NCBI RefSeq assembly: GCF_001746415.1
Contig: NZ_MEHJ01000001.1
Span: 4,773,501 to 4,837,500, forward strand
Reading direction: 5' to 3'
DNA length: 64,000 bases
Origin: Streptomyces agglomeratus
GTDB taxonomy: Bacteria; Actinomycetota; Actinomycetes; Streptomycetales; Streptomycetaceae
The translations under genes and the position numbers were made by a program. Under the pieces are notes generated by a model, which was given only the letters and a program-made list of their open reading frames with translations, was not told where the DNA came from and did not search any database. Positions 1 to 64,000 of this stretch are shown one piece after another. The first letter of the stretch is position 1, and every line of letters begins with the position of its first letter.

Positions 1-1
1 C

Positions 2-565
2 CTGGGGCCGCGTACGACGGGCGTACACAACACCCACCTGACGGACGAGGACATCGCCCTCCTCGGCTCCACCTCCACCGGTACCTGCATGTGCCCCACG
101 ACGGAACGCGACCTGGCCGACGGCATCGGGCCGGCCACGCGTCTGCAAAAGGCGGGGTCCACGCTCTCGCTGGGCAGTGACAGCCACGCGGTGATCGACA
201 TGATGGAGGAGGCGCGGGCGATGGAGCTTAACGAACGCCTGCGCTCGCGGACGCGGGGCCACTGGACGGCGGCCTCCCTGCTCCGCGCCGCGTCCGCCGA
301 CGGGCACGAGGCGCTGGGCTGGCGCGACGCGGGGTCGATCGAGGCCGGGGCGCTGGCGGACCTCACGACCATCGCGCTGGACTCGGTGAGAACGGCCGGA
401 CCGCTTCCTCGGCTGGGCGGTGAGACGGCGGTGTTCGCGGCGTCGGCGTGCGACGTGCGCCACATGGTCGTGGCGGGCCGCCACATCGTCCGTGACGGCG
501 TCCACACCATGATCGAGGACGTCCCCCGGGCCATGGCCACAGCGATCGCCGCCGTCTACAGGTAA
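2..565 (+). CDS. hutF: Formimidoylglutamate deiminase, C-terminal part
   Basis: Only the last 187 codons are present; the reading frame is open to the left edge of the window. Formimidoylglutamate deiminase is an amidohydrolase of histidine degradation that converts N-formimidoyl-L-glutamate to N-formyl-L-glutamate and ammonia in the cytosol. Visible family signs are the [10 protein letters not shown] stretch near the cut end and the metal/catalytic Asp in [17 protein letters not shown], with the usual amidohydrolase tail ([11 protein letters not shown]). It lies 80 bp upstream of hutI on the same strand, so the two are probably co-transcribed as part of a hut set that continues outside the window. 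The assignment rests on motif recognition plus the hutI neighbour. Confidence 0.85.
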
Positions 566-645
566 AGCGCCCGCCCGCGCCCGCGCGGGCCTGTTCCTCT
601 GCCCGCGCACGGCACCGCACCCCGAGAGGACCCCGAAAGGAACCC

Positions 646-1839
646 GTGAGCACCACCCTCGTCACCAACATCGGCAGCCTCGTCACCAACGACCCCGCCC
701 GGGCCGAAAGCACCGGCACCGGGCCCCTCGGCCTCGTCCAGGACGCCGCCGTCGTCATCGACGGCGACCGCATCGCCTGGACCGGCCGGGCCGCCGACGC
801 GCCCTCCGCCGACAGCGTGTACGACGCGCGGGGCCGTGCGGCGATCCCCGGTTTCGTCGACTCGCACTCGCACCTCGTGTTCGCCGGCGACCGCACCCAG
901 GAGTTCAACGCCCGCATGTCGGGCCGCGCCTACTCCGCCGGCGGCATCCGCACCACCGTCGCCGCCACCCGCGCCGCGACCGACGAGGCGCTCGAAGCGA
1001 ACGTCACCCGCTACCTGCGCGAGGCCCTGCGCCAGGGGACGACCACGTTCGAGACCAAGTCGGGCTACGGCCTGACCACCCACGACGAGGCCCGCGCCCT
1101 GCGCATCGCCGCACGCCACACCGACGAGGTCACCTACCTCGGCGCGCACATCGTGTCGCCCGACTACGCCGACGACCCGGCGGCGTACGTCGAACTCGTC
1201 ACCGGCGAGATGCTCGACGCCTGCGCACCCCACGCCCGCTGGATCGACGTCTTCTGCGAGAAGGGGGCCTTCGACGGCGACCAGGCCCGCGCCATCCTCA
1301 CCGCCGGCAAGGCCAAGGGCCTGCACCCGCGCATCCACGCCAACCAGCTCAGCCACGGCCCCGGCGTCCAGCTCGCCGCCGAACTCGACGCGGCGAGCGC
1401 CGACCACTGCACGCACCTCACGGACGCGGACGTGGACGCCCTCGCGAACAGCCGTACCGTCGCCACGCTGCTCCCAGGCGCCGAGTTCTCCACCCGCGCC
1501 GCCTGGCCGGACGCCCGCAGGCTCCTCGACGCGGGCGCGACCGTCGCGCTGTCCACGGACTGCAATCCGGGCTCGTCCTTCACCAGTTCCATGCCGTTCT
1601 GCGTGGCACTCGCCGTGCGCGACATGGGGATGACCCCGGACGAGGCCGTCTGGTCGGCCACGGCGGGCGGCGCGGCGGCCCTGCGCCGTACGGACATCGG
1701 CCGCGTCACGCCCGGCGCCCGCGCCGACCTGGTGCTGCTGGACGCCCCGTCCCACGTACACCTCGCCTACCGCCCCGGAGTCCCGCTCGTGTCCGAAGTG
1801 TGGCGAAGGGGTGTGCGTACGACGGGTCACGCGGGGTAG
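646..1839 (+). CDS. hutI: Imidazolonepropionase
   Basis: The product is 397 residues, the normal size for imidazolonepropionase, which hydrolyses 4-imidazolone-5-propionate to N-formimidoyl-L-glutamate, the step before hutF. The amidohydrolase metal site is visible: [12 protein letters not shown] supplies the HxH pair, [11 protein letters not shown] a further His, and STDCNPGSS the Asp. The start is a GTG preceded by AAGGA about 6 nt upstream. It follows hutF closely and ends at a hairpin before the convergent sigma-factor gene. Nothing looks damaged. Confidence 0.93.
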
Positions 1840-1855
1840 GCGCCGGGAAGTGAAG

Positions 1856-1892
1856 GAGGGTCTGCCCCGGATAGCGCCTGGGGCAGACCCTC
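1856..1892. terminator. Hairpin between hutI and sigI
   Basis: A perfect 13-bp inverted repeat (arms 1856-1868 and 1880-1892, arm GAGGGTCTGCCCC) with an 11-nt loop lies 16 bp after the hutI stop and 38 bp from the end of the convergent sigma-factor gene. The position fits a bidirectional terminator. It has no clear T-run, which is common in Streptomyces. Confidence 0.7.
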
Positions 1893-1930
1893 ACTCATAC
1901 TCCGCACACTCTTCACAGAGCGCCGAGGTG

Positions 1931-2866
1931 TCACTCCTCCACGGTCAGGCCCTTGCGCAGCTTGTTCAGCGTGCGCGACAGCAGCCGTGACACGTGCATC
2001 TGCGAGATGCCGAGCTCGTCGCCGATCTCCGACTGCGTCATGTTCGCGACGAAACGCAGTGACAGGATCTTCCGGTCCCGCGCGGGGAGTTCGGCGATGA
2101 GCGGCTTCAGGGACTCGACGTACTCGATGCCTTCGAGGCCGTGGTCCTCGTAGCCGATCCGGTCGGCGAGCGCGCCCTCGGAGTCGTCCTCCTCGGGCTG
2201 GGCGTCCAGCGAGCTCGCGGTGTACGCGTTGCTCGCGGCCATGCCCTCGACGACCTCCTCGTTGGTGAGGTCGAGACGCTTCGCGAGCTCGCCCACCGTC
2301 GGGGCGCGGTCGAGCTGCTGGGCGAGCTCGTCACCTGCCTTCGCGAGGTCCAGGCGCAGTTCCTGGAGGCGGCGCGGGACGCGGACCGACCAGGACGTGT
2401 CACGGAAGAAGCGCTTGATCTCGCCGACGATGGTCGGCATCGCGAAGGTGGGGAACTCGACGCCTCTGCTGAGCTCGAAGCGGTCGATCGACTTGATCAG
2501 GCCGATGGTGCCGACCTGGATGATGTCCTCCATCGGTTCGCTGCGGGAGCGGAACCGGGAAGCGGCGAACTTGACCAGGGCCAGGTTCAGTTCGACGAGC
2601 GTGTTGCGAACGTACGCGTACTCGTGCGTGCCCTCTTCGAGAGTCTCCAGGCGCGCGAAGAGCGTCTTCGACAGGGCCCGGGCGTCGAGCGCCCCCACCT
2701 CGTCGTACGGCGGAATCTCGGGAAGGCCCTCAAGGCCCTCAAGGCCGTCGAGTTCCTCCGGTTTGGTCTGGTTCTGCTCGGGCAGGGTGGCCAGGGCGGG
2801 CAGGGGTGTCGACGGCGCGGTCTGCTGCACAGGGCGCGTTCGCGGTTCGTCGAGCCGGGGTGACAT
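1931..2866 (-). CDS. sigI: SigB/SigF-type stress sigma factor (SigI-like)
   Basis: Encodes a 311-residue sigma factor of the SigB/SigF/SigG family. Region 2 (DIIQVGTIGLIKSIDRFE, then FPTFAMPTIVGEIKRFFRDT) and the region 4 helix-turn-helix (MTQSEIGDELGISQMHVSRLL) are complete. Start 2866 is chosen because GGAGGAG lies just upstream; ATGs at 2878 and 2890 are in frame but weaker, and the open frame extends to 3082. The gene is divergent from an anti-anti-sigma factor and a kinase-type anti-sigma factor. This pattern, and the position beside hutI, match sigI-arsI-prsI of S. coelicolor, where partner switching controls the sigma factor. The symbol rests on remembered synteny; the family call is secure. 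Confidence 0.88.
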   Translation of the reverse strand: MSPRLDEPRTRPVQQTAPSTPLPALATLPEQNQTKPEELDGLEGLEGLPEIPPYDEVGALDARALSKTLFARLETLEEGTHEYAYVRNTLVELNLALVKFAASRFRSRSEPMEDIIQVGTIGLIKSIDRFELSRGVEFPTFAMPTIVGEIKRFFRDTSWSVRVPRRLQELRLDLAKAGDELAQQLDRAPTVGELAKRLDLTNEEVVEGMAASNAYTASSLDAQPEEDDSEGALADRIGYEDHGLEGIEYVESLKPLIAELPARDRKILSLRFVANMTQSEIGDELGISQMHVSRLLSRTLNKLRKGLTVEE

Positions 2867-3117
2867 GGTCTCCTCCATCGTTCTCGGCATATGGCTGCCG
2901 ATGCCGATACGTCTGCGTGCGATGTGCGGCGCCTCCAAAGCCGGTCGTGTTGGTTGTGTCCTTACTAGCCCTACCCGCTCCGGACCGGCACTTGCAAGTC
3001 CCTTATGTCCAAATTGACGGTACTTGCAGGGGTCTTCGGCTACCGATCGGCGCACAGAAGGCGTAGTGTTCTGGCACGTCAATGACAGGCACCACTGCGA
3101 AGAGGGACGAGACGGAC
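2867..3117. promoter_or_regulatory. Divergent promoter region of sigI and arsI
   Basis: This 251-bp gap holds the promoters of both divergent transcripts. On the minus strand GGGTAG at 2976-2971, about 105 nt before the sigI start, resembles the GGGTAY -10 element of SigB-type promoters, which would fit autoregulation; a clear upstream GNNT element is uncertain. On the plus strand TTGACG (about 3014) lacks a convincing -10 at normal spacing. No further gene is seen. Confidence 0.35.
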
Positions 3118-3486
3118 ATGGAGCGCGGGACGGTCGGCAGCGCGAACCGGGGTCGGCTCCGGGTCGCAGTTCGGACCGAGGGCCAGAGCGAGATTGTCAC
3201 GCCGGCGGGTGAGCTCGATCACCACACCGCCGAGCTGCTCCGTGAGCCTCTGGAGAATGCCCTCGAAGCGGGGCGTGCGCGGTTGGTCATTGACTGCTCG
3301 GCGCTCGATTTCTGCGATTCCACGGGGCTCAACGTGCTCCTCGGCGCCCGCCTGAAGGCGGAAGCGGCCGGGGGCGCGGTGCACCTGGCCGCGATGCAGC
3401 CGGTGGTGGCGAGAGTCTTCGAGATCACCGGGGCCGAGGCGGTCTTCACGATCCACGAGTCACTCGAAGACGCGATGGAAGAGTGA
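3118..3486 (+). CDS. arsI: STAS-domain anti-sigma factor antagonist
   Basis: A 122-residue STAS protein of the SpoIIAA/RsbV class. The phosphorylatable-serine motif is clear (LDFCDSTGLNVLL), so the unphosphorylated form should bind the anti-sigma kinase and free the sigma factor. Start 3118 is preferred over the in-frame ATG at 3082 because GAGGGA lies upstream of it and the family normally begins shortly before the first beta strand. It is transcribed away from sigI and toward the anti-sigma kinase gene 196 bp downstream, completing a partner-switching set. The symbol follows the S. coelicolor locus by synteny. Confidence 0.85.
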   Translation: MERGTVGSANRGRLRVAVRTEGQSEIVTPAGELDHHTAELLREPLENALEAGRARLVIDCSALDFCDSTGLNVLLGARLKAEAAGGAVHLAAMQPVVARVFEITGAEAVFTIHESLEDAMEE

Positions 3487-3682
3487 CTTCCGTCCCATTG
3501 GCACCTCCTCGTGACCGGTTCAGTTACCCGCGTCACGCATCCGTACCGAAAAAGTGGGTGTTCTCACCGTTCGGTCGGGCAGGAGGTCTCTGACCCTGTC
3601 GGCCCCAGGGGGCTCGGAATGCCCCCGTTGTCCTTGCAGCGATAAATTTGATGAATTGGCGAATCGGTGAGGTGAAGCGCTG

Positions 3683-4174
3683 ATGAGCACCACCCGGCAG
3701 CCTCGGCCGGGAGACTCCGGCCCGGAGTCTCCCGGCCACGGCTCGGCCTCCGCCGTGTCCGCCGCCGGCCAGGCGCGTTCCCTGGCGCTGAGCAGTGCCA
3801 GCGGCATCGTGCCGCTCGCTCGCGACTTCACCCGCCAGGCGCTGTACGACTGGGGCTGGCTCCCCGCTTCGTCCGCCGACCGGCGGGCCGCCGCCGAGGA
3901 CGTCCTGCTGGTCGTCTCCGAGCTGGTCACCAACGCCTGCCTGCACGCCGAGGGGCCCGAAGAGCTCCGCGTCGCCTGCGACGGCAAGGTGCTGCGCCTG
4001 GAGGTCGTCGACCGCGGTACGGGCCAGCCGGCCCCGCGCACGCCGCACCGCGCCGGGCGGCCCGGCGGGCACGGCATGTTCATCGTGCAGCGCCTGTGTC
4101 TGGACTGGGGGGTCGAGCGGATCTCGGAGTCCGGCGGCAAGACGGTCTGGGCGGAACTGGCCGCTCCCGCCTAG
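3683..4174 (+). CDS. prsI: Anti-sigma factor, ATP-binding kinase (RsbW/SpoIIAB type)
   Basis: A 163-residue GHKL ATPase of the anti-sigma kinase class. It has the N box (VVSELVTNACLHA), the G1 region (VDRGTG) and the G2 region (GGHGMFIVQRL). It should bind the sigma factor and phosphorylate the STAS partner. The first 30 residues are a Ser/Gly/Pro-rich extension. The start follows GAGGTGA by about 9 nt. The stop codon TAG at 4172-4174 is the insertion site of the IS630 element: TA is the duplicated target and the G is the first base of the element. The protein is therefore unchanged, but the gene is cut off from its own terminator. Confidence 0.86.
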   Translation: MSTTRQPRPGDSGPESPGHGSASAVSAAGQARSLALSSASGIVPLARDFTRQALYDWGWLPASSADRRAAAEDVLLVVSELVTNACLHAEGPEELRVACDGKVLRLEVVDRGTGQPAPRTPHRAGRPGGHGMFIVQRLCLDWGVERISESGGKTVWAELAAPA

Positions 4175-5327
4175 TGTCCTGCGCCAGTAGTTGATCGTTA
4201 GTTTGTCTATGACTGCTTCTGCAGATGTGCCGGTGCCACGTCGTGGCCCGAAGTTGGAACCGTTGTTATTGTCGCCCGATGAGCGTGTGGTGTTGGAGCG
4301 TTGGGCCCGGCGGGCGTCGTCCGCGCAGGCAGTGGCGTTGCGGGCCCGCATTGTGCTGGCGTGTGCCGGCGCTGATGTTCCACCGATTGTCGTGGTGGCG
4401 CGGGAGTTACGTATCGCGGCGGACACGGTCCGCAAGTGGCGCCGCCGGTTTCTGACCGCCCGGCTGGACGGGTTGGTGGACGAGCCCCGGCCGGGCCGGC
4501 CGCCCACCATCAGCGTCGACCAGGTGGAGGCGGTCGTGGTCAGCACGTTGGAGGAGATCCCGAAGAACGCCACTCACTGGTCGCGGTCATCGATGGCCGA
4601 CCGCAGCGGTCTGTCGAAGTCGACCGTGGGCCGGATCTGGCGGAAGTTCCAGCTCAAGCCGCATCTGACCGACACCTTCAAACTGTCGACGGATCCGCTG
4701 TTCGTGGAGAAGGTCTACGACGTGGTGGGGCTGTATTTCAACCCGCCCGAAGGCGCGGTGGTGCTGTCGGTGGACGAGAAGTCGCAGATCCAGGCGCTGG
4801 ACCGCTCCCAGCCGGTACTACCGATGATGCCGGGCATGCCCGAGCGCCGCACCCATGACTACGTCCGCAACGGTCTGACCACCTTGTTCGCAGCCTTCGA
4901 CGTCGCGACCGGAGAAGTCATCACCTCCCTGCACCGCAGGCACCGGGCAGCGGAGTTCAAGAAGTTCCTCGCCAAGATCGATAAAGAGGTTCCTGGGCAC
5001 CTGCAGGTCCACTTGATCTGTGACAACTATGGCACCCACAAGACCCCAGCCATCAAAGCATGGCTGGCCAAACACCCACGTTTCCACCTGCACTTCACAC
5101 CTACCGGCTCCTCCTGGATCAACCAGGTGGAGCGGTGGTTCGGCTTCCTCGCCGACCAGAAGATCCGCCGCGGCGCCCACAAGAGTGTGCGCTCCCTGGA
5201 AGCCGACATCCGGGCCTGGGTCAAGCAGTGGAACGAGAACCCGACCCCGTTCACCTGGACCAAGACAGCCGAAGAAATCCTCGACTCACTCGCCCGCTTC
5301 TGCCAACGGATCTCTGGCGCAGGACAC
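4174..5327 (+). mobile_element. IS630-family insertion sequence, intact
   Basis: A 1154-bp element bounded by perfect 14-bp terminal inverted repeats (GTGTCCTGCGCCAG at 4174-4187 and its complement at 5314-5327). It is flanked on both sides by TA (4172-4173 and 5328-5329), the target dinucleotide duplicated by IS630/Tc1 elements. Counting the palindromic CTAG context the match is 17 bp at each end. It carries one uninterrupted transposase. Perfect repeats and an open frame suggest a recent insertion. Confidence 0.93.
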
Positions 5328-5330
5328 TAG
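4209..5330 (+). CDS. IS630-family transposase
   Basis: The product is 373 residues from ATG 4209; a TTG start at 4191 is possible but unneeded. The N-terminal half holds helix-turn-helix domains (IAADTVRKWRRRF and SGLSKSTVGRIWRKF). The C-terminal DDE nuclease has its triad in VLSVDEKSQIQ, LICDNYGTHK and SWINQVERWFG. Two TTA leucine codons (4266-4268 and 4407-4409) would make translation depend on the bldA tRNA in Streptomyces. Codon use is a little less GC-biased than the neighbours. The stop TAG at 5328-5330 is formed by the target duplication plus one host base, so the element carries no stop codon of its own here. Confidence 0.95.
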   Translation: MTASADVPVPRRGPKLEPLLLSPDERVVLERWARRASSAQAVALRARIVLACAGADVPPIVVVARELRIAADTVRKWRRRFLTARLDGLVDEPRPGRPPTISVDQVEAVVVSTLEEIPKNATHWSRSSMADRSGLSKSTVGRIWRKFQLKPHLTDTFKLSTDPLFVEKVYDVVGLYFNPPEGAVVLSVDEKSQIQALDRSQPVLPMMPGMPERRTHDYVRNGLTTLFAAFDVATGEVITSLHRRHRAAEFKKFLAKIDKEVPGHLQVHLICDNYGTHKTPAIKAWLAKHPRFHLHFTPTGSSWINQVERWFGFLADQKIRRGAHKSVRSLEADIRAWVKQWNENPTPFTWTKTAEEILDSLARFCQRISGAGH

Positions 5331-5372
5331 CCCCCGACCGGCCGGGGTTACCGCCGGTTCGCAGTCCTTCTG

Positions 5373-5395
5373 GTGCACGCCGATCCGGCGTGCAC
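5373..5395 (+). terminator. Intrinsic terminator downstream of prsI/IS630
   Basis: A perfect 10-bp inverted repeat (GTGCACGCCG and complement, 3-nt loop) is followed by TTTGTCTT, the best Rho-independent signal in the window. It probably ended the sigI-regulator transcript before the insertion; it now ends transposase transcription and shields the surface-protein operon. Confidence 0.75.
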
Positions 5396-5486
5396 TTTGT
5401 CTTCCCTCGGCAGGACCTCAGGCGTACCTTGACGCCCAATCTGATGTGTCGTCAGTAACTTGACTTCCGGCATAAGGGGACTCGAG

Positions 5487-6197
5487 GTGTCGTACCAGAA
5501 GCGGACAACTCTCGCGCTGGCGGCGGCGGTTGCGGGCTCGGTGGTGCTGCTCGCCGCCCCCGTGGCCCATGCCGACGTCGTGGACGTCAACTACCAGTGC
5601 AAGACCCCGATCGGGAACAAGGCGGCGGTCTCCCCGATCGACATCAAGGCCGTCAGGAGCGGCAGCGCGTACAAGCTCACCATGTCGTTCCAGAAGGGCG
5701 TCTCGTCCAGCCCGGTGGAGCTGGGCAAGGGTGCGATGAACCCGAGCGCCGTCATCAGGCTGGGCGGCGCGGACAGCGGCACGGTGGCGGTTTCCGGCCC
5801 GCCCAACCCGGCCGCCGTCCCCGCCAACACCCCCATCAAAATAACCGACTTGACCGGTACGTACACACCCCGCAAGAGCGGCAAGGTCACCTTCACGGCG
5901 TCGGTCCTGACCATCAAGGCGCTCGGTACGACCACCACCTGCACCCCGTCCAACAACCCCGAGCCGTCGCTCGAACTCGACGTCAAGGGCGCGGGCGGCG
6001 GCTCGTCGGGCGATTCCTCGGGCGGTACGTCGCAGAACCCGTCCGGCGGCGGCTCGGGCGGCGGCCCGTCCGAGCTGCCGAAGACGGGACCGCTGGACTC
6101 CGCCCTGGCGCTCGGCACGCTCGGCGGCACGGTCCTGCTGACCGGGGCGGCCGGAGCGCTGTGGCTGACCCGGCGCGGCCAGCGGCCCACGGGCTGA
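5487..6197 (+). CDS. LPXTG-anchored secreted protein
   Basis: A 236-residue surface protein. The GTG start at 5487 has AAGGGGA about 8 nt upstream. It opens with a signal peptide ending at a VAHADV-type cleavage site. A single beta-rich domain follows (about residues 33-155) with two cysteines, then a Gly/Ser linker. The C-terminal sorting signal is LPKTG at 197-201, a hydrophobic span and RRGQR. Sortase should attach it to peptidoglycan. Its domain clearly resembles the second domain of the protein encoded at 8305-9705 (shared RLGGADxG...V.GPPN and GTY.P patterns). First gene of a four-gene operon. Function unknown. Confidence 0.82.
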   Translation: MSYQKRTTLALAAAVAGSVVLLAAPVAHADVVDVNYQCKTPIGNKAAVSPIDIKAVRSGSAYKLTMSFQKGVSSSPVELGKGAMNPSAVIRLGGADSGTVAVSGPPNPAAVPANTPIKITDLTGTYTPRKSGKVTFTASVLTIKALGTTTTCTPSNNPEPSLELDVKGAGGGSSGDSSGGTSQNPSGGGSGGGPSELPKTGPLDSALALGTLGGTVLLTGAAGALWLTRRGQRPTG

Positions 6198-6206
6198 CGG
6201 CCGCCC

Positions 6207-7139
6207 GTGCAGTCGCCGCGCCGGGCCCGTCGCACCGGCCGCCTCCGCGCCGCAGCGGCGTCACTGGTGCCGCTGTGCGCGCTCGCCGTGCTGCCGCCGA
6301 CCGCCGCCGCGGCGGACGGGAGGCCCTCCTGGACGGCGGCTCCGAGCGGCAACGAGGGGCGCGAGGGCGGCGGCAGACCGTACTTCTACCTGGAGGGCGT
6401 GGCCGGCACCGTCTTCGAGGACGAGCTGGCGCTGACCAACCCGGGTGCCGAGCCGCGCACGGTCCGGCTGCGCGGCACGGGCCCGGACGGCGGGAGCTGG
6501 ATCGTGTTCGCTTCGGCCGAGGTGAGGATCCCGCCGCGTACCCGTGCGGACGTCCCCTTCACGGTGACCGTGCCGCCGGACACGGCGCCCGGCGACCACC
6601 CCGGCGCGATCGCCGTCTCGGGCGGCGGCGACGCGAGCCGGATACGCGTCCATCTGCGCGTCAGCGGCCCGACGCTGGCGGCGCTCACGGTGGAGGACGT
6701 GGTGGTACGGGAGCGGGGCGGCGGCGCCGTCGTCGAGTACGCCCTGGTCAACCGGGGGAACACCCCACTCACCCCGCGCCTCGCCGTCCGCGCCGACGGC
6801 CTGCTGGGCGGTGAGCTGCTGCGCCGGGCGCCGCGCACGCTGCCGGTGCGGCTGGCCCCCGGCGACCGCGTGGAACGTACCGAACCCTGGCCGGGCGCCC
6901 CCGCCCTCGACGCGGTGGACGTCCACCTCACCGCGACGGCGGCGGGCGCCGCCCCGGCCGGGGCGACGGCGTCCGCGTCGTTCGTGCCGTGGGGCACGGT
7001 GGCAGGCGCGGCTCTCCTGGTGGCGGCGGGCGCGGGAGGGGCGCTGTGGTACGTACGCCGCCGCGGGACACCACCGCCGTCGCCGGGGGAACCCCTGCCC
7101 GCCGAACGGCATTTGGCGCGGTCAGGAGCCGGCTCATGA
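6207..7139 (+). CDS. Secreted, membrane-anchored protein resembling DUF916/WxL-interacting proteins
   Basis: A 310-residue protein with a signal peptide (to about residue 36), an extracellular part and one C-terminal transmembrane helix followed by YVRRRG. The segment YFYLEGVAGTVFEDELALTNPG and the later VTVPPDTAPGDHPGAIAVSGG resemble the first immunoglobulin-like domain of DUF916 proteins. In Firmicutes those bind peptidoglycan and WxL surface proteins. No WxL protein is seen here; the neighbours carry LPXTG/LAXTG signals instead. GTG start 10 bp after the previous gene; the stop overlaps the next start (ATGA). The family link is by eye and moderate. Confidence 0.6.
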   Translation: MQSPRRARRTGRLRAAAASLVPLCALAVLPPTAAAADGRPSWTAAPSGNEGREGGGRPYFYLEGVAGTVFEDELALTNPGAEPRTVRLRGTGPDGGSWIVFASAEVRIPPRTRADVPFTVTVPPDTAPGDHPGAIAVSGGGDASRIRVHLRVSGPTLAALTVEDVVVRERGGGAVVEYALVNRGNTPLTPRLAVRADGLLGGELLRRAPRTLPVRLAPGDRVERTEPWPGAPALDAVDVHLTATAAGAAPAGATASASFVPWGTVAGAALLVAAGAGGALWYVRRRGTPPPSPGEPLPAERHLARSGAGS

Positions 7140-8308
7140 GCCCCGTCGCCCCCGACCGGACCCACCGCGGCCGGGGGGAGGCAGCGGGCCGGAGAAGGGC
7201 CCCGGCACGTGCGCCGTGGGCGGTCGCCACGCTGCTGGGCCTCCTCGCCGCCCTCGTCCTGCTCCCCGCCGGCCGGGCGGGAGCGGATGCCGAGGACAGG
7301 ACGCCCGGCGTCACGCTCTCCGAGCGGGAGGCCGGCAAGGGCGGCGCCATCACGGTCAGCGGGAAGGGATGGCGGCCCAGGACCCTGCTCATGATGCTGG
7401 TCTGCGGACAGTCCGCGCCCGGCAGAGGCGTGATCGGCGGTACCAACTCCTGCGCGAACGCCGACGGCCGCGCCGTCACCACCGACGCCGAGGGCGCCTT
7501 CCGGAAGCGGATGCCGGTGTCCGAGCCGCCCCGCCCGTGTCCGTGCGTCGTGCACGTCGCCACGGTCACCGGAAACGAACCGGTGTCCGCCGACGCCGAG
7601 TTCAAGGTCGCCGGCCACCCGGTCGCACCACTGCCGGAGCCCGGCCGGGACGGCAGGCTCGCGGTGCTCGCGGCCGCCCGGCTCGACGGCTCGGGCTCCG
7701 TACTGACGTGGTTCGGCGCACCGGAGGTCCGCAGGCTCGTCGTCACCGTCGGAAATCTCGGCTCCGACCCGGTCAGGGACCCCGTCTTCGAGATCGGCAC
7801 CTCGCACGGCGTCTTCGCGCCCCAGTGGGAGGAACGCCAGTGGCGCGGCACGATCCGGCCCGGCGGGAAGGCCCGGGTGGAGCTGGACGTACAGCTGCCG
7901 GCCGGTGCGCACGGCGACTACCTCGTCTCGCTCAAGTACGGGCAGAAGGTGCTGGCCGAGCAGCCGTGGGGCGTGGGGCGGCCGTGGGGCGTCACGCTCT
8001 TCTGGGTCCTGCTGTGCGTGGTCGTCCCGGCGGCGGTGTTCCGCATCGGCATGGCGGTCGTCGACAGGGTCCGGCCGGTACGCCGGGGCCGCCCCCTCCG
8101 GCCGCGTGGGCCCGGCGGCCGTCACCGCCCGGCGCGCCTTGCGGCCCGTACCTGTACGCCGGGCGAACAGGCGGCGCCGGCCGCGACGCCTCCCTCCGAC
8201 GCCACAGCCCTGCCGTGGTTCACCCCGGACAGCGCGCCGGGTCCGCACACCCCGCTCTCCGCACCGCACCAGTCCGAGAACAGTCCGACGACGAAGGGAA
8301 ATTCGTGA
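7136..8308 (+). CDS. Secreted membrane-anchored protein with neocarzinostatin-like domain
   Basis: A 390-residue protein starting at ATG 7136 inside the stop of the previous gene. It has an N-terminal hydrophobic segment (about residues 24-45) and a beta domain (about 50-160) of the ITVSGKGWRPRT...CGQ...NSCANADG pattern. That pattern recalls the neocarzinostatin-like immunoglobulin fold used in many actinobacterial exported proteins. A second beta-rich part follows, then a transmembrane helix (FWVLLCVVVPAAVFRIGMAV) and a basic, Pro/Ser-rich tail. Translational coupling on both sides says it acts with the two sortase substrates and the DUF916-like protein. No enzymatic motif is visible. Confidence 0.6.
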   Translation: MSPVAPDRTHRGRGEAAGRRRAPARAPWAVATLLGLLAALVLLPAGRAGADAEDRTPGVTLSEREAGKGGAITVSGKGWRPRTLLMMLVCGQSAPGRGVIGGTNSCANADGRAVTTDAEGAFRKRMPVSEPPRPCPCVVHVATVTGNEPVSADAEFKVAGHPVAPLPEPGRDGRLAVLAAARLDGSGSVLTWFGAPEVRRLVVTVGNLGSDPVRDPVFEIGTSHGVFAPQWEERQWRGTIRPGGKARVELDVQLPAGAHGDYLVSLKYGQKVLAEQPWGVGRPWGVTLFWVLLCVVVPAAVFRIGMAVVDRVRPVRRGRPLRPRGPGGRHRPARLAARTCTPGEQAAPAATPPSDATALPWFTPDSAPGPHTPLSAPHQSENSPTTKGNS

Positions 8309-9705
8309 CCACGCAACGGAGGATGAGTGCGGCCGGCGTCGCGCTGATGCTCGGCGGCGCGGGAATCCTGCTCGCGGCGAGTCCCGCGCAAGCAGCCGAA
8401 GTCTCGTACAAGACCGAGTGCGTACCCCCGGCCATCTCCGGCCTGCCGCCCGTACAGGGCACGACGAAGGTGCAGATCACGGCGCCCGCCGAGGCCAAGG
8501 TGGGCGACGAGGTGGAGGTGGTGTGGAAGACGGTCGAGGCCGCTTCCAAGAACCCCGACGTCCTCGACCTGGACAAGGACACGGTCAAGCCGACCGGCAC
8601 GGTCAAGGTGGGCGGCGCGGTGACCGGCGACCTCAGGATGGAGGGGCCCCGGCAGAACCCGCCGATCCCCAAGAACAGCCCGATGGTGCTGCCCGACATG
8701 AAGGGCAAGCTGAAGCTGGAGAAGGCCGGCGAGATCACGCTGACGCCCGACGCGTACACCATCAACGTCAGCAAGCCGTTGTCCACGGACACCAAGTGCA
8801 CGCCAAAGGAGGCGGTCAAGGCCGCCGCGACCATCAAGGTCACGGACGGCGCTGGCGGCACGTCGGGCGGTACGACGTCCGGTGGTACGACGTCGGGCGG
8901 CACGACGTCCGGCGGCACCACGACGGGTGGTACGACGTCCGGCGGCACCACGACGGGTGGTACGACCTCCGGCGGCACCACGTCCGGCGGTTCGGCCTCC
9001 GGTGGCGGCGGCGGGCAGTCCGACTTCCCCGGCAAGGAGGTGACCGTCGCCTTCGCCTGCAAGTCGCCGGGCCCGGCGGCCATCAACTCCAAGGTCACGG
9101 TCAACGCCAAGAAGAACGGCGGCGGCTACGACCTGGTCGTCAGGACGGCCAAGGGCGTCATGGACAGCCCGGCCGCCCTCCCGGCGGGCGCGCTCAAGCC
9201 CACGATGGACATCCTGCTGGGCGGAGCCGACAAGGGCGTCGTCCCGGTGACAGGGCCTCCCAACAAGGATCCGCTCGAACAGGGCAAGCCGGTGGACCTG
9301 CCCGACATGGCCGGTACGTACAAGCCGGGCGCCGGCGGCAAGACCACACTCAGCCCCGGCACGCTCACCATCGACGTGACCCTGGGCGGGCAGAAGATCA
9401 CCATCCCCTGCACCGTCAAGGGCAAGGCGGAGGTCTCCCTGGAGCTCGACACCGTCGCCCAGCCGGGCGGCGCGTCCGGCGGCGGTTCGGCGTCCGGCGG
9501 TTCGGCGGGCGGCGCGGCGGGCGGCTCCGCGTCCGGCGGTGGTGCGTCCGGCGGCGGAGGCGGCACCGACTCCGGTGGCGGCCTCGCCGACACGGGTGCC
9601 GGCGACAACGGCGGCCTGCGCGCACTGGGCCTGGTCGCCGGCACGGTGATCCTGCTCGGCGGCGCGGTGTTCACGTTCACCCCGTGGCGCCGGCTGAGGC
9701 GCTGA
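8305..9705 (+). CDS. LAXTG sortase-anchored two-domain surface protein
   Basis: A 466-residue exported protein. The GTG start at 8305 overlaps the upstream stop (GTGA) and has GAAGGGA upstream. A signal peptide ends near AQAAEV. Two beta-rich domains (about 30-180 and 235-375) are joined by a GGTTSGGTT repeat linker encoded by a tandem repeat near 8860-9000. A second Gly/Ser/Ala linker leads to the sorting signal LADTG (427-431), a hydrophobic helix and RRLRR. LAXTG is the preferred motif of Streptomyces class E sortases. Domain 2 is paralogous to the protein at 5487-6197. Last gene of the operon, followed by a strong hairpin. Confidence 0.8.
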   Translation: MTTQRRMSAAGVALMLGGAGILLAASPAQAAEVSYKTECVPPAISGLPPVQGTTKVQITAPAEAKVGDEVEVVWKTVEAASKNPDVLDLDKDTVKPTGTVKVGGAVTGDLRMEGPRQNPPIPKNSPMVLPDMKGKLKLEKAGEITLTPDAYTINVSKPLSTDTKCTPKEAVKAAATIKVTDGAGGTSGGTTSGGTTSGGTTSGGTTTGGTTSGGTTTGGTTSGGTTSGGSASGGGGGQSDFPGKEVTVAFACKSPGPAAINSKVTVNAKKNGGGYDLVVRTAKGVMDSPAALPAGALKPTMDILLGGADKGVVPVTGPPNKDPLEQGKPVDLPDMAGTYKPGAGGKTTLSPGTLTIDVTLGGQKITIPCTVKGKAEVSLELDTVAQPGGASGGGSASGGSAGGAAGGSASGGGASGGGGGTDSGGGLADTGAGDNGGLRALGLVAGTVILLGGAVFTFTPWRRLRR

Positions 9706-9722
9706 CCTGCGGCGTACGACGG

Positions 9723-9762
9723 CGAAGGGCCGCCGCACCGAATCCGGTGCGGCGGCCCTTCG
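9723..9762. terminator. Bidirectional terminator hairpin
   Basis: A perfect 17-bp inverted repeat (arms 9723-9739 and 9746-9762, arm beginning CGAAGGGCCGCCGCACC, 6-nt loop) lies between the convergent surface-protein operon and the peptide transporter gene. Confidence 0.85.
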
Positions 9763-9779
9763 TGCGCGTGGCGTACGGG

Positions 9780-11279
9780 TCAGTGCACGCCGCCCATGAG
9801 CGGCTGCACCTTCCTGCGGTACATGAAGATCGCGAACCCGCCGAGCATCGCGATGGCGCCCTGGCTGGCGAACCACCACTCGGTGTCGGTCGGCGCTCCG
9901 ACCAGCTGGAGCAGGGCGATCACCGAGGACCCGGCGGTCACCGCGAGGAACCAGACACCCATCATCTGGGACGCGTACTTGGCCGGGGCCAGCTTCGTCG
10001 TCAGCGACAGGCCGACCGGGGAGAGGGTGAGCTCACCGACGGTCTGGATCAGGTAGACCGCGCACAGCCACAGCGGGGTGACCTTGACGCCGCTCGCGGA
10101 CGCCGTCTGCGCCAGCATCATCACGAAGAACGAGGCGCCGATCATCACCAGGCCGAAGGCGAACTTGCTGAGCGTGCTCGGCTCCTTGGAGCGGCGGGAG
10201 AGCGCCACCCACAGCCAGGCGAAGACCGGGGCGAGTGCCATCACGTACAGCGGGTTCAGCGACTGGAACCAGCTCTCCGGGAAGGCGAAGCCGAGCATCG
10301 AGCTGGCGGTGTTGTCCTTGGCGAACAGGGTCAGCGTCGAGCCGGTCTGGTCGTAGATGCCCCAGAAGGCGGCGGCGGCCACGAAGAACCAGACGTACGC
10401 GGACACGCGGGAGCGCTCGACCGCGGTCAGGTCGGGGTCGCGCTTGATGCGGATGATGTAGTACGCGGGCAGGACCAGACCCAGGACGGTCAGCGGCCAC
10501 AGGACCCAGTCGATGGTGAACTGGCCGCTGAGACCGACCAGGGTGTACGCGACGCCCGCGACGGCCAGCCAGATCAGGGCCTTGCGGATGACACCGGCGC
10601 GGTCCGCGTCCGACAGCGGGGCCGGTACGTGGCTGGACTCCGGCGCGAGGTTGCGGAAGCCGAGGAAGTAGAAGGCGAGGCCGATGGCCATGCCGACGCC
10701 GGCCATGGCGAAGCCGTAGTGCCAGTTCACCTTCTGGCCGACCCAGCCGATGGTCAGCGGGGCGACGAAGGCACCGAGATTGATGCCCATGTAGAAGATC
10801 GTGAAGCCACCGTCACGGCGCGGGTCGTTCTTGTCCCGGTACAGGTGGCCGACCATCGTCGAGATGTTGGCCTTCAGCAGACCGGAACCGGCGGCGATGA
10901 ACGCCAGGCCGATGAAGAAGGACACCACGGTCGGCAGGGCGAGCAGGAAGTGGCCGATCATGATGATCGTGCCGGAGACCGCCACGGTCTTGCGGGCACC
11001 CCACACGCGGTCGCCGAACCAGCCGCCCGGCAGGGCGAGCAGGTAGACCATCGCGTTGTACACCGAGTAGATGGCGATGGCGGTGCCCGCGTCGAAGCCG
11101 AGACCGCCGTCGGCGACCGCGGCCGACAGGTAGAGCACGAGCAGGGCGCGCATGCCGTAATAGCTGTAGCGCTCCCACATCTCGGTCATGAACAGGTTGG
11201 CCAAGCCGCGGGGGTGGCCGAGGAAGGTCTTCTCGACGCCAGGAGTGCTGGCGGAGTCCTTCGTCAGGCTGGACGCCAT
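9780..11279 (-). CDS. POT/PTR family proton-coupled peptide transporter
   Basis: A 499-residue polytopic membrane protein of the major facilitator superfamily, POT branch, which imports di- and tripeptides with protons. The family signature is visible: ANLFMTEMWERYSYYGMRALLVLYL in the first helix region (the ExxERxxYYG proton-coupling motif). A second signature, IFYMGINLGAFVAPLTIGWVG, follows. About 12-14 hydrophobic segments are spread over the length. Start 11279 is the first Met before the conserved N-terminus and has AAGGA upstream; the frame is open to 11546 but the extra residues look non-coding. It is divergent from a two-component regulator, which may control it. Confidence 0.92.
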   Translation of the reverse strand: MASSLTKDSASTPGVEKTFLGHPRGLANLFMTEMWERYSYYGMRALLVLYLSAAVADGGLGFDAGTAIAIYSVYNAMVYLLALPGGWFGDRVWGARKTVAVSGTIIMIGHFLLALPTVVSFFIGLAFIAAGSGLLKANISTMVGHLYRDKNDPRRDGGFTIFYMGINLGAFVAPLTIGWVGQKVNWHYGFAMAGVGMAIGLAFYFLGFRNLAPESSHVPAPLSDADRAGVIRKALIWLAVAGVAYTLVGLSGQFTIDWVLWPLTVLGLVLPAYYIIRIKRDPDLTAVERSRVSAYVWFFVAAAAFWGIYDQTGSTLTLFAKDNTASSMLGFAFPESWFQSLNPLYVMALAPVFAWLWVALSRRSKEPSTLSKFAFGLVMIGASFFVMMLAQTASASGVKVTPLWLCAVYLIQTVGELTLSPVGLSLTTKLAPAKYASQMMGVWFLAVTAGSSVIALLQLVGAPTDTEWWFASQGAIAMLGGFAIFMYRRKVQPLMGGVH

Positions 11280-11699
11280 GGTCGATCCTTGCTTGCTCGG
11301 GACGCGTCCGCCTCGTGAGCGGTACGCGCCCGGTGGGGGGCGGCCGGCACCGGCGCGGAACACTCCGCACCGGGATCCACACCCTCCGCGCGTACCGCGC
11401 GGAGGACCCGGCCCATAGGTCGTTCCCTGTCCGGGCCGGCGGTGCCAACCCCGCACAGAAAAGAGACCTTTGGCGTGTTGACAGGCCAAAGGACTCTGTG
11501 TCGTGCTAAAGCAGTCTCGCCACCATACGACACGAGACCGCCCCATATGGAAGGACTTGAGAGATGGATCACAGGTTGCGCCGGAACCAACAGGCGTAAT
11601 TCGAAGGTCGATACCAGGATCGCATCCCAGAGCCGCAGGGCGGAACGATCACTCGCCGACCGGCCACGGCCTGTCGTACTCGCGGACTACCATCACTCC
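11280..11699. promoter_or_regulatory. Divergent promoter region with 8-bp palindrome
   Basis: This 420-bp gap separates the transporter from the response regulator. It contains the inverted repeat CCTTTGGC (11467-11474), 10 nt, GCCAAAGG (11485-11492). A consensus -35 TTGACA (11478-11483, plus strand) lies inside the spacer, though no good -10 stands at 16-18 nt. The palindrome is a candidate operator. No gene is seen. Confidence 0.4.
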
Positions 11700-12377
11700 A
11701 TGACCCGTGTACTGCTCGCCGAGGACGACGCATCCATCTCGGAGCCGCTGGCCCGCGCCCTGCGGCGGGAGGGGTACGAGGTCGAGGTGCGCGAGGACGG
11801 CCCGTCCGCGCTCGACGCCGGCCTCCAGGGCGGCGTCGACCTGGTCGTGCTCGACCTGGGCCTGCCCGGCATGGACGGCCTGGAGGTCGCCCGCCGGCTG
11901 CGCGCCGAGGGCCACGCCATCCCGATCCTGGTGCTGACGGCCCGCGCCGACGAGGTGGACACCGTGGTCGGTCTCGACGCCGGCGCCGACGACTACGTCA
12001 CCAAGCCGTTCCGCCTCGCCGAGCTGCTCGCCCGCGTACGGGCCCTCCTGCGGCGCGGCGCCAGCGAGCCCGCCCCCGCGCCCGCCACCCACGGCGTACG
12101 GATCGACGTCGAGTCGCACCGCGCGTGGATGGGCGAGGAGGAACTCCAGCTCACGGCGAAGGAGTTCGACCTGCTGCGGGTCCTCGTCCGGGATGCCGGC
12201 CGGGTCGTCACCCGCGACCAGCTCATGCGCGAGGTCTGGGACACCACCTGGTGGTCGTCGACCAAGACGCTCGACATGCACATCTCCTGGCTCCGCAAGA
12301 AGCTGGGCGACGACGCCGCCAATCCGCGCTACATCGCCACCGTGCGGGGCGTCGGCTTCCGCTTCGAGAAGAGCTGA
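11700..12377 (+). CDS. OmpR/PhoB-family response regulator
   Basis: A 225-residue response regulator. The receiver domain has acidic residues at the start (LAEDD), phospho-acceptor Asp52 in VVLDLGLPGMDG and Lys102 in VTKPF. The C-terminal winged helix ends YIATVRGVGFRFEKS. The frame is open upstream to 11442, but the receiver domain begins at ATG 11700, so that start is used. It lies 15 bp upstream of a sensor kinase gene, forming a two-component pair. The signal is not apparent from sequence; the divergent peptide transporter is one possible target. Confidence 0.92.
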   Translation: MTRVLLAEDDASISEPLARALRREGYEVEVREDGPSALDAGLQGGVDLVVLDLGLPGMDGLEVARRLRAEGHAIPILVLTARADEVDTVVGLDAGADDYVTKPFRLAELLARVRALLRRGASEPAPAPATHGVRIDVESHRAWMGEEELQLTAKEFDLLRVLVRDAGRVVTRDQLMREVWDTTWWSSTKTLDMHISWLRKKLGDDAANPRYIATVRGVGFRFEKS

Positions 12378-12392
12378 CGTACACACACAGCC

Positions 12393-13664
12393 ATGCGCCG
12401 CCGCCTGATCAACTCCACGCTCGCCGTGGTGCTCGTCGTCATCGCCGTCTTCGGCGTCTCCCTCGTCATCGTCGAGACGCGCACCATCAGCAACAGCGCC
12501 CAGGAGAGCGTCGAATCCGAGGCGCTGCGCCTGATCAGCGTCGTGGAGAGCCGCATCCTCGGCGACGAGGGCGTCAATCCCGGTGTGCTGGGCGACCAGA
12601 TCCACCCGGAGCGGTACGCCCGCATCGAGATCCCGGGCCGCGCCCCCATCGAGATCGGCGAACGCCCCCGGGGCAGCGTCATCACGGGCGTCGAGCGGGG
12701 TGACTCCGGCGAGGTCGTCACCGTCCAGGAGTCCCGCTCCACCGTCACCGACGAAGTCGGCCGTACGCTCATGATCATCGGAGCGGTGGCGCTGCTCGCC
12801 GTCATCGCCGCCGTCCTGCTCGCCGTACGCCAGGCGAACCGGCTCGCCTCCCCGCTCACGGACCTCGCCGAGACCGCCGAGCGGCTCGGCTCGGGCGACC
12901 AGCGGCCCCGCCACAAGCGGTACGGCGTGCCGGAGCTCGACCGGGTCGCCGACGTGCTCGACTCCAGCGCCGAGCGCATCGGCCGGATGCTCACCGCCGA
13001 GCGCAGGCTCGCCGCCGACGCCTCCCACCAGCTCCGTACGCCGCTGACCGCCCTGTCCATGCGGCTGGAGGAGATCACCCTCACCGAGGACCTGGACACC
13101 GTGAAGGAGGAGGCGACGATCGCGCTGACGCAGGTCGAGCGGCTCACCGACGTCGTACAGCGCCTGCTCACCAATTCCCGCGACCCGCGCACGGGCTCCG
13201 CCGTCGTCTTCGACCTCGACGAGGTCGTCAAGCAGCAGATCGAGGAATGGCGCCCGGCCTACCGCAGCGCGGGCCGCGCCATCGTCCACTCGGGCAAGCA
13301 CGGCATGCGGGCCGTCGGCACGCCGGGCGCGGTCGCCCAGGTGCTGGCCGCGCTGATCGAGAACTCCCTCATGCACGGTGGCGGTACGGTCGCCCTGCGT
13401 ACCCGCGTCACCGGCAACCAGGCCGTCATCGAGGTGACCGACGAGGGCCCCGGCGTACCGGCGGAGCTCGGCGCGCGGATCTTCGAGCGGAGCATCAGCG
13501 GCCGCAACTCCACCGGCATCGGACTTGCCGTCGCGCGCGACCTCGCGGAGGCGGACGGCGGGCGCCTGGAAATGCTCCAGCAGCAGCCGCCGGTGTTCGC
13601 GCTGTTCCTGAGCCGGGTGACGCGCCCCAGGGAGGAAGAGCCGGCCGAGCCCACGGTCAGGTGA
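12393..13664 (+). CDS. Membrane sensor histidine kinase
   Basis: A 423-residue kinase with a transmembrane helix near residues 8-27, a roughly 95-residue extracellular sensor region, a second helix near 125-146, a HAMP linker and a DHp domain with the H box ASHQLRTPL (His212). The ATP-binding domain has the N box LIENSLMHGGG, G1 DEGPGVP and G2 GIGLAVA. It is the partner of the response regulator 15 bp upstream. The sensor region matches nothing I recognise. The C-terminus is a short acidic tail. Confidence 0.93.
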   Translation: MRRRLINSTLAVVLVVIAVFGVSLVIVETRTISNSAQESVESEALRLISVVESRILGDEGVNPGVLGDQIHPERYARIEIPGRAPIEIGERPRGSVITGVERGDSGEVVTVQESRSTVTDEVGRTLMIIGAVALLAVIAAVLLAVRQANRLASPLTDLAETAERLGSGDQRPRHKRYGVPELDRVADVLDSSAERIGRMLTAERRLAADASHQLRTPLTALSMRLEEITLTEDLDTVKEEATIALTQVERLTDVVQRLLTNSRDPRTGSAVVFDLDEVVKQQIEEWRPAYRSAGRAIVHSGKHGMRAVGTPGAVAQVLAALIENSLMHGGGTVALRTRVTGNQAVIEVTDEGPGVPAELGARIFERSISGRNSTGIGLAVARDLAEADGGRLEMLQQQPPVFALFLSRVTRPREEEPAEPTVR

Positions 13665-13691
13665 GGCGCCCGGCGCGGGGCACGCGGTCCG

Positions 13692-14216
13692 TCAGGTGAC
13701 GCGGTCGCCCCGGGCGCCCTGGACGACCCGCGGGTCGTCCAGGAACGGCGCGGCCGCCTCCTCGGCCTCGCGCGGCAGCGGCAGCTTCTGGAACACCCAC
13801 GTGCGGTACGACCAGAACCGGAACACCGTCGCGATGCCGATGCCGAGGAACTTGAAGGCGTTGGACTGGAGCGGGCTGTCCCAGCCGAAGCCGGACGTCG
13901 CCACGTACAGCACACCGCTCTGGATGACCAGTCCGAACGCGCTGAACAGCAGGAACAGCGTCAGCTCCCGGCTCCTGCGGTTCTTGTCGCGCTCGCGGTA
14001 CGTGAAGTAGCGGAACCCCAGGTAGTTGAAACCGATCGCGACGACCGTGGCGATGATGCCGCCGGGGACCACGGGCACGTCCATGAAGTGGCACAGCAGG
14101 TTGAAGACCCCGAGGTCCACCAGGAGCCCCACGCCGCCGACGGCCCCGAACTTCGCGAACTCGCGCGCCAGCCGCTCCAGACGCCTGCGCATGGGGCCGC
14201 CGTCCCGTCCACTCAT
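13692..14216 (-). CDS. GtrA-family membrane protein
   Basis: A 174-residue protein with four predicted transmembrane helices and the GtrA pattern: FAKFGAVGGVGLLVDLGVFNLL at the N-terminus, FNYLGFRYFTYRER in the middle and FRFWSYRTWVFQ near the end. GtrA proteins are thought to help move undecaprenyl-linked sugars across the membrane for cell-wall glycan or O-antigen modification. The same gene stands next to purK in mycobacteria, so the position is ancestral. Start 14216 is one choice; Met9 (MRRRLERL) is possible. It converges on the histidine kinase gene. Confidence 0.85.
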   Translation of the reverse strand: MSGRDGGPMRRRLERLAREFAKFGAVGGVGLLVDLGVFNLLCHFMDVPVVPGGIIATVVAIGFNYLGFRYFTYRERDKNRRSRELTLFLLFSAFGLVIQSGVLYVATSGFGWDSPLQSNAFKFLGIGIATVFRFWSYRTWVFQKLPLPREAEEAAAPFLDDPRVVQGARGDRVT

Positions 14217-14339
14217 GGTGTTCGCCAGCCCCGTTCCGGTCGGTGTCGTCGACGTTCGGTCATGTCGTCAACCCAGCCATGCTAACCAGCGGCCTCCACG
14301 GATGCTTGTGGGCGCCATCGAGGAGTGGCGGCGACGGCG

Positions 14340-14369
14340 CGGACAGGGCGCCGCGGGCCTGCGGATACC
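14340..14369 (+). promoter_or_regulatory. Candidate promoter of a leaderless purK transcript
   Basis: CGGACA (14340-14345), an 18-nt spacer and GATACC (14364-14369) resemble a Streptomyces vegetative promoter. The -10 element ends 8 nt before the purK GTG, so transcription could begin at or just before the start codon. A GGAGG at 14372-14376 lies too close to the GTG for normal ribosome binding, which fits leaderless initiation. Confidence 0.4.
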
Positions 14370-14377
14370 CTGGAGGA

Positions 14378-15513
14378 GTGACGTTCCCCGTAGTCGGCAT
14401 GGTCGGTGGCGGTCAGCTCGCCCGTATGACCCACGAGGCGGGCATCCCCCTCGGCATCAGATTCAAGCTCCTCAGTGACACCCCCCAGGACTCGGCGGCC
14501 CAGGTCGTCAGCGACGTCGTCATCGGCGACTACCGCGATCTGGACACCCTGCGCGCCTTCGCGCGCGGCTGCGACGTGATCACCTTCGATCACGAGCACG
14601 TCCCGACCGAGCACCTGCGGGCCCTGGAAGCGGACGGCATCCCCGTCCGGCCGGGGCCCGACGCACTGGTGCACGCCCAGGACAAGGGCGTGATGCGAGC
14701 GAAGCTCACGGACATCGGAGCGCCTTGCCCGCGCCACCGCATCGTGAGCGACCCGGCGGACGCGGCAGCGTTCGCCGCCGAGACCGGCGGCTTCCCGGTG
14801 ATCCTCAAGACCGTGCGCGGCGGATACGACGGCAAAGGCGTCTGGTTCGTACGCGACGAGAAGGGCGCCGAGGAGCCCTTCAAGGCCGGCGTCCCGGTCC
14901 TCGCGGAGGAGAAGGTCGACTTCGTACGGGAACTGGCGGCGAACATCGTCCGCTCCCCGCACGGCCAGGCCGTCGCCTACCCCGTCGTCGAGTCGCGGCA
15001 GGTCGACGGCGTCTGCGACACCGTGATCGCCCCGGCTCCCGGCCTCTCCGAGGAGCTCGGCGGCCAGGCCCAGGCGCTGGCGCTGCGCATAGCGAAGGAG
15101 CTCGGGGTCGTCGGCCACCTCGCCGTCGAACTCTTCGAGACGACGGACGGCCGAATCCTGGTCAACGAGCTGGCGATGCGCCCGCACAACTCCGGCCACT
15201 GGACGCAGGACGGCGCGATCACGTCGCAGTTCGCGAACCACGTCCGCGCGGTCCTGGACCTGCCGCTCGGCGACCCGCGCCCGCGCGCGCAGTGGACGGT
15301 CATGGCGAACGTCCTCGGCGGCGACTATCCCGACATGTACCAGGCGTACCTGCACTGCATGGCGCGCGACCCGCAGCTCAAGATCCACATGTACGGCAAG
15401 GACGTGAAGCCCGGCCGCAAGGTCGGCCACGTCAACACCTATGGCGACGACCTCGACGACGCGCTGGAGCGCGCCCGTCACGCCGCCGGCTACCTGCGAG
15501 GAACGATCACCGA

Positions 15514-15517
<4 letters not shown>
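14378..15517 (+). CDS. purK: N5-carboxyaminoimidazole ribonucleotide synthase
   Basis: A 379-residue ATP-grasp enzyme that carboxylates aminoimidazole ribonucleotide with bicarbonate and ATP in purine synthesis. Visible are the N-terminal [14 protein letters not shown], the ATP-grasp loop [14 protein letters not shown], and the metal-binding [14 protein letters not shown] segment near the end. The GTG start at 14378 gives the standard N-terminus and an internal ATG at 14399 would remove part of the first strand. The stop overlaps the purE start (ATGA), so the two consecutive enzymes of the pathway are translationally coupled. Confidence 0.95.
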
Positions 15518-16049
<532 letters not shown>

Positions 16050-16053
<4 letters not shown>

Positions 16054-17247
16054 CGCCCGTGGAGAACGACCGGCTGGTGCTCCGGGCGCGCGAGCTGCTC
16101 GCCGCGCACCCGGTGGTCGACGGCCACAACGACTTGCCGTGGGCGCTGCGCGAGCAGGTCCGGTACGACCTGGACCGGCGCGACATCGCCGCCGACCAGT
16201 CGGCCTGCCTCCACACCGACATCCCCGCCTGCGGGCGGGGGTGTGGGCGCGCAGTTCTGGTCCGTGTACGTACGTTCCGACCTCGCCGGGGACGAGGCGG
16301 TCAGCGCGACGCTGGAGCAGATCGACGTCGTCGGACAGCTGCTGGCGCGCTACCCGGGCGACTTGGCGCGGGCGACGACGGCGGACGGCATGGAGTCGGC
16401 TCGTGCCGAGGGGCGGATCGCCTCCCTGATGGGCGCCGAAGGCGGCCACTCCATCAACAACTCCCTTGCCACCCTGCGCGCGCTGCACACGCTGGGCGTC
16501 CGCTACATGACCCTCACGCACAACGACAACATCGCCTGGGCGGACTCGGCGACGGACGAGCCGGGGGTGGGCGGCCTGTCGCCGTTCGGCCACGAGGTGG
16601 TCCGCGAGATGAACCGCGTCGGCATGCTCGTGGACCTTTCCCACGTGGCGGCCACGACGATGCGGGACGCCCTGGCGGTCTCCGTGGCCCCGGTGATCTT
16701 CTCGCACTCGTCGGCGCGGGCGGTGTGCGACCACCCGCGCAACATCCCGGACGACGTGCTGGCACTCCTCCCCGCCAACGGCGGAGTCGCCATGGCGACC
16801 TTCGTGCCGAAGTTCGTGCTGCCGGAAGCGGTGGAGTGGACACGGCGGGCGGACGAGAACATGCGGGCGCACGGCCTCCACCACCTGGCGACAACGCCGG
16901 ACGCGATGAAGATCCACCGCGCCTTCGAGGAAGCGAACCCGCGTCCGGTCGCGACGGTGGCCACGGTCGCCGACCACCTCGACCACATGCGCGAGGTCGC
17001 GGGCGTGGACCACGTCGGCATCGGCGGCGACTTCGACGGCACGGCGTTCACCCCGGCGGGCCTGGAGGACGTGGCCGGCTACCCGAACCTGATCGCGGAG
17101 CTGCTGCGGCGGGGCTGGTCGGAGCCGGACGTGGCCAAACTGACCTGGAACAACGCGGTACGGGCACTGCGCGACGCGGAGTCGGTCGCCGGGTCCCTCC
17201 GCCACCGCCCGCCGTCGAACGCGACACTGGCCGAACTGGACGGATAG
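16050..17247 (+). pseudogene. M19 membrane-type dipeptidase, frameshifted near 16225-16242
   Basis: The gene begins at GTG 16050 (overlapping the purE stop) with a good M19 N-terminus. [11 protein letters not shown] carries the HxD zinc ligands. It then loses frame between TDIP and [12 protein letters not shown]. The rest of the enzyme, with bridging Glu ([11 protein letters not shown]), [20 protein letters not shown] and GGDFDG, continues in another frame to 17247. Comparison with the paralogue just downstream shows two single bases missing, one in CCCC (16223-16226) and one in GGGGG (16237-16241). Restoring both rebuilds the expected [14 protein letters not shown]. Either a real two-base loss or homopolymer sequencing error explains it. 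An internal start at 16243 would lack two zinc ligands. Confidence 0.8.
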
Positions 17248-17383
17248 GCGACCGGACCGCGAGCGGCCCGCCCTGGCAAGGGCCGCCCGCGCGGGCCGTA
17301 GCCCGAACGGACCATCCGCCGCGAACCCTCGCCGCTCCCATGGCACCGTGGCCGTACTGCGTCCATGAATTCGGAGTCCCGTC

Positions 17384-18652
17384 ATGGCAGATTTGCAGGA
17401 CGACCCGCACACCTCGTCCACCGCCGCCGTCGGCGAGCTCGACCGAATACCGCCGACGGCCGATCCGGAGCGCACCGAACCCGCGCGACCCGAGCACGTG
17501 CCCGAGGCAGCACCACCCGAGCCACCGGCGGAGCTCGACGGCCTCGTCTTCGACGACCTCGCGTACGGCGAACCCGAACCCGGAGCCGAACACGAAGCCG
17601 GAGCCGAACCCGAACCCGGAGCCGAACCCGAACCCGAACCCGCCGAGCCGTCCGCGCCCGAGGACAGCCTCGGCCGTGCCCGCGCGCTCCTCGTCGAGCA
17701 TCCCGTCGCCGACGGGTTCAACCGGCTCGCCCAGATCCTCGGGCAGCGCCAGTGGCACGACCTCGAACTCGGCGAGAGCACGCTCGACACCGACATCCCC
17801 CGCCTGCGCACCGGCGGCGTGGGGGCCCAGTTCTGGTCCCTCCTCGTCCCGGCCGAGTACGCCGGCGACCGGGCCATCAGCGCCACGCTCGAACAGATCG
17901 ACCTGATCAAGAAGGTCGTGGCGGCCTACCCCGAGGGCCTGCGCCTGGCCCTCACCGCCGGTGACATGGCCGACGCCCGCAACTGCGGACGCATCGCCTC
18001 CCTCCTCGGCCCCGTCTCGGGCCACGCCCTGGGCGACTCCCTCGGCACCCTCCGCGCCTACCACGCACTCGGTGTACGCAGCCTCGCGTTCGCCGGCACG
18101 CGCTGGGCGGGCGCCAAGGGGGAGGGGCTGACCCCCTTCGGCCACGAGGTCGTACGGGAGATGAACCGCCTCGGCGTGGTCATCGACCTCACCGGCGTCC
18201 CGGCCGAGACCGTGCGCGGTGTCCTGTCCGTGAGCCGCGCCCCGGTCCTCCTCTCCCACTCGGGCGCCCGCGCGCTCACCGACGCCCCGGCGAACGCCTC
18301 CGACGAGGTACTGCACGCCCTCACCCCCGACAAGGGCGTCTGCATGGTCGGCTTCGCGCCCGAACAGACCGTGAGCCGGGTGGCCGACCACCTCGATCAC
18401 GTACGTGAGGTCGCGGGACGCGAGTGCGTGGGGCTCAGCGGGATGTACGGGGCCGACGCGGCCGACGTACCGCACGGGGACGACCTCCGGGACGTCTCGT
18501 GCTACCCGCATCTCATCGCGGAGCTGCTCGACCGCGGCTGGGACGAGGCGGACCTCGCCCTGCTGACGTGGGGCAACGCGGCACGAGTGGTACGGGACAC
18601 CGAGTTCACGTCCCGCGCCGCCCGCCGCCGCCCCGCCCCCGTCGTCACCTGA
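17384..18652 (+). CDS. Degenerate M19 dipeptidase-like protein (probable pseudoenzyme)
   Basis: A 422-residue protein clearly homologous to the dipeptidase upstream ([44 protein letters not shown]) but stripped of active-site residues. The HxD ligands are F112 and R114 (DGFNRL), the bridging Glu region reads GPVSGH, DLSH has become DLTG, and GGDFDG has become SGMYGA. Only the His of SHSGAR remains. The first 95 residues form an acidic, Pro/Glu-rich extension with EPEPGAE repeats. A binding or regulatory role is more likely than catalysis. It starts at ATG 17384, 136 bp after the dipeptidase, and shares the strand. Not a broken gene: the frame is intact and coding bias is strong. Confidence 0.85.
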
Positions 18653-18665
18653 CGGCAGCGCCCGC

Positions 18666-19037
18666 TCAGCAGGCGCAGAGGCAGAACGGGTGCCCGGCCG
18701 GGTCGGCGTAGACCCGCCAGGACCGGTCGCGGTCGGCCGTGTCCAGCGGCTTCGCGCCGAGGCCGAGCACCCGTTCTTCCGCCGCGTCCAGGTCGTCGAC
18801 GGTCAGGTCGAGATGGAACTGCTGCGAGCCCTCCGGCGCGGGCCACCGCGGCGGTACGAACCCGGGCGCCGCCTGGAACGCCAGCGGCGTCCCCTCGTAC
18901 CCCGCGAGATTCACCCAGTCCGGGCCGTCCGCCTTGGGCTCACCTCCCAGCAGCCCGGCGTAGAAGCGCGCGAGGGCATCCGGGTCCGGACAGTCCAGTA
19001 CGACGGTTCCCAGCTTGGCCACTGCTGTGCTGCTCAT
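18666..19037 (-). CDS. VOC/glyoxalase-family protein
   Basis: A 123-residue vicinal-oxygen-chelate protein. The pattern LGTVVLDCPDPDALARFYAGLLG opens it, QQFHLDLTVDDLDAAEERVLGLGA begins the second half, and WRVYADPAGHPFCLC closes it. Metal ligands seem only partly kept, so a precise reaction cannot be given. Many such small actinobacterial proteins handle reactive aldehydes or bind drugs. Start 19037 is chosen because the domain begins at once after it. The gene is divergent from a CGNR regulator across a palindromic operator, which suggests that the regulator controls it. Confidence 0.8.
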   Translation of the reverse strand: MSSTAVAKLGTVVLDCPDPDALARFYAGLLGGEPKADGPDWVNLAGYEGTPLAFQAAPGFVPPRWPAPEGSQQFHLDLTVDDLDAAEERVLGLGAKPLDTADRDRSWRVYADPAGHPFCLCAC

Positions 19038-19071
19038 GCTGATGCCTCTCTCCTGGGCGTGCTGCCGTGGT

Positions 19072-19100
19072 GTTACCGGTTGAACCGCTAAACCGGTAAC
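19072..19100. promoter_or_regulatory. Palindromic operator between VOC and CGNR genes
   Basis: A perfect 10-bp inverted repeat, GTTACCGGTT (19072-19081) and AACCGGTAAC (19091-19100), separated by 9 nt that include a further GAACCG half-site. It lies 34 bp from the VOC start and 41 bp from the CGNR start, where both divergent promoters must be. The geometry suits a dimeric regulator, perhaps the CGNR protein itself. Confidence 0.55.
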
Positions 19101-19141
19101 CGTTACTGCATGCTCCCAGCAAAGGAGGTAACCTCGCAACC

Positions 19142-19648
19142 ATGAACGACAGGGCACCCGCACCCGGAGAGCTCGCCCTGGTGGAAGCCCTGGTGAACAC
19201 GCTGGACGTGGAGAAGGGCGCCGATTCCCTCGACACGGAGGACGGCCGCACGGCCTTCGGCCTCGCCGAGGCCGACGTACCGGCGGCGCGTGAACTCCGC
19301 GAGGCCCTGCGCGCAGCGTGCCTGGCCCACGCGGGACACGACGTACCCACCGAGTCCCTCGACCGGCTGCTCGCGGCGGCTCCGCTGCTGGTCACCGTGG
19401 ACGGCGCGGGCGCGGCCGCCCTGCGGCCCGCGGACCCCGAGGCACTGGTCTCCCGTGTCGCCGCCGCCATCGCCACGGCGACCGCAGACGGGACCTGGCT
19501 GCGGCTCAAGGCGTGCGAGGCGCAGGACTGCCTGTGGGCGTACTACGACCGCAGCCCGGCGGGCCGCAGCCGCTGGTGCACGATGGCGGTCTGCGGCAGC
19601 CGAGCCAAGATGCGCAAATACCGCGCGGGCCGCGCGCGCTCGTCCTGA
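19142..19648 (+). CDS. CGNR zinc-finger transcriptional regulator (ABATE domain)
   Basis: A 168-residue protein with an N-terminal helical ABATE-type domain (LVNTLDVEKGADSL...LREALRAAC). Its C-terminal CGNR zinc finger has paired cysteines in KACEAQDCLWAYYDRSPAGRSRWC and AVCGSRAKMRKYR. Such proteins are predicted stress-linked transcription factors. The AAAGGAGGT ribosome site is strong but about 13 nt from the ATG. It is divergent from the VOC gene and probably autoregulated through the palindrome between them. The ligand is unknown. Confidence 0.85.
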   Translation: MNDRAPAPGELALVEALVNTLDVEKGADSLDTEDGRTAFGLAEADVPAARELREALRAACLAHAGHDVPTESLDRLLAAAPLLVTVDGAGAAALRPADPEALVSRVAAAIATATADGTWLRLKACEAQDCLWAYYDRSPAGRSRWCTMAVCGSRAKMRKYRAGRARSS

Positions 19649-19693
19649 AGGGCCCCCGCCCCGAGCGGGTGACCGAGCCCGATCTGCGCACGG

Positions 19694-19749
19694 GTACGCG
19701 AAGGGCGCCCCCGCCCCGGCCGTGATCGGCCGTACGCGAAGGGCGCCCC
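19694..19749. repeat. 18-bp direct repeat, period 38
   Basis: GTACGCGAAGGGCGCCCC occurs at 19694-19711 and 19732-19749 in the 115-bp gap between two convergent genes. A small GGCC-GTGATC-GGCC hairpin lies between the copies. It may be a duplicated terminator remnant. Confidence 0.5.
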
Positions 19750-19763
19750 ACCCGCGAGCCGCG

Positions 19764-21110
19764 TTACGCCTTCGGCCGGCCCATCGCCCGGTACGTCCAG
19801 CCCGCACCGCGCCACAGCTCCGGGTCCAGCGCGTTGCGTCCGTCCAGGATCAGCCGCTCGGCGGCCACCTCGCCCAGCACCTCCGGGTCCAGCTCCCGGA
19901 ACTCGCGCCACTCCGTCAGGTGCAGCACCACGTCCGCGCCGCGCACCGCGTCGACGGCGGTCGGGGCGTAGCCGAGGGTCGGGAAGAGACGCTGGGCGTT
20001 CTCCATGCCCTTGGGGTCGTAGACCGTGACCTGGCCGCCCTGGAGATGGATCTGCCCGGCCACGTTGAGCGCCGGGGAGTCGCGTACGTCGTCCGAGTCC
20101 GGCTTGAACGTCGCGCCCAGCACCGCGACCCGCTTGCCCAGGAAGCCGCCGGCGCCGCCCACCGCCTCGCGCGCCAGCTCCACCATGTGCCCGCGCCGGC
20201 GCATGTTGATCGAGTCGACCTCGCGCAGGAAGGTGAGCGCCTGGTCGGCGCCCAGCTCACCGGCGCGCGCCATGAAGGCCCGGATGTCCTTCGGCAGGCA
20301 GCCGCCGCCGAAGCCGATGCCCGCCCGCAGGAACTTCTTGCCGATCCGCTCGTCGTACCCGATCGCCTCGGCCAGCTTCACCACGTCGCCGTCGGCCGCC
20401 TCGCACACCTCGGCCATGGCGTTGATGAAGGAGATCTTCGTCGCCAGGAACGAGTTCGCGGACGTCTTGACCAGTTCGGCGGTCGGGAAGTCGGTCACGA
20501 CGAAGGGCGAGCCCTCCTCGATCGGACCGGCGTACACCTCGCGCAGCAGCTTCTCCGCGCGCTCGCTCTCCACACCCGCCACGATCCGGTCGGGGTGCAG
20601 CGTGTCCTGTACGGCGAACCCCTCGCGCAGGAACTCCGGGTTCCACGCCAGCTCCGCGTCCGCCCCCACCGGCGCCAGCTCCGCGAGCTTCGCCGCGAGC
20701 CGGGCGGCGCTGCCGACCGGGACGGTCGACTTGCCGACGACGAGGGCCGGGCGGGTGAGCTGGGGGGCGAGCGAGGCGAATGCGGACTCGACGTAACTCA
20801 TGTCGCACGCGTACTCACCGTGCTTCTGCGGCGTGTTCACGCACACGAAGTGGATGTCGCCGAACGCGCCGACCTCCTCCCAGGAGGTCGTGAAGCGCAG
20901 CCGTCCGCTGGAGCCCTCGATGCCCGCCACGTGCTTGCGCAGCAGCTCCTCCAGTCCCGGTTCGTACATCGGGACCCTGCCCGCCGCCAGCATCTCGATC
21001 TTCTCCGGCACGACGTCCAGGCCGAGGACGTCGAACCCCAGCTCAGCCATGGCCGCGGCGTGGGTGGCGCCGAGGTACCCGGTGCCGATCACGGTGATCT
21101 TGAGGGCCAT
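19764..21110 (-). CDS. UDP-glucose 6-dehydrogenase
   Basis: A 448-residue NAD-dependent dehydrogenase that oxidises UDP-glucose to UDP-glucuronate for envelope polysaccharide. The Rossmann fingerprint GTGYLGATHAAAMAELG is at residues 9-25, GKSTVPVGSA marks the next substrate loop, and the catalytic cysteine sits in GIGFGGGCLPKD. The C-terminal NAD-binding domain reads LGATFKPDSDDVRDSP. Start 21110 is the Met directly before the Rossmann fold; the frame stays open upstream but without coding character. Related sugar-nucleotide dehydrogenases (UDP-ManNAc) are less likely from the motif set. A substrate supplier for the glycosyltransferases and LCP ligases nearby is plausible. Confidence 0.88.
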   Translation of the reverse strand: MALKITVIGTGYLGATHAAAMAELGFDVLGLDVVPEKIEMLAAGRVPMYEPGLEELLRKHVAGIEGSSGRLRFTTSWEEVGAFGDIHFVCVNTPQKHGEYACDMSYVESAFASLAPQLTRPALVVGKSTVPVGSAARLAAKLAELAPVGADAELAWNPEFLREGFAVQDTLHPDRIVAGVESERAEKLLREVYAGPIEEGSPFVVTDFPTAELVKTSANSFLATKISFINAMAEVCEAADGDVVKLAEAIGYDERIGKKFLRAGIGFGGGCLPKDIRAFMARAGELGADQALTFLREVDSINMRRRGHMVELAREAVGGAGGFLGKRVAVLGATFKPDSDDVRDSPALNVAGQIHLQGGQVTVYDPKGMENAQRLFPTLGYAPTAVDAVRGADVVLHLTEWREFRELDPEVLGEVAAERLILDGRNALDPELWRGAGWTYRAMGRPKA

Positions 21111-21286
21111 GTAGTGCTCCAGAGAGGGACGGGCAGACGTTCGCCGACCGAGCATAGTCGGGCGGGCCCACGGGAACCCGTCCCTGGATTCCCGCCTGTC
21201 GGCAAGCTCACGTATCCCTTCGGGCGGCGGGCCCACTAAAATTGGGTTACTTAACGGTAGTTAGCATCTTTGGGGAGTGAGACACC

Positions 21287-22444
21287 TTGGCAGGCTCGCC
21301 TGATTTCGACCTGTACCGCCCGTCCGAAGAGCACGACATGCTCCGTGACGCGGTCCGCTCGCTCGCCGAGGCGAAGATCGCGCCGTACGCCGCGGCGGTC
21401 GACGAGGAGGCCCGCTTCCCGCAGGAGGCCCTGGACGCCCTGGTCGCCAACGACCTCCAGGCCATCCACGTCCCCGAGGCCTACGGCGGCGCGGGCGCCG
21501 ACGCCCTGGCCACCGTCATCGTCATCGAAGAGGTCGCCCGCGCCTGTGCCTCCTCCTCGCTGATCCCGGCGGTCAACAAGCTCGGCTCGCTCCCCGTCAT
21601 CCTCTCGGGCAGCGAAGAGCTGAAGAAGAAGTACATGACGCCGCTCGCGAAGGGCGAGGGCATGTTCTCGTACTGCCTCTCCGAGCCGGACGCGGGTTCC
21701 GACGCGGCGGGCATGAAGACCAAGGCGGTCCGCGACGGCGACTACTGGGTCCTCAACGGCGTGAAGCGGTGGATCACCAACGCGGGCGTCAGCGAGTACT
21801 ACACGGTGATGGCCGTCACCGACCCGACCAAGCGCTCGAAGGGCATCAGCGCCTTCGTCGTCGAGAAGTCGGACGAGGGCGTCTCCTTCGGCGCGCCGGA
21901 GAAGAAGCTCGGCATCAAGGGCTCGCCGACCCGCGAGGTCTACCTCGACAACGTCCGCATCCCCGCCGACCGCATGATCGGCGAGGAGGGCACCGGCTTC
22001 GCCACGGCGATGAAGACCCTGGACCACACCCGCATCACGATCGCGGCCCAGGCGCTCGGCATCGCCCAGGGAGCCCTCGACTACGCCAAGGGCTACGTCC
22101 AGGAGCGCAAGCAGTTCGGCAAGCCGATCGGCGACTTCCAGGGCGTCCAGTTCATGCTCGCCGACATGGCCATGAAGCTGGAGGCCGCCCGTCAGCTGAC
22201 GTACGCGGCCGCCGCCAAGTCCGAGCGCCTCGACGCCGACCTGACGTTCTTCGGCGCCGCGGCCAAGTGCTACGCCTCCGACGCCGCCATGGAGATCACC
22301 ACGGACGCGGTCCAGCTTCTCGGCGGCTACGGCTACACGCGCGACTACCCGGTCGAGCGCATGATGCGCGACGCGAAGATCACCCAGATCTACGAGGGCA
22401 CGAATCAGGTCCAGCGGATCGTCATGGCCCGCAACCTGCCGTAG
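21287..22444 (+). CDS. Acyl-CoA dehydrogenase
   Basis: A 385-residue FAD enzyme of the FadE type. The substrate/FAD loop reads FSYCLSEPDAGSDAAG and WITNAG, the flavin site ERKQFGKPIGDFQGVQ, and the catalytic base is the Glu of QIYEGTNQVQRIVMAR near the C-terminus, the position used by short/medium-chain enzymes. The start is TTG 21287, the only one that gives the normal N-terminus, with GGGGAGTGAG upstream. In mycobacteria fadE25 stands next to purE in the same conserved neighbourhood, so this is probably its counterpart. Substrate chain length cannot be read from sequence. Confidence 0.92.
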   Translation: MAGSPDFDLYRPSEEHDMLRDAVRSLAEAKIAPYAAAVDEEARFPQEALDALVANDLQAIHVPEAYGGAGADALATVIVIEEVARACASSSLIPAVNKLGSLPVILSGSEELKKKYMTPLAKGEGMFSYCLSEPDAGSDAAGMKTKAVRDGDYWVLNGVKRWITNAGVSEYYTVMAVTDPTKRSKGISAFVVEKSDEGVSFGAPEKKLGIKGSPTREVYLDNVRIPADRMIGEEGTGFATAMKTLDHTRITIAAQALGIAQGALDYAKGYVQERKQFGKPIGDFQGVQFMLADMAMKLEAARQLTYAAAAKSERLDADLTFFGAAAKCYASDAAMEITTDAVQLLGGYGYTRDYPVERMMRDAKITQIYEGTNQVQRIVMARNLP

Positions 22445-22465
22445 TGCGCGACGCGCAGGCGAGGG

Positions 22466-22497
22466 AACGCCCCTGCCGGGGATACGGCAGGGGCGTT
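22466..22497. terminator. Bidirectional terminator hairpin
   Basis: A perfect 13-bp inverted repeat (AACGCCCCTGCCG at 22466-22478, complement at 22485-22497, 6-nt loop) lies between the acyl-CoA dehydrogenase and the convergent TerD-family gene. Confidence 0.8.
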
Positions 22498-22507
22498 TCC
22501 GCGTCCG

Positions 22508-23161
22508 TCAGCGGCGCCGCTTCTCCATCGTGGTCCAGGACTCGATGCCGAAGCCGTACGCGTCGTTGATCTGCCGGTGAGGAGCCATCACCGGCCAGCC
22601 GGTGAACCAGCGGACCTCCCGGCGCACCGAGAGTCCGCCGTTGTCCGGGGCGACCAGGGCGACGGCGCAGGCAGTCGACCCCGGGGGCGAGTCGTCGAGC
22701 AGGATGCGGCAGCCGTCGCCGGAAGGCGCCGTGACGGTCGCGACGGCGCCGAGGTCGCGGAAGTCCGCCGCACCCTCGTAGATGTAGACGAAGAACAGCA
22801 GCCGCTTGAAGGCGGCGCGGTGCTCGATGCTGACCCGCAGCGTCTCGCCGTCGGAGGACTCTCCCGTCCGGTCGTCGTGGTCGAGGGCGACGTACGGCGG
22901 TGAGGTGAGCGAGCCGTAGTCGTCCCCCAGGGACTGCACCACCGTCGCGGAGCCGTCCGTGGACGACACCAGGCAGCACAGGTTCAAGTCCGCCCCGGCC
23001 TCCGGCAGCCAGTTCAGGTTCGCCTGGAGCACGCCCCGGCCGGCGATGCGCGCCTGCGGATCGGCCCTGGTGAGCAGGGTTGGCGGTGGCCCGTCGGGGC
23101 GGACCGGATTACGCGGTTCCCGCAGCCGGATCACTCCGCGCGGACGGTTGTCGGTGCTCAT
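22508..23161 (-). CDS. TerD-family (tellurite-resistance-like) protein
   Basis: A 217-residue protein with a TerD-like core. The segment YVALDHDDRTGESSDGETLRV matches the acidic calcium-binding loop of TerD proteins, preceded by LNWLPEAGADLNLCCLV and followed by FFVYIYEGAADFRDLGA. TerD proteins are calcium-binding beta sandwiches linked to membrane-associated stress responses. The first 45 residues are a basic, Pro/Arg-rich extension. Start 23161 has GGGGGG upstream. It is divergent from the membrane/TerY operon with a 188-bp shared promoter region, so it is probably part of the same system. The core fold call is by pattern and good; the extended ends are not typical. Confidence 0.75.
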   Translation of the reverse strand: MSTDNRPRGVIRLREPRNPVRPDGPPPTLLTRADPQARIAGRGVLQANLNWLPEAGADLNLCCLVSSTDGSATVVQSLGDDYGSLTSPPYVALDHDDRTGESSDGETLRVSIEHRAAFKRLLFFVYIYEGAADFRDLGAVATVTAPSGDGCRILLDDSPPGSTACAVALVAPDNGGLSVRREVRWFTGWPVMAPHRQINDAYGFGIESWTTMEKRRR

Positions 23162-23349
23162 CGGGCAGGCCCCCCAGCCGGCAGGTTCCATCGGAACGCG
23201 GGACAGGATTGTATGTCTGGCGTGAGGGGCGTGGGGTACGCTCTGCGCCCACGGCAGCACGTTGCGTGTGTACCGCCGTGAGGGGGCGAAGGCGCTTCGT
23301 GATCGCTGGGGAGCGAGAGGCGCGCGGTCGGCGCCCCCTGGGTTCTCTC

Positions 23350-24630
23350 ATGGGGGTGGGCATGCCCGTAGGGGCTTTGGCGGACCGTCATACGGTCGGC
23401 CGGCAGATCAAGGATCTCGCAGGGGAACCGGGACTCGTCCCCCGGCGGACCGAACTCGCGGCTCTGGCCGACGCGTTGCACTCGACGGACGCGGCCGGGC
23501 TCGACCCGTGGGCCGACCTCGACCTGCTCCACGCCTACGCCAGACCCGAGAGCGTCACCCCGGTGGCCGGAGCCGGGGAGGAACACCGGGCCTGGTCGTG
23601 GCTGGAGGCCGTACTCGGCGCGCTGGTCTTCGTGCCGCTGATGCTGACCTGGTACGGGCTGACCCAGGCGTCCAGCGCCTACGAGGCGCTGACCGGAGCC
23701 GATCCCAAGGCGGCTGCCAGGCCGTTCCTCCAGTTGTGGCAGTCCGGCTTCGAGGGACACCTGACCGGCGCGTTCACCTTCGGTCACGTGGCGATGGGCG
23801 CGACCGTCGCGATCGTGCTGCTGTTCGCGCTCGTACTGGTGCACGGATTCCGGCGGTCCGCCGTGACGCGCCGGGAGGAGCACGCGCAGCGGGAGGCGGA
23901 CCGGCTGATGCGTCGCCTCGTGCCGGTGCTGACCCAGGCACAACTGGTGCTGAACGTGCACCGCATGGCCTCGCCGCAGCGGTTCGCCGCCGAACTCACC
24001 GGCGCCGCGGCCACGCTCAACCGCCTCGGTACCAAGTCGGCCAAGGCGCAGAAGGATCTGTCCGCCGCGGCCGAGGTCGTGGGAGACGCCGTTCAGCAGG
24101 CCGAGCGCCGTCTCGCCGGTATCGACACCTCCGTGCGGCCCCTGGAGGACGCGGCGGGACGCATCGAGGAGGCGGTGCGCGGCAGCGGCAAGGAGATCGA
24201 GGCCGCCGTCAGCGGTAATGGCGTCATGGTGTGCAAGGCGCTGGAAGATGTGCGGAGCACCAGCGGCGACGTACGCGATGTCCTCGACCGGGCCGGTGAC
24301 CGCGTCGAGGACTCGGTCACAACCCTCGCCGCGTCGCAGCGCTCGTTCACCACGGGCATCGAGGTGGCCTCCGACGTCACCGCGCAGGTGCTGGCGCGGC
24401 TCGGTGACGTCACCGAGGAGTCCGCCCGAGGCGCTGCCGAATCGCAGGCCGTCATGCGTCAACTGGCGGAACAGAGCGGCTCGTTGCGCGACCTGGCCGA
24501 GCGGTTCGCCCAGCTCGTGGACGCGCTGCGCGCCGTACCCCTTCCGGCTCCGGAGCCGTCGCGCCGGAACGGCGTGGTGCTGGAGAAGCTGCCGGAGGAC
24601 GCGCCTGCGTCACTGGCGGACACGCGGTGA
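23350..24630 (+). CDS. Two-TM membrane protein with long cytoplasmic coiled coil
   Basis: I do not recognise a named family. From ATG 23350 it has 426 residues; ATG 23362, with GGGGGTGGG just upstream, may be the true start. Two transmembrane helices are evident, about 86-106 (LEAVLGALVFVPLMLTWYGL) and 146-166 (HVAMGATVAIVLLFALVLVH). They are followed by about 250 residues of Ala/Glu/Arg-rich helix with many small repeats (AEVVGDAVQQAERRLAG, IEEAVRGSGKEIEAAV), as in coiled-coil signalling rods. The arrangement recalls motor-stator partners such as ZorA or ExbB but homology is not shown. Its stop overlaps the start of the ExbD/MotB-like gene, which argues for a complex of the two. Confidence 0.7.
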   Translation: MGVGMPVGALADRHTVGRQIKDLAGEPGLVPRRTELAALADALHSTDAAGLDPWADLDLLHAYARPESVTPVAGAGEEHRAWSWLEAVLGALVFVPLMLTWYGLTQASSAYEALTGADPKAAARPFLQLWQSGFEGHLTGAFTFGHVAMGATVAIVLLFALVLVHGFRRSAVTRREEHAQREADRLMRRLVPVLTQAQLVLNVHRMASPQRFAAELTGAAATLNRLGTKSAKAQKDLSAAAEVVGDAVQQAERRLAGIDTSVRPLEDAAGRIEEAVRGSGKEIEAAVSGNGVMVCKALEDVRSTSGDVRDVLDRAGDRVEDSVTTLAASQRSFTTGIEVASDVTAQVLARLGDVTEESARGAAESQAVMRQLAEQSGSLRDLAERFAQLVDALRAVPLPAPEPSRRNGVVLEKLPEDAPASLADTR

Positions 24631-25115
24631 GGGCGCCGCGGTTCAATCCGCTGCACCTGGCCGGCTGGCTCTTCGCGGACATGCTGCTGGTCCTCGCCCT
24701 GGTGGCGATGGGCGACCAGGGCGACCCCCTGGCGGCCGAGGCGGCGGTGAAGCCCTCCGCCTCCGCCTCCGCGAAACCGAAGAGGCCGCCGAAGGCCCCG
24801 AAGCACACGGGTCCCCGCGCGGTGGTCAACAAGCCCGTGAAGGTGTCCATCGACGCCGCCCCGGGCGACAAGCGGCGCATCGAACAGCGGCTGCGCGCGG
24901 TGACCGCGCCGCACAAGGACCGCCGGGCAGCGTTCGTCCTCACCTTCGGACACCATGCCGAGCCGGGACCGGGGGGCGAGTACGCCCACGAGGTCAACTC
25001 CCTGCTGAAGAAGGCGCGTCCGGGCATGTTCGAAGGCGCCACCACGCGCGACTTCTGGAAGGGCGGCACCTCCGCAGGGCACGCCGACATCGAAATTTAC
25101 TTCTACACCTACTGA
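24627..25115 (+). CDS. Small ExbD/MotB-like single-TM protein
   Basis: A 162-residue protein beginning with a cytoplasmic FNPLHLAGW and one transmembrane helix, LFADMLLVLALVAMG (about 15-30). Asp18 occupies the position of the proton-carrying Asp of ExbD, TolR and MotB (consensus PFVDVMLVLL). A Ser/Ala/Lys/Pro linker follows (45-75), then a small exported domain ending AGHADIEIYFYTY. This looks like a shortened OmpA/TolR-type periplasmic domain. GTG start within the upstream stop (GTGA). I infer a two-component membrane module with the coiled-coil protein. The Asp resemblance is seen; function is inference. Confidence 0.6.
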   Translation: MRAPRFNPLHLAGWLFADMLLVLALVAMGDQGDPLAAEAAVKPSASASAKPKRPPKAPKHTGPRAVVNKPVKVSIDAAPGDKRRIEQRLRAVTAPHKDRRAAFVLTFGHHAEPGPGGEYAHEVNSLLKKARPGMFEGATTRDFWKGGTSAGHADIEIYFYTY

Positions 25116-25139
25116 CCGGCACCCCGGAGGTACGAGACC

Positions 25140-25805
25140 GTGCAGATTCTTCCGTTCTACCTGCTCTGTGACGAGTCGGGCTCGATGTCGGGCGACCCGA
25201 TCGAAGCGATCAACGAGGCTCTGCCCGAGCTGCATCACGAGATCAGCACCAACCCGACGGTCGCGGACAAGACGAGGTTCTGTCTGATCGGCTTCTCCAG
25301 CAGCGCCAATGTGCTGCAACCGCTCGTGGACCTGAGCGACATCGACGAGGTGCCGGCCCTGGCGGCCGGCGGGCTCACCTCGTACGGGGACGCGTTCCGT
25401 ACGCTGCTGCGGTGCATCGAGGCGGATGTGGCGGCGCTGAAGGCACAGGGGCACGAGGTCTACCGCCCGGTCGCCTTCTTCCTCTCCGACGGGATTCCCA
25501 CGGACGACGGCTGGGAGCAGGCGCACAAGGAGCTGACCCAGTCCCGCTTCTGCCCCAAGATCATCGCCTTCGGGATCGGTGACGCGGAAGCGGCGACCAT
25601 CGGGCAGGTGGCCAACTTCCGTGCCTTCATCCAGCAGGAGGCCAAAGTGTCACCGGCGCAGGCGCTGCGCGAGTTCGCGTCCAGCCTGACCCGTTCCATC
25701 GTGCGGTCGGCGAGCAGCATCGCCGCCGACGGAGGGTCCGGCTTCTCCCTCGCCGTGGACGAGACCGTGCCCGGCTTCTCGACCGTTTCCCTCGACAAGC
25801 TCTGA
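25140..25805 (+). CDS. TerY-like VWA domain protein
   Basis: A 221-residue von Willebrand A protein of the TerY type. The metal-ion site is complete: DESGSMSG (DxSxS from Asp11), a Thr in GGLTSYGDAF and an Asp in FFLSDGIPTDDGW. VWA proteins form metal-dependent contacts with partners. In TerY-phosphorylation triads TerY is encoded with a PP2C phosphatase and a kinase, and the two genes downstream are exactly these. It follows the ExbD-like gene by 24 bp and precedes the phosphatase by 8 bp. The start is GTG 25140, with GGAGG about 10 nt upstream. Confidence 0.88.
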   Translation: MQILPFYLLCDESGSMSGDPIEAINEALPELHHEISTNPTVADKTRFCLIGFSSSANVLQPLVDLSDIDEVPALAAGGLTSYGDAFRTLLRCIEADVAALKAQGHEVYRPVAFFLSDGIPTDDGWEQAHKELTQSRFCPKIIAFGIGDAEAATIGQVANFRAFIQQEAKVSPAQALREFASSLTRSIVRSASSIAADGGSGFSLAVDETVPGFSTVSLDKL

Positions 25806-25813
25806 GGACGACG

Positions 25814-26953
25814 ATGCAGCAGGAGTGGGTGGACGGAGCCGGGGCCGGGGCGGGAGCCGAGGAGCCCGGCGATCCGTTGCACGAGACCTGGCGGTCGGTC
25901 GAGTCGGTCGTGTCCCCGTCGGCAGCAGCCGCCCTCGACCCGGTGGACCTCGTTCAGGCCCCCGGCTCGGAGCCCAACCCGGCCGACACCACGGGACCGC
26001 CGGTGCCCGACGCCCCGCGTCCGCCGGTGCCCGACGCCCCGCGTCCGCCGGTGCTCGACGCCCCCTGGCACAGCGGGAACAAGCCGCCCATGTATCCGCC
26101 CGTCCCGCAGGGTCTGCCGGCCGCCGGCGGCGACCCGGACGCCGCGGTGCTGCCCGACATCGTCGTCGACGGTGCGCAGTACGGCCCGCTGACCGTACGG
26201 GCCGTTTCGGTGCGGGGCGACTCCCACCGGTATCTCGGCGAACCCCGGCAGGACGCGCTGTGCGTGACCCGGATCGGCGGTCCCGGGGCGGGGGAGATGC
26301 TCCTGCTCGCCGTCGCGGACGGCGTCGGCTCCGCGCTCCGCTCGCACATCGGCTCCAACGAGGCGTGCCGCCTGGCCGCCGCCTACCTGGACCGGGTGGC
26401 GGGCAACCTGTTCACCGCGCTGGAGGCCGGTGACGGTACGGCGTTCGCGGAACTGGCCGACCACGTGGTGGGGCAGATCGCCGTACTGCTCACGGACCGT
26501 GCCGTACGCGCCGGACACGACCCCGGGGCGTACGCCACGACTCTGCGGGTCCTCCTGGTCCCCGTCGACCCGGCCGTGCGCACCCGCGGCTTCCTCGCGG
26601 TCGGAGACGGCGGTACGTCGCTGCTCCGCGACGGCGCGTGGCAGCTGGACATCACCGGCGAGGAGGACGAGGGCTCCGGGATGATCGACACGCGTACGGC
26701 CGCCCTGCCGCTCGCCCGCACCGCCGTGACGCGCCTCGTCGGCCCCGTCCGCCCCGGCGACGTCCTCGTGCTCTGCACCGACGGGCTCTCGACGCCCCTG
26801 GCGGGGGAGCCGCGGATGCGGGAGTTCCTCGGCGCGGCGTGGGGGAGCGGCGCGGTCCCCGGTCCGGCCGACTTCCTCTGGCAGGCGCAGTTCCGGGTCA
26901 AGTCGTACGACGACGACCGGACCGCGGTGGTCCTGTGGGAAGGCGGCGCGTGA
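25814..26953 (+). CDS. PP2C-family protein phosphatase of a TerY-P triad
   Basis: A 379-residue protein. About 120 residues of low-complexity N-terminus include three near-exact copies of PPVPDAPR (24-bp DNA repeat from 25997). The PP2C metal-binding motifs follow: LLLAVADGVGSA, VLCTDGLSTPL and YDDDRTAVVLW, the three Asp-bearing elements of the family. It should remove phosphate from Ser/Thr residues, most simply those placed by the kinase encoded next. The stop overlaps that kinase's GTG start. The N-terminal tail has no recognisable domain and may tether the enzyme to the membrane partners. Confidence 0.87.
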   Translation: MQQEWVDGAGAGAGAEEPGDPLHETWRSVESVVSPSAAAALDPVDLVQAPGSEPNPADTTGPPVPDAPRPPVPDAPRPPVLDAPWHSGNKPPMYPPVPQGLPAAGGDPDAAVLPDIVVDGAQYGPLTVRAVSVRGDSHRYLGEPRQDALCVTRIGGPGAGEMLLLAVADGVGSALRSHIGSNEACRLAAAYLDRVAGNLFTALEAGDGTAFAELADHVVGQIAVLLTDRAVRAGHDPGAYATTLRVLLVPVDPAVRTRGFLAVGDGGTSLLRDGAWQLDITGEEDEGSGMIDTRTAALPLARTAVTRLVGPVRPGDVLVLCTDGLSTPLAGEPRMREFLGAAWGSGAVPGPADFLWQAQFRVKSYDDDRTAVVLWEGGA

Positions 26954-27903
26954 GCGTTCACGACGGTGCCGACATGCCGTACACGTCCCTGAAGCTGCTG
27001 GCCAAGGTGGGCGACGGCGGGCAGGGAGAAGTACACGCGGTCGGCGGTCCCGGCAGGCTGCTCTACAAGGCGTACCGGGAGCCGCACAAGGTCGACGGCG
27101 CCGCACTCGGCGCCCTGGTCGCCCTCCGCCAGGCACTGGCGCCGGCCGACCGTGACCGGCTGGACCGCGAGACGGCGTGGCCGCTGTGCAGGGTCACGGA
27201 CGGGGGCCGGGTCACCGGCTTCCTCATGCACAGGGCTCCCGACGCCATGAGCTGGCAGACGTCGAAGGGGAGCAGCAGGCTCGTCGAGCTGACATACCTG
27301 CTGCACCAGCCGAAGGCCGCCTGGCAGTCGGTCCCGCAGCCGTCCCCGGCGGAGCGGTACACCCTGGCCGTCGTGCTGGTGGAGCTGTTCCAGTGGCTGC
27401 ACGCGATGGGGCTGGTGATCGGGGACGTGTCGCACGCCAACGTGCTGTGGACCCTGCGTCCGGCCCCCGCCGCGTACCTGCTGGACTGCGACGGTGTGCG
27501 GCTCGCGGGGCAGCGGCCGGTGCTCGACCAGGCGGACACCCCCGACTGGCACGACCCCCTCGCCCCGCCGGGGACCGTGTCCGTCGACAGTGACCGCTTC
27601 AAGGCCGCGCTGATGATCGGCCGCGTACTCGCCCAGGACGCCTACGCGACTCCGGGCAGCGCGCTGAAGCTTGTTCCGGGCGTACTGGACGACCGCCGGG
27701 AAGCGGCGGTGTCGCGCCTGTGGGAGCAGGCGGCCGGAGCGTGCGGGAGCCGCCCGGACCTGGGGCAGTGGCGCACCGCCCTGGCCGGCCGCGACACGAT
27801 CAAACTCATCGCGGCCAGGCCCGCGCCGCGTCCCGCCGTCGACCGGTCGAAGTTCGACGGCGACAGGCAGCGCCGACGGGGCACGATCAGCCTGCGGGAC
27901 TGA
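26950..27903 (+). CDS. Protein kinase-like enzyme of a TerY-P triad
   Basis: A 317-residue kinase-fold protein. The glycine loop is VGDGGQGEVHAV, the ATP Lys lies in LLYKAYREP, the catalytic loop reads IGDVSHANVLW (Asp and Asn present), and the metal Asp is in LLDCDGVRL in place of DFG. It belongs to the divergent kinases that accompany TerY and PP2C rather than to the Pkn receptor kinases: no transmembrane helix or PASTA repeats. GTG 26950 overlaps the phosphatase stop. Being last in the operon, it ends 81 bp before a strong hairpin. Activity looks possible because all key residues are present. Confidence 0.85.
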   Translation: MSVHDGADMPYTSLKLLAKVGDGGQGEVHAVGGPGRLLYKAYREPHKVDGAALGALVALRQALAPADRDRLDRETAWPLCRVTDGGRVTGFLMHRAPDAMSWQTSKGSSRLVELTYLLHQPKAAWQSVPQPSPAERYTLAVVLVELFQWLHAMGLVIGDVSHANVLWTLRPAPAAYLLDCDGVRLAGQRPVLDQADTPDWHDPLAPPGTVSVDSDRFKAALMIGRVLAQDAYATPGSALKLVPGVLDDRREAAVSRLWEQAAGACGSRPDLGQWRTALAGRDTIKLIAARPAPRPAVDRSKFDGDRQRRRGTISLRD

Positions 27904-27984
27904 GGCGGAACGGCCTGGGGGTCGGGGCAGTACGGCCCGCCCGGACCGGGGGCGGCACGCCCGGCGGGACCACGGGCAGTACGG

Positions 27985-28022
27985 CGGAGGGGCCCGGACG
28001 GTGATCCGTCCGGGCCCCTCCG
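27985..28022. terminator. Bidirectional terminator hairpin
   Basis: A perfect 17-bp inverted repeat (CGGAGGGGCCCGGACGG at 27985-28001, complement at 28006-28022, 4-nt loop) between the kinase gene and the convergent LCP gene. Confidence 0.85.
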
Positions 28023-28032
28023 TCATGTCCTG

Positions 28033-29289
28033 CTAGTTGCCGGTGACCGTGACCTTCTCGTCGTTCTTGAGCTGCTTCATGAGCTGCTCGACCTTCGCCT
28101 TGTCCCAGACCAGGTTGCTGCCGTTGCTCCCGGAGATCGGCATGTTCATCGACGTACCCTCGCCGCCCGTGACGCCCTTCATCGCGAAGAACATCTGGCC
28201 CAGCGACCACAGGCTCATGTCCTTGTCGACGACGAGCGTGTCGAGGCCGGCGCCCATGGTCGGGTAGAGCTTGAACGGGTTCACGATGGTGCCCGGCGTC
28301 GCCGTCTGGCTCGCCAGCGCCGCCAGGAACTTCTGCTGGTTCTTCGTACGGTCCAGGTCGCTGCCCGCGAAGGCGGAGCGCGTACGGACGAAGGCCAGCG
28401 ACTGCTCGCCGTTCAGCGTCTGCTTGCCGGCCTGGAAGTCCGCGCCCGACTTCTTGTCCTTGAACGCCTTCGGAATGTCCATCTCCACTCCGCCGATCGC
28501 GTCCACGATGTTGGCGAAGCCGGCGAAACCGATCTCGACGTAGTGGTCGATGCGCAGGTTGGTGTTGTGCTCGACCGTGCGGACCAGGAGCTCGGGGCCG
28601 TCCTCGGCGTACGCCGCGTTCAGCTTCACGCGCCGGCCCTGGCCCGGGAACTTCTTGCCGGACTCCGATCCGACGAAGGACGGGATCTCCACGTCGGAGT
28701 CGCGGGGCAGCGAGATGAGGGTCGGGCCGTTGGAGCCGTCGTGCAGGATCATCATCGAGTCGGTCCGCTTGCCCTCGGCCGACCCGGTGTGCAGCTTCTT
28801 CTTGTCGTCGGAGCTCATGCCCTCGCGGCTGTCCGAGCCGACGATCAGGTAGTTCGTGCCGTCACCGGCCTCGGGGCGGTCGATGACCTTCGCCAGGTCG
28901 ACCTCGCGCTTGAGCTTGCCGTCGGCCCAGAAGTACGTACCGATGGAGACGGCGAGGAGCACGACGACCAGCGTCAGTGATCCGACCTTGATCCGGCGTC
29001 TCCAGTCCGGTGCCGGACCCACGCGCGGTCCGCGCGGCGGCCGGCCGCCGCCGCCGTAGACCTGGCCGGTGTTGTATCCGTCACCGTGGGAGCCCTGGCC
29101 GTAGCCGTCGTCGTAACCCTGCGGCTGCGACGGCACCGGGCGGTGCACCGGAGGCACCGGGGCGGCAGGCGGCGGCACCTGGCCGCGCTGGACATGCCTC
29201 ATCACCCGCGCGCCCTCGGGCTGCGTGCCGCCGCTGCCGCGTCCGTGCGGGTCGTTGCGGTCGTTCCATCCGTCCGGCCAGTCGCTCAT
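28033..29289 (-). CDS. LCP (LytR-CpsA-Psr) family ligase, copy 1
   Basis: A 418-residue protein with a cytoplasmic Gly/Pro/Gln-rich N-terminus, one transmembrane helix (about 100-120) and an extracellular LCP domain. Domain marks are NYLIVGSDSR, DSMMILH, LISLPRDSDVEIP with the catalytic-site Arg, KLNAAYAEDGP, and IDHYVEIGFAGFANIVDAIGGV. LCP enzymes move undecaprenyl-linked glycopolymers onto peptidoglycan. It lacks the C-terminal LytR_C domain found in copies 2-4. Start 29289 is an ATG at the beginning of the natural N-terminus. Divergent from a thioesterase gene. Confidence 0.92.
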   Translation of the reverse strand: MSDWPDGWNDRNDPHGRGSGGTQPEGARVMRHVQRGQVPPPAAPVPPVHRPVPSQPQGYDDGYGQGSHGDGYNTGQVYGGGGRPPRGPRVGPAPDWRRRIKVGSLTLVVVLLAVSIGTYFWADGKLKREVDLAKVIDRPEAGDGTNYLIVGSDSREGMSSDDKKKLHTGSAEGKRTDSMMILHDGSNGPTLISLPRDSDVEIPSFVGSESGKKFPGQGRRVKLNAAYAEDGPELLVRTVEHNTNLRIDHYVEIGFAGFANIVDAIGGVEMDIPKAFKDKKSGADFQAGKQTLNGEQSLAFVRTRSAFAGSDLDRTKNQQKFLAALASQTATPGTIVNPFKLYPTMGAGLDTLVVDKDMSLWSLGQMFFAMKGVTGGEGTSMNMPISGSNGSNLVWDKAKVEQLMKQLKNDEKVTVTGN

Positions 29290-29397
29290 GCGGACCAGTG
29301 TGCAGGCTGGGGGTGGGCCGCTTACAGGGTGGGTGGGAAAACGGGGCAGGGCTGTTGCAGAGCTGATGCAATGCGCCCCGCGCATAAGGTGGAGGGC

Positions 29398-29952
29398 ATG
29401 ACAGATCAGCCCCAGCACCCGGAAGAACACATTCCGGGCAAGCCCACCGCGGCTTCCCGCACCACGCTCAGCCACATCATGACGGGCAGCGACACCAACC
29501 TCCTCGGCACGGTGCACGGCGGCGTGATCATGAAGCTGGTGGACGACGCCGCGGGCGCCGTCGCGGGCCGCCACTCCGGCGGACCCGCCGTCACCGCCTC
29601 CATGGACGAGATGGTCTTCCTGGAGCCGGTCAGGGTCGGGGACCTGGTCCATGTGAAGGCCCAGGTCAACTGGACCGGCCGGTCGTCGATGGAGGTCGGC
29701 GTACGCGTCCTGGCCGAGCGGTGGAACGAGTCGACGCCCGCCACCCAGGTCGGCAGCGCCTACCTCGTGTTCGCCGCCGTCGACGCCGACGGCAAGCCCC
29801 GCCGCGTCCCGCCCGTCGTACCCGAGACGGAGCGCGACCGCCGCCGCTACCAGGAGGCGCAGATCCGGCGCACGCACCGCCTCGCGCGGCGCCGCGCGAT
29901 CAAGGAGCTGAGGGACAAGCGCGCGGCCGAGGGACTGGACATGGAGAGCTGA
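29398..29952 (+). CDS. Acyl-CoA thioesterase, hotdog fold
   Basis: A 184-residue single-hotdog thioesterase of the acyl-CoA hydrolase type. The core reads LLGTVHGGVIMKLVDDAAGAVAGRH, with the catalytic Asp in DDAAG, followed by MDEMVFLEPVRVGDLVHVKAQVNWTG. The last 50 residues are very basic (RRRYQEAQIRRTHRLARRRAIKEL), an extension often seen in actinobacterial members. It should hydrolyse medium- or long-chain acyl-CoA in the cytosol. GGAGGG precedes the ATG at a good distance. Divergent from LCP copy 1 and convergent with copy 2. Confidence 0.88.
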   Translation: MTDQPQHPEEHIPGKPTAASRTTLSHIMTGSDTNLLGTVHGGVIMKLVDDAAGAVAGRHSGGPAVTASMDEMVFLEPVRVGDLVHVKAQVNWTGRSSMEVGVRVLAERWNESTPATQVGSAYLVFAAVDADGKPRRVPPVVPETERDRRRYQEAQIRRTHRLARRRAIKELRDKRAAEGLDMES

Positions 29953-30017
29953 TACGGCCTGTCACAGGCAGACGATCGACCTAGGGGCCCGGTGGCCGGT
30001 GGCGGTGACCGTGCCCG

Positions 30018-31445
30018 TCACGGGCAGACCACCTGGTCGCCGGTGACCGTGCCGAACCGGCCCTGGTACGGATCGTCCGCCCGCACCGCCCGCACCCCCT
30101 TGAAGTCCGTGCCCGCCATCACCTTCATGAGCGCCCCCTGCCCGTCCACCGCCCGCAGCTCGCACCCGGGCAGCGCCGCCCGGAGCGACTTCGCCGAGCG
30201 GTCCCAGCGCGGGTCGTACGTGACGAGCGTGCGCCTCACGTCGTGCCGGTCGGCGTCCTCGGGAAGGCGGGTGGTCCGGAAGCCGGTGGAGCGCAGCCCG
30301 TCGTCCACCCGCTTGCCCAGGCCCCGGGTGAGCGTCCCGTTGTAGACCTGTACGGCGATCTGCTGCGGCGGGACGTCGACGAGCGTCGCCGTCTTCTTCC
30401 GCCGCAGCGGGGCGAGCGGCTTGTCCTCGCGCAGGTACTCGAAGAGCTTCCCGGCCTTCGCCTCGTCCCACTTCACGGTCGAGCCGATGCTCGCGACGGC
30501 CGGACCGGCTCCGGCGACCGGTACGGACGTGAACTCGGAGGACGCGGGAGTGAAGCCCCGCATCGCCTGACCGAGGGTGAGCATCTCCTCCGTACCGAAC
30601 CCCTTGTCCGCCCGGACCGAGCCGAGCAGCGTGGACGTCAGCTCCCGGAACTTCACCGGGTTCAGCAGGACGCCGCGGGTACCGGCCTTGGCGATGAAGG
30701 CGGCGAGGAAGCGCTGCTGGCGCTGCATGCGGCCGAAGTCGGAGGCGCCGTCGATGTGCCGCGAGCGTACGTACTGAAGGGCCTGGCCACCGTTGAGCCG
30801 GTGGGTGCCGGCGGGCAGGTCGAGGCCGGTGTAGCCGTCCTTGAGCGGGCGGACGGTGCAGACCTCCACGCCGCCGATCACGTCCACCGTCCGCATGAAG
30901 CTGGTGAAGTCGACCTCCACGTAATGGTCGATCTTCACCTTCGTCATGTGCTCGACGGTCCGTACGGTGAGGCCGGGACCGCCCTCCGCGTACGCCGCGT
31001 TGATCTTCGCGGGGTGCTTGTTGTGGTGCTTGCCCGTGACCTGGTCGGTGTGCTCGGGCACCTCCGCGTAGCTGTCGCGCGGCAGGCTCACGATGCTGGC
31101 GCGCTTCCTGTCGGCGGAGATGTGCACCACCATGATCGTGTCGGTGCAGTGGCACGGTTCGCCGCCCAGCCGGTACTTCCGCTTCTCCTCCCGCGTGATC
31201 CTGTCGCGGCCGTCGGTGCCGACGAGCAGGATGTTCGTGCCGTGACCGGCCGCCGGGCGGTTCTTCATGTCCTTGAACGGATCGACCCGCTCAATGCCGG
31301 TGTCCATCCCCGAGACGACCGCGTGACCGATGCCACCCGCGCACAGCACCAGCACGGAGATCGTGGTGAACAGGCGCATCGACCACCGCGGGCGCTCGTC
31401 CTGCCTCCGACTGCGGCCCTTCTGCGGACGGGGCGACTTGGGCAC
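30018..31445 (-). CDS. LCP family ligase, copy 2, with LytR_C domain
   Basis: A 475-residue protein with a short basic cytoplasmic start, one transmembrane helix (about 24-42), an LCP domain (NILLVGTDGRDR, DTIMVVHISADRK, SIVSLPRDSYAEVP, KINAAYAEGGPGL, IDHYVEVDFTSFMRTVDVIGGVEV) and a C-terminal LytR_C domain (IAVQVYNGTLTRGLG). The start is GTG 31445 with GGAGG 8 nt upstream. It is divergent from a glycosyltransferase gene. Together with copies 1 and 3-5 it forms an unusually dense LCP group; each copy may serve a different wall polymer. Confidence 0.93.
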   Translation of the reverse strand: MPKSPRPQKGRSRRQDERPRWSMRLFTTISVLVLCAGGIGHAVVSGMDTGIERVDPFKDMKNRPAAGHGTNILLVGTDGRDRITREEKRKYRLGGEPCHCTDTIMVVHISADRKRASIVSLPRDSYAEVPEHTDQVTGKHHNKHPAKINAAYAEGGPGLTVRTVEHMTKVKIDHYVEVDFTSFMRTVDVIGGVEVCTVRPLKDGYTGLDLPAGTHRLNGGQALQYVRSRHIDGASDFGRMQRQQRFLAAFIAKAGTRGVLLNPVKFRELTSTLLGSVRADKGFGTEEMLTLGQAMRGFTPASSEFTSVPVAGAGPAVASIGSTVKWDEAKAGKLFEYLREDKPLAPLRRKKTATLVDVPPQQIAVQVYNGTLTRGLGKRVDDGLRSTGFRTTRLPEDADRHDVRRTLVTYDPRWDRSAKSLRAALPGCELRAVDGQGALMKVMAGTDFKGVRAVRADDPYQGRFGTVTGDQVVCP

Positions 31446-31571
31446 GTGGGAAACCTCCGCGAAGGCAAGGGGGGATCAGCAGCAACGTAAGCCCATACGA
31501 TCAACGACCCCGCGCAGCGACGCGGCCGCCGCGCGACCGTGTCCCCCGTTCGCGGTAACGTGACCCCTGAT

Positions 31572-32609
31572 ATGAACGCCACACCCGCAGTCTCCGTGAT
31601 CATGCCGGTCCTCAACGAGGAGCGGCATCTGCGCAACTCGGTCCGCCACATCCTGGAGCAGGATTACGACGGCGAGATGGAGGTGGTGATCGCGATCGGC
31701 CCGTCCTCGGACCGGACCGAGGAGATCGCCGCCGAGCTGGTACGCGAGGATCCCCGCGTCCGCACCGTCCCGAACCCCACCGGGCGCACCCCGGCCGCGC
31801 TGAACGCCGCCATCAAGGCGTCCCGGCACCCCGTCGTGGTGCGGGTCGACGGCCACGGGATGCTCTCGCCGAACTACATCGCGACCGCCGTCCGCCTCCT
31901 GGAGGAGACCGGCGCGCAGAATGTCGGCGGCATCATGCACGCCGAGGGCGAGAACGCCTGGGAGGAAGCGGTCGCGGCCGCCATGACGTCGAAGATCGGC
32001 GTCGGCAACGCGGCGTTCCACACGGGCGGCGAGGCCGCGCCCGCCGAAACCGTGTACCTGGGCGTCTTCCGCCGCGAGGCCCTCGAACAACAGGGCGGCT
32101 ACAACGAGGAGTTCATCCGCGCCCAGGACTGGGAGCTGAACTTCCGGATCCGCGAGGCGGGCGGCCTCATCTGGTTCTCGCCCGAACTCCGCGTCCAGTA
32201 CCGCCCGAGGCCCTCCGTCAAGGCCCTCGCCAAGCAGTACAAGGACTACGGCCGCTGGCGGCACGTCGTCGCCCGCTACCACGCCGGTTCCATCAACCTG
32301 CGCTATCTCGCGCCGCCGACCGCCGTCTGCGCGATCGCCGCGGGCATCGTCGTCGGCGCCGCGCTCACACCGTGGGGCTTCGTCGTCCCGGCCGGCTACC
32401 TGGCCGCGATCGTGGCGGGCTCGGTCCCGGCGGGCAAGGGCCTTTCGCTGAAGGCGCGGGCGCAGATCCCCGTCGCCCTGGGGACCATGCACATGTCGTG
32501 GGGCTTCGGCTTCCTGACCAGCCCGCGCTCGCTCGCGAAGAAGGTCATCGCGAGCCGCCGCCCGGCGGTGCGGACGGCCGGGGCCGAAGAGGCGCGGACC
32601 CAGGCGTAG
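31572..32609 (+). CDS. GT2 glycosyltransferase (succinoglycan ExoA-like)
   Basis: A 345-residue family 2 glycosyltransferase. The N-terminal GT-A fold shows VSVIMPVLNEERHLRNSV, the acidic pair in VVRVDGHGML and a QDWELNFRIREAGG segment. Two hydrophobic helices near 245-290 anchor it to the membrane. The pattern is close to ExoA, which adds glucose to a lipid-linked sugar. Start 31572 is used; no ribosome site is seen, but TAACGT (31556-31561) ends 10 nt upstream, so the mRNA may be leaderless. Flanked by LCP ligases, it probably builds a glycan that they attach to the wall. Confidence 0.88.
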   Translation: MNATPAVSVIMPVLNEERHLRNSVRHILEQDYDGEMEVVIAIGPSSDRTEEIAAELVREDPRVRTVPNPTGRTPAALNAAIKASRHPVVVRVDGHGMLSPNYIATAVRLLEETGAQNVGGIMHAEGENAWEEAVAAAMTSKIGVGNAAFHTGGEAAPAETVYLGVFRREALEQQGGYNEEFIRAQDWELNFRIREAGGLIWFSPELRVQYRPRPSVKALAKQYKDYGRWRHVVARYHAGSINLRYLAPPTAVCAIAAGIVVGAALTPWGFVVPAGYLAAIVAGSVPAGKGLSLKARAQIPVALGTMHMSWGFGFLTSPRSLAKKVIASRRPAVRTAGAEEARTQA

Positions 32610-32618
32610 TACGTACGA

Positions 32619-32665
32619 GACGAAGCCCCGGGCCACGCGGTGTCCGCGCCGCCCGGGGCTTCGTC
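32619..32665. terminator. Bidirectional terminator hairpin
   Basis: A perfect 15-bp inverted repeat (GACGAAGCCCCGGGC at 32619-32633, complement at 32651-32665, 17-nt GC-rich loop) between the glycosyltransferase and the convergent LCP copy 3. Confidence 0.8.
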
Positions 32666-32678
32666 GTCACCGCACCGG

Positions 32679-34382
32679 CTACCAGGTGAAGCCCGGCTGC
32701 ACGTCCATGCATGCCTCGTCGTTGTCGCCCTTGAGGGCGCGGGCCGACTTGAGGGCGTCTTCCTTCGCCTTGCCGTCGTCCTTCGCCGACTTGGGGTACG
32801 TACTGCCCGTACGCCAGTCCGCCCCGACGACCAGCGTGACGCCCGAGACCTCGGTGGACTTCTTCGCCGAACTCAGCGGCAGCCCGAGCGACTTGGCGAC
32901 CGCCTGCGCGTCACCCTCCAGGTCGACGCTCGGGTAGTAGACCGTCGTCCGCTCCTGCGGGCTGCGCTGAATGTCCGCCTTGGCCTCGGTGAAGCCCTTC
33001 TCCACCAGCACGCCCGCGACTTCACGGGCCCGCCCTGTCGCCGCTCCCAGGGCGTCGGTGTACGTGCCGTTCTGCACCATGACGCCGATCTCCGCGTCCG
33101 GGGCGGCCGGGTCCTTGGACTCCTTCGGCTTCTGCTTCTTCGAAGCCTTGCCGTCCAGCGGGGTGTCCTCGCGGATCATCTTGAAGAGCAGCTCCGCCTC
33201 GTCCGGCTTCGGCAGGACCCTGTCGCCCGCGGGCACCGACGGCATGGTCGTCATGGTGATGCGCGACGTCGGGACCTTCTTGAGCTCCTCACCGAGGTCG
33301 TACAGCTTCTTGACGGTGTCGAGCCCCGGGTCGACGGTGAGCGCCCGGGTGGCGGACTCGGCCAGCTTGCGCAGCTTGTTCGGGTCGCTCAGCTTGGTGT
33401 TCTTCTTCAGCTCGCGGACCATCGAGTTCATGTACATGTGCTGGCCGTGCGCACGGGCGAGGTCGGTGCCGTCCTCGAAGCCGTAACGGGTGCGCAGCCA
33501 CTGGAGGGCCTGCTCGCCCTTGATGTAGGTCGTGCCCTCCTCCAGCTTCAGGCCCGAGCCCTCGCCCTTGCTGTTGCGGGAGTGGACGTTGTCGGTGACG
33601 CAGACCGGGACTCCGCCGATGGCGTCCGCCATCGAGACCACACCCGAGAAGTCGATCATCATGAAGTGGTCGATGGTGATGTCGGTCAGCTTGTACCAGG
33701 TGGCGACCGTGCAGCCGGGACCGCCGCGTCCCAGGCTCTCGTTGGTCAGCCTCGGCCTGACGGTCGCCGGATAGGACTCGCCGGTTTCCGGGTCCGTGCA
33801 CTTGGGCATGTTCAGCATGGTGTCGCGCGGCATGCTGATCACCGACATGTTGCTGCGGTCGGCGGAGACGTGCAGGAGCATCTGTACGTCGGCGAGCGGC
33901 GGGCCGTCGAAGGTGCGCTTGGCGCCGCCGAGCCGCTTGTTGGCGTCGGAGTTACGCGCGTCCGAGCCGATGAGCAGGATGTTCAGCGGGGTCTGGCCCG
34001 CCGCGTTGGCCTTGTGACCGGCCATCGGCTTGTCGCCGAGGTTGAGGTCGTCCTTCTTCAGGATGCCGTTGAGGTGGCGGTAGTAGAGGTATCCGGCGCC
34101 GGCCGTGCCGAGTATCAGCAGGGACAGTACGGCGGCGACCCAGCGCAGTACCCGCCGTTTGCCCCGTCTGCCGTGCCGGGAGGCGCTGCCGCGCCGGGAC
34201 GTGCTGCCCGGCCGGCGGGGCCGTGGCACGGGCCCGTCCGGGGCCGGGCGCGCCGGAGCGCGCACCGCGCCGCCCGGTGCTCCGTCCGGCCCGCCGTCGT
34301 GCGGGCTGTCGCTCCCGCCGCCTTCACCTGCGTCCGGAACGCGTCGCCGCGTCCCCTCCCCACGCACGCTGTTCTTCCCCAC
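32679..34382 (-). CDS. LCP family ligase, copy 3, with LytR_C domain
   Basis: A 567-residue protein: a 75-residue Gly/Pro/Arg-rich cytoplasmic tail, a transmembrane helix (about 80-100), an LCP domain (NILLIGSDARNSDANKR, MPRDTMLNMPKC, DHFMMIDFSGVVSMADAIGGVPVC, LQWLRTRYGFEDGTDLAR) and a C-terminal LytR_C domain (IGVMVQNGTYTDALGAATG). The GTG start at 34382 lies 50 bp after the stop of copy 4, so the two are probably one transcript. A cysteine pair in the LCP domain may form a disulfide. The specific polymer is unknown. Confidence 0.92.
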   Translation of the reverse strand: MGKNSVRGEGTRRRVPDAGEGGGSDSPHDGGPDGAPGGAVRAPARPAPDGPVPRPRRPGSTSRRGSASRHGRRGKRRVLRWVAAVLSLLILGTAGAGYLYYRHLNGILKKDDLNLGDKPMAGHKANAAGQTPLNILLIGSDARNSDANKRLGGAKRTFDGPPLADVQMLLHVSADRSNMSVISMPRDTMLNMPKCTDPETGESYPATVRPRLTNESLGRGGPGCTVATWYKLTDITIDHFMMIDFSGVVSMADAIGGVPVCVTDNVHSRNSKGEGSGLKLEEGTTYIKGEQALQWLRTRYGFEDGTDLARAHGQHMYMNSMVRELKKNTKLSDPNKLRKLAESATRALTVDPGLDTVKKLYDLGEELKKVPTSRITMTTMPSVPAGDRVLPKPDEAELLFKMIREDTPLDGKASKKQKPKESKDPAAPDAEIGVMVQNGTYTDALGAATGRAREVAGVLVEKGFTEAKADIQRSPQERTTVYYPSVDLEGDAQAVAKSLGLPLSSAKKSTEVSGVTLVVGADWRTGSTYPKSAKDDGKAKEDALKSARALKGDNDEACMDVQPGFTW

Positions 34383-34432
34383 CCCTGGCCCCCCTGCCGT
34401 TCAGGCGCGCCGCATGGTCCGGTGACCCGGTC

Positions 34433-36202
34433 TCACTTGGCGCAGATCTTTTTGTCCGCTTGGACTTTCCCGTCCACCTCGGGCGCCTTCACAGGACCGG
34501 AGATGGGCACGCCTTCCCCCTTGAAGTCGGCGCCGAGGGTCAGGACCATCGCCTGCATCTCGCCGGCGTCCTCGGTGCCCTTCTTCAGCGCCGAAGCCGG
34601 CAGGCCCATCAGGTCCGCGAGCTTGCGCGCCTGGTCGGCCTGGTTCGGTGCGTACTCCAGCGTAGTCTTCGCGATCTTCTCCGGTGCGTTGCTCTTGTTC
34701 GTGGACTTGAGCACACCCTTCTGCACCTGGAGCCAGTTGAGGGTCTTCTGAGCGGCTCCGCTGGTCTCGCTGCCGTTGTAGACGTCGACGCGCACGTCGG
34801 AGGCTTCGGCCCGCGGTCCCTTGAGCAGGGCGGCCTGCTTGCTCTTGGCGGCCTTCTCCTTCTTCTTCACATCGGAGAAGGAGACGTCGTTCTGGAGCGC
34901 GGTGAAGACCTGCGGGGCCTTCACGGGGTCGACGACCACGGTCGCCTTGACCGTCTCAGCCGGGTTGTCGATCACGGGCACCGTCATGAACGAGATGTTC
35001 TTGAGGTTGATGCTGCCCAGTTCCTCGGCGAGTCCCTTCAGCTTCGGGATGTCACCGATCTCCTTGTTCACCGTGAGCGCCTTGGTGGCGGCGTCCGCGA
35101 GGGCGAGCATCCGCTTGGGGTTGCCGAGCGTCTCTTCCTTCATCTTGCGGATCATCGACGCGATGAACTGCTGCTGCATCTTGATCCGGTCGAGGTCGCT
35201 CTCGTTGCCCAGGCCGTGCCGGTTGCGGAGGAAGGCGAGCGCTTCCTCACCCTCGAGCGTGTGGTCGCCCTCGGGCAGATCGAGCTTGGAGTACTTGTCG
35301 TCCTTGATGGGCTCCGTCAGGCAGACGTCCACGCCGTCGATCGCACTGGTAAGCGTCTTGACCGCGTTGAAGTCGGCCATCATGAAGTGATGGATCGGCA
35401 GGCCGGTGATCTCCGTGACCGTGCGCATGGTGCAGCCCGGGTCCCGGCCCGCCACGCCGAAGCTCTCGTTGAACTTCGTGTACGCCTTGCCGGGAATGAT
35501 CTTTTCCGAGCCGTCCGGCTGCTTGGTCGGGCAGTCGGGAATGTCGATCTTCAGGTCGCGCGGGATGCTCAGCGCCGTCGCGTTCGTACGGTCGCCCGAC
35601 ACGTGGAAGAGGAACGTCGTGTCGGCGTGCCCGGTGGTGTTCTCCCGGTCGCCGTAACCCTCGTTGCCCTTGCCGGTGCGCTTGTCCGTGCCGATGATCA
35701 GGATGTTCATCGGGCCGTCGGTACCGCCCTTGGCGGCGTCACCCACGTCGACCGAGTTGATGTTCCCGTTTAGACGGTCGTAAACGAGGTACGCACCGAC
35801 CGAGACGCCGACGAGGACGAAGCCCATGACACCGCCGGTCCACAGCAGAGCCTTCTTCTTGCCCGACTTCTTCGCCTTGCGCTTGCGCCGCCCCGCCTGG
35901 CCGGGGCCGCCGGCGGCGGCGTCGCGCGAGGCGCCCGCGCTCCGGGAGCCGTTCCCGGCACGACGGCTGCGCTGGCCGGGGACCTCGCGCCGGGGGTTGG
36001 CGGTCCGCTCACGCGTCTGCGTTCTCGACGAGGCTCTCCGGGGCGGGACCACCGAGGGCGATTGCCCAGCGGATTGGTCCAGTCGCAATTCGTAATGACC
36101 GGTGTCCGGGTTGAGAACCCACTGGTCTGCGGGGTCGATTTCTTCGGCCCGCCCACGGTTTTGCGCATCCACGGTTGCTTGAGTCCTCCGTCGGTGCCAC
36201 AT
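34433..36202 (-). CDS. LCP family ligase, copy 4, with LytR_C domain
   Basis: A 589-residue protein, the longest of the group. About 115 residues of basic cytoplasmic tail contain WVLNPDTGHYELRL, then a transmembrane helix (about 120-140). The LCP domain reads MNILIIGTDKRTGKGN, LSIPRDLKIDIPDC, HHFMMADFNAVKTLTSAIDGVDVC and LAFLRNRHGLGNESDLDR. The C-terminal LytR_C domain reads VRVDVYNGSETSGAAQ. It is followed by copy 3 after 50 bp and preceded by copy 5 after a 187-bp gap that could hold a promoter. The ATG start at 36202 begins a sensible cytoplasmic tail. Confidence 0.92.
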   Translation of the reverse strand: MWHRRRTQATVDAQNRGRAEEIDPADQWVLNPDTGHYELRLDQSAGQSPSVVPPRRASSRTQTRERTANPRREVPGQRSRRAGNGSRSAGASRDAAAGGPGQAGRRKRKAKKSGKKKALLWTGGVMGFVLVGVSVGAYLVYDRLNGNINSVDVGDAAKGGTDGPMNILIIGTDKRTGKGNEGYGDRENTTGHADTTFLFHVSGDRTNATALSIPRDLKIDIPDCPTKQPDGSEKIIPGKAYTKFNESFGVAGRDPGCTMRTVTEITGLPIHHFMMADFNAVKTLTSAIDGVDVCLTEPIKDDKYSKLDLPEGDHTLEGEEALAFLRNRHGLGNESDLDRIKMQQQFIASMIRKMKEETLGNPKRMLALADAATKALTVNKEIGDIPKLKGLAEELGSINLKNISFMTVPVIDNPAETVKATVVVDPVKAPQVFTALQNDVSFSDVKKKEKAAKSKQAALLKGPRAEASDVRVDVYNGSETSGAAQKTLNWLQVQKGVLKSTNKSNAPEKIAKTTLEYAPNQADQARKLADLMGLPASALKKGTEDAGEMQAMVLTLGADFKGEGVPISGPVKAPEVDGKVQADKKICAK

Positions 36203-36389
36203 GAGGCGCCTCCCCCCAGGCCCTCTGGCGTTCTTTCCAGCAGTGCGACCTCAGGGCCGGAAGCACCGGATCGCGTCACACTATCTGCCCAGTTCAGCGC
36301 GGGGCGACGTCCGTGACAAATTCCACTCCCCTTACAACTGGGCAATACGCCCAATCTGTTCTCCGTCCCGCCGGGCCTTGGCTATGGCT

Positions 36390-37703
36390 TTACTCGCACT
36401 CGGCCGTGGCGGCGTTGCTTCCGGTGAAAGTCGGCGTCGGCGCAGGACTCGGCGACCCGGCGTCGTCGGGCTTCTCGTCGCCCCGGTTCCCGCCGGTCCT
36501 TTCCGGCTTCTCGGCGCCCGCCGGAACGACCGAGACGGGGTGGTCCTCGCGGAGTTGCTCGAACAGGCGTCCCGCGTCGGGCTCGACGAGTTGGTCGCGG
36601 TTCGGGTTCTGCGTGTACGGCTGGCGGGGCACCGTCATGAACTGCACCCGCTCGGTGGGGATGTCCCGCATGCCGCGCACCAGGTTGTACAGGTCCTTGA
36701 GCGAGTCGAGCCCGGGATCGGTCGTGAGGGACTTCGTCGCCGCGTCCAGTACCGGGTAGAGCCTGGTCGGGTTGAGCAGCACGCCGTTGCTCTGCACCTT
36801 GTTCACCAGCGCGCCGAGGAACCGCTGCTGGCGCTCCATCCGCTCGGTGTCGCTGCCGTCGCCGATGGTCTTGCGGGCCCGTACGAAGCCGAGGGCCTGC
36901 TCACCGTTCAGCTTCTGGCGGCCCTTGGCCAGGCGCAGCAGCGCGTCGTCGTCGTCGATCGGCTCCTTGAGGCAGATCTCGACGCCGTTCACCGCGTCGA
37001 CCATCCCCTTGAAGCCCTCGAAGTCCACCACCATGTGGTGGTCGACCCGGATGCCGGTGAGGCGCTCCACCGTACGGATGGTGCACGCCGTACCGCCGAC
37101 CTCGAACGCCGAGTTGAACTGCGTGAACCGCTTCTCCGTACGAGACCCGTCGGGCTTGCGGCAGCTCGGGACGTCCACCATCAGGTCGCGCGGCAGGGAG
37201 ACGGCGGTGGCGCTCCTGCGGTCTCCGGCCAGGTGCAGCAGGATCGTCGTGTCGGAGCGCTGGGTGCCCTTGTCCGGACCGTACTTGCGATTGCCCTTGC
37301 CGGAGCGGGTGTCGGACCCGATGAGCAGGATGTTCTGGGCATTCACCGCGATGGGTGTGGGGCGTTCCTTCTCGTACTCCTCCAGCTCGGCGGCGGCGGT
37401 GGTGTCCGTGGTGATGTTGCCGTCGAGCTTCCGGTAGAGCCACCAGCCGACACCGGCCGCGAGGAGCAGCGCGAAGGAGGCGCCGAGGGCGGTCCAACGG
37501 AGCCAGCGCCGCGAGTCGTTGGCGGCAGGGCCGGCATCGCTCTTCTCACCGGCATCGCCCCCCTCCTCCTCGGACTTCTCGGACTCCTCCTCGGCCTTTC
37601 CCCCGCCCGCGTCTTCCGTGGCCGGGTCCTTCGCCTCGTCCTCCTCGGCCGGAGTGTCCGGTCCGGAGGGCGTGCCAGCACTGTCGGTCACGTCTGCGTC
37701 CAT
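36390..37703 (-). CDS. LCP family ligase, copy 5
   Basis: A 437-residue protein with a strongly acidic cytoplasmic tail (about residues 1-62, Glu/Asp/Gly-rich, unlike the basic tails of the other copies), a transmembrane helix (about 70-90) and an LCP domain (NILLIGSDTRSGKGNRK, VSLPRDLMVDVPSC, DHHMVVDFEGFKGMVDAVNGVEIC, LGFVRARKTIGDGSDTERM). It ends in a Thr/Pro/Ser-rich tail without LytR_C. ATG 37703 is the natural start. First of three co-directional LCP genes. Confidence 0.92.
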   Translation of the reverse strand: MDADVTDSAGTPSGPDTPAEEDEAKDPATEDAGGGKAEEESEKSEEEGGDAGEKSDAGPAANDSRRWLRWTALGASFALLLAAGVGWWLYRKLDGNITTDTTAAAELEEYEKERPTPIAVNAQNILLIGSDTRSGKGNRKYGPDKGTQRSDTTILLHLAGDRRSATAVSLPRDLMVDVPSCRKPDGSRTEKRFTQFNSAFEVGGTACTIRTVERLTGIRVDHHMVVDFEGFKGMVDAVNGVEICLKEPIDDDDALLRLAKGRQKLNGEQALGFVRARKTIGDGSDTERMERQQRFLGALVNKVQSNGVLLNPTRLYPVLDAATKSLTTDPGLDSLKDLYNLVRGMRDIPTERVQFMTVPRQPYTQNPNRDQLVEPDAGRLFEQLREDHPVSVVPAGAEKPERTGGNRGDEKPDDAGSPSPAPTPTFTGSNAATAECE

Positions 37704-37856
37704 CCTTCACGGAGTCGGCGGCGCGCTGGGCCGCCGATCGCAGGGGTAGACGGCTGAACCTCGCGCTTGGTTGTGCGGTGCGTACCGTCGATCATCCACC
37801 GGAGTCCGGCGCTCAAGCCGCAGGGCTCGGCAGCCGGTGGGCCGGACGGGTGGCCC

Positions 37857-38621
37857 TCAGGGCGCTTGTAGTACCGCCGTGTTGGTGACCCGCTCGCTCT
37901 TGATCCGCTGCGCGAGACCGTCTTCGGAGAGCAGGCCGGAATTCCGGCACAGCACCACGGAGCCGCCGACGGCGAGCGGTGCGAAGAGTCCCGAGGACAG
38001 GCCCTCCCAGGTGTCGTACGCCAGCCCCGAGAGCAGCCGCGCCCCCGGACCGAGCCCGAGGCTCTGGGCGTCCGCGCGTGCCCGGTCGACCAGCTCGGCC
38101 CCGGTGAGTTCCGTACCGCCCACCCGCAGCGCGGGCGCGTCCGCGTCCACAGGGGCGTACGGCGCGAACCGGTCGCCCTGCCCCGGCACCTCGACGGCGT
38201 AGTCCGCGAACCCGGCCGGCGGCTGCGGGAAGCGGCCGCCCAAGGGGCGCAGGGCGAGCGCGACGCGCTCCCCGCCGCAGGCCCGTGCCTCCTCCAGCGT
38301 GTCGGGCCCGCTGACCACCAGATCGGCGCCGGCCGGATCTCCGCCGACCTCCACGACCACACCGACGGACGAACAGGCGAGCAGCCAGACGGCGGTCTGC
38401 CAGTGCGCGGGCAGCAGCAGCGCGAGCCGGTCGCCGGGGCCGGCGGCGAGGTCGCCCTGGAGCAGATTGGCGGTCTTGGCCACCCAATTGGCGAAGGTGG
38501 CGACGGACAGTTCCACCCGTTCGCCGGTGGCGTCGTCGTAGAAGGTGACCAGGGGCTGCGCCGGGTCCGCGGCGAGCGCGGATCGCAGCAGGTCGGCGGG
38601 GGTGCGATCGATGGCGTTCAC
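37857..38621 (-). CDS. TIGR03089-type short AMP-binding-like protein
   Basis: A 254-residue protein resembling only the N-terminal part of acyl-AMP synthetases: LLRSALAADPAQPLVTFYDDATGERVELSVATFANWVAKTANLL, then GDRLALLLPAHWQTAVWLLA. It stops before the ATP P-loop and the adenylation core, so ligase activity is unlikely. The same short form is conserved in actinobacteria (TIGR03089) and in mycobacteria sits beside an LCP gene, as here. The GTG start at 38621 follows TACTCT by 7 nt with no ribosome site, suggesting a leaderless mRNA. Role unknown. Confidence 0.75.
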   Translation of the reverse strand: MNAIDRTPADLLRSALAADPAQPLVTFYDDATGERVELSVATFANWVAKTANLLQGDLAAGPGDRLALLLPAHWQTAVWLLACSSVGVVVEVGGDPAGADLVVSGPDTLEEARACGGERVALALRPLGGRFPQPPAGFADYAVEVPGQGDRFAPYAPVDADAPALRVGGTELTGAELVDRARADAQSLGLGPGARLLSGLAYDTWEGLSSGLFAPLAVGGSVVLCRNSGLLSEDGLAQRIKSERVTNTAVLQAP

Positions 38622-38628
38622 CCGCGCA

Positions 38629-38634
38629 AGAGTA
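38629..38634 (-). promoter_or_regulatory. Candidate -10 element of a leaderless transcript
   Basis: TACTCT on the minus strand lies 7 nt before the GTG start of the AMP-binding-like gene, the spacing expected if transcription begins at the start codon. No -35 of quality is seen. Confidence 0.35.
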
Positions 38635-38759
38635 CGCCGCGCCGCTGGGCGGGGGCCGCGCCGCCCGGGTGCGGGAGAGCCGCCCGTGCACCGGTTCGGC
38701 CGACGATCCGTCAACTCCCCAATGGACATATTTGTCTATTTATGCCCAAGATCTACTGC

Positions 38760-40127
38760 ATGCGTGCATTCCTTGCTTCCGCGATCGGAGTCGCGTGCAC
38801 CGCCACTCTGGTCCTGCCCACCGTCGCCACCGCCGCCCCGGCCCCCGCCAATACGGCGCCGCCGGGCTCCACCCAATCGCTGCCCCTCGTTCCACTCGTA
38901 CCGGACGGCCGAGCCGCGGGCACCGCTCCGCAGGGCCTGACGGAGCGTGACGCCAAGCCGTTCTCGCTGGTCGGCGTCGTCTGGGACGACGCCGAGGCCG
39001 AACTCCACGGCACCGCCCAGGTCCGTACCCGCTCCACCGAGACGGGTGACTGGTCGGGCTGGCAGCACCTGGAAACCCACAACCACGAGCACGCCCCCGA
39101 CTCCGGCACACCGGAGCGCGAGGCGGGGAACGTCCGCGGCTCGACCGCGCCCCTGTGGGTCGGCGCCAGTGACGGCGTAGAAGTACGCGTCCGGCCCGAG
39201 GCCCCCGCCGCCGAGCGCGCCGTCGCTCTCCCGTCCGGACTGCGCCTCGAACTGGTGGACCCCGGTGACGACCCCCCGGCGGGCACCACGACCACCGCGG
39301 CGGAGGCAGCGGACGGCGCCGACGCCAACGCCGACGACAGTGCCGCCCATGCCGAAGCCGCGGACGACGCCGACGACCCCCGCACCACGCTCCTGACCGC
39401 GGAGGACGCCGCGGCCTCCGCGGTCAACGCCGACCTGGCGCCGCTCGGCGCCACCGAGGTGCCGGCCCTGACCAAGGCGGAGACGGAGGAGCAGACCTTC
39501 GTGCTGGGGGGCGGGAAGCCCCTCATCGGCCCCCGGCCCCGCATCGTGACCCGCAAGGGCTGGGGCGCGAACGAGCAGCTCCGCGAGCGCAACTTCGTCT
39601 ACACCAAGAGCGTCAAGGCGGCCTTCGTGCACCACAGCGCGACCGGCAACAACTACAGCTGTTCGCAGGCCGACTCCGTTCTGCGCAGTATCTACCGCTA
39701 CCACGTCAAGAGCAGCGGCTGGCGCGACTTCGGCTACAACTTCGCCGTCGACAAGTGCGGAAACATCTACGAAGGCCGGGCAGGGGGTGTGGCCAAGCCG
39801 GTCCTGGGGGCGCACACTCTCGGTTTCAACAGCAGGAGCACGGGCATCGCCGTTCTCGGTTCGTACAGCAAGTCCAACCCACCCGCCGCCGTGGTCAACG
39901 CCGTTGCCCGCCTCACCGCATGGAAGCTCGGTCTGTACGGAGCAGACCCGCGGGCCAAGACCACGCTCAAGTCGGGTGGCGGCAACCGCTTCAAGAAGGG
40001 CACCATCGTCAAGCTCAACGTCATTTCCGGGCACCGGGACGGATACGTCACCGACTGCCCGGGAGGCCGCCTCTACAGCAAGCTCGACGAGACCCGGGAC
40101 GCCTCGGCCCGCCTACAGGGCCGCTGA
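38760..40127 (+). CDS. Peptidoglycan-recognition-type N-acetylmuramoyl-L-alanine amidase, secreted
   Basis: A 455-residue secreted protein. A signal peptide (MRAFLASAIGVACTATLVLP...ATAAPA) is followed by a 220-residue N-terminal region, an Ala/Asp-rich linker (about 160-210) and a C-terminal PGRP/amidase-2 domain. Zinc-site residues are visible: the His pair of AAFVHHSATGNN, the His of LGAHTLGFNS and the Cys of YVTDCPGGRLY. It should cleave the amide between muramic acid and the stem peptide. An in-frame ATG at 38742 is possible, but 38760 begins a cleaner signal peptide. Upstream DNA is unusually AT-rich (38726-38745), probably the promoter. Confidence 0.88.
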   Translation: MRAFLASAIGVACTATLVLPTVATAAPAPANTAPPGSTQSLPLVPLVPDGRAAGTAPQGLTERDAKPFSLVGVVWDDAEAELHGTAQVRTRSTETGDWSGWQHLETHNHEHAPDSGTPEREAGNVRGSTAPLWVGASDGVEVRVRPEAPAAERAVALPSGLRLELVDPGDDPPAGTTTTAAEAADGADANADDSAAHAEAADDADDPRTTLLTAEDAAASAVNADLAPLGATEVPALTKAETEEQTFVLGGGKPLIGPRPRIVTRKGWGANEQLRERNFVYTKSVKAAFVHHSATGNNYSCSQADSVLRSIYRYHVKSSGWRDFGYNFAVDKCGNIYEGRAGGVAKPVLGAHTLGFNSRSTGIAVLGSYSKSNPPAAVVNAVARLTAWKLGLYGADPRAKTTLKSGGGNRFKKGTIVKLNVISGHRDGYVTDCPGGRLYSKLDETRDASARLQGR

Positions 40128-40213
40128 CCTGCTGACCGGGGCCGTTCGAACAGTCTGCATACACTGGCCTGCCCGAACCCCGGCCGGCCCCAGCAGGAAG
40201 CAGAGACGACAAG

Positions 40214-41296
40214 GTGACTGAAGCGATCCTCCTGGTCGGCGGCAAGGGCACCCGGTTGCGCCCGCTCACCGTGCACACACCGAAGCCGATGGTCCCGGCG
40301 GCAGGCGTGCCCTTCCTCACCCATCAGCTGGCCCGCGCGCGGGCGGCCGGAGTCGAACACATCGTCCTCGCGACGTCGTACCTCGCCGAAGTCTTCGAGC
40401 CGTACTTCGGCGACGGCTCCGCGCTGGGCCTGCACCTGGAGTACGTGACCGAGCGGGAGCCACTGGGCACCGGCGGCGCGATCCGCAACGTCGCCTCGCG
40501 CCTCCACTCCTCGCCCGACGACCCGGTCCTGATCTTCAACGGCGACATCCTCACGGGCCTGGACATCGGCGCCCTGGTCTCCACCCACACCACATCGGGC
40601 GCGGACGTCTCGCTGCACCTCACCCGCGTCGAGGACCCCAGGGCCTTCGGTCTGGTGCCCACGGACCCCACGGGCCGGGTCACGGCGTTCCTCGAAAAGC
40701 CCCAGACCCCCGAAGAGATCGTCACCGACCAGATCAACGCGGGTGCGTACGTATTCCGCCGCTCCGTCATAGACACGATCCCGGCGGGCCGCCCCGTCTC
40801 CGTGGAACGCGAGACGTTCCCCGACCTGCTGTCCTCCGGAGCGCACCTCCAGGGCATGGTCGATTCGACGTACTGGCTGGACCTCGGCACCCCGCAGGCG
40901 TTCGTCCGCGGCTCGGCCGACCTGGTGCTGGGCCGCGCACCGTCCCCGGCGGTGCCGGGCCGCTGCGGCGACCGCCTGGTCCTGCCGACCGCGTCCGTAG
41001 CCACGGACGCGAAGCTCACGGGCGGCACGGTGGTGGGCGAGGGGGCGACCGTGGGCGAGGGCGCCCGCATCGACGGCAGCGCGCTCCTCCCCGGCTGCGT
41101 GATCGGCGCCGGAGCGGTGATCACCGACTCCCTCATCGGCGCGGGCGCCACCATCGGCGCCCGTACGGTCGTCTCCGGCGCGGTCGTCGGGGACGGTGCG
41201 ACGGTGGGCGCGGACAACGAGCTGCGCGAAGGCGTACGGGTGTGGTGCGGCGCGACACTTCCCGACGCCTCGCTCCGCTTCTCGTCGGACCAGTAG
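40214..41296 (+). CDS. manC: Mannose-1-phosphate guanylyltransferase-type nucleotidyltransferase
   Basis: A 360-residue sugar-nucleotide pyrophosphorylase. The N-terminal signature is AILLVGGKGTRLRPLT with the substrate Lys in TPKPMVP. LIFNGDIL carries the metal Asp, and FLEKPQTP and NAGAYVF line the sugar pocket. A C-terminal left-handed beta-helix shows hexapeptide repeats (GGTVVGEGATVGEGARI). With manB, manA and the SIS isomerase downstream it would make GDP-mannose. Glucose-1-phosphate thymidylyl- or uridylyltransferase specificity cannot be excluded by sequence alone. The GTG start is preceded by ACAAGG. Confidence 0.85.
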   Translation: MTEAILLVGGKGTRLRPLTVHTPKPMVPAAGVPFLTHQLARARAAGVEHIVLATSYLAEVFEPYFGDGSALGLHLEYVTEREPLGTGGAIRNVASRLHSSPDDPVLIFNGDILTGLDIGALVSTHTTSGADVSLHLTRVEDPRAFGLVPTDPTGRVTAFLEKPQTPEEIVTDQINAGAYVFRRSVIDTIPAGRPVSVERETFPDLLSSGAHLQGMVDSTYWLDLGTPQAFVRGSADLVLGRAPSPAVPGRCGDRLVLPTASVATDAKLTGGTVVGEGATVGEGARIDGSALLPGCVIGAGAVITDSLIGAGATIGARTVVSGAVVGDGATVGADNELREGVRVWCGATLPDASLRFSSDQ

Positions 41297-41373
41297 AAGG
41301 CCGCGCGCACCGGACCGGCGAAACCCGTAGGCTCGAAGCCCACGTACCCCTTCCGTCCCAAGGACCGCCACCC

Positions 41374-42384
41374 GTGTCAGGCCGCTTCGCGCCCCGCCCC
41401 GTCACCCGCACCACGGTGCGGGGCGGCGACACGGCCGTCCCGCACCAGAGCACGCGGACACCGCTCCCCGCACCGGCCGGGCTCACGCGGACCTGGACGC
41501 CACCGGGACCGCTCGACCTCGCCCTGGCGCTCGGCCCACTGCGCCGCGGCCCGGGCGACCCGACGTTCCGTACGACCCCCGACGGCGCCTTCTGGCGCAC
41601 GTCCCGCACGCCGGCCGGACCGGGCACCCTGCGGATCGCCGCGCGCGCCGGCGCGGTGGAGGCGACCGCCTGGGGCGACGGAGCCGACTGGCTCCTCGAC
41701 GCACTCCCACCCCTGCTGGGCTCGTTGGATGACCCCTCCGCCTTCGAGCCGCGCCACCGCGTCGTGGCCGAGACGTGGCGCCGCCGCCCGGGCCTGCGGC
41801 TGGGACGCACCGGCCTGGTCCTCGAATCCCTGATCGCCTCCGTCCTGGAACAGAAGGTCACCACGGACGAGGCGTACCGGGCGTGGCGCCTGCTGATCCG
41901 CAAGTACGGAGATCCGGCACCGGGCCCGGTGGACGGCCGCATGTACGTCGTGCCCTCGGCCCGGACCTGGTCCCTGATCCCGTCCTGGGAGTGGCACCGC
42001 GCGGGCGTCGACAGCAAGCGCTCGGCGACGGTCCTGCGGGCGGTACGGGTGGCCCGCCGCCTGGAGGAGGCGTCGGCGATGCCCCTGGAGGCCGCCTCGG
42101 CCCGCCTGCAACTGATCCCCGGCATCGGTCCCTGGACGGCTGCGGAGACCCTGCAACGCAGCAACGGCGCCCCGGACGCGGTCTCGGTCGGCGACTACCA
42201 CCTGCCCAGCACGGTCGGCTACGCCCTGGCGGGCGACCGCCACGCGGACGACGCGGCCATGCTCGAACTCCTGGCCCCGTACGCGGGCCAGCGCCACCGT
42301 GCGGCCCGCCTGATCCTGCTCTCCGGCCGCACCCCACCCCGCCGCGCCCCCCGAATGACCCCGGGCAACATAGCGGCCCTGTAA
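41374..42384 (+). CDS. HhH-GPD DNA glycosylase (AlkA-like 3-methyladenine glycosylase)
   Basis: A 336-residue base-excision repair enzyme. The helix-hairpin-helix reads LQLIPGIGPWTAAETLQRS, and the catalytic Asp follows in VSVGDYHLPS, as in AlkA. An upstream ESLIASVLEQKVTTDEAYRAWR matches the usual start of the glycosylase fold. No FeS-cluster cysteines are present. The GTG start at 41374 has AAGGA about 9 nt upstream. It converges on fbiB across a repeat-filled gap. Confidence 0.86.
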   Translation: MSGRFAPRPVTRTTVRGGDTAVPHQSTRTPLPAPAGLTRTWTPPGPLDLALALGPLRRGPGDPTFRTTPDGAFWRTSRTPAGPGTLRIAARAGAVEATAWGDGADWLLDALPPLLGSLDDPSAFEPRHRVVAETWRRRPGLRLGRTGLVLESLIASVLEQKVTTDEAYRAWRLLIRKYGDPAPGPVDGRMYVVPSARTWSLIPSWEWHRAGVDSKRSATVLRAVRVARRLEEASAMPLEAASARLQLIPGIGPWTAAETLQRSNGAPDAVSVGDYHLPSTVGYALAGDRHADDAAMLELLAPYAGQRHRAARLILLSGRTPPRRAPRMTPGNIAAL

Positions 42385-42407
42385 CCCGCCCCCCGCAGCC
42401 TCCAGGA

Positions 42408-42710
42408 GTGCCGGGAGGGGCCGTGTCGGGGCGCTCCCCGCAGGGTGTCGAACGCAACGGGCCCGTACACACCGCAGCGCTGCCCGAAGGTTCGGCACCC
42501 GAGGAGACGCCCCGGCGCGGCACCGACCCCGAGTCCCCCGCCCGGAGCCCCCGCGACGCATTCGGCGGTGCCGGGAGGGGCCGTGTCGGGGCGCTCCCCG
42601 CAGGGTGTCGAACGCAACCACCGCGAACACACCGCAGCGCTGCCCGAAGGTTCGGCACCCGAGGAGACGCCCCGGCGCGGCACCGACCCCGAAGCCCCCG
42701 CCCACGAAGC
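42408..42710. repeat. Tandem duplication, about 160-bp unit, two copies
   Basis: Copy 1 begins at 42408 and copy 2 at 42568. Both start GTGCCGGGAGGGGCCGTG and include identical stretches through GGTGTCGAACGCAAC and CTGCCCGAAGGTTCGG. They differ at few sites (for example GGGCCCGTAC against CACCGCGAAC), then fade near 42710. Each unit can fold through its GTGCCGGG and CGGCGCGGCAC ends. It fills the 347-bp gap between convergent glycosylase and fbiB genes. No gene is supported in it. Confidence 0.85.
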
Positions 42711-42731
42711 TACCGCCCACGCGCCCCCGCC

Positions 42732-44186
42732 TCAGCGCACCTCGATGAACGCCGCCGCATCCCTCGCCGGCCGATCCTTCGGCGCCACCGCCGCGTGCCC
42801 CACCGCGACCGCCCCCATCGGGTCCCAGCCCTCCGGCAGCCCCAGCACGTCCCGCACCACCTCGCGGCAGAACATCGTCGACGAAACCCACGCCGACCCC
42901 AGCCGCTCGCCCGCCAGCGCCACCAGGCAGTTCTGCACACCCGCGCCGGCCGCGACAACGAACATCTCCCGCTCCGCCGCGTCACGGCGAGCGTCCCCGT
43001 ACACATGCGAGCCGTCCATCACGAGGCACGGCACCACCAGATACGGAGCCCGGCGCAGCACATCGCCCCGCCGCACCCGCTTGGCGATCGACTCCTCGGA
43101 CTTCCCGTCGGCCCGCAGATCCGACACCCACGCGTCCCGCATCGCGTCGAGCAGCGCCACCCGCGACTTCTCCGACTCCAGGAGCACGAAGCGCCACGGC
43201 GTCGTGTGGTGCGGCGCAGGCGCCGTCACCGCCGCCGCGACCGCGCGGCGCACCGCCGCCGGATCCACCGGCTCGTCAGTGAAGTCCCGCACCGTACGCC
43301 GCAGCGTGACCGCTTCCCGTACGGCCTCCGACGTCCCGAGCCGGAACATGTCGTCGCCCGCCGCCCGGACCAGCGCACGGGTCCCGGCGTCCTCACCGTC
43401 CACGAGATGCGAGAGCCCCCGGACCACCGCCACCGGCAGCCCCTCGGCCTTTCCCTTCACCAGGTCACCGGCTGCCGCCAGTTCGTCGGCGAGGGCGACG
43501 ACGGTCACGCTCAGCGGGTTGCCGTACGCATCCGTCCCGCCCCGCAGATCGTCGAGGACCCGGACACCGGCCGCGCCGATCGCGACATCCGTCAGGCCGT
43601 TGCGCCAGGGCCGCCCGAAGGTGTCCGTGACGACGACCCCGACCTCCACCCCGAGCGCGTCCCGCAGCCCGTCCCGGATCGAGCGGGCCGAAGCATCGGG
43701 ATCCGCCGGCAGCAACAGCACGGTTCCGGCGGCGGTGTTGGACGCGTCGACTCCGGCGGCGGCCATGATCAGCCCGTGCCGGTTCTCGACGATACGAAGG
43801 GTTCCGCGCCGCGCGACGACCCGTACCGTCTCCGCGTCGATGGCCGCCTCGCGGTCGGCCGCCTCCAGGACGCGCCCCTCCGCCTTGCTGACGATCTTGG
43901 AAGTGACGAGCAGGATGTCACCGTCGGCAAGCCCCGCGCCGGTGGCCGCGATCAGCGCGGCGATGTTGTCGCCTTCCCGCACCTCGGGTATCCCGGCAGG
44001 TGCCCACACGCGAAACCCGGGCACCGGTACGGAACCCTCGCCGGAAGCCTGCCGAGGCACGGAAGCCGAACCAGGACCCGACGCCGAACCCGAACCCGAA
44101 CCCGAACCCGAACCGAAACCGGAACCCGAACAATCACCCGGACCCAGCCCCGCCCCAGACCTGAACTCCGCCCCCGCCGAGCTCAC
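42732..44186 (-). CDS. fbiB: F420 glutamyl ligase/FMN reductase fusion
   Basis: A 484-residue two-domain enzyme of coenzyme F420 synthesis. The CofE domain (about 45-280: [50 protein letters not shown]) adds glutamates to F420-0. The C-terminal nitroreductase-fold domain (from about 285: [27 protein letters not shown]) binds FMN and reduces the dehydro precursor, as in mycobacterial FbiB. GTG 44186 overlaps the fbiA stop (GTGA). The first 45 residues are a Gly/Ser-rich tract made by CCCGAA-type hexamers and are not part of either domain. Confidence 0.9.
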
Positions 44187-45139
44187 GCCCGCACCTCCCC
44201 GGCCAGCTCCAGCGCCTCCCGGGCCATCGCCGCCGCAGCCTCCACGTCGGTCATCATCAGCGGAACGGCCCGGCACCGGATCCCCGCACTCTCCACCTCG
44301 TCCACGACCCCCGCGTCCACCGTGTCGACGAGCCACCCGTCGAGCAGCCCGGACCCGTAATGCCGGGCGACGGCCGCAGCGGTCGACTCGACGCCCACCG
44401 CGGCGAGCATCTTGTCGGCCATGCCACGAACCGGCGCGTCCCCGACGATCGGCGAGAGCCCCACGACCGGCACCCCCGCGTCGGCGATCGCCTCACGGAT
44501 GCCGGGCACGGCGAGAATGGTGCCCACGCTCACCACGGGATTGGACGGCGGGAAGAGAATCACGTCGGCCGCGCCGATGGCCTCCAGCACCCCCGGAGCC
44601 GGCTTCGCCTGCTCCGCCCCCACCGGCACGACCGCCTGCGCGTCCACGGACGCGCGAAGCCGTACCCAGTACTCCTGGAAGTGGATCGCCTTGCGCTCGC
44701 CGTCCAGATCGACGGCGACATGCGTCTCGATCCGGTCGTCGGACATGGGCAGCAGCCGCACCCCGGGCTGCCACCGCTCGCACAACGCCTCGGTGACCGC
44801 GCTCAGCGGATAACCCGCGCCGAGCATCTGCGTACGGACGATGTGCGTCGCGAAGTCGCGGTCGCCGAGCCCGAACCATTCGGGCCCCACGCCGTACGCC
44901 GCGAGCTCGCCCTTCACCTGGAAGGTCTCGTCCGCACGCCCCCAGCCCTGCTCCTCGTTGATGCCACCGCCGAGGGTGTACATCACGGTGTCGAGATCGG
45001 GGCAGACCTTGAGCCCGAACAGATGAATGTCGTCACCGGTGTTGCCGATGACGGTGATGTCCGCGTCAGGCGCGGCCGACTTGAGGCCGCGGAGGAAGCG
45101 TGCGCCACCAATACCGCCTGCCAGAACCACAATGCGCAT
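44183..45139 (-). CDS. fbiA: F420 precursor transferase (CofD/FbiA)
   Basis: A 318-residue enzyme that joins the deazaflavin FO to the activated three-carbon guanosine compound. In actinobacteria this is made from phosphoenolpyruvate, giving dehydro-F420-0. Motifs are [40 protein letters not shown] and [15 protein letters not shown], all typical of CofD. It is the first gene of the fbiA-fbiB pair, coupled by a four-base overlap. The ATG start gives the standard N-terminus. In mycobacteria the same pair lies beside whiB2, matching the order here. Confidence 0.94.
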
Positions 45140-45152
45140 GCACAGCAGTCTG

Positions 45153-45668
45153 TCAGGCCGGTACGACGTCCGGGGACTCGGCGGCCGGCGACGAGCACCG
45201 CGCCGCGTGCATGGGCATCTCGGTGAGGCCGGGGAAGTAGACGTGCAGGCTGACCGCCGGCTCCAGCGAGGCGTTGACGACCTCGTGGACGTATCCGGGC
45301 GCGAACACCCGCTGCGCGCCCGCTTCCAGCGTGCGCTGCGCCCCCGTGCCTCCCGTGCGCTCGCTCAACTCACCGTCGAGGACGGTCAGGACGCCGGAGG
45401 ACCGCCCGTGATCATGCATACCGCTGCCTTGTCCGGGCACCCAGCTCAGCAGCCAGACCTCGTACCCGGGTCCGGTACGCAGCCGGTGGTACCAGCGGCT
45501 GGTGGCGTCGTACGAGATGAGGTGTTCCCACTGCGCACGGTCGGCAGCGATGGAACGGGCGAGACCGGCGAACTCGGCGACGGTGGCCGGGTGCTCGCGG
45601 GCGGGCTGGAGGAGGTGCTGGACGGCGAGGATGTCGCCGGCGATCTGAAGGTCACTGTCGCTGTTCAT
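45153..45668 (-). CDS. Cysteine dioxygenase-family cupin
   Basis: A 171-residue cupin of the cysteine dioxygenase type. The iron ligands are the two His of SGMHDHGRSSGVLTVLDGEL and the His of GYVHEVVN. It should oxidise cysteine to cysteinesulfinate, though bacterial members may use related thiols such as mercaptopropionate. Start 45668 has GAGGA about 12 nt upstream; another ATG at 45689 lacks a site. It ends 13 bp before fbiA and could be co-transcribed with it. Confidence 0.85.
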   Translation of the reverse strand: MNSDSDLQIAGDILAVQHLLQPAREHPATVAEFAGLARSIAADRAQWEHLISYDATSRWYHRLRTGPGYEVWLLSWVPGQGSGMHDHGRSSGVLTVLDGELSERTGGTGAQRTLEAGAQRVFAPGYVHEVVNASLEPAVSLHVYFPGLTEMPMHAARCSSPAAESPDVVPA

Positions 45669-45689
45669 GGTGCGGGGGTTCCTCGGCAT

Positions 45690-46340
45690 GAGTGCTGGGG
45701 TGTCGCAAGGAGAGGTGTCGCGGGACGTGGGGCACGTCGCGGGGCGAGTCGCAAAACAGGTGTAGCGGTTAGCTACGGAGAGTCAGCCGGAGCGCGCGGG
45801 CTTCAACAGCTGGAACAACAACAGCAACAGCCAAAACCGACCTGGACAGCGCGACGGAGCCCACGAGCGTGGGTCCGGGGGAGCACTGCGGTCACTGGCA
45901 TGTGTTCAAGGAGACCTGCTTGCTCACTCCCTGTCAACCTGATGACCGTTTTGGGGGTAATGTTTCACCTCATCCGGTTAATGGGTGCGGAGAAAGGTTT
46001 GTGCAGCCCGCAGCGCGGAGATGTGGCGCATCAACCGTGCGAGCAAACATCGTTCCGGCGTGTGATCCGGATCGCTTCCACGGGCCGGCTGCAACAAGAT
46101 CAAACCCCGCCGCATCTCAGCCTGATGAGGGGGCGCGGATGAGCCGGTGGCATGTGTCACAGTTTTTGGCGATTTGAACACTTTCCGCATAGCTTTGGTT
46201 CCGCAGAGTGAATAACCGGCTCAATAGCAGATCTCGGCTTGACTGCCTCGGATCCGCACACTTGTAATTTCACTCGTGTCGTTCGGCCGAAAACGGCAAC
46301 GACTACAACACGGGGAAGCAAAGACAGACGAGGGGCGCAC
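45690..46340 (+). promoter_or_regulatory. whiB upstream region with two candidate promoters
   Basis: This 650-bp non-coding stretch is AT-richer than its surroundings. Candidate promoter A: TTGACT (46239-46244), 18 nt, TGTAAT (46263-46268), a good vegetative match with a leader of about 65 nt. Candidate B upstream: TTGGCG (46166-46171), 18 nt, TAGCTT (46190-46195). Two promoters are known for whiB of S. coelicolor, which agrees. GTGTC (the complement of the WhiA motif GACAC) occurs near 46154 and 46276. No small gene is supported. Confidence 0.55.
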
Positions 46341-46604
46341 ATGACCGAGCTGTTCCAGCAACTGCTGGTCGAGGACGCGGACGAGGAAATCGGCTGGCAG
46401 GAGCGCGCCCTGTGCGCACAGACCGACCCCGAGTCCTTCTTTCCCGAGAAGGGCGGTTCCACCCGCGAGGCCAAGAAGGTCTGTCTCGCCTGTGAAGTCC
46501 GTTCGGAATGCCTTGAGTACGCACTTTCGAACGACGAGCGTTTCGGAATCTGGGGCGGCCTGTCCGAGCGCGAACGCCGACGACTGAAAAAGGCCGCGGT
46601 CTGA
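46341..46604 (+). CDS. whiB: WhiB sporulation regulator, Fe-S protein
   Basis: An 87-residue Wbl protein. Four cysteines (ALCAQTD, then KKVCLACEVRSEC) bind the 4Fe-4S cluster, followed by the GIWGG turn and a basic RERRRLKK DNA-binding tail. With WhiA it directs growth arrest and septation of aerial hyphae. The sequence from MTELFQQLLVEDADEE onward is the WhiB paralogue rather than other Wbl proteins. It sits beside fbiA and the manB region as in mycobacteria (whiB2). ATG 46341 has GAGGGG upstream. Confidence 0.95.
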   Translation: MTELFQQLLVEDADEEIGWQERALCAQTDPESFFPEKGGSTREAKKVCLACEVRSECLEYALSNDERFGIWGGLSERERRRLKKAAV

Positions 46605-46621
46605 CTCTCGACTGTCGACCG

Positions 46622-46697
46622 CCACCCGCACGACCGCTCACCACCCGCACGACCGCTCACCACCCGCAGGACCGCTCACCACCCGCAGGACCGCCCA
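46622..46697. repeat. Four 19-bp tandem repeats downstream of whiB
   Basis: The unit CCACCCGCACGACCGCTCA starts at 46622, 46641, 46660 and 46679; copies 3 and 4 have one base change (CGCAGGACC) and the last is slightly altered at its end. No spacers, so not CRISPR. Confidence 0.9.
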
Positions 46698-46825
46698 CCC
46701 ACCCGCGGGATCTCGCCGCCGGATCTCCCGGGTGCCCAGCCGGCGCCCGACCGGCGCCCGCCACCCGGCACCGCGCCGACCGGACCACCCGGCCGCAGCG
46801 CCGCCCGCCCACCCGGCCCGCATCG

Positions 46826-46901
46826 AACCGGTCGCACCCGGCCTCGCGCCAAACCGGTCACACCCGGACACGCGCCAAAACCGTCACACAGAGTCGCGCC
46901 G
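46826..46901. repeat. Three imperfect 26-bp repeats
   Basis: Units beginning AACCGGTCGCACCCGG (46826), AACCGGTCACACCCGG (46852) and AAACCGTCACACAG (46878), each ending CGCGCC. With the 19-bp array they occupy much of the 514-bp gap 46605-47118 between whiB and the large glycosyltransferase, in which no gene is seen. Confidence 0.75.
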
Positions 46902-47118
46902 ACGCCTTATCGATCAAATGGCACAAGCGTGCACGTATCAACCGGTCCGTCGCCCGGCCCCAGGCCGCAGGCGGCGGACCGTTGTGTTGCCCAGCCGTTA
47001 GTGTGGGGCGCTGTCCGAGACGCATCAACGCCCCCAAGGGTCGCGCGCGTCGACGCAGTCAAGACAGCAGCCTTCCGGGGGGCGACCCCCGGACCCCGGC
47101 CGGAGGGCCCGTACCCCG

Positions 47119-50100
47119 ATGTCCGTGCACAGCCAAACGTCGGCGCCGTACGCGGCGGCCGCTCCCGAGTTCCCCCGGCATGTCGTCACCGCCGTGCTCG
47201 TCTCCCACGACGGAGCGCGCTGGCTGCCCGACGCCCTCGCCGGGCTCCTGGGCCAGGAACGCCCCGTACAGAACGTCGTCGCCGCCGACACCGGCAGCGC
47301 GGACGAATCCGCCGAACTCGTCACCGAGGCCATCGGAGCCGACCGCGTGCTGCACCTGGCACGCCGCTCCGGCTTCGGCACGGCCGTCGACGAGGCGGTC
47401 CGTACCGCCCAGGTCCTCACACCCGAGGAACTCCCCTACCTCAAGCGCCCCAGCGGCTGGGACCCGGTGAGCAGGTCGTGGCGCGACGACGCGTACGACA
47501 TGCCCGAACTCCCGCACGGCGAACCCGTGCAGTGGCTCTGGCTGCTGCACGACGACTGCGCGCCCGAACCGGACGCCCTCGCCGAACTGCTGCGCGTGGC
47601 CGACTCCGACGAGCACGCCGCCATCGTCGGACCCAAGCTCCGCGGCTGGTACGACAGGAAGCAGCTCCTCGAAGTCGGCGTCTCCATCGCCAACAGCGGC
47701 CGCCGCTGGACCGGCCTCGACCGCCGCGAGCAGGACCAGGGCCAGCACGACCAGGTCCGCTCCGTACTCTCCGTGTCGACGGCCGGCATGCTCATCCGCC
47801 GCGACGTGTGGGTGGAACTCGGCGGCTTCGACCGCCGCCTGCCCCTCATGCGCGACGACGTCGACCTCTGCTGGCGCGCCCACGCCGCCGGCCACCGCGT
47901 CCTCGTCGCCCCCGACGCCGTACTGCGGCACGCCGAGGCGTCCGCCCGCGAGCGCAGGCCCATCGACTGCGCCGGGCGCTCCGTCGCCAACCCGCACCGC
48001 GTCGACAAGGCGGGCGCCGTCTACGCGATGCTCGTCAACGCGCGCGCCGCCGCCCTCCCGTACGTCATGCTGCGCCTGGTCCTCGGCACCCTGCTGCGCA
48101 CGCTCGCCTACCTCCTCGGCAAGGTCCCCGGACAGGCGGTCGACGAAGTCACCGGCCTCATGGGCACCCTGCTGCGCCCCGGCAAGATCCTCGCGGCCCG
48201 CAAGCGGCGCGGAAAGGGCAAGGTCGAGGCGGGCGAACTGCGGCCGCTCTTCCCGCCGACCGGCGCGACGATCAGAGCGACCGTCGAACAGGTCGCGGGC
48301 AGCTTCGGCTCCCGCTCCGAGCCCGAATCGGCTTCGGGCTCGCGGCACGGCGTCGTCGAGTCCGGCCCCGGCGGCGACGACGCCGACTACATGGAGATCG
48401 AGCAGTTCGCGCGGCTGAAGCGGATCGCCCGCAAGCCCGGCCCGGTGCTCTTCCTGCTGCTCCTCTTCGTCTCCCTCATCGCCTGCCGCGGCCTCCTCGG
48501 CGGCGGTTCGCTGGCCGGCGGCGCACTGCTGCCCGCGCCCGCCGACGTGTCAGACCTCTGGTCGCGGTACGCCGACGTCTGGCACCCCATCGGCACCGGC
48601 GGCACCCAGACGGCGCCGCCCTACCTCGGCGTCCTCGCCGCCCTGTCGGCCGTCTTCCTCGGCTCGACCGGACTCGCGCTCACCGTGCTGCTGGTCTGCT
48701 CGGTGCCGCTGGCCGGCCTCGCCGCTTACTTCGTCTCGCGTCCGCTCGTCGAGTCCCGGCTGCTTCGCGCCTGGGCGGCCGTCGCGTACGCCTTCCTGCC
48801 CGCCGCCACCGGCGCCCTCGCCACCGGCCGTCTCGGTACGGCCGTCCTGGCGATCCTGCTGCCGCTCATCGCGCGCTGCGCCGTCGCCGCGAGCGGTCTG
48901 CGCGCCGGGGGCTCGCGTTCCAGCTGGCGCGCCGTCTGGGCGTACGCGCTCCTGCTGACCTTCGCCATGGCGTTCACGCCGGTCGTGTGGCCGATGGCGC
49001 TGGTGCTCGGCATCGGCGTACTGGTGCTGCGGCGCGGCGACATCACGGCGTACGGACTGCGCTTCGTCGCGGCGCTCGGCACCCCCGTGCTGATGCTCGC
49101 CCCCTGGTCGCTCTCCCTGCTCACCAGCCCTTCGGCCTTCTTCCGCGAGGCCGGCCTCGACTTCAGTACGGGTCCGGCCGGCGCACTCGACCTGCTCGGC
49201 ACGAGCCCGGGCGGCCCCAAGGCGGCGGGCGGACTGCTGCTCATCGGCATCGTCCTGACGGCGCTGGCCGCCCTGCTCCGCGGCGAGCGGACGTTCGCCA
49301 TCCGCAGCGCGTGGGTGGTGGCGATCGTCTCGCTCCTCTTCGCCGTGTTCACCAACAGCACCGAAGGCGGCTGGGCCGGTCCCGCGACCCTCGTCTACGG
49401 TCTGGCGCTCATCGGCGCCACCGTCCTCGGCGCGGACGGCGCGCGCGAACGCGTCGCCACCCAGAGCTTCGGCTGGCGCCAGCCCGTCGCCGTACTCATC
49501 GCCTTCGCCGCCGCCGCCGGACCGCTGCTCGCGGCCGCCGGATGGATGATCGGCGGCGCGGCCGGACCGCTGGAGCGGCGCGATCCGGTGCAGGTCCCGG
49601 CGTTCGTCGCCGAGGAGAGCGGCACCCGCGACCAGGCGCGCACGCTGGTCCTCGGCGGCACGTCGGCCACGAAGGTCTCGTACACCCTCGTACGCGGCTC
49701 CGGCGCCCGCCTGGGCGACGGGGAGCTCACCGAGGCGGGCGGTGGCAGCCCGCGGCTCGACAAGATCGTCTCCAATCTCGTGGCGGGCTCCGGCGCCGAC
49801 CAGGCCGACCAGCTCGGCGGGTACGCCGTCCGTTACGTCCTCGTGCGCGACGGCGCTCCGCGCGCCATGAGCCGCGTCCTCGACTCGACGCCCGGCCTGA
49901 GCCGGCTGAGCCAGCTCGACGGCAGCGCGCTGTGGCGCGTCGACCGCCAGGTCGCGCGGGCCACGATCGTCTCGGCCAAGGAGGGCGGCGAGCCGCTGTC
50001 CGTCGCGTCGAGCCCGGTCGAGGCGCACACGAAGATCCCCGCCGGCGAGGCGGGCCGCGTCCTGCGCATCGCGGACTCGGCGGCCGAGGGCTGGCAGGCC

Positions 50101-50946
50101 ACGCTCGACGGGACCGTACTGGAGAAGAAGACGGTCGACGGCTGGGCGCAGGGCTTCGAGCTGCCCGCCCAGGGCGGCCGGCTCGACCTCACGTACGAGG
50201 CCCCCGTCACCCACACCGTGTGGATCTGGACCCAGGTCGGCCTCGCCCTGCTCCTCGTGGTGCTCGCCCTTCCGGGCCGCCGCCGGGAGGTCGACGACGA
50301 CCTGCCCGAGGAGGAGTACGAGGTGCCCGCGCAGCCGGTGGCGGGCGAGGGCCGCAGGGCGCGCAGGCTGCGCGCGGCGGCGCAGGCCGAGGCACCGCAC
50401 GCCCCCGGCACGGACGTGGACGAGGAGGAGGGGGAGCAGACCCCCGCCCCGCCGGCCGCCGACCCGTACGCCGAGGCGCTCCGGACCCCCCAGGAGCCGG
50501 ACGGGACCGCCGTGTACGCGGCGGTGCCGCCGCAGCAGCAGTACGGCGAGTGGGACGCGCAGTCCTACGCGGGCGCCGAGTACGGCCGGCCGGAGCAGCA
50601 GCAAGGTTACGGCGGCGAGCAGTACCAGGGCGACCCGTACCAGGTGCCGGGCCAGTACGGCGACGGAGGACAGTACGGGGCCGACCCCTACCAGGAGTCC
50701 GGGTACGACCAGGGCCAGGTCCAGGGCCAGTACGACCAGGGCCAGTACCAGCAGGAAGCGCCGTACCAGGAAGCCCCGTACCAGGAAGGTCAGTACCCGG
50801 ACGGCCAGTACCCGGCGCCCGACGCCTATCAGGAGGGCCAGTACGACCCGTACGGCTACGGGCAGCAGCAGCCGCCCCGGCCGCCGCAGCCCTACGCCGA
50901 CGGCAATGAGCCCGAGCAGCGTCCCGACGGGAGCGACAACCGATGA
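47119..50946 (+). CDS. Giant GT2 glycosyltransferase fused to a polytopic membrane domain
   Basis: A 1275-residue protein in three parts. First, a GT2 domain (about 22-300: VTAVLVSHDGARWLPDALAGLLGQ, WLLHDDCAPEPDALAELL, DDVDLCWRAHAAGHRV). Second, about a dozen transmembrane helices (430-830) with a large extracellular domain after them (about 840-1030) and a last helix near 1035. Third, a cytoplasmic tail of about 200 residues, acidic then extremely rich in Gln, Tyr, Gly and Pro (PYQEAPYQEGQYPDGQ-type repeats). It should add sugars to a lipid-linked or wall glycan at the membrane. Coupled by ATGA to the next gene. The same gene pair follows whiB in related genomes, as I recall. Confidence 0.85.
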   Translation: MSVHSQTSAPYAAAAPEFPRHVVTAVLVSHDGARWLPDALAGLLGQERPVQNVVAADTGSADESAELVTEAIGADRVLHLARRSGFGTAVDEAVRTAQVLTPEELPYLKRPSGWDPVSRSWRDDAYDMPELPHGEPVQWLWLLHDDCAPEPDALAELLRVADSDEHAAIVGPKLRGWYDRKQLLEVGVSIANSGRRWTGLDRREQDQGQHDQVRSVLSVSTAGMLIRRDVWVELGGFDRRLPLMRDDVDLCWRAHAAGHRVLVAPDAVLRHAEASARERRPIDCAGRSVANPHRVDKAGAVYAMLVNARAAALPYVMLRLVLGTLLRTLAYLLGKVPGQAVDEVTGLMGTLLRPGKILAARKRRGKGKVEAGELRPLFPPTGATIRATVEQVAGSFGSRSEPESASGSRHGVVESGPGGDDADYMEIEQFARLKRIARKPGPVLFLLLLFVSLIACRGLLGGGSLAGGALLPAPADVSDLWSRYADVWHPIGTGGTQTAPPYLGVLAALSAVFLGSTGLALTVLLVCSVPLAGLAAYFVSRPLVESRLLRAWAAVAYAFLPAATGALATGRLGTAVLAILLPLIARCAVAASGLRAGGSRSSWRAVWAYALLLTFAMAFTPVVWPMALVLGIGVLVLRRGDITAYGLRFVAALGTPVLMLAPWSLSLLTSPSAFFREAGLDFSTGPAGALDLLGTSPGGPKAAGGLLLIGIVLTALAALLRGERTFAIRSAWVVAIVSLLFAVFTNSTEGGWAGPATLVYGLALIGATVLGADGARERVATQSFGWRQPVAVLIAFAAAAGPLLAAAGWMIGGAAGPLERRDPVQVPAFVAEESGTRDQARTLVLGGTSATKVSYTLVRGSGARLGDGELTEAGGGSPRLDKIVSNLVAGSGADQADQLGGYAVRYVLVRDGAPRAMSRVLDSTPGLSRLSQLDGSALWRVDRQVARATIVSAKEGGEPLSVASSPVEAHTKIPAGEAGRVLRIADSAAEGWQATLDGTVLEKKTVDGWAQGFELPAQGGRLDLTYEAPVTHTVWIWTQVGLALLLVVLALPGRRREVDDDLPEEEYEVPAQPVAGEGRRARRLRAAAQAEAPHAPGTDVDEEEGEQTPAPPAADPYAEALRTPQEPDGTAVYAAVPPQQQYGEWDAQSYAGAEYGRPEQQQGYGGEQYQGDPYQVPGQYGDGGQYGADPYQESGYDQGQVQGQYDQGQYQQEAPYQEAPYQEGQYPDGQYPAPDAYQEGQYDPYGYGQQQPPRPPQPYADGNEPEQRPDGSDNR

Positions 50947-52511
50947 ACCGCACCACCCTCTCCCTGATCGCCGCCGCCACCGCCCTCGCGGCGGTCACCG
51001 GGTTCGCAGTGGTCTCCGCCCCCGGCGGTGGCACGACCGAGGCGACCGCCGGCGCGAGGACCCCGGCACGGATGCCGGTGGAGCGCTCCAGCCTGCTGTG
51101 CCCGGCGCCCAGCGCGTCCGATCTCGCGGAGACGGCGTACACGTCGTTCACTCCGGCGGGGAAGGGTGACGCGGACGCGAGCGCCGGGGCGGGCTCCGCC
51201 GATCTCGTCGCCACGGACGCGACCCTCGCGGCCCCGGACGACGGCAAGGACAAGGACAAGGGCGAGGGCGAGAAGGACGCCGAGGGTTCCAAGGGCCGGG
51301 ACAAGGCCCCCGGGAAGCCGGTCCTCTCCCTCAAGGAGCCCGGCAAGCCCGTCACCGCCGAGGCGAACACCGCCGAGGCCCCCGCCCTCGTCGGCTCGGC
51401 CGAAGGCCGTCTCGCCCCCGGCTGGACCGCCCAGCAGACCACCAAGGTCACGGCCGGCCAGGGCCGGGGCGTACTCGGAGTCAGCTGCACCGCGCCGGAC
51501 ACCAGCTTCTGGTTCGCCGGCGCGAGCACCGCGAAGGACCGGCAGGACTACGTACACCTCACGAACCCGGACGACACGGCGGCCGTCGCCGACATCGAGC
51601 TGTTCGGCGAGGACGGCGCGCTGGAGTCGGATGCGGGCGAGGGCATCACGGTCCCGGCCAGGTCCAGCGTGCCCGTACTGCTGTCGACGCTGGGCGCCGA
51701 CAGCGCCGAGGACCTGACCGTCCACGTCACCACCCGCACCGGCCGCGTAGGCGCCGTCGTCCAGGCCGTGGACGAGCAGGGCGGAAGCGACTGGCTGGCC
51801 GCGTCGGCCGAGGCGGCGGGCGCCGCGGTGCTGCCCGGTGTCCCGAAGGACGCGACGTCCGTACGTCTGGTGGTGTTCGCGCCCGGTGAGGACGACGCCG
51901 ACCTGAACGTGCGGCTGGCGGGCCCGACGGGCTCGATCACACCGGCCGGGCACGAGACCCTGCACGTCAAGGCGGGGATGACCACGGCCGTCGACCTGGA
52001 GGACGTCACCAAGGGCGAGCCGGGGTCGCTGCTGCTGAGCCCGGTCTCGAAGGGCCGGGCGACGCCGGTGGTCGCCGCGCTGCGGGTGGTGCGCGGCAAG
52101 GGCGCCGCCCAGGAGGTGGCGTACATCCCGGCGACCGGTCAGGTGGGCGGGCGGGCCACGGTGGCCGACAACCGCGCGAAGGGCTCGACGCTCTCGCTCA
52201 CCGCGCCGGGCGCGGCGGCCGAGGTCAGGGTGACGGCGTCGGCGGGCAGCGGTGGCGGTGAGCCGGTCGTCGAGACGTACAAGGTCAAGGCGGGAACGAC
52301 GCTCGCGGTGAAGCCGCCGGTGCCGTCCGGGCTCAAGGGCTCGTACGCGCTGACGGTCGAACCGCGGTCGGGCGGCCCGGTGCACGCGTCGCGGATGCTC
52401 GAACTGCCCGAGGACGGCGTCCCGATGTTCACGGTGCAGACGATGCCCGACGACCGCGGGACGGTCTCGGTGCCGGAGGCCGAACAGGATTTGTCGGTAC
52501 TGGACGACTGA
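50943..52511 (+). CDS. DUF5719-type secreted or lipid-bilayer-anchored protein
   Basis: A 522-residue exported protein. It opens with an uncleaved-looking hydrophobic segment (about 5-27), then a Lys/Asp/Glu-rich linker (about 95-125). A long beta-rich region follows with repeated patterns such as VHLTNPDDTAAVADIELFGEDG, VPVLLSTLGADSAEDLTVHV and LVVFAPGEDDADLNVRLAGP. That fits the DUF5719 family. Its start overlaps the stop of the glycosyltransferase gene, so the two are translated together and probably act on the same wall glycan. No catalytic residues can be pointed out. Confidence 0.75.
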   Translation: MNRTTLSLIAAATALAAVTGFAVVSAPGGGTTEATAGARTPARMPVERSSLLCPAPSASDLAETAYTSFTPAGKGDADASAGAGSADLVATDATLAAPDDGKDKDKGEGEKDAEGSKGRDKAPGKPVLSLKEPGKPVTAEANTAEAPALVGSAEGRLAPGWTAQQTTKVTAGQGRGVLGVSCTAPDTSFWFAGASTAKDRQDYVHLTNPDDTAAVADIELFGEDGALESDAGEGITVPARSSVPVLLSTLGADSAEDLTVHVTTRTGRVGAVVQAVDEQGGSDWLAASAEAAGAAVLPGVPKDATSVRLVVFAPGEDDADLNVRLAGPTGSITPAGHETLHVKAGMTTAVDLEDVTKGEPGSLLLSPVSKGRATPVVAALRVVRGKGAAQEVAYIPATGQVGGRATVADNRAKGSTLSLTAPGAAAEVRVTASAGSGGGEPVVETYKVKAGTTLAVKPPVPSGLKGSYALTVEPRSGGPVHASRMLELPEDGVPMFTVQTMPDDRGTVSVPEAEQDLSVLDD

Positions 52512-52666
52512 GCGGGGCGGGGGACCGGGCCGGGCGGGGGACCGGGCCGGCGGACGCGAACGGAAGCAGGAGCCGCAAGCCGGAGCCGCAGCCTGTTTCC
52601 TCCAGCCCGTTCCGCCAGTCCGTTCCGGCGCCCGTTCCGGCGGCCCGGTCCGTCGATCCCGGTCCG

Positions 52667-53137
52667 TCAGTCCCGCCCCTCCCCGTCTCCGTACCGCGGA
52701 TCGACCGACTCGGGGGACAGCCCGAGCAGTTCCGCGACCTGCTCCACGACGATCTCGTGCACGAACATGGCGCGCTCGTCCCGGCTCTTGGTCCTGATCT
52801 CGACGGGCCTCCGGTAGATGACGATGCGCGCCGGATGACTGCTCGTCGCGGCGATCATCCCGCCGAGAGGTACGGACCCGGTGGCCCAGCCGTCGGAATC
52901 GTCGCCGCCGCCCCCCGCGGGCGGCACGTCGAGTACCAGGAAGTCGACCTCGGCGAGCTGCGGCCACCGCCGTTCCAGGCGCTCCACGGAGTCCTGCACG
53001 AGGTCGCCGAAAGCGGCGGCCCTGCTGGTCGAGAGGGGAACCTGGGGCGGGGCCACCGGGCCGCGCATGCCGCGCCCGTGGCGGTCGCGCCGCCGGGGCC
53101 CCGGGCCGGTGGGGAGGGGGGGTACGGGACTGTCCAT
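52667..53137 (-). CDS. Zincin-like metallopeptidase-family protein
   Basis: A 156-residue protein of the small zincin-like family conserved beside whiB and manB in actinobacteria (Rv3259 position). The region FGDLVQDSVERLERRWPQLAEVDFLVLDVP and the tail RIVIYRRPVEIRTKSRDERAMFVHEIVVEQVAELLGL are typical. The tail keeps HE but not the second His of a full HExxH, so zinc catalysis is doubtful. Start 53137 is the Met after which the conserved part begins soon; TACCCT lies 9 nt upstream, so a leaderless mRNA is possible. The frame extends to 53200. Confidence 0.8.
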   Translation of the reverse strand: MDSPVPPLPTGPGPRRRDRHGRGMRGPVAPPQVPLSTSRAAAFGDLVQDSVERLERRWPQLAEVDFLVLDVPPAGGGGDDSDGWATGSVPLGGMIAATSSHPARIVIYRRPVEIRTKSRDERAMFVHEIVVEQVAELLGLSPESVDPRYGDGEGRD

Positions 53138-53458
53138 CACTGACGCAGGGTAGCCCTCATCGGGGTGGTGGGAACGCGCCGGAGGGGCCCCTGACGGCAT
53201 GTCGCATATTGAGCATTCCAGCCAAGGTTGGGCTCGTTTTCACGCCCGTACGCGACCGTCGATCACGCATCGCTTGACGGCATTTGCCCCAAGTGGCGAC
53301 TGGTCACGACCCCGTCACCGCCTGTGCGCACGGCTCTCGGCGCAGGTCAGGGCAGTTGCGCAAGGGGCCACTGGGGCGAAGCGAGAGTCGCGACACGGTG
53401 GAGTGACGTGGGGGAGAGTCGTCGCGGCCCGCTCAAGAGTGCGGTACCGTCCAACGTC
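53138..53458. promoter_or_regulatory. Divergent promoter region of zincin-like and DUF3499 genes
   Basis: A 321-bp gap. On the plus strand TACCGT (53445-53450) ends 8 nt before the DUF3499 GTG; on the minus strand TACCCT ends 9 nt before the zincin-like ATG. Both point to leaderless transcripts. No gene is seen. Confidence 0.4.
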
Positions 53459-53830
53459 GTGAGCCCTGTACGTCGCTGTTCGCGCACTGCGTGCGGCCGC
53501 CCTGCCGTCGCGACACTGACGTACGTCTACGCGGACTCGACCGCAGTCCTCGGCCCGCTCGCCACCTATGCCGAGCCCCACTGTTACGACCTGTGCGCCG
53601 AGCACTCGGATCGGCTGACCGCGCCGCGCGGCTGGGAGGTCCTGCGGCTCGTCGACGGCTCCGCGCCTTCCCACCCGAGCGGTGACGACCTCGAAGCGCT
53701 CGCCAACGCCGTGCGCGAGGCCGCCAGGCCGCACGAGCGCGCGGCGGAAGCGGTCCACGCCCGCACCGCTGATCCCATGGAGGTCGCGCGCCGCGGCCAT
53801 CTGCGCGTCCTGCGCTCTCCGGACTCCTGA
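53459..53830 (+). CDS. DUF3499 family protein
   Basis: A 123-residue cytosolic protein of the actinobacterial DUF3499 family. It opens RRCSRTACGRPAVATLTYVYADSTAVLGPLA, then HCYDLCAEHSDRLTAPRGWEVLRL. The paired Cys (CSRTAC and CYDLCAEH) suggest a small zinc ribbon. It stands directly upstream of manB in many actinobacteria, including mycobacteria, implying a conserved link to mannose metabolism or to whiB, but its role is unknown. GTG 53459 is chosen from the conserved start; the frame runs on upstream without coding signs. Confidence 0.85.
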   Translation: MSPVRRCSRTACGRPAVATLTYVYADSTAVLGPLATYAEPHCYDLCAEHSDRLTAPRGWEVLRLVDGSAPSHPSGDDLEALANAVREAARPHERAAEAVHARTADPMEVARRGHLRVLRSPDS

Positions 53831-53896
53831 AGCCGGGGCACTAGCCCGTACGGGTAGCCTCAGGGCGACATAAATGGACTTCAGGGAGGGCTGGCC

Positions 53897-55285
53897 GTGG
53901 CTGCTGACCAGGCTGATCGCGCCGATCTGTCGCAGATCGTCAAGGCGTACGACGTGCGCGGAGTGGTCCCCGACCAGTGGGACGAGTCTCTGGCCGAGCT
54001 GTTCGGAGCCGCCTTCGCGCAGGTGACGCGGGCGGACGCCATCGTCACCGGCCACGACATGCGGCCCTCGTCGCCCGGGCTCGCGCGGGCGTTCGCACGC
54101 GGGGCGGCGGCGCGCGGTGTGGATGTCACGGAGATCGGCCTCTGCTCGACCGACCAGCTGTACTTCGCCTCCGGGAGCCTCGGGCTGCCGGGCGCGATGT
54201 TCACCGCGTCGCACAACCCCGCGCAGTACAACGGCATCAAGATGTGCCGGGCGGGAGCGGCGCCGGTGGGCCAGGACACGGGCCTCGCGGAGATCCGCGC
54301 ACTGGTGGAGGAGTGGTCGGCGAATCCGCCGGCGCCGGCAGCGTCAGTACCGACGACCGGAACGATCACTCAGCGGGACACGTTGACGGACTACGCGGCC
54401 CACCTCCTCTCCCTGGTCGACCTGTCGTCGATGCGTCCCCTCAAGGTCGTGGTGGACGCGGGCAACGGCATGGGCGGCCACACCGTCCCCACCGTCTTCG
54501 CGTCGCTCCCCCTGACACTGGTCCCGCTCTACTTCGAGCTGGACGGCACGTTCCCGAACCACGAGGCCAACCCGCTCGACCCGAAGAACCTCGTCGATCT
54601 CCAGGCGAAGGTCCGCGAGACCGGAGCCGACCTCGGTCTGGCCTTCGACGGTGACGCGGACCGCTGCTTCGTCGTGGACGAGCGGGGCGAGGGCATCTCG
54701 CCGTCCGCGATCACGGCGCTGGTCGCGGCACGCGAACTGGCGCGCCACGGGGGCGAGGGCGCGGTCATCCACAACCTGATCACGTCGTGGTCGGTCCCCG
54801 AGGTCGTACGGGAGAACGGCGGCACCCCGGTCCGCACCCGCGTCGGCCACTCGTTCATCAAGGAGGAGATGGCCCGTACCGGCGCGATCTTCGGCGGCGA
54901 GCACTCGGCGCACTACTACTTCCGGGACTTCTGGAACGCGGACACGGGCATGCTGGCCGCCCTCCACGTGCTGGCGGCCCTGGGGGAGCAGGCCGGCACC
55001 CTCTCCGACCTGGTGGCGGAGTACGACCGCTACACGGGGTCCGGCGAGATCAACTCGACGGTGGACGACCAGGCGGCCCGCATGGCGGCGGTCAAGGCGG
55101 AGTACGCCGGGCGAGACGGGATCACCATCGACGAACTGGACGGCCTGACGGTCACGTCCGCCGACTGGTGGTTCAACCTCCGCCCGTCGAACACCGAGCC
55201 CTTGCTGCGTCTGAACGTGGAGGCGAGGGACGAGCTCACGATGACGCGCACGAGGGACGCGGCCCTGGCGCTGATCCGCACGTAG
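53897..55285 (+). CDS. manB: Phosphomannomutase
   Basis: A 462-residue alpha-D-phosphohexomutase that interconverts mannose-6- and mannose-1-phosphate. The phosphoserine loop is [11 protein letters not shown], the magnesium loop [12 protein letters not shown], the sugar-binding loop [14 protein letters not shown] and the phosphate-binding loop [11 protein letters not shown]. The start is GTG with AGGGAGGG upstream. It links manA (mannose-6-phosphate from fructose-6-phosphate) to manC (GDP-mannose). Phosphoglucomutase side activity is possible. Confidence 0.93.
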
Positions 55286-55742
55286 AAACCGGGCCGGGGG
55301 CCCGCCGGAGGGCCGGGACCCGGCGACGCCGGCACGCGCGAGCTGCTCCGGCGAGGCCCGACCGAGCCGGGATGCGCGTCACGAGCCGGCCCCGACGCGC
55401 ACCCCTTGCCCCCCAGTTCGGGAAGGGGCGGGTAGGGGAAGCCCCGCGCAGCGGCCCCACAACGCCCGCACCGATCCACCCCCGACCCGACCGCCCCCGG
55501 CACTGCCCACGCCGAGCCCGGCCCCACCCGGCGGTCCCACGCTCCGCGCAGCGGACCCGCCCGGCCCGGCCGCGCCCGCAGTTCGCCCCGGCGGCGAGCC
55601 CGCCCGGGGCACCGATCCCACGCCGCGCGAAACGCGGCGAGGAACACCCGCCCCCGCCACCCCGCGCCGCCCCCCACCCGGCGGTAGGCTGAGCTGGCCC
55701 AATCCGTACCGCCGTATCCGCATGTTCGAAGGGACCCACCCC
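55286..55742. other. 457-bp non-coding stretch, very GC-rich
   Basis: No gene is supported. It is C-rich on the plus strand with repeated GCGCAGCGG words (near 55447 and 55547) and a hairpin CGCCGCG-CGAAA-CGCGGCG (55621-55639). The promoter of the downstream Trm112-like gene probably lies in its last 60 bp. Confidence 0.5.
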
Positions 55743-55925
55743 ATGCCGCTCGAAGCCGGCCTTCTGGAGATCCTCGCCTGCCCCGCCTGCCGCGCGCCCC
55801 TCAGCGACGCGTCCACCGCGGACACGCCTGAGCTGATCTGCACCAGCAAGGACTGCGGCCTGGCCTACCCGGTACGGGACGGCATCCCGGTGCTCCTCGT
55901 CGACGAGGCCCGCCGCCCCGCCTGA
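55743..55925 (+). CDS. Trm112-family zinc-ribbon protein
   Basis: A 60-residue protein: [18 protein letters not shown], then [22 protein letters not shown]. The CxxC and CxxxxC pairs would bind zinc. Trm112 proteins are small partners that activate methyltransferases in eukaryotes and archaea; in bacteria the role is unclear. AAGGGA lies about 10 nt before the ATG. It is placed between manB and the SIS isomerase gene, a common actinobacterial order. Confidence 0.85.
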
Positions 55926-56061
55926 CACGGCCGGCCCGCGCGACGGGCCGCCCGCCGGCCCGGCCCGCACGCCCCGCCCGCACGCGCCCCCCGCTCCACC
56001 CCACCACCCCGCGCAGCGCCCCACCACGGGGCCGCGCGCCCGGCGATCGGAGGCCCGCACC

Positions 56062-57189
56062 ATGCTCGACGAGTCGTTGCTCGACGACCCGGAGTCCCTG
56101 GCCCGAGCCGACCGCCGCGGCCTGCTGCGCGGCGCCGCCGAGGCAGGCGCCCGCGTACGGACCGCCGCCCGGCACGCAACGGAGGCCGGCCTCGCCGAGA
56201 TCAAACCGGAGGGCCGCCCCCGCGCCGTACTGATCGCCGGCCCCGGCACCGCCGCGAACGGCGTGGCCGACCTGCTCGCCGCGCTCGCCGGCGCCGCCTG
56301 CCCCGTCACCCGGCTCCACTCCACCGGCGTCGCCCCCGCCGCAGGCGCCCTGCGCTGGGCGCTCCCCGGCTGGGCGGGCTCCGTCGACCTGCTCCTGCTC
56401 GTCACCCCCGACGGCGCCGAACCGGGCCTCGCGGTCCTCGCGGAGCAGGCGTACCGCCGCGGCTGCACGGTCGTGGCCGTGGCTCCGCAGCGTTCGCCGC
56501 TGAGCGAGTCCGTCAACGGGGTGCACGGTCTCGTCGTACCGATGGCGACAGCCCCGTACGAGGAGTACGACGAGGGCACCGCCACCGGCCCCGGCGCGCT
56601 CTGGGCGCTCCTCACCCCCCTTCTTGTCCTCTTCGACCGCCTCGGCCTGATCACCGCGCCCCCGGACACCCTGCGGCTCGTCGCCGACCGCCTCGACCGC
56701 ACCGCGCAACGCTGCGGGCCGGCCCTCGCGATGTACAGCAATCCGGCCAAGACCCTCGCGTCCGAGCTCGCCGACTCGCTGCCGCTCATCTGGACTGAGG
56801 GCGCGTACGCCGGACCCGTCGGCCGGCGGTTCGCCGCCGTACTCGCCGAACTGGCCGGCAGGCCCGCGCTGTCCGCCGAGCTTCCGGAGGCCCTCCCCTC
56901 CCACGGCGTCCTGCTCTCGGGAGCGTTCGCCGCCGGCGCCGACCCCGACGACTTCTTCCGCGACCGCGTGAACGAAGCCCAGGCACTGCACGCCCGCGTG
57001 GTGCTCCTCCGGGACAGGCCGACCGGTGGAATGACCGCCGCGCCCGCCGCCCGCGAACTCGCGCTGAGCCACGACACGGCCATCAGCGAGATCGAACCGG
57101 AGGACGGCAGCGAGCTGGAGAACCTCGCAGAGATGCTCGCCATCACGGATTTCGCCGCCGTTTACCTGGCGCTCGCTTCCGCAGGGTGA
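56062..57189 (+). CDS. SIS-domain sugar isomerase-like protein
   Basis: A 375-residue protein with a double SIS fold, related to bifunctional phosphoglucose/phosphomannose isomerases and to the TobH-type protein next to manB in mycobacteria. Visible parts are AVLIAGPGTAANGVADLLAAL (first SIS phosphate loop), LLLLVTPDGAEPGLAVL, and FRDRVNEAQALHARVVLLRD near the C-terminus. Its place between manB and manA suggests it handles a hexose phosphate of that pathway, perhaps by binding rather than catalysis. ATG 56062 with a Met-Leu-Asp start is preferred. Confidence 0.8.
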   Translation: MLDESLLDDPESLARADRRGLLRGAAEAGARVRTAARHATEAGLAEIKPEGRPRAVLIAGPGTAANGVADLLAALAGAACPVTRLHSTGVAPAAGALRWALPGWAGSVDLLLLVTPDGAEPGLAVLAEQAYRRGCTVVAVAPQRSPLSESVNGVHGLVVPMATAPYEEYDEGTATGPGALWALLTPLLVLFDRLGLITAPPDTLRLVADRLDRTAQRCGPALAMYSNPAKTLASELADSLPLIWTEGAYAGPVGRRFAAVLAELAGRPALSAELPEALPSHGVLLSGAFAAGADPDDFFRDRVNEAQALHARVVLLRDRPTGGMTAAPAARELALSHDTAISEIEPEDGSELENLAEMLAITDFAAVYLALASAG

Positions 57190-57197
57190 TCATGACT

Positions 57198-57260
57198 ACC
57201 AGCACCAGCACCAGCACCAGCACCAGCACCAGCACCAGCACCAGCACCAGCACCAGCACC
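57198..57260. repeat. Hexamer microsatellite (ACCAGC), 10.5 copies
   Basis: A perfect run of ACCAGC begins 9 bp after the SIS-protein stop. An ATG at 57192 would open a 23-codon frame Met-Thr-Thr followed by Ser-Thr repeats, ending at TGA 57261-57263. Whether it is translated is unknown. Confidence 0.95.
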
Positions 57261-57390
57261 TGACCGCGCCGGGTCGCGCCGGGCCGCACCCGACGACCCC
57301 CCGCACGGCGCCACCCACAGCGGAGCGCGGCACCACCACCGCACGCGGCACCCACCGAACGCAAGCGTCACCACACCCAGGGGAAGCCCC

Positions 57391-58557
57391 ATGGACCGCC
57401 TCTCGAACACCGTGCGCCCCTACGCGTGGGGCTCCACGACAGCCATCCCGGCCCTCCTGGGCACTGCCCCCACCGGCGAGCCCCAGGCCGAGATGTGGAT
57501 GGGCGCCCACCCCGGCGGCCCCTCCAGGATCGACCGCGGCGCAGGCGAACAGACCCTCTCGGCAGTCATCGAAGCCGCCCCCGAAGCCGAACTGGGCGAG
57601 GCCGCCGTACGAAAGTTCGGACCCCGCCTTCCCTTCCTCCTCAAGATCCTCGCCGCCGGCGCCCCCCTGTCCCTCCAGGTCCACCCCGACCTGGCCCAGG
57701 CGAAAGAGGGGTACGCCGCCGAGGAGAGCGCCGGCGTCCCGGTCGACGCCCCGCACCGCAACTACAAGGACGCCAACCACAAGCCCGAACTGATCTGCGC
57801 CCTCACCCCCTTCGAGGGCCTCTGCGGCTTCCGCGCCCCCGCCGAGTCGGCCGACGTACTCGCCGGACTCGACGTCGACTCCCTCAAGCCGTACGTCGAC
57901 CTCCTGCACGCCCACCCCGAAGAGGCCGCCCTGCGTGAGATCCTCACCGCCGTGCTGGCGGCGGACCGCGCCGAGATGGCCGAGACCGTGACGTCCGCCG
58001 CGGCCGCAGCGGCCCGCCTGGGCGGCGCGTACGCCCCGTACGCGGTGCTCGCGCACCACTACCCAGGCGACCCCGGCGTCATCGCCGCCATGCTGTTGAA
58101 CTACGTACGGCTCCAGCCCGGTGAGGCCCTCTTCCTAGGCGCCGGCGTCCCGCACGCCTACCTCGGCGGTCTCGGCGTCGAAATCATGGCGAACTCGGAC
58201 AACGTCCTGCGCTGCGGCCTGACGCCGAAGCACGTGGACGTCCCCGAGCTGCTCCGTATCGTCCGCTTCGAGGCCCGCGACCCCGGCATCCTGCGGCCCG
58301 AGGCGTCGTCCTCCACCGGTGAAGAGCTGTACGACACCCCGATCGACGAGTTCCGGCTCTCGCGCTACGTCCTGGCACCGGGCGCCGCGCCCCGCACCCT
58401 CCCGTCCGCCACTCCACAGATCCTGCTCTGCACCGCGGGCGAGGTCCGCGCCGGCGAAACCACCCTCACTCCAGGCCAGTCGGTCTTCGTACCGGCAGGC
58501 GAATCAGCCCAATTGTCCGGTACGGGCACACTCTTCCGCGCCACAGTGGTCGCCTGA
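57391..58557 (+). CDS. manA: Mannose-6-phosphate isomerase, class I
   Basis: A 388-residue zinc isomerase that interconverts fructose-6-phosphate and mannose-6-phosphate. Zinc-site residues are in LSLQVHPDLAQA (Gln and His), NHKPELICAL (Glu) and GVPHAYLGG (His). It starts YAWGSTTAIP as the class does. With manB and manC it supplies GDP-mannose to the glycan machinery in this window. It lies 201 bp after the SIS gene, a gap that contains the hexamer repeat. ATG start, GGGG upstream. Confidence 0.94.
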   Translation: MDRLSNTVRPYAWGSTTAIPALLGTAPTGEPQAEMWMGAHPGGPSRIDRGAGEQTLSAVIEAAPEAELGEAAVRKFGPRLPFLLKILAAGAPLSLQVHPDLAQAKEGYAAEESAGVPVDAPHRNYKDANHKPELICALTPFEGLCGFRAPAESADVLAGLDVDSLKPYVDLLHAHPEEAALREILTAVLAADRAEMAETVTSAAAAAARLGGAYAPYAVLAHHYPGDPGVIAAMLLNYVRLQPGEALFLGAGVPHAYLGGLGVEIMANSDNVLRCGLTPKHVDVPELLRIVRFEARDPGILRPEASSSTGEELYDTPIDEFRLSRYVLAPGAAPRTLPSATPQILLCTAGEVRAGETTLTPGQSVFVPAGESAQLSGTGTLFRATVVA

Positions 58558-58654
58558 CGTACCGTCCGCACAGGCCGCCGCGACAAGCTGCAACAATGTG
58601 CGGCCGTACGGCGGCGCCAGGGCCGCGGCACCTAGGAAGGGACATCCGGCACCC

Positions 58655-59623
58655 ATGAGTGCGTCAGGCGGAACCAAGGCGATCGTGGCGGCACTCGCCG
58701 CCAACCTCGCGATCGCAGTAGCCAAGTTCGTGGCGTTCCTCTTCAGTGGCTCGTCCTCGATGCTCGCGGAGAGCGTGCACTCGCTCGCCGACTCGGGCAA
58801 CCAGGGCCTGCTGCTGCTCGGCGGAAAGAAGGCCAAGCGCGAGGCGACCCCCCAACACCCCTTCGGTTACGGGCGCGAGCGCTACATCTACGCCTTCCTG
58901 GTCTCCATCGTGCTCTTCTCGGTCGGTGGCATGTTCGCCATCTACGAGGGCTACGAGAAGATCAAGCACCCGCACGAGATCGAGGCGTGGTACTGGCCGG
59001 TCGGCGTCCTCGTCTTCGCGATCATCGCGGAGTCGTTCTCCTTCCGTACGGCGATCGTCGAGTCCAACCAGACGCGCGGCAACCTGTCCTGGAAGGACTT
59101 CATCCGCCGCGCAAAGGCCCCCGAGCTGCCCGTCGTCCTCCTGGAGGACCTCGGCGCGCTGGTCGGTCTGATCCTGGCGCTCGTCGGCGTCAGCCTCGCG
59201 ATCGCCACCGGCGACGGCATCTGGGACGGCATCGGCACCCTGTGCATCGGCATCCTGTTGATCATCATCGCGATCGTCCTGGCCGCCGAGACCAAGTCGC
59301 TCCTCCTCGGCGAGGCGGCGGGCACGGAGGACGTGGACAAGATCCAGGCCGCGCTCGTCGACGGCGAAACGGTCACCCGCGTCATCCACATGCGCACGCT
59401 GCACCTCGGCCCGGAGGAGCTGCTGGTCGCCGCCAAGATCGCGGTCCGGCACGACGAGACCGCCACCGAGGTCGCCCACGCGATCAACGCCGCGGAGGAC
59501 CGCATCCGCGCGGCCGTCCCGATCGCCCGGGTGATCTACCTGGAGCCGGACATCTACAGCGAGGCGGCGGCCGCGGCGGGCGAGAACCCGGCCACCACGC
59601 CGGGCGGCCCGTCCGCACACTGA
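58655..59623 (+). CDS. Cation diffusion facilitator (CDF) metal exporter
   Basis: A 322-residue polytopic membrane protein of the CDF family, a proton-coupled exporter of zinc, iron or manganese. Helix 2 has the metal site pattern SMLAESVHSLADSGNQ (ExxHSxxD), and helix 5 VLLEDLGALVGL carries the second acidic site. The C-terminal cytoplasmic domain (VIHMRTLHLGPEELLVAAKIAV) mediates dimerisation. Six hydrophobic segments are visible. ATG 58655 has AGGAAGGGA upstream. The metal cannot be named. Confidence 0.92.
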   Translation: MSASGGTKAIVAALAANLAIAVAKFVAFLFSGSSSMLAESVHSLADSGNQGLLLLGGKKAKREATPQHPFGYGRERYIYAFLVSIVLFSVGGMFAIYEGYEKIKHPHEIEAWYWPVGVLVFAIIAESFSFRTAIVESNQTRGNLSWKDFIRRAKAPELPVVLLEDLGALVGLILALVGVSLAIATGDGIWDGIGTLCIGILLIIIAIVLAAETKSLLLGEAAGTEDVDKIQAALVDGETVTRVIHMRTLHLGPEELLVAAKIAVRHDETATEVAHAINAAEDRIRAAVPIARVIYLEPDIYSEAAAAAGENPATTPGGPSAH

Positions 59624-59672
59624 CGCCGGTACGCCGGTAACGCCCGTACGACGTGACGCCCGTACGACGTGA

Positions 59673-59705
59673 CGAAGGCCCCCGCCGATCCGGCGGGGGC
59701 CTTCG
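59673..59705. terminator. Bidirectional terminator hairpin
   Basis: A perfect 15-bp inverted repeat (CGAAGGCCCCCGCCG at 59673-59687, 3-nt loop, complement at 59691-59705) between the CDF gene and the convergent signal-peptidase gene. Confidence 0.88.
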
Positions 59706-59712
59706 CGCGATG

Positions 59713-60420
59713 TCACCTCACCGGAGGCGGCGGCACCGCGCCCCAAGCCGCCGGCGCCGGCGCCGGAACCGCTCTCCGGCGGCCCACCACCAGCGAAGCC
59801 ACCCCGAGCCCCGCACCAACGAGGAACAGCACGACGCCGGCGAACCCGCCCGCGACGAGCAGTACCGGAGCCGTCCAGTCGTCGAGGACCCGGGCGCGCA
59901 CGGCACTCACAGCGACCGTGCCGGACTGCTCGGAGAGGAAGTAACGGGAGTCGCGCGAATTCCCCCGGTTGTCGCCGAGCAGAAACATCCGGCCCTCGGG
60001 CACCGTCACGTCGAACGACGTCATGCCGTCGCCCGGCTCGCCGTCCCTGACGTACGGCTCGCGGAGCGGCCGCCCGTTCAGGGTCAACGTGTCGTCCCCG
60101 CGCCGATAGGCCACCCGGTCGCCGCCCAGCGCCACGGCGCGCTGCAAGGAGAGCCCGTCAGGCACCCGCTCCGGAATCGAGGCGAGGATCACGTCGCCGC
60201 GCCGGACGTCATCGCCGCCGATCTCCTCGGTGACGATCGTGTCGCCCTGCCGGTACGTCGGGTCCATGCTCCCGCTGCCCACCTCGGACGCCTGGTGCCC
60301 GCCCCGTCCCACCACCAGCCCCACCGTCACGAGCACGGCCCCGGTCAGCAGCAGCACGACCGCCGCGACCCCGAGCCCTCTCCCAGGGCGCCGCCCGCCC
60401 GCCACTGCCACCCGCCGCAT
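59713..60420 (-). CDS. Type I signal peptidase-like protein, catalytic Lys replaced
   Basis: A 235-residue S26-family membrane protein with a helix near 18-38, the serine motif EVGSGSMDPTYRQGD (Ser51), a beta domain with FLLGDNRGNSRDSRYF, and a second helix near 187-208. In bacterial type I signal peptidases the general base is a Lys in the KRxxxLPGD segment. Here that segment reads SLQRAVALGGDRV, with Gln93 at the Lys position. The enzyme may be inactive, use another residue, or serve special substrates. The remaining boxes are intact. Confidence 0.85.
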   Translation of the reverse strand: MRRVAVAGGRRPGRGLGVAAVVLLLTGAVLVTVGLVVGRGGHQASEVGSGSMDPTYRQGDTIVTEEIGGDDVRRGDVILASIPERVPDGLSLQRAVALGGDRVAYRRGDDTLTLNGRPLREPYVRDGEPGDGMTSFDVTVPEGRMFLLGDNRGNSRDSRYFLSEQSGTVAVSAVRARVLDDWTAPVLLVAGGFAGVVLFLVGAGLGVASLVVGRRRAVPAPAPAAWGAVPPPPVR

Positions 60421-60529
60421 GCTGCCCCCACCCTCGCGCCCGTATGTGCTCGCACATGCTAAGGATCACAATCGGTCAACGGGGCAGGAGGTCCCGTTAC
60501 GAGAAGGCCGCCCTCGTCACCGGCCACCG

Positions 60530-60577
60530 CACGTTCCGAACCCGGCACGTTCCGAACCCGGCACGTTCCGAACCCGG
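60530..60577. repeat. Three exact 16-bp tandem repeats with GTTCCGAAC palindrome
   Basis: CACGTTCCGAACCCGG is repeated without change at 60530, 60546 and 60562. Each holds the 9-bp palindrome GTTC-C-GAAC spaced by 16 bp centre to centre, about 1.5 helical turns. It lies 65 bp upstream of the candidate ahcY -10 element, so it could be a regulator-binding array. Confidence 0.9.
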
Positions 60578-60642
60578 CCGTCATCCGGCTTTCGGCCACA
60601 GCCTGACCAGGGGGGCTGGGGACCACTGGGCCGATCGGTGTA

Positions 60643-62274
<1,632 letters not shown>

Positions 62275-62309
62275 GCCACCCGCTCAGCACCCAGCAGCAG
62301 TAGCTGTCA

Positions 62310-62344
62310 GGCAGGCCCCCGCACCCCCGTGCCGGGGGCCTGCC
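62310..62344 (+). terminator. Hairpin terminator after ahcY
   Basis: Arms GGCAGGCCCCCG (62310-62321) and CGGGGGCCTGCC (62333-62344) form a 12-bp stem, extended inward by GCAC/GTGC with a one-base bulge. It lies 35 bp after the ahcY stop. Confidence 0.8.
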
Positions 62345-62375
62345 CCATGTCGGACCCGAAGAACCGGACAGACCC

Positions 62376-62990
62376 ATGCCCCGAGGCCGATACTCACTCC
62401 ACGATCCGCACGACCACACCCCCCTCGGCGAAGAACACTTCCACTGCGCCCCCGGCCCCTCCGGCTGGCGTTACGTCTCGCAGATCACCACCCCCTCCGG
62501 CGACCACGCCGGCTCCGTCGACCTGGCCATCGACGATCTCGGCCGCCCCATCCGCCTGGAACTGCACGCCTCGAGCTGGCAGGTCCGCGGTGCGGCCATC
62601 GACGGCGTCACCTGGGTCCGTACCGACCCGACCGGCACCCACGCCACCGAAGGCAACGTCCCCGCCCACACCTTCACCGGCACATCCCCCGCATTCCTCG
62701 TCGCCGCGACCCGTCTCCTGCGCCTCACCCCCGGTTCCCGCGCCACTCGCATCCGCCTCGTCGCCTTCACCGACCCGGTCCTGGCTCCCCGCACGATCGA
62801 CCAGTCCTGGGCCTTGCTGAAGAGTGAAGCGCACGCCACTGACAACGGCCCCCTGATGGTGGACGAATACCAGGTCAACGCCCTGGACACCGGGGAGCAA
62901 CACCACATCCACATCGCCGGCGACGTGGTCCTGGCGGCCCCCGGCCTGGAACTGGAGCACCTGGAAACCCCACCCTCGACCTTCCTCTGA
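62376..62990 (+). CDS. Hypothetical protein, about 200 residues
   Basis: I do not recognise a family with confidence. The 204-residue product has no signal peptide or transmembrane helix. It alternates short hydrophobic strands with polar turns (GWRYVSQITTPSGDHAGSVDLAIDDLGRPIRLELHA, then GVTWVRTDPTGTHATEGN), consistent with a beta-rich lipocalin-like or glycolipid-binding fold. The end ALDTGEQHHIHIAGDVVLAAPGLELEHLE also looks like strands. Coding bias is strong and the frame has a clean ATG, so the gene is real. It stands alone between the ahcY terminator and the RDD gene. Confidence 0.7.
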   Translation: MPRGRYSLHDPHDHTPLGEEHFHCAPGPSGWRYVSQITTPSGDHAGSVDLAIDDLGRPIRLELHASSWQVRGAAIDGVTWVRTDPTGTHATEGNVPAHTFTGTSPAFLVAATRLLRLTPGSRATRIRLVAFTDPVLAPRTIDQSWALLKSEAHATDNGPLMVDEYQVNALDTGEQHHIHIAGDVVLAAPGLELEHLETPPSTFL

Positions 62991-63246
62991 CCCCACCTCA
63001 CCGGACGCCCGATGCGGGTCTGGTGCCCGAGCAGGGGCGAGGCGCTGCGAAGGAGCGCCCGCGCGGTGGCCACCGGTCTCCGTCCCCACCGCTACGGTCG
63101 GGTGGCCGGTCCGGGCAAGGGCCCGTTCGCCGTGAGGAACAGCCCGCGTCGCCGTCACCGCTCAGCCCGTCCGGCGTCAGAGGAACGCGTTCCGGGGGCA
63201 CAGCCCCAGTTTCAGCAGGGGAGCCGAATACGGGAAAGGGAAGCCG
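62991..63246. other. 256-bp convergent gap, nothing recognised
   Basis: Between the hypothetical gene and the convergent RDD gene. It holds no gene and no long hairpin; CCCC...GGGG pairing around 63202-63220 (GGCACAGCCCCAGTTTCAGCAGGGG) could be a weak terminator. Confidence 0.3.
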
Positions 63247-64000
63247 CTAAGCAGGCGGCGCGAACCCGGTCCGGGACGACGATCCCCCCGCTTCGGCCCC
63301 CGCCCCAGCCCGAACCCCACCCTGCCCCGGAGCCGCACCCGAAGGAGCCGCACCCGCACCCGGAGCCGGGGGAGCCGCACCCGAAGGAGCCGCACCCGCA
63401 CCCGGAGCCGGGGGAGCCGCACCCGGAGCCGCAGCCGGGGGAGCCGCACCCCCACCAATCACCCCAGCATCACCAGCAGCCCCGGCCCCCGAAGCCACAC
63501 CCGCACCAAACGCCCCCGCGCCCCCGAACCCCCGCCGCACATCCCGCCCCTGCCGCTCGTTCACCACAGCCGCGAGATACGCCGCCGCCGGCACCTCCCG
63601 CGGCGCGGGCGCCCCCGTACGCGCCGCCAGGTCCCCGGCCAGCCGCTCAGCCATGGCCGCACCCACCTGCGGGTCCAGCTGCCCCATCCGCGTCAGGTAC
63701 TGGCGTATCGCCAGCCAGAGCCCATCCGGCACCCCGGACAGATCGAGTCCCGCGAACCGCCCCACGAGCCACGGTGGTGGAGGCGGCACCGCCCCCACCC
63801 GCCCCGCGGCCACCCGTTCCCGTACGACGAGAGTCCCCGCGAACACGTCGCCGAGGCGCCGCCCCCGCTCGGACACGAGCGAGGCGATGCACGCGACGAC
63901 CCCGAAGGTCATCAAGATCTCCACGCCCCCCACCGCGCCCCGCACCAGCGCATGCCGGAACCGGATCGGCCCACCGTCGTCCCGCACCACCCGCAGGCCG
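63247..64000 (-). CDS. RDD-family membrane protein, N-terminus outside window
   Basis: The 3' 250 codons of an RDD gene; the frame is open through the right edge. GLRVVRDDGGPIRFRHALVRG and SERGRRLGDVFAGTLVVRER are RDD-domain hallmarks, with two transmembrane helices in the visible part. RDD proteins are poorly understood; some act as sodium-proton antiporters. The last 95 residues are an Ala/Gly/Pro tail with two exact 42-bp DNA repeats (63329-63370 and 63371-63412) and part of a third. Confidence 0.85.
   Translation of the reverse strand, partial: GLRVVRDDGGPIRFRHALVRGAVGGVEILMTFGVVACIASLVSERGRRLGDVFAGTLVVRERVAAGRVGAVPPPPPWLVGRFAGLDLSGVPDGLWLAIRQYLTRMGQLDPQVGAAMAERLAGDLAARTGAPAPREVPAAAYLAAVVNERQGRDVRRGFGGAGAFGAGVASGAGAAGDAGVIGGGAAPPAAAPGAAPPAPGAGAAPSGAAPPAPGAGAAPSGAAPGQGGVRAGAGAEAGGSSSRTGFAPPA

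Follow-up and report, generated by a model that had tools for sequence, protein, structure and literature searches.

TerY-P triads consist of a TerY-type VWA protein, a PP2C phosphatase and a protein kinase (credited to Anantharaman 2012 and Gao 2020 in the excerpts of PMC11090510). In the CoCoNuT type the kinase carries a C-terminal zinc ribbon fusion, and in the stand-alone defense type it is fused to an OB-fold. In Zorya, as described in the excerpted part of PMC11890865, ZorB combines a key Asp in its transmembrane (TM) helix with an OmpA-like wall domain, ZorA has a long cytoplasmic tail, and the partners of the pair can be swapped. Section 29 of PMC7159879, also in excerpt, sets out a kinase-PP2C-VWA theme in actinobacteria and an Hsp70/GrpE theme among the GTPase-centric GAP1-N2 conflict systems, together with membrane-proximal parts; its main text makes no mention of MotA or flagellar, and Zor appears there only as an author name. 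The KKP prophage module offers a precedent for kinase-phosphatase anti-phage modules, with the difference that it has two kinases and that its main text contains neither the term vWA nor TerY (PMC11341870).

Here we analyzed a locus that resembles several of these systems. It lies in the window, by which we mean the whole stretch of 64,000 nucleotides of DNA under analysis, and in this Streptomyces-type genome it comprises six clustered genes, one TerA/TerD-like and divergent, the others (MemA, MemB, VWA or TerY, PP2C and kinase) co-directional. On balance we favor the reading that the five co-directional genes encode a wall-anchored immune signaling module. The features and their flanks are as follows.

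21287..22444, + strand: flanking gene outside the unit, which we take from its type of sequence to encode an acyl-CoA dehydrogenase; marker of a conserved chromosomal neighborhood
22508..23161, - strand: TerA-like protein of 217 aa, divergent TerD superfamily; optional sixth component
23162..23361, no strand: divergent intergenic region of about 200 bp, common to the TerA-like and MemA genes according to the ORF layout
~23362..24630, + strand: MemA, 422 aa, with an N-terminal helical domain, two TM helices (~83-101 and ~142-160) and a long coiled-coil tail, from hydropathy and an AF2 model
24627..25115, + strand: MemB, 162 aa, with one TM helix (~11-29) carrying Asp18 (GWLFAD), a linker and an OmpA/MotB-like domain (~61-162)
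25140..25805, + strand: VWA protein (TerY-like), 221 aa, MIDAS DxSxS...T...D intact
25814..26953, + strand: phosphatase of the PP2C type, 379 aa; N-terminal extension rich in Pro, active-site Asp motifs intact
26950..27903, + strand: divergent protein kinase, 317 aa, with K40, GDxS...N and DxDG conserved and without CxxC
28033..29280, - strand: flanking gene outside the unit, presumably of the LytR-CpsA-Psr (LCP) family by its type of sequence

The ORFs, their coordinates and the divergent first gene described in the earlier note were reproduced, as were the junctions: 4 bp overlaps between MemA and MemB and between PP2C and kinase, and gaps of 24 bp (MemB/VWA) and 8 bp (VWA/PP2C). The start of MemA was set from the length of a public homolog (P0121, 422 aa). 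A promoter scan returned no sigma-70-type consensus in the TerA-like/MemA intergenic region, and no RNA family was found in 22400-28200.

The last three genes have the composition of a TerY-P triad, since the same three types of enzyme or adaptor are adjacent and in the same order, the VWA protein with its MIDAS intact. Pfam recognized the VWA protein (E 4e-8) and the phosphatase (PP2C_2, E 1e-25), and returned no match for the kinase at E<=1. The active-site motifs had been called intact, and we found their residues kept in 13 of 13 aligned VWA, PP2C and kinase proteins. In PADLOC, whose library may or may not include TerY-P models, the VWA and PP2C proteins matched no family at E<=0.1 and the kinase matched only MkoA (E 5.5e-4); against the PDB the kinase retrieved only T-cell receptor chains (E 0.15), a result we discarded as meaningless. 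Unlike other triads, this operon adds two membrane genes, its kinase ends at 317 aa without the zinc ribbon of the CoCoNuT type, and within the order its VWA protein stands well apart from other VWA matches (>400 bits for this type, <=162 bits for the others). Among plasmid records the VWA protein had only relatives below 60%, and a plasmid protein annotated as TerY matched at 31%.

The five co-directional genes are one unit, in which TerA is optional. In a sample of 293 genomes from the order, this type of VWA and a close MemB occur in exactly the same 13, in a search that scores part of the first-look candidates of each genome (up to 12, 10 and 7) and may miss some, and the order MemA-MemB-VWA-PP2C-kinase is kept in 36 of 36 distinct uncut loci. 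These counts bear out the claim that the triad and the membrane pair recur as a single unit, and for this type the VWA, PP2C and kinase genes were not seen scattered through other genomes (together in 13 of 13). For group I, to which the window belongs, 45 entries were merged into 38 loci by identical MemB tails; L037, first assigned to group II by a split VWA, is counted in group I. Presence is patchy, and an impression of core Streptomyces genes, gained from protein lists (the best 120 of 207, 192 and 180), gave way to the genome sample, 13 of 293. The unit occupies several insertion sites, of more than one kind, and S. albidoflavus strains among the matches listed have relatives of it. Separately, a remnant of its loss was observed in G262.

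MemA was proposed to be a two-TM coiled-coil protein, and both hydropathy and the AF2 model agree; its tail is predicted to be cytoplasmic. For MemB, described in the earlier note as MotB-like, the periplasmic part is predicted to adopt an OmpA/MotB-type fold that resembles peptidoglycan-binding domains, which favors that description, although Pfam gave no match at E<=1; its sequence also had no match in the PDB at E<=10, nor any among 72,556 plasmid records. In its predicted fold and motif MemB has the ZorB-like combination of a TM Asp and an OmpA-like domain. Moreover, all 17 aligned MemB sequences, drawn from three system types, have the Asp at this MotB-like position of the TM helix (17 of 23 profile matches, the window included; the two weakest, G027 and G292, and four close ones were excluded). 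A scan with the fixed pattern LAGWLFAD contains the Asp by construction and was not counted as evidence of conservation.

The two TM helices of MemA and the lack of ZorA kinship set the pair apart from Zorya. PF01618 (MotA/ExbB) matched neither MemA nor anything in G000, and hhalign detected no kinship of MemA with 12 MotA and two ExbB-like proteins. In PADLOC, ZorA2 reached only E 0.004 with MemA, within the coiled coil, and ZorA had no match at 1e-5 for the MemA of L086. Foldseek returned one ExbB chain at rank 23 (E 2.1), and the 50 matches listed in a VIA fold comparison included no ExbB, MotA or ZorA. ZorA profiles found no match in 296 actinobacterial genomes, the controls being equally without one. 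MemA thus cannot be assigned to MotA, ExbB or ZorA by any of these comparisons, and such an absence is no proof. Many MemA homologs among the matches listed are publicly named methyl-accepting chemotaxis protein; we rejected this identity and take the name to be an effect of the coiled coil, because no chemoreceptor Pfam family was matched. The Pfam matches of MemA were all below cut-off and mostly within the coiled coil, and its profile found only coiled coils in the PDB, led by a designed helical bundle at E 0.0015. Zorya differs further in that no ZorC, ZorD or ZorE was found among the six window proteins (Pfam, PADLOC), and the predicted output here is a kinase-phosphatase switch.

The proposal of an envelope sensor or motor therefore stands for the wall-facing domain type of MemB, but its motor part meets the lack of any detectable MotA, ExbB or ZorA kinship in MemA. 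We give an even chance to the alternative that the MemA-MemB pair works passively, as a scaffold or tension sensor anchored to the wall, with no ion flow and a purely structural Asp. The missing A-subunit homology and the mere two TM helices of MemA speak for it; the invariance of the Asp across three system types speaks against it, as does the use of two A-subunit helices, A-TM3 and A-TM4, by the stator ion channel too (excerpts of PMC12505986).

Relatives of the unit were found in other contexts. In Streptosporangiales (seven loci; Sphaerisporangium has such a unit) the five genes run directly into BrxD and BrxHI, and both genes are present in 8 of 10 group II loci; in L086, PADLOC gave E 7e-175 for BrxD and E 0 for BrxHI. 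The kinase of these relatives bears a PglZ-like C-terminal piece (PglZ E 6.6e-21). The three features recall type 2 BREX/Pgl as outlined in the excerpts of PMC12839542, with the differences that VWA, PP2C, kinase and the membrane pair precede BrxD/BrxHI and that the window copy lacks both. In a non-systematic look at stretches of up to about 20 kb, the PglZ piece was the only one seen of BrxC/PglY, PglX, PglZ and PglW. In group III (27 entries, 24 distinct MemB tails; L067, placed there by a weak 32-bit kinase match, is excluded from the 27) MemA-MemB accompany GrpE/Hsp70 in many loci and an inverted kinase-PP2C-VWA set. In L024 their neighbors are a kinase, an EAD1-CHAT protein (E 6e-7 and 2e-10) and a DO-GTPase2 that falls slightly short of the cut-off (E 5.5e-6, 26.7 bits). 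Most of the other loci of group IV (11 entries, 10 distinct MemB tails; L003 without a MemA match) have sets of this kind. The pattern that the earlier note named as speaking against one system, membrane genes mostly without TerY-P, is thus seen in part: distant pairs also lie in Hsp70 and DO-GTPase clusters, and TerY-P triads elsewhere lack the pair.

These contexts raise a second alternative, to which we assign a little under an even chance: the six-gene form may be a reduced derivative of the GAP1-N2 GTPase-centric systems (Kaur et al. 2020), with MemA-MemB as their TM part. Relatives of the pair do lie within such clusters, in groups III and IV, and both themes are described in the excerpted section of PMC7159879. 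Against this, no DO-GTPase or GAP1 Pfam family was found among the six window proteins, and the group I VWA proteins are only 27-28% identical to the Hsp70-type VWA where matched. This reading concerns origin, not function, and is compatible with that of a wall-anchored immune module.

The divergent gene was called TerD-family, which holds at the profile level (hhalign E 1.1e-4, probability 56%, against 11 of the genome's own 14 TerD matches; three unrelated control profiles gave E 0.15-0.78) and in the acidic DDRTG..DGE motif of the superfamily, but not by Pfam, where TerD stayed below cut-off (E 0.34). Many homologs among the matches listed are publicly named tellurium resistance protein, and some TerA; the profile had no PDB match at E<=1. 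TerA is present in 27 of 38 distinct group I loci, so it is no constant partner. In the 11 loci without it, a 3-kb stretch at each MemA ORF start, reaching up to 2.5 kb beyond, showed no convincing trace of the gene (E 0.016 at best, in L051). Since all 10 five-gene loci of group II lack it as well, the suggestion that TerD is the effector fails as a general mechanism.

Restriction or defense genes adjoin 8 of the 20 group I loci outside the window's (FadE) neighborhood, against none of the 18 loci within it and none of 40 control stretches. The markers were chosen after viewing these neighborhoods, a bias that excluding each locus's own markers lessens and does not remove, and the controls were spaced by hand, not randomly drawn. 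Flanking proteins examined one by one were chosen by eye, and in one set of 10 most were no clear defense genes; PADLOC at E<=1e-10 did not recognize the McrC-like protein of L009. With the BrxD/BrxHI association, these counts uphold the anticipated link to defense islands. A third alternative is envelope- or metal-stress (Ter-type) signaling, not immunity, in which MemA-MemB would sense wall stress and the switch would control TerA and wall metabolism. It draws on the 18 of 38 loci, the window's included, that share their stretch with FadE or UDP-glucose dehydrogenase and no defense marker, on the persistence of the window-type neighborhood with its LCP genes in genomes without the unit, and on the frequent TerD-like TerA. 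We think it unlikely, given the patchy presence, the loss remnant, the more than one kind of site, the BrxD/BrxHI co-operons and the defense-island placement. That the triad lies beside a membrane operon by chance has next to no likelihood and was rejected: triads without MemA-MemB exist (all six loci with matches to VWA, PP2C and kinase, L026-L030 and L032), and nothing else favors it, whereas the co-occurrence and gene-order counts, the 4-bp overlaps and the several insertion sites refute it.

The compact gene set, carried by some soil bacteria, appears to connect a wall-anchored sensor to an on/off phosphorylation switch. Because its relatives adjoin virus-defense genes, it probably represents an as yet undescribed type of immune sensor, and probably a Zorya-like wall-anchored transducer that feeds a TerY-P phospho-switch in anti-phage defense. 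By predicted fold and sequence, MemB joins a membrane-spanning helix, in which an Asp is conserved, to an OmpA/MotB-type domain. MemB would pair with MemA, whose two TM helices would surround it and whose long tail may carry the signal inward, as is thought for the ZorA tail in Zorya. Wall disturbance, by phage entry or lysis, could then shift the state of MemA-MemB, possibly with ion flow via the Asp. The MemA tail would act on the VWA-PP2C-kinase switch, with kinase and phosphatase setting the threshold and the VWA protein as adaptor, and phosphorylation would free a local effector that depends on the lineage. In Streptosporangiales this would be BrxD/BrxHI; possible candidates in Streptomyces are TerA, restriction genes nearby and unlinked targets. 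Both ion-motor action and an effector role for TerA are hypothetical.

Finally, we tentatively propose, at somewhat less than even likelihood, that MemA-MemB is a previously unrecognized family of wall-anchored stator-like transducers, the front end common to at least four immune architectures in actinobacteria and beyond (TerA with TerY-P; TerY-P with BrxD/BrxHI; Hsp70/GrpE with inverted TerY-P; DO-GTPase2/EAD1-CHAT), and a Gram-positive counterpart of Zorya ZorAB feeding protein phosphorylation. We know of no established trigger of TerY-P triads; if the proposal is true, they would gain a concrete signal path, from the wall through the membrane pair to kinase and phosphatase. Zorya-type wall sensing, TerY-P phospho-switches and BREX-type effectors, hitherto separate lines, would then be joined, in small operons testable in easy Streptomyces hosts, and one membrane module would be predicted to be common to several conflict systems of multicellular bacteria.

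Within the window (G000:C1:4773501-4837500, part of a 9.1 Mb genome), we identified six genes bounded by one that ends at 22444, which by sequence type we take to be an acyl-CoA dehydrogenase gene (FadE), and one with its stop at 28033, presumably, again by sequence type, of the LytR-CpsA-Psr (LCP) type. Among the matches listed, close homologues that carry names are nearly all Streptomyces proteins. MemA (two transmembrane segments and a coiled coil) and MemB (one transmembrane segment) are names coined in this analysis.

22508-23161, minus strand: TerA-like gene, divergent to the other five
end at 24630, plus strand: MemA, on the strand opposite to the TerA-like gene
24627-25115, plus strand: MemB, 4-bp overlap with MemA
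25140-25805, plus strand: VWA (TerY-like) gene, 24 bp after MemB
25814-26953, plus strand: PP2C gene, 8 bp after VWA
26950-27903, plus strand: kinase gene, 4-bp overlap with PP2C

The tight junctions described in the earlier note were borne out: two are overlaps of 4 bp, the other two are gaps (24 and 8 bp). In the adjoining stretch (28033-34382) three LCP-type genes, a glycosyltransferase gene and a thioesterase gene were recognized by eye, a set kept where the unit is absent, over the stretches covered. The VWA and PP2C proteins match Pfam VWA (E 4e-8) and PP2C_2 (E 1e-25), respectively, and a plasmid protein annotated as TerY shares 31% identity with the window VWA over 72%. For the kinase, Pfam gave nothing at E<=1, and the other matches, to NCBIfam LanL (E 7e-5) and PADLOC MkoA (E 5.5e-4), are weak. 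In 13/13 aligned relatives the kinase Lys, GDxS..N and DxDG residues do not vary, nor do the VWA MIDAS motif and the PP2C Asp motifs. Judging from profile comparisons, the TerA-like protein belongs to the TerD superfamily as a highly divergent member: it scores E 0.34 against Pfam TerD and is not one of the 14 TerD matches in the same genome (E<=10), and hhalign against 11 of those 14 gave E 1.1e-4 (three control profiles, 0.15-0.78), with an alignment spanning the NLNW, DLDL and DDRTG..DGE stretches.

To ask how the genes co-occur, we searched 293 genomes of the order with the MemB profile, which matched in 23 genomes and scored at least 240 bits in 13. The VWA profile, run on the same number of genomes, matched in 50, of which 13 scored more than 400 bits and the next one 162, and the kinase profile exceeded 500 bits in 13, with a partial remnant in genome G262 at 289 bits and the rest at 149 or below. 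The three top-13 sets are identical, window genome included, and each of the 12 non-window loci carries all six genes. A scan of genome contigs gave 80 further loci. After removal of identical MemB tails, the window's type (group I) comprises 38 distinct loci including the window, two of them cut by contig ends; in all of the 36 uncut loci, where order was judged, MemA-MemB-VWA-PP2C-kinase lie in this order on a single strand and the VWA, PP2C and kinase motifs are present. These five genes thus form a unit with intact enzyme motifs. The TerA-like gene occurs in 27/38 loci, and closer inspection found none around MemA in the other 11. Beyond the six genes and the FadE-neighbourhood flanks, nothing recurs in more than four of 30 clustered loci. 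Two of the 36 uncut loci each have one gene in pieces (VWA in L037, MemB in L064), which suggests that the unit is being lost there or that the sequence contains errors.

In G262, the TerA-like and kinase genes survive as C-terminal parts that directly adjoin each other, and the stretch has no match to MemA, MemB, VWA or PP2C; this site (L025:9039-9771) is a remnant of the six-gene unit. FadE lies on a different contig there. In unit-less genomes the FadE and LCP/thioesterase genes remain neighbours (5/5), ~0.3-1.3 kb apart in four and separated by ~3.9 kb of other DNA in the fifth (L113).

We scored neighbourhoods with 15 marker proteins, each locus without markers taken from itself. Restriction or defence genes lie within ~10 kb in 8/20 group I loci whose stretch contains neither FadE nor UDP-glucose dehydrogenase, in 0/18 with either gene and in 0/40 control stretches (20 kb each, 13 genomes of the genus); the test (8/20 vs 0/40, Fisher p 5e-5) is suggestive but not clean, because the markers were picked after viewing these neighbourhoods. 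Examples are McrBC and EVE genes (L009), BrxD/BrxHI (L053) and DrmD-like and GmrSD/Schlafen genes (L058). Another six-gene unit (L016:351-4462), beside the phosphorothioation genes DndA, DndB and DndC, was left out of the eight because its markers came from itself. The window copy, in its FadE neighbourhood, is marker-free.

Grouping all 102 MemB-match entries (window and duplicates included) by profile matches, we found 10 loci with the five core genes and no TerA (group II), in Virgisporangium, Spongiactinospora, Actinomadura, Sphaerisporangium, Microbispora, Glycomyces and a MAG labelled Thermoanaerobacterales. Order is kept in 8/10; among 46 complete loci of groups I and II, only L104 and the MAG locus L092 are off-order. 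In L104 (9923-15114, Glycomyces buryatensis), MemB comes before MemA. The second PP2C Asp motif reads GDS in seven group II loci, with no pattern match in the other three. BrxD and BrxHI accompany the core in 8/10 (L086:3661-17001, L072, L073, L078, L089, L091, L092, L095). In seven of these, all Streptosporangiales (L095 being a MAG titled Microbispora), BrxD directly follows the kinase gene co-directionally, mostly with a 4-bp overlap, and the kinase bears a PglZ-like C-terminal piece, so that BrxD/BrxHI are operonically linked to the unit in these relatives. The extension is on the kinase ORF in nine loci, among them L086, where residues 385-485 resemble the PglZ C-terminus (E 6.6e-21), PADLOC scores BrxD at E 7e-175 and BrxHI at E 0, and the neighbours on the flanks are genes for a DrmD-like SNF2 protein and a type IIG/MmeI-like methyltransferase. 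Two Herbidospora loci (L107, L109) have MemA, MemB, kinase, BrxD and BrxHI, with neither a VWA nor a PP2C match. In Microbispora, an ADP-ribosylglycohydrolase gene lies close upstream of the BrxD/BrxHI-type operon (L089:6361-7386, Pfam E 2e-74; L091:6472-7503, same cluster). Together, BrxD/BrxHI and MemA-MemB-VWA-PP2C-kinase apparently make up a BREX-like system outside the types described in the parts of the literature covered.

MemA-MemB also occurs in other settings. In group III (27 entries, 24 distinct) the pair is accompanied by a third, large gene, and stretches that extend far enough also show kinase-PP2C-VWA as an inverted set, for which some entries give no PP2C match of its own; GrpE, Hsp70 and Hsp70-TPR genes often precede. 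In L017:79-15583 and similar loci, GrpE, Hsp70, Hsp70-TPR, MemA, MemB and an unannotated 721-aa protein (no Pfam match at E<=0.01) form a large cluster with the inverted set facing it. A DO-GTPase2-like gene characterizes group IV (11 entries, 10 distinct), mostly together with an EAD1-CHAT gene and a kinase; the L024 match (E 5.5e-6, 26.7 bits) is just below the 27-bit cut-off. Both groups resemble themes of GTPase-centric systems (Kaur et al., 2020; PMC7159879, section 29). Outside Actinobacteria, an Anaerolineae MAG (L106:2872-16959) has MemA, seemingly with extra C-terminal transmembrane helices, and MemB inside a cluster in which we recognized by eye a zinc-ribbon GTPase-like gene, a long GAP1-like gene, PP2C, kinases and VWA genes. 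Other TerY-P triads do without MemA-MemB, as in 6/6 loci that match VWA, PP2C and kinase (L026-L030, L032); L031 has a kinase match only.

Our literature search, which covered main texts and few subscription papers, so that an earlier mention is possible, found no description of the six-gene form, of the five-gene form with BrxD/BrxHI or of a MotB/OmpA-like pair joined to TerY-P. The comparison drew on parts of PMC7159879, PMC11090510, PMC12505986, PMC11890865, PMC12458937, PMC12839542 and PMC11341870; the 2026 BREX survey (PMC12839542) does not mention TerY, MotA, MotB, Zorya or the word transmembrane in its main text. We rate the six-gene form as belonging to the TerY-P kind, as an apparently undescribed variant.

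MemB is predicted to adopt an OmpA/MotB-like fold. In the portions of the Zorya literature covered, defence requires peptidoglycan binding by ZorB, ZorB D24 and the ZorA tail (PMC11890865), which provides an analogy for our best reading: the MemB wall domain and MemA tail would form a wall-to-cytoplasm transducer driving a kinase/phosphatase/VWA threshold switch, whose effector would differ by lineage. MemA and MemB would then form a complex, with a topology and signal direction to match, ions may flow through it, phage may be the trigger, and TerA would be one output. There is a case for MemA-MemB as a new transducer family.
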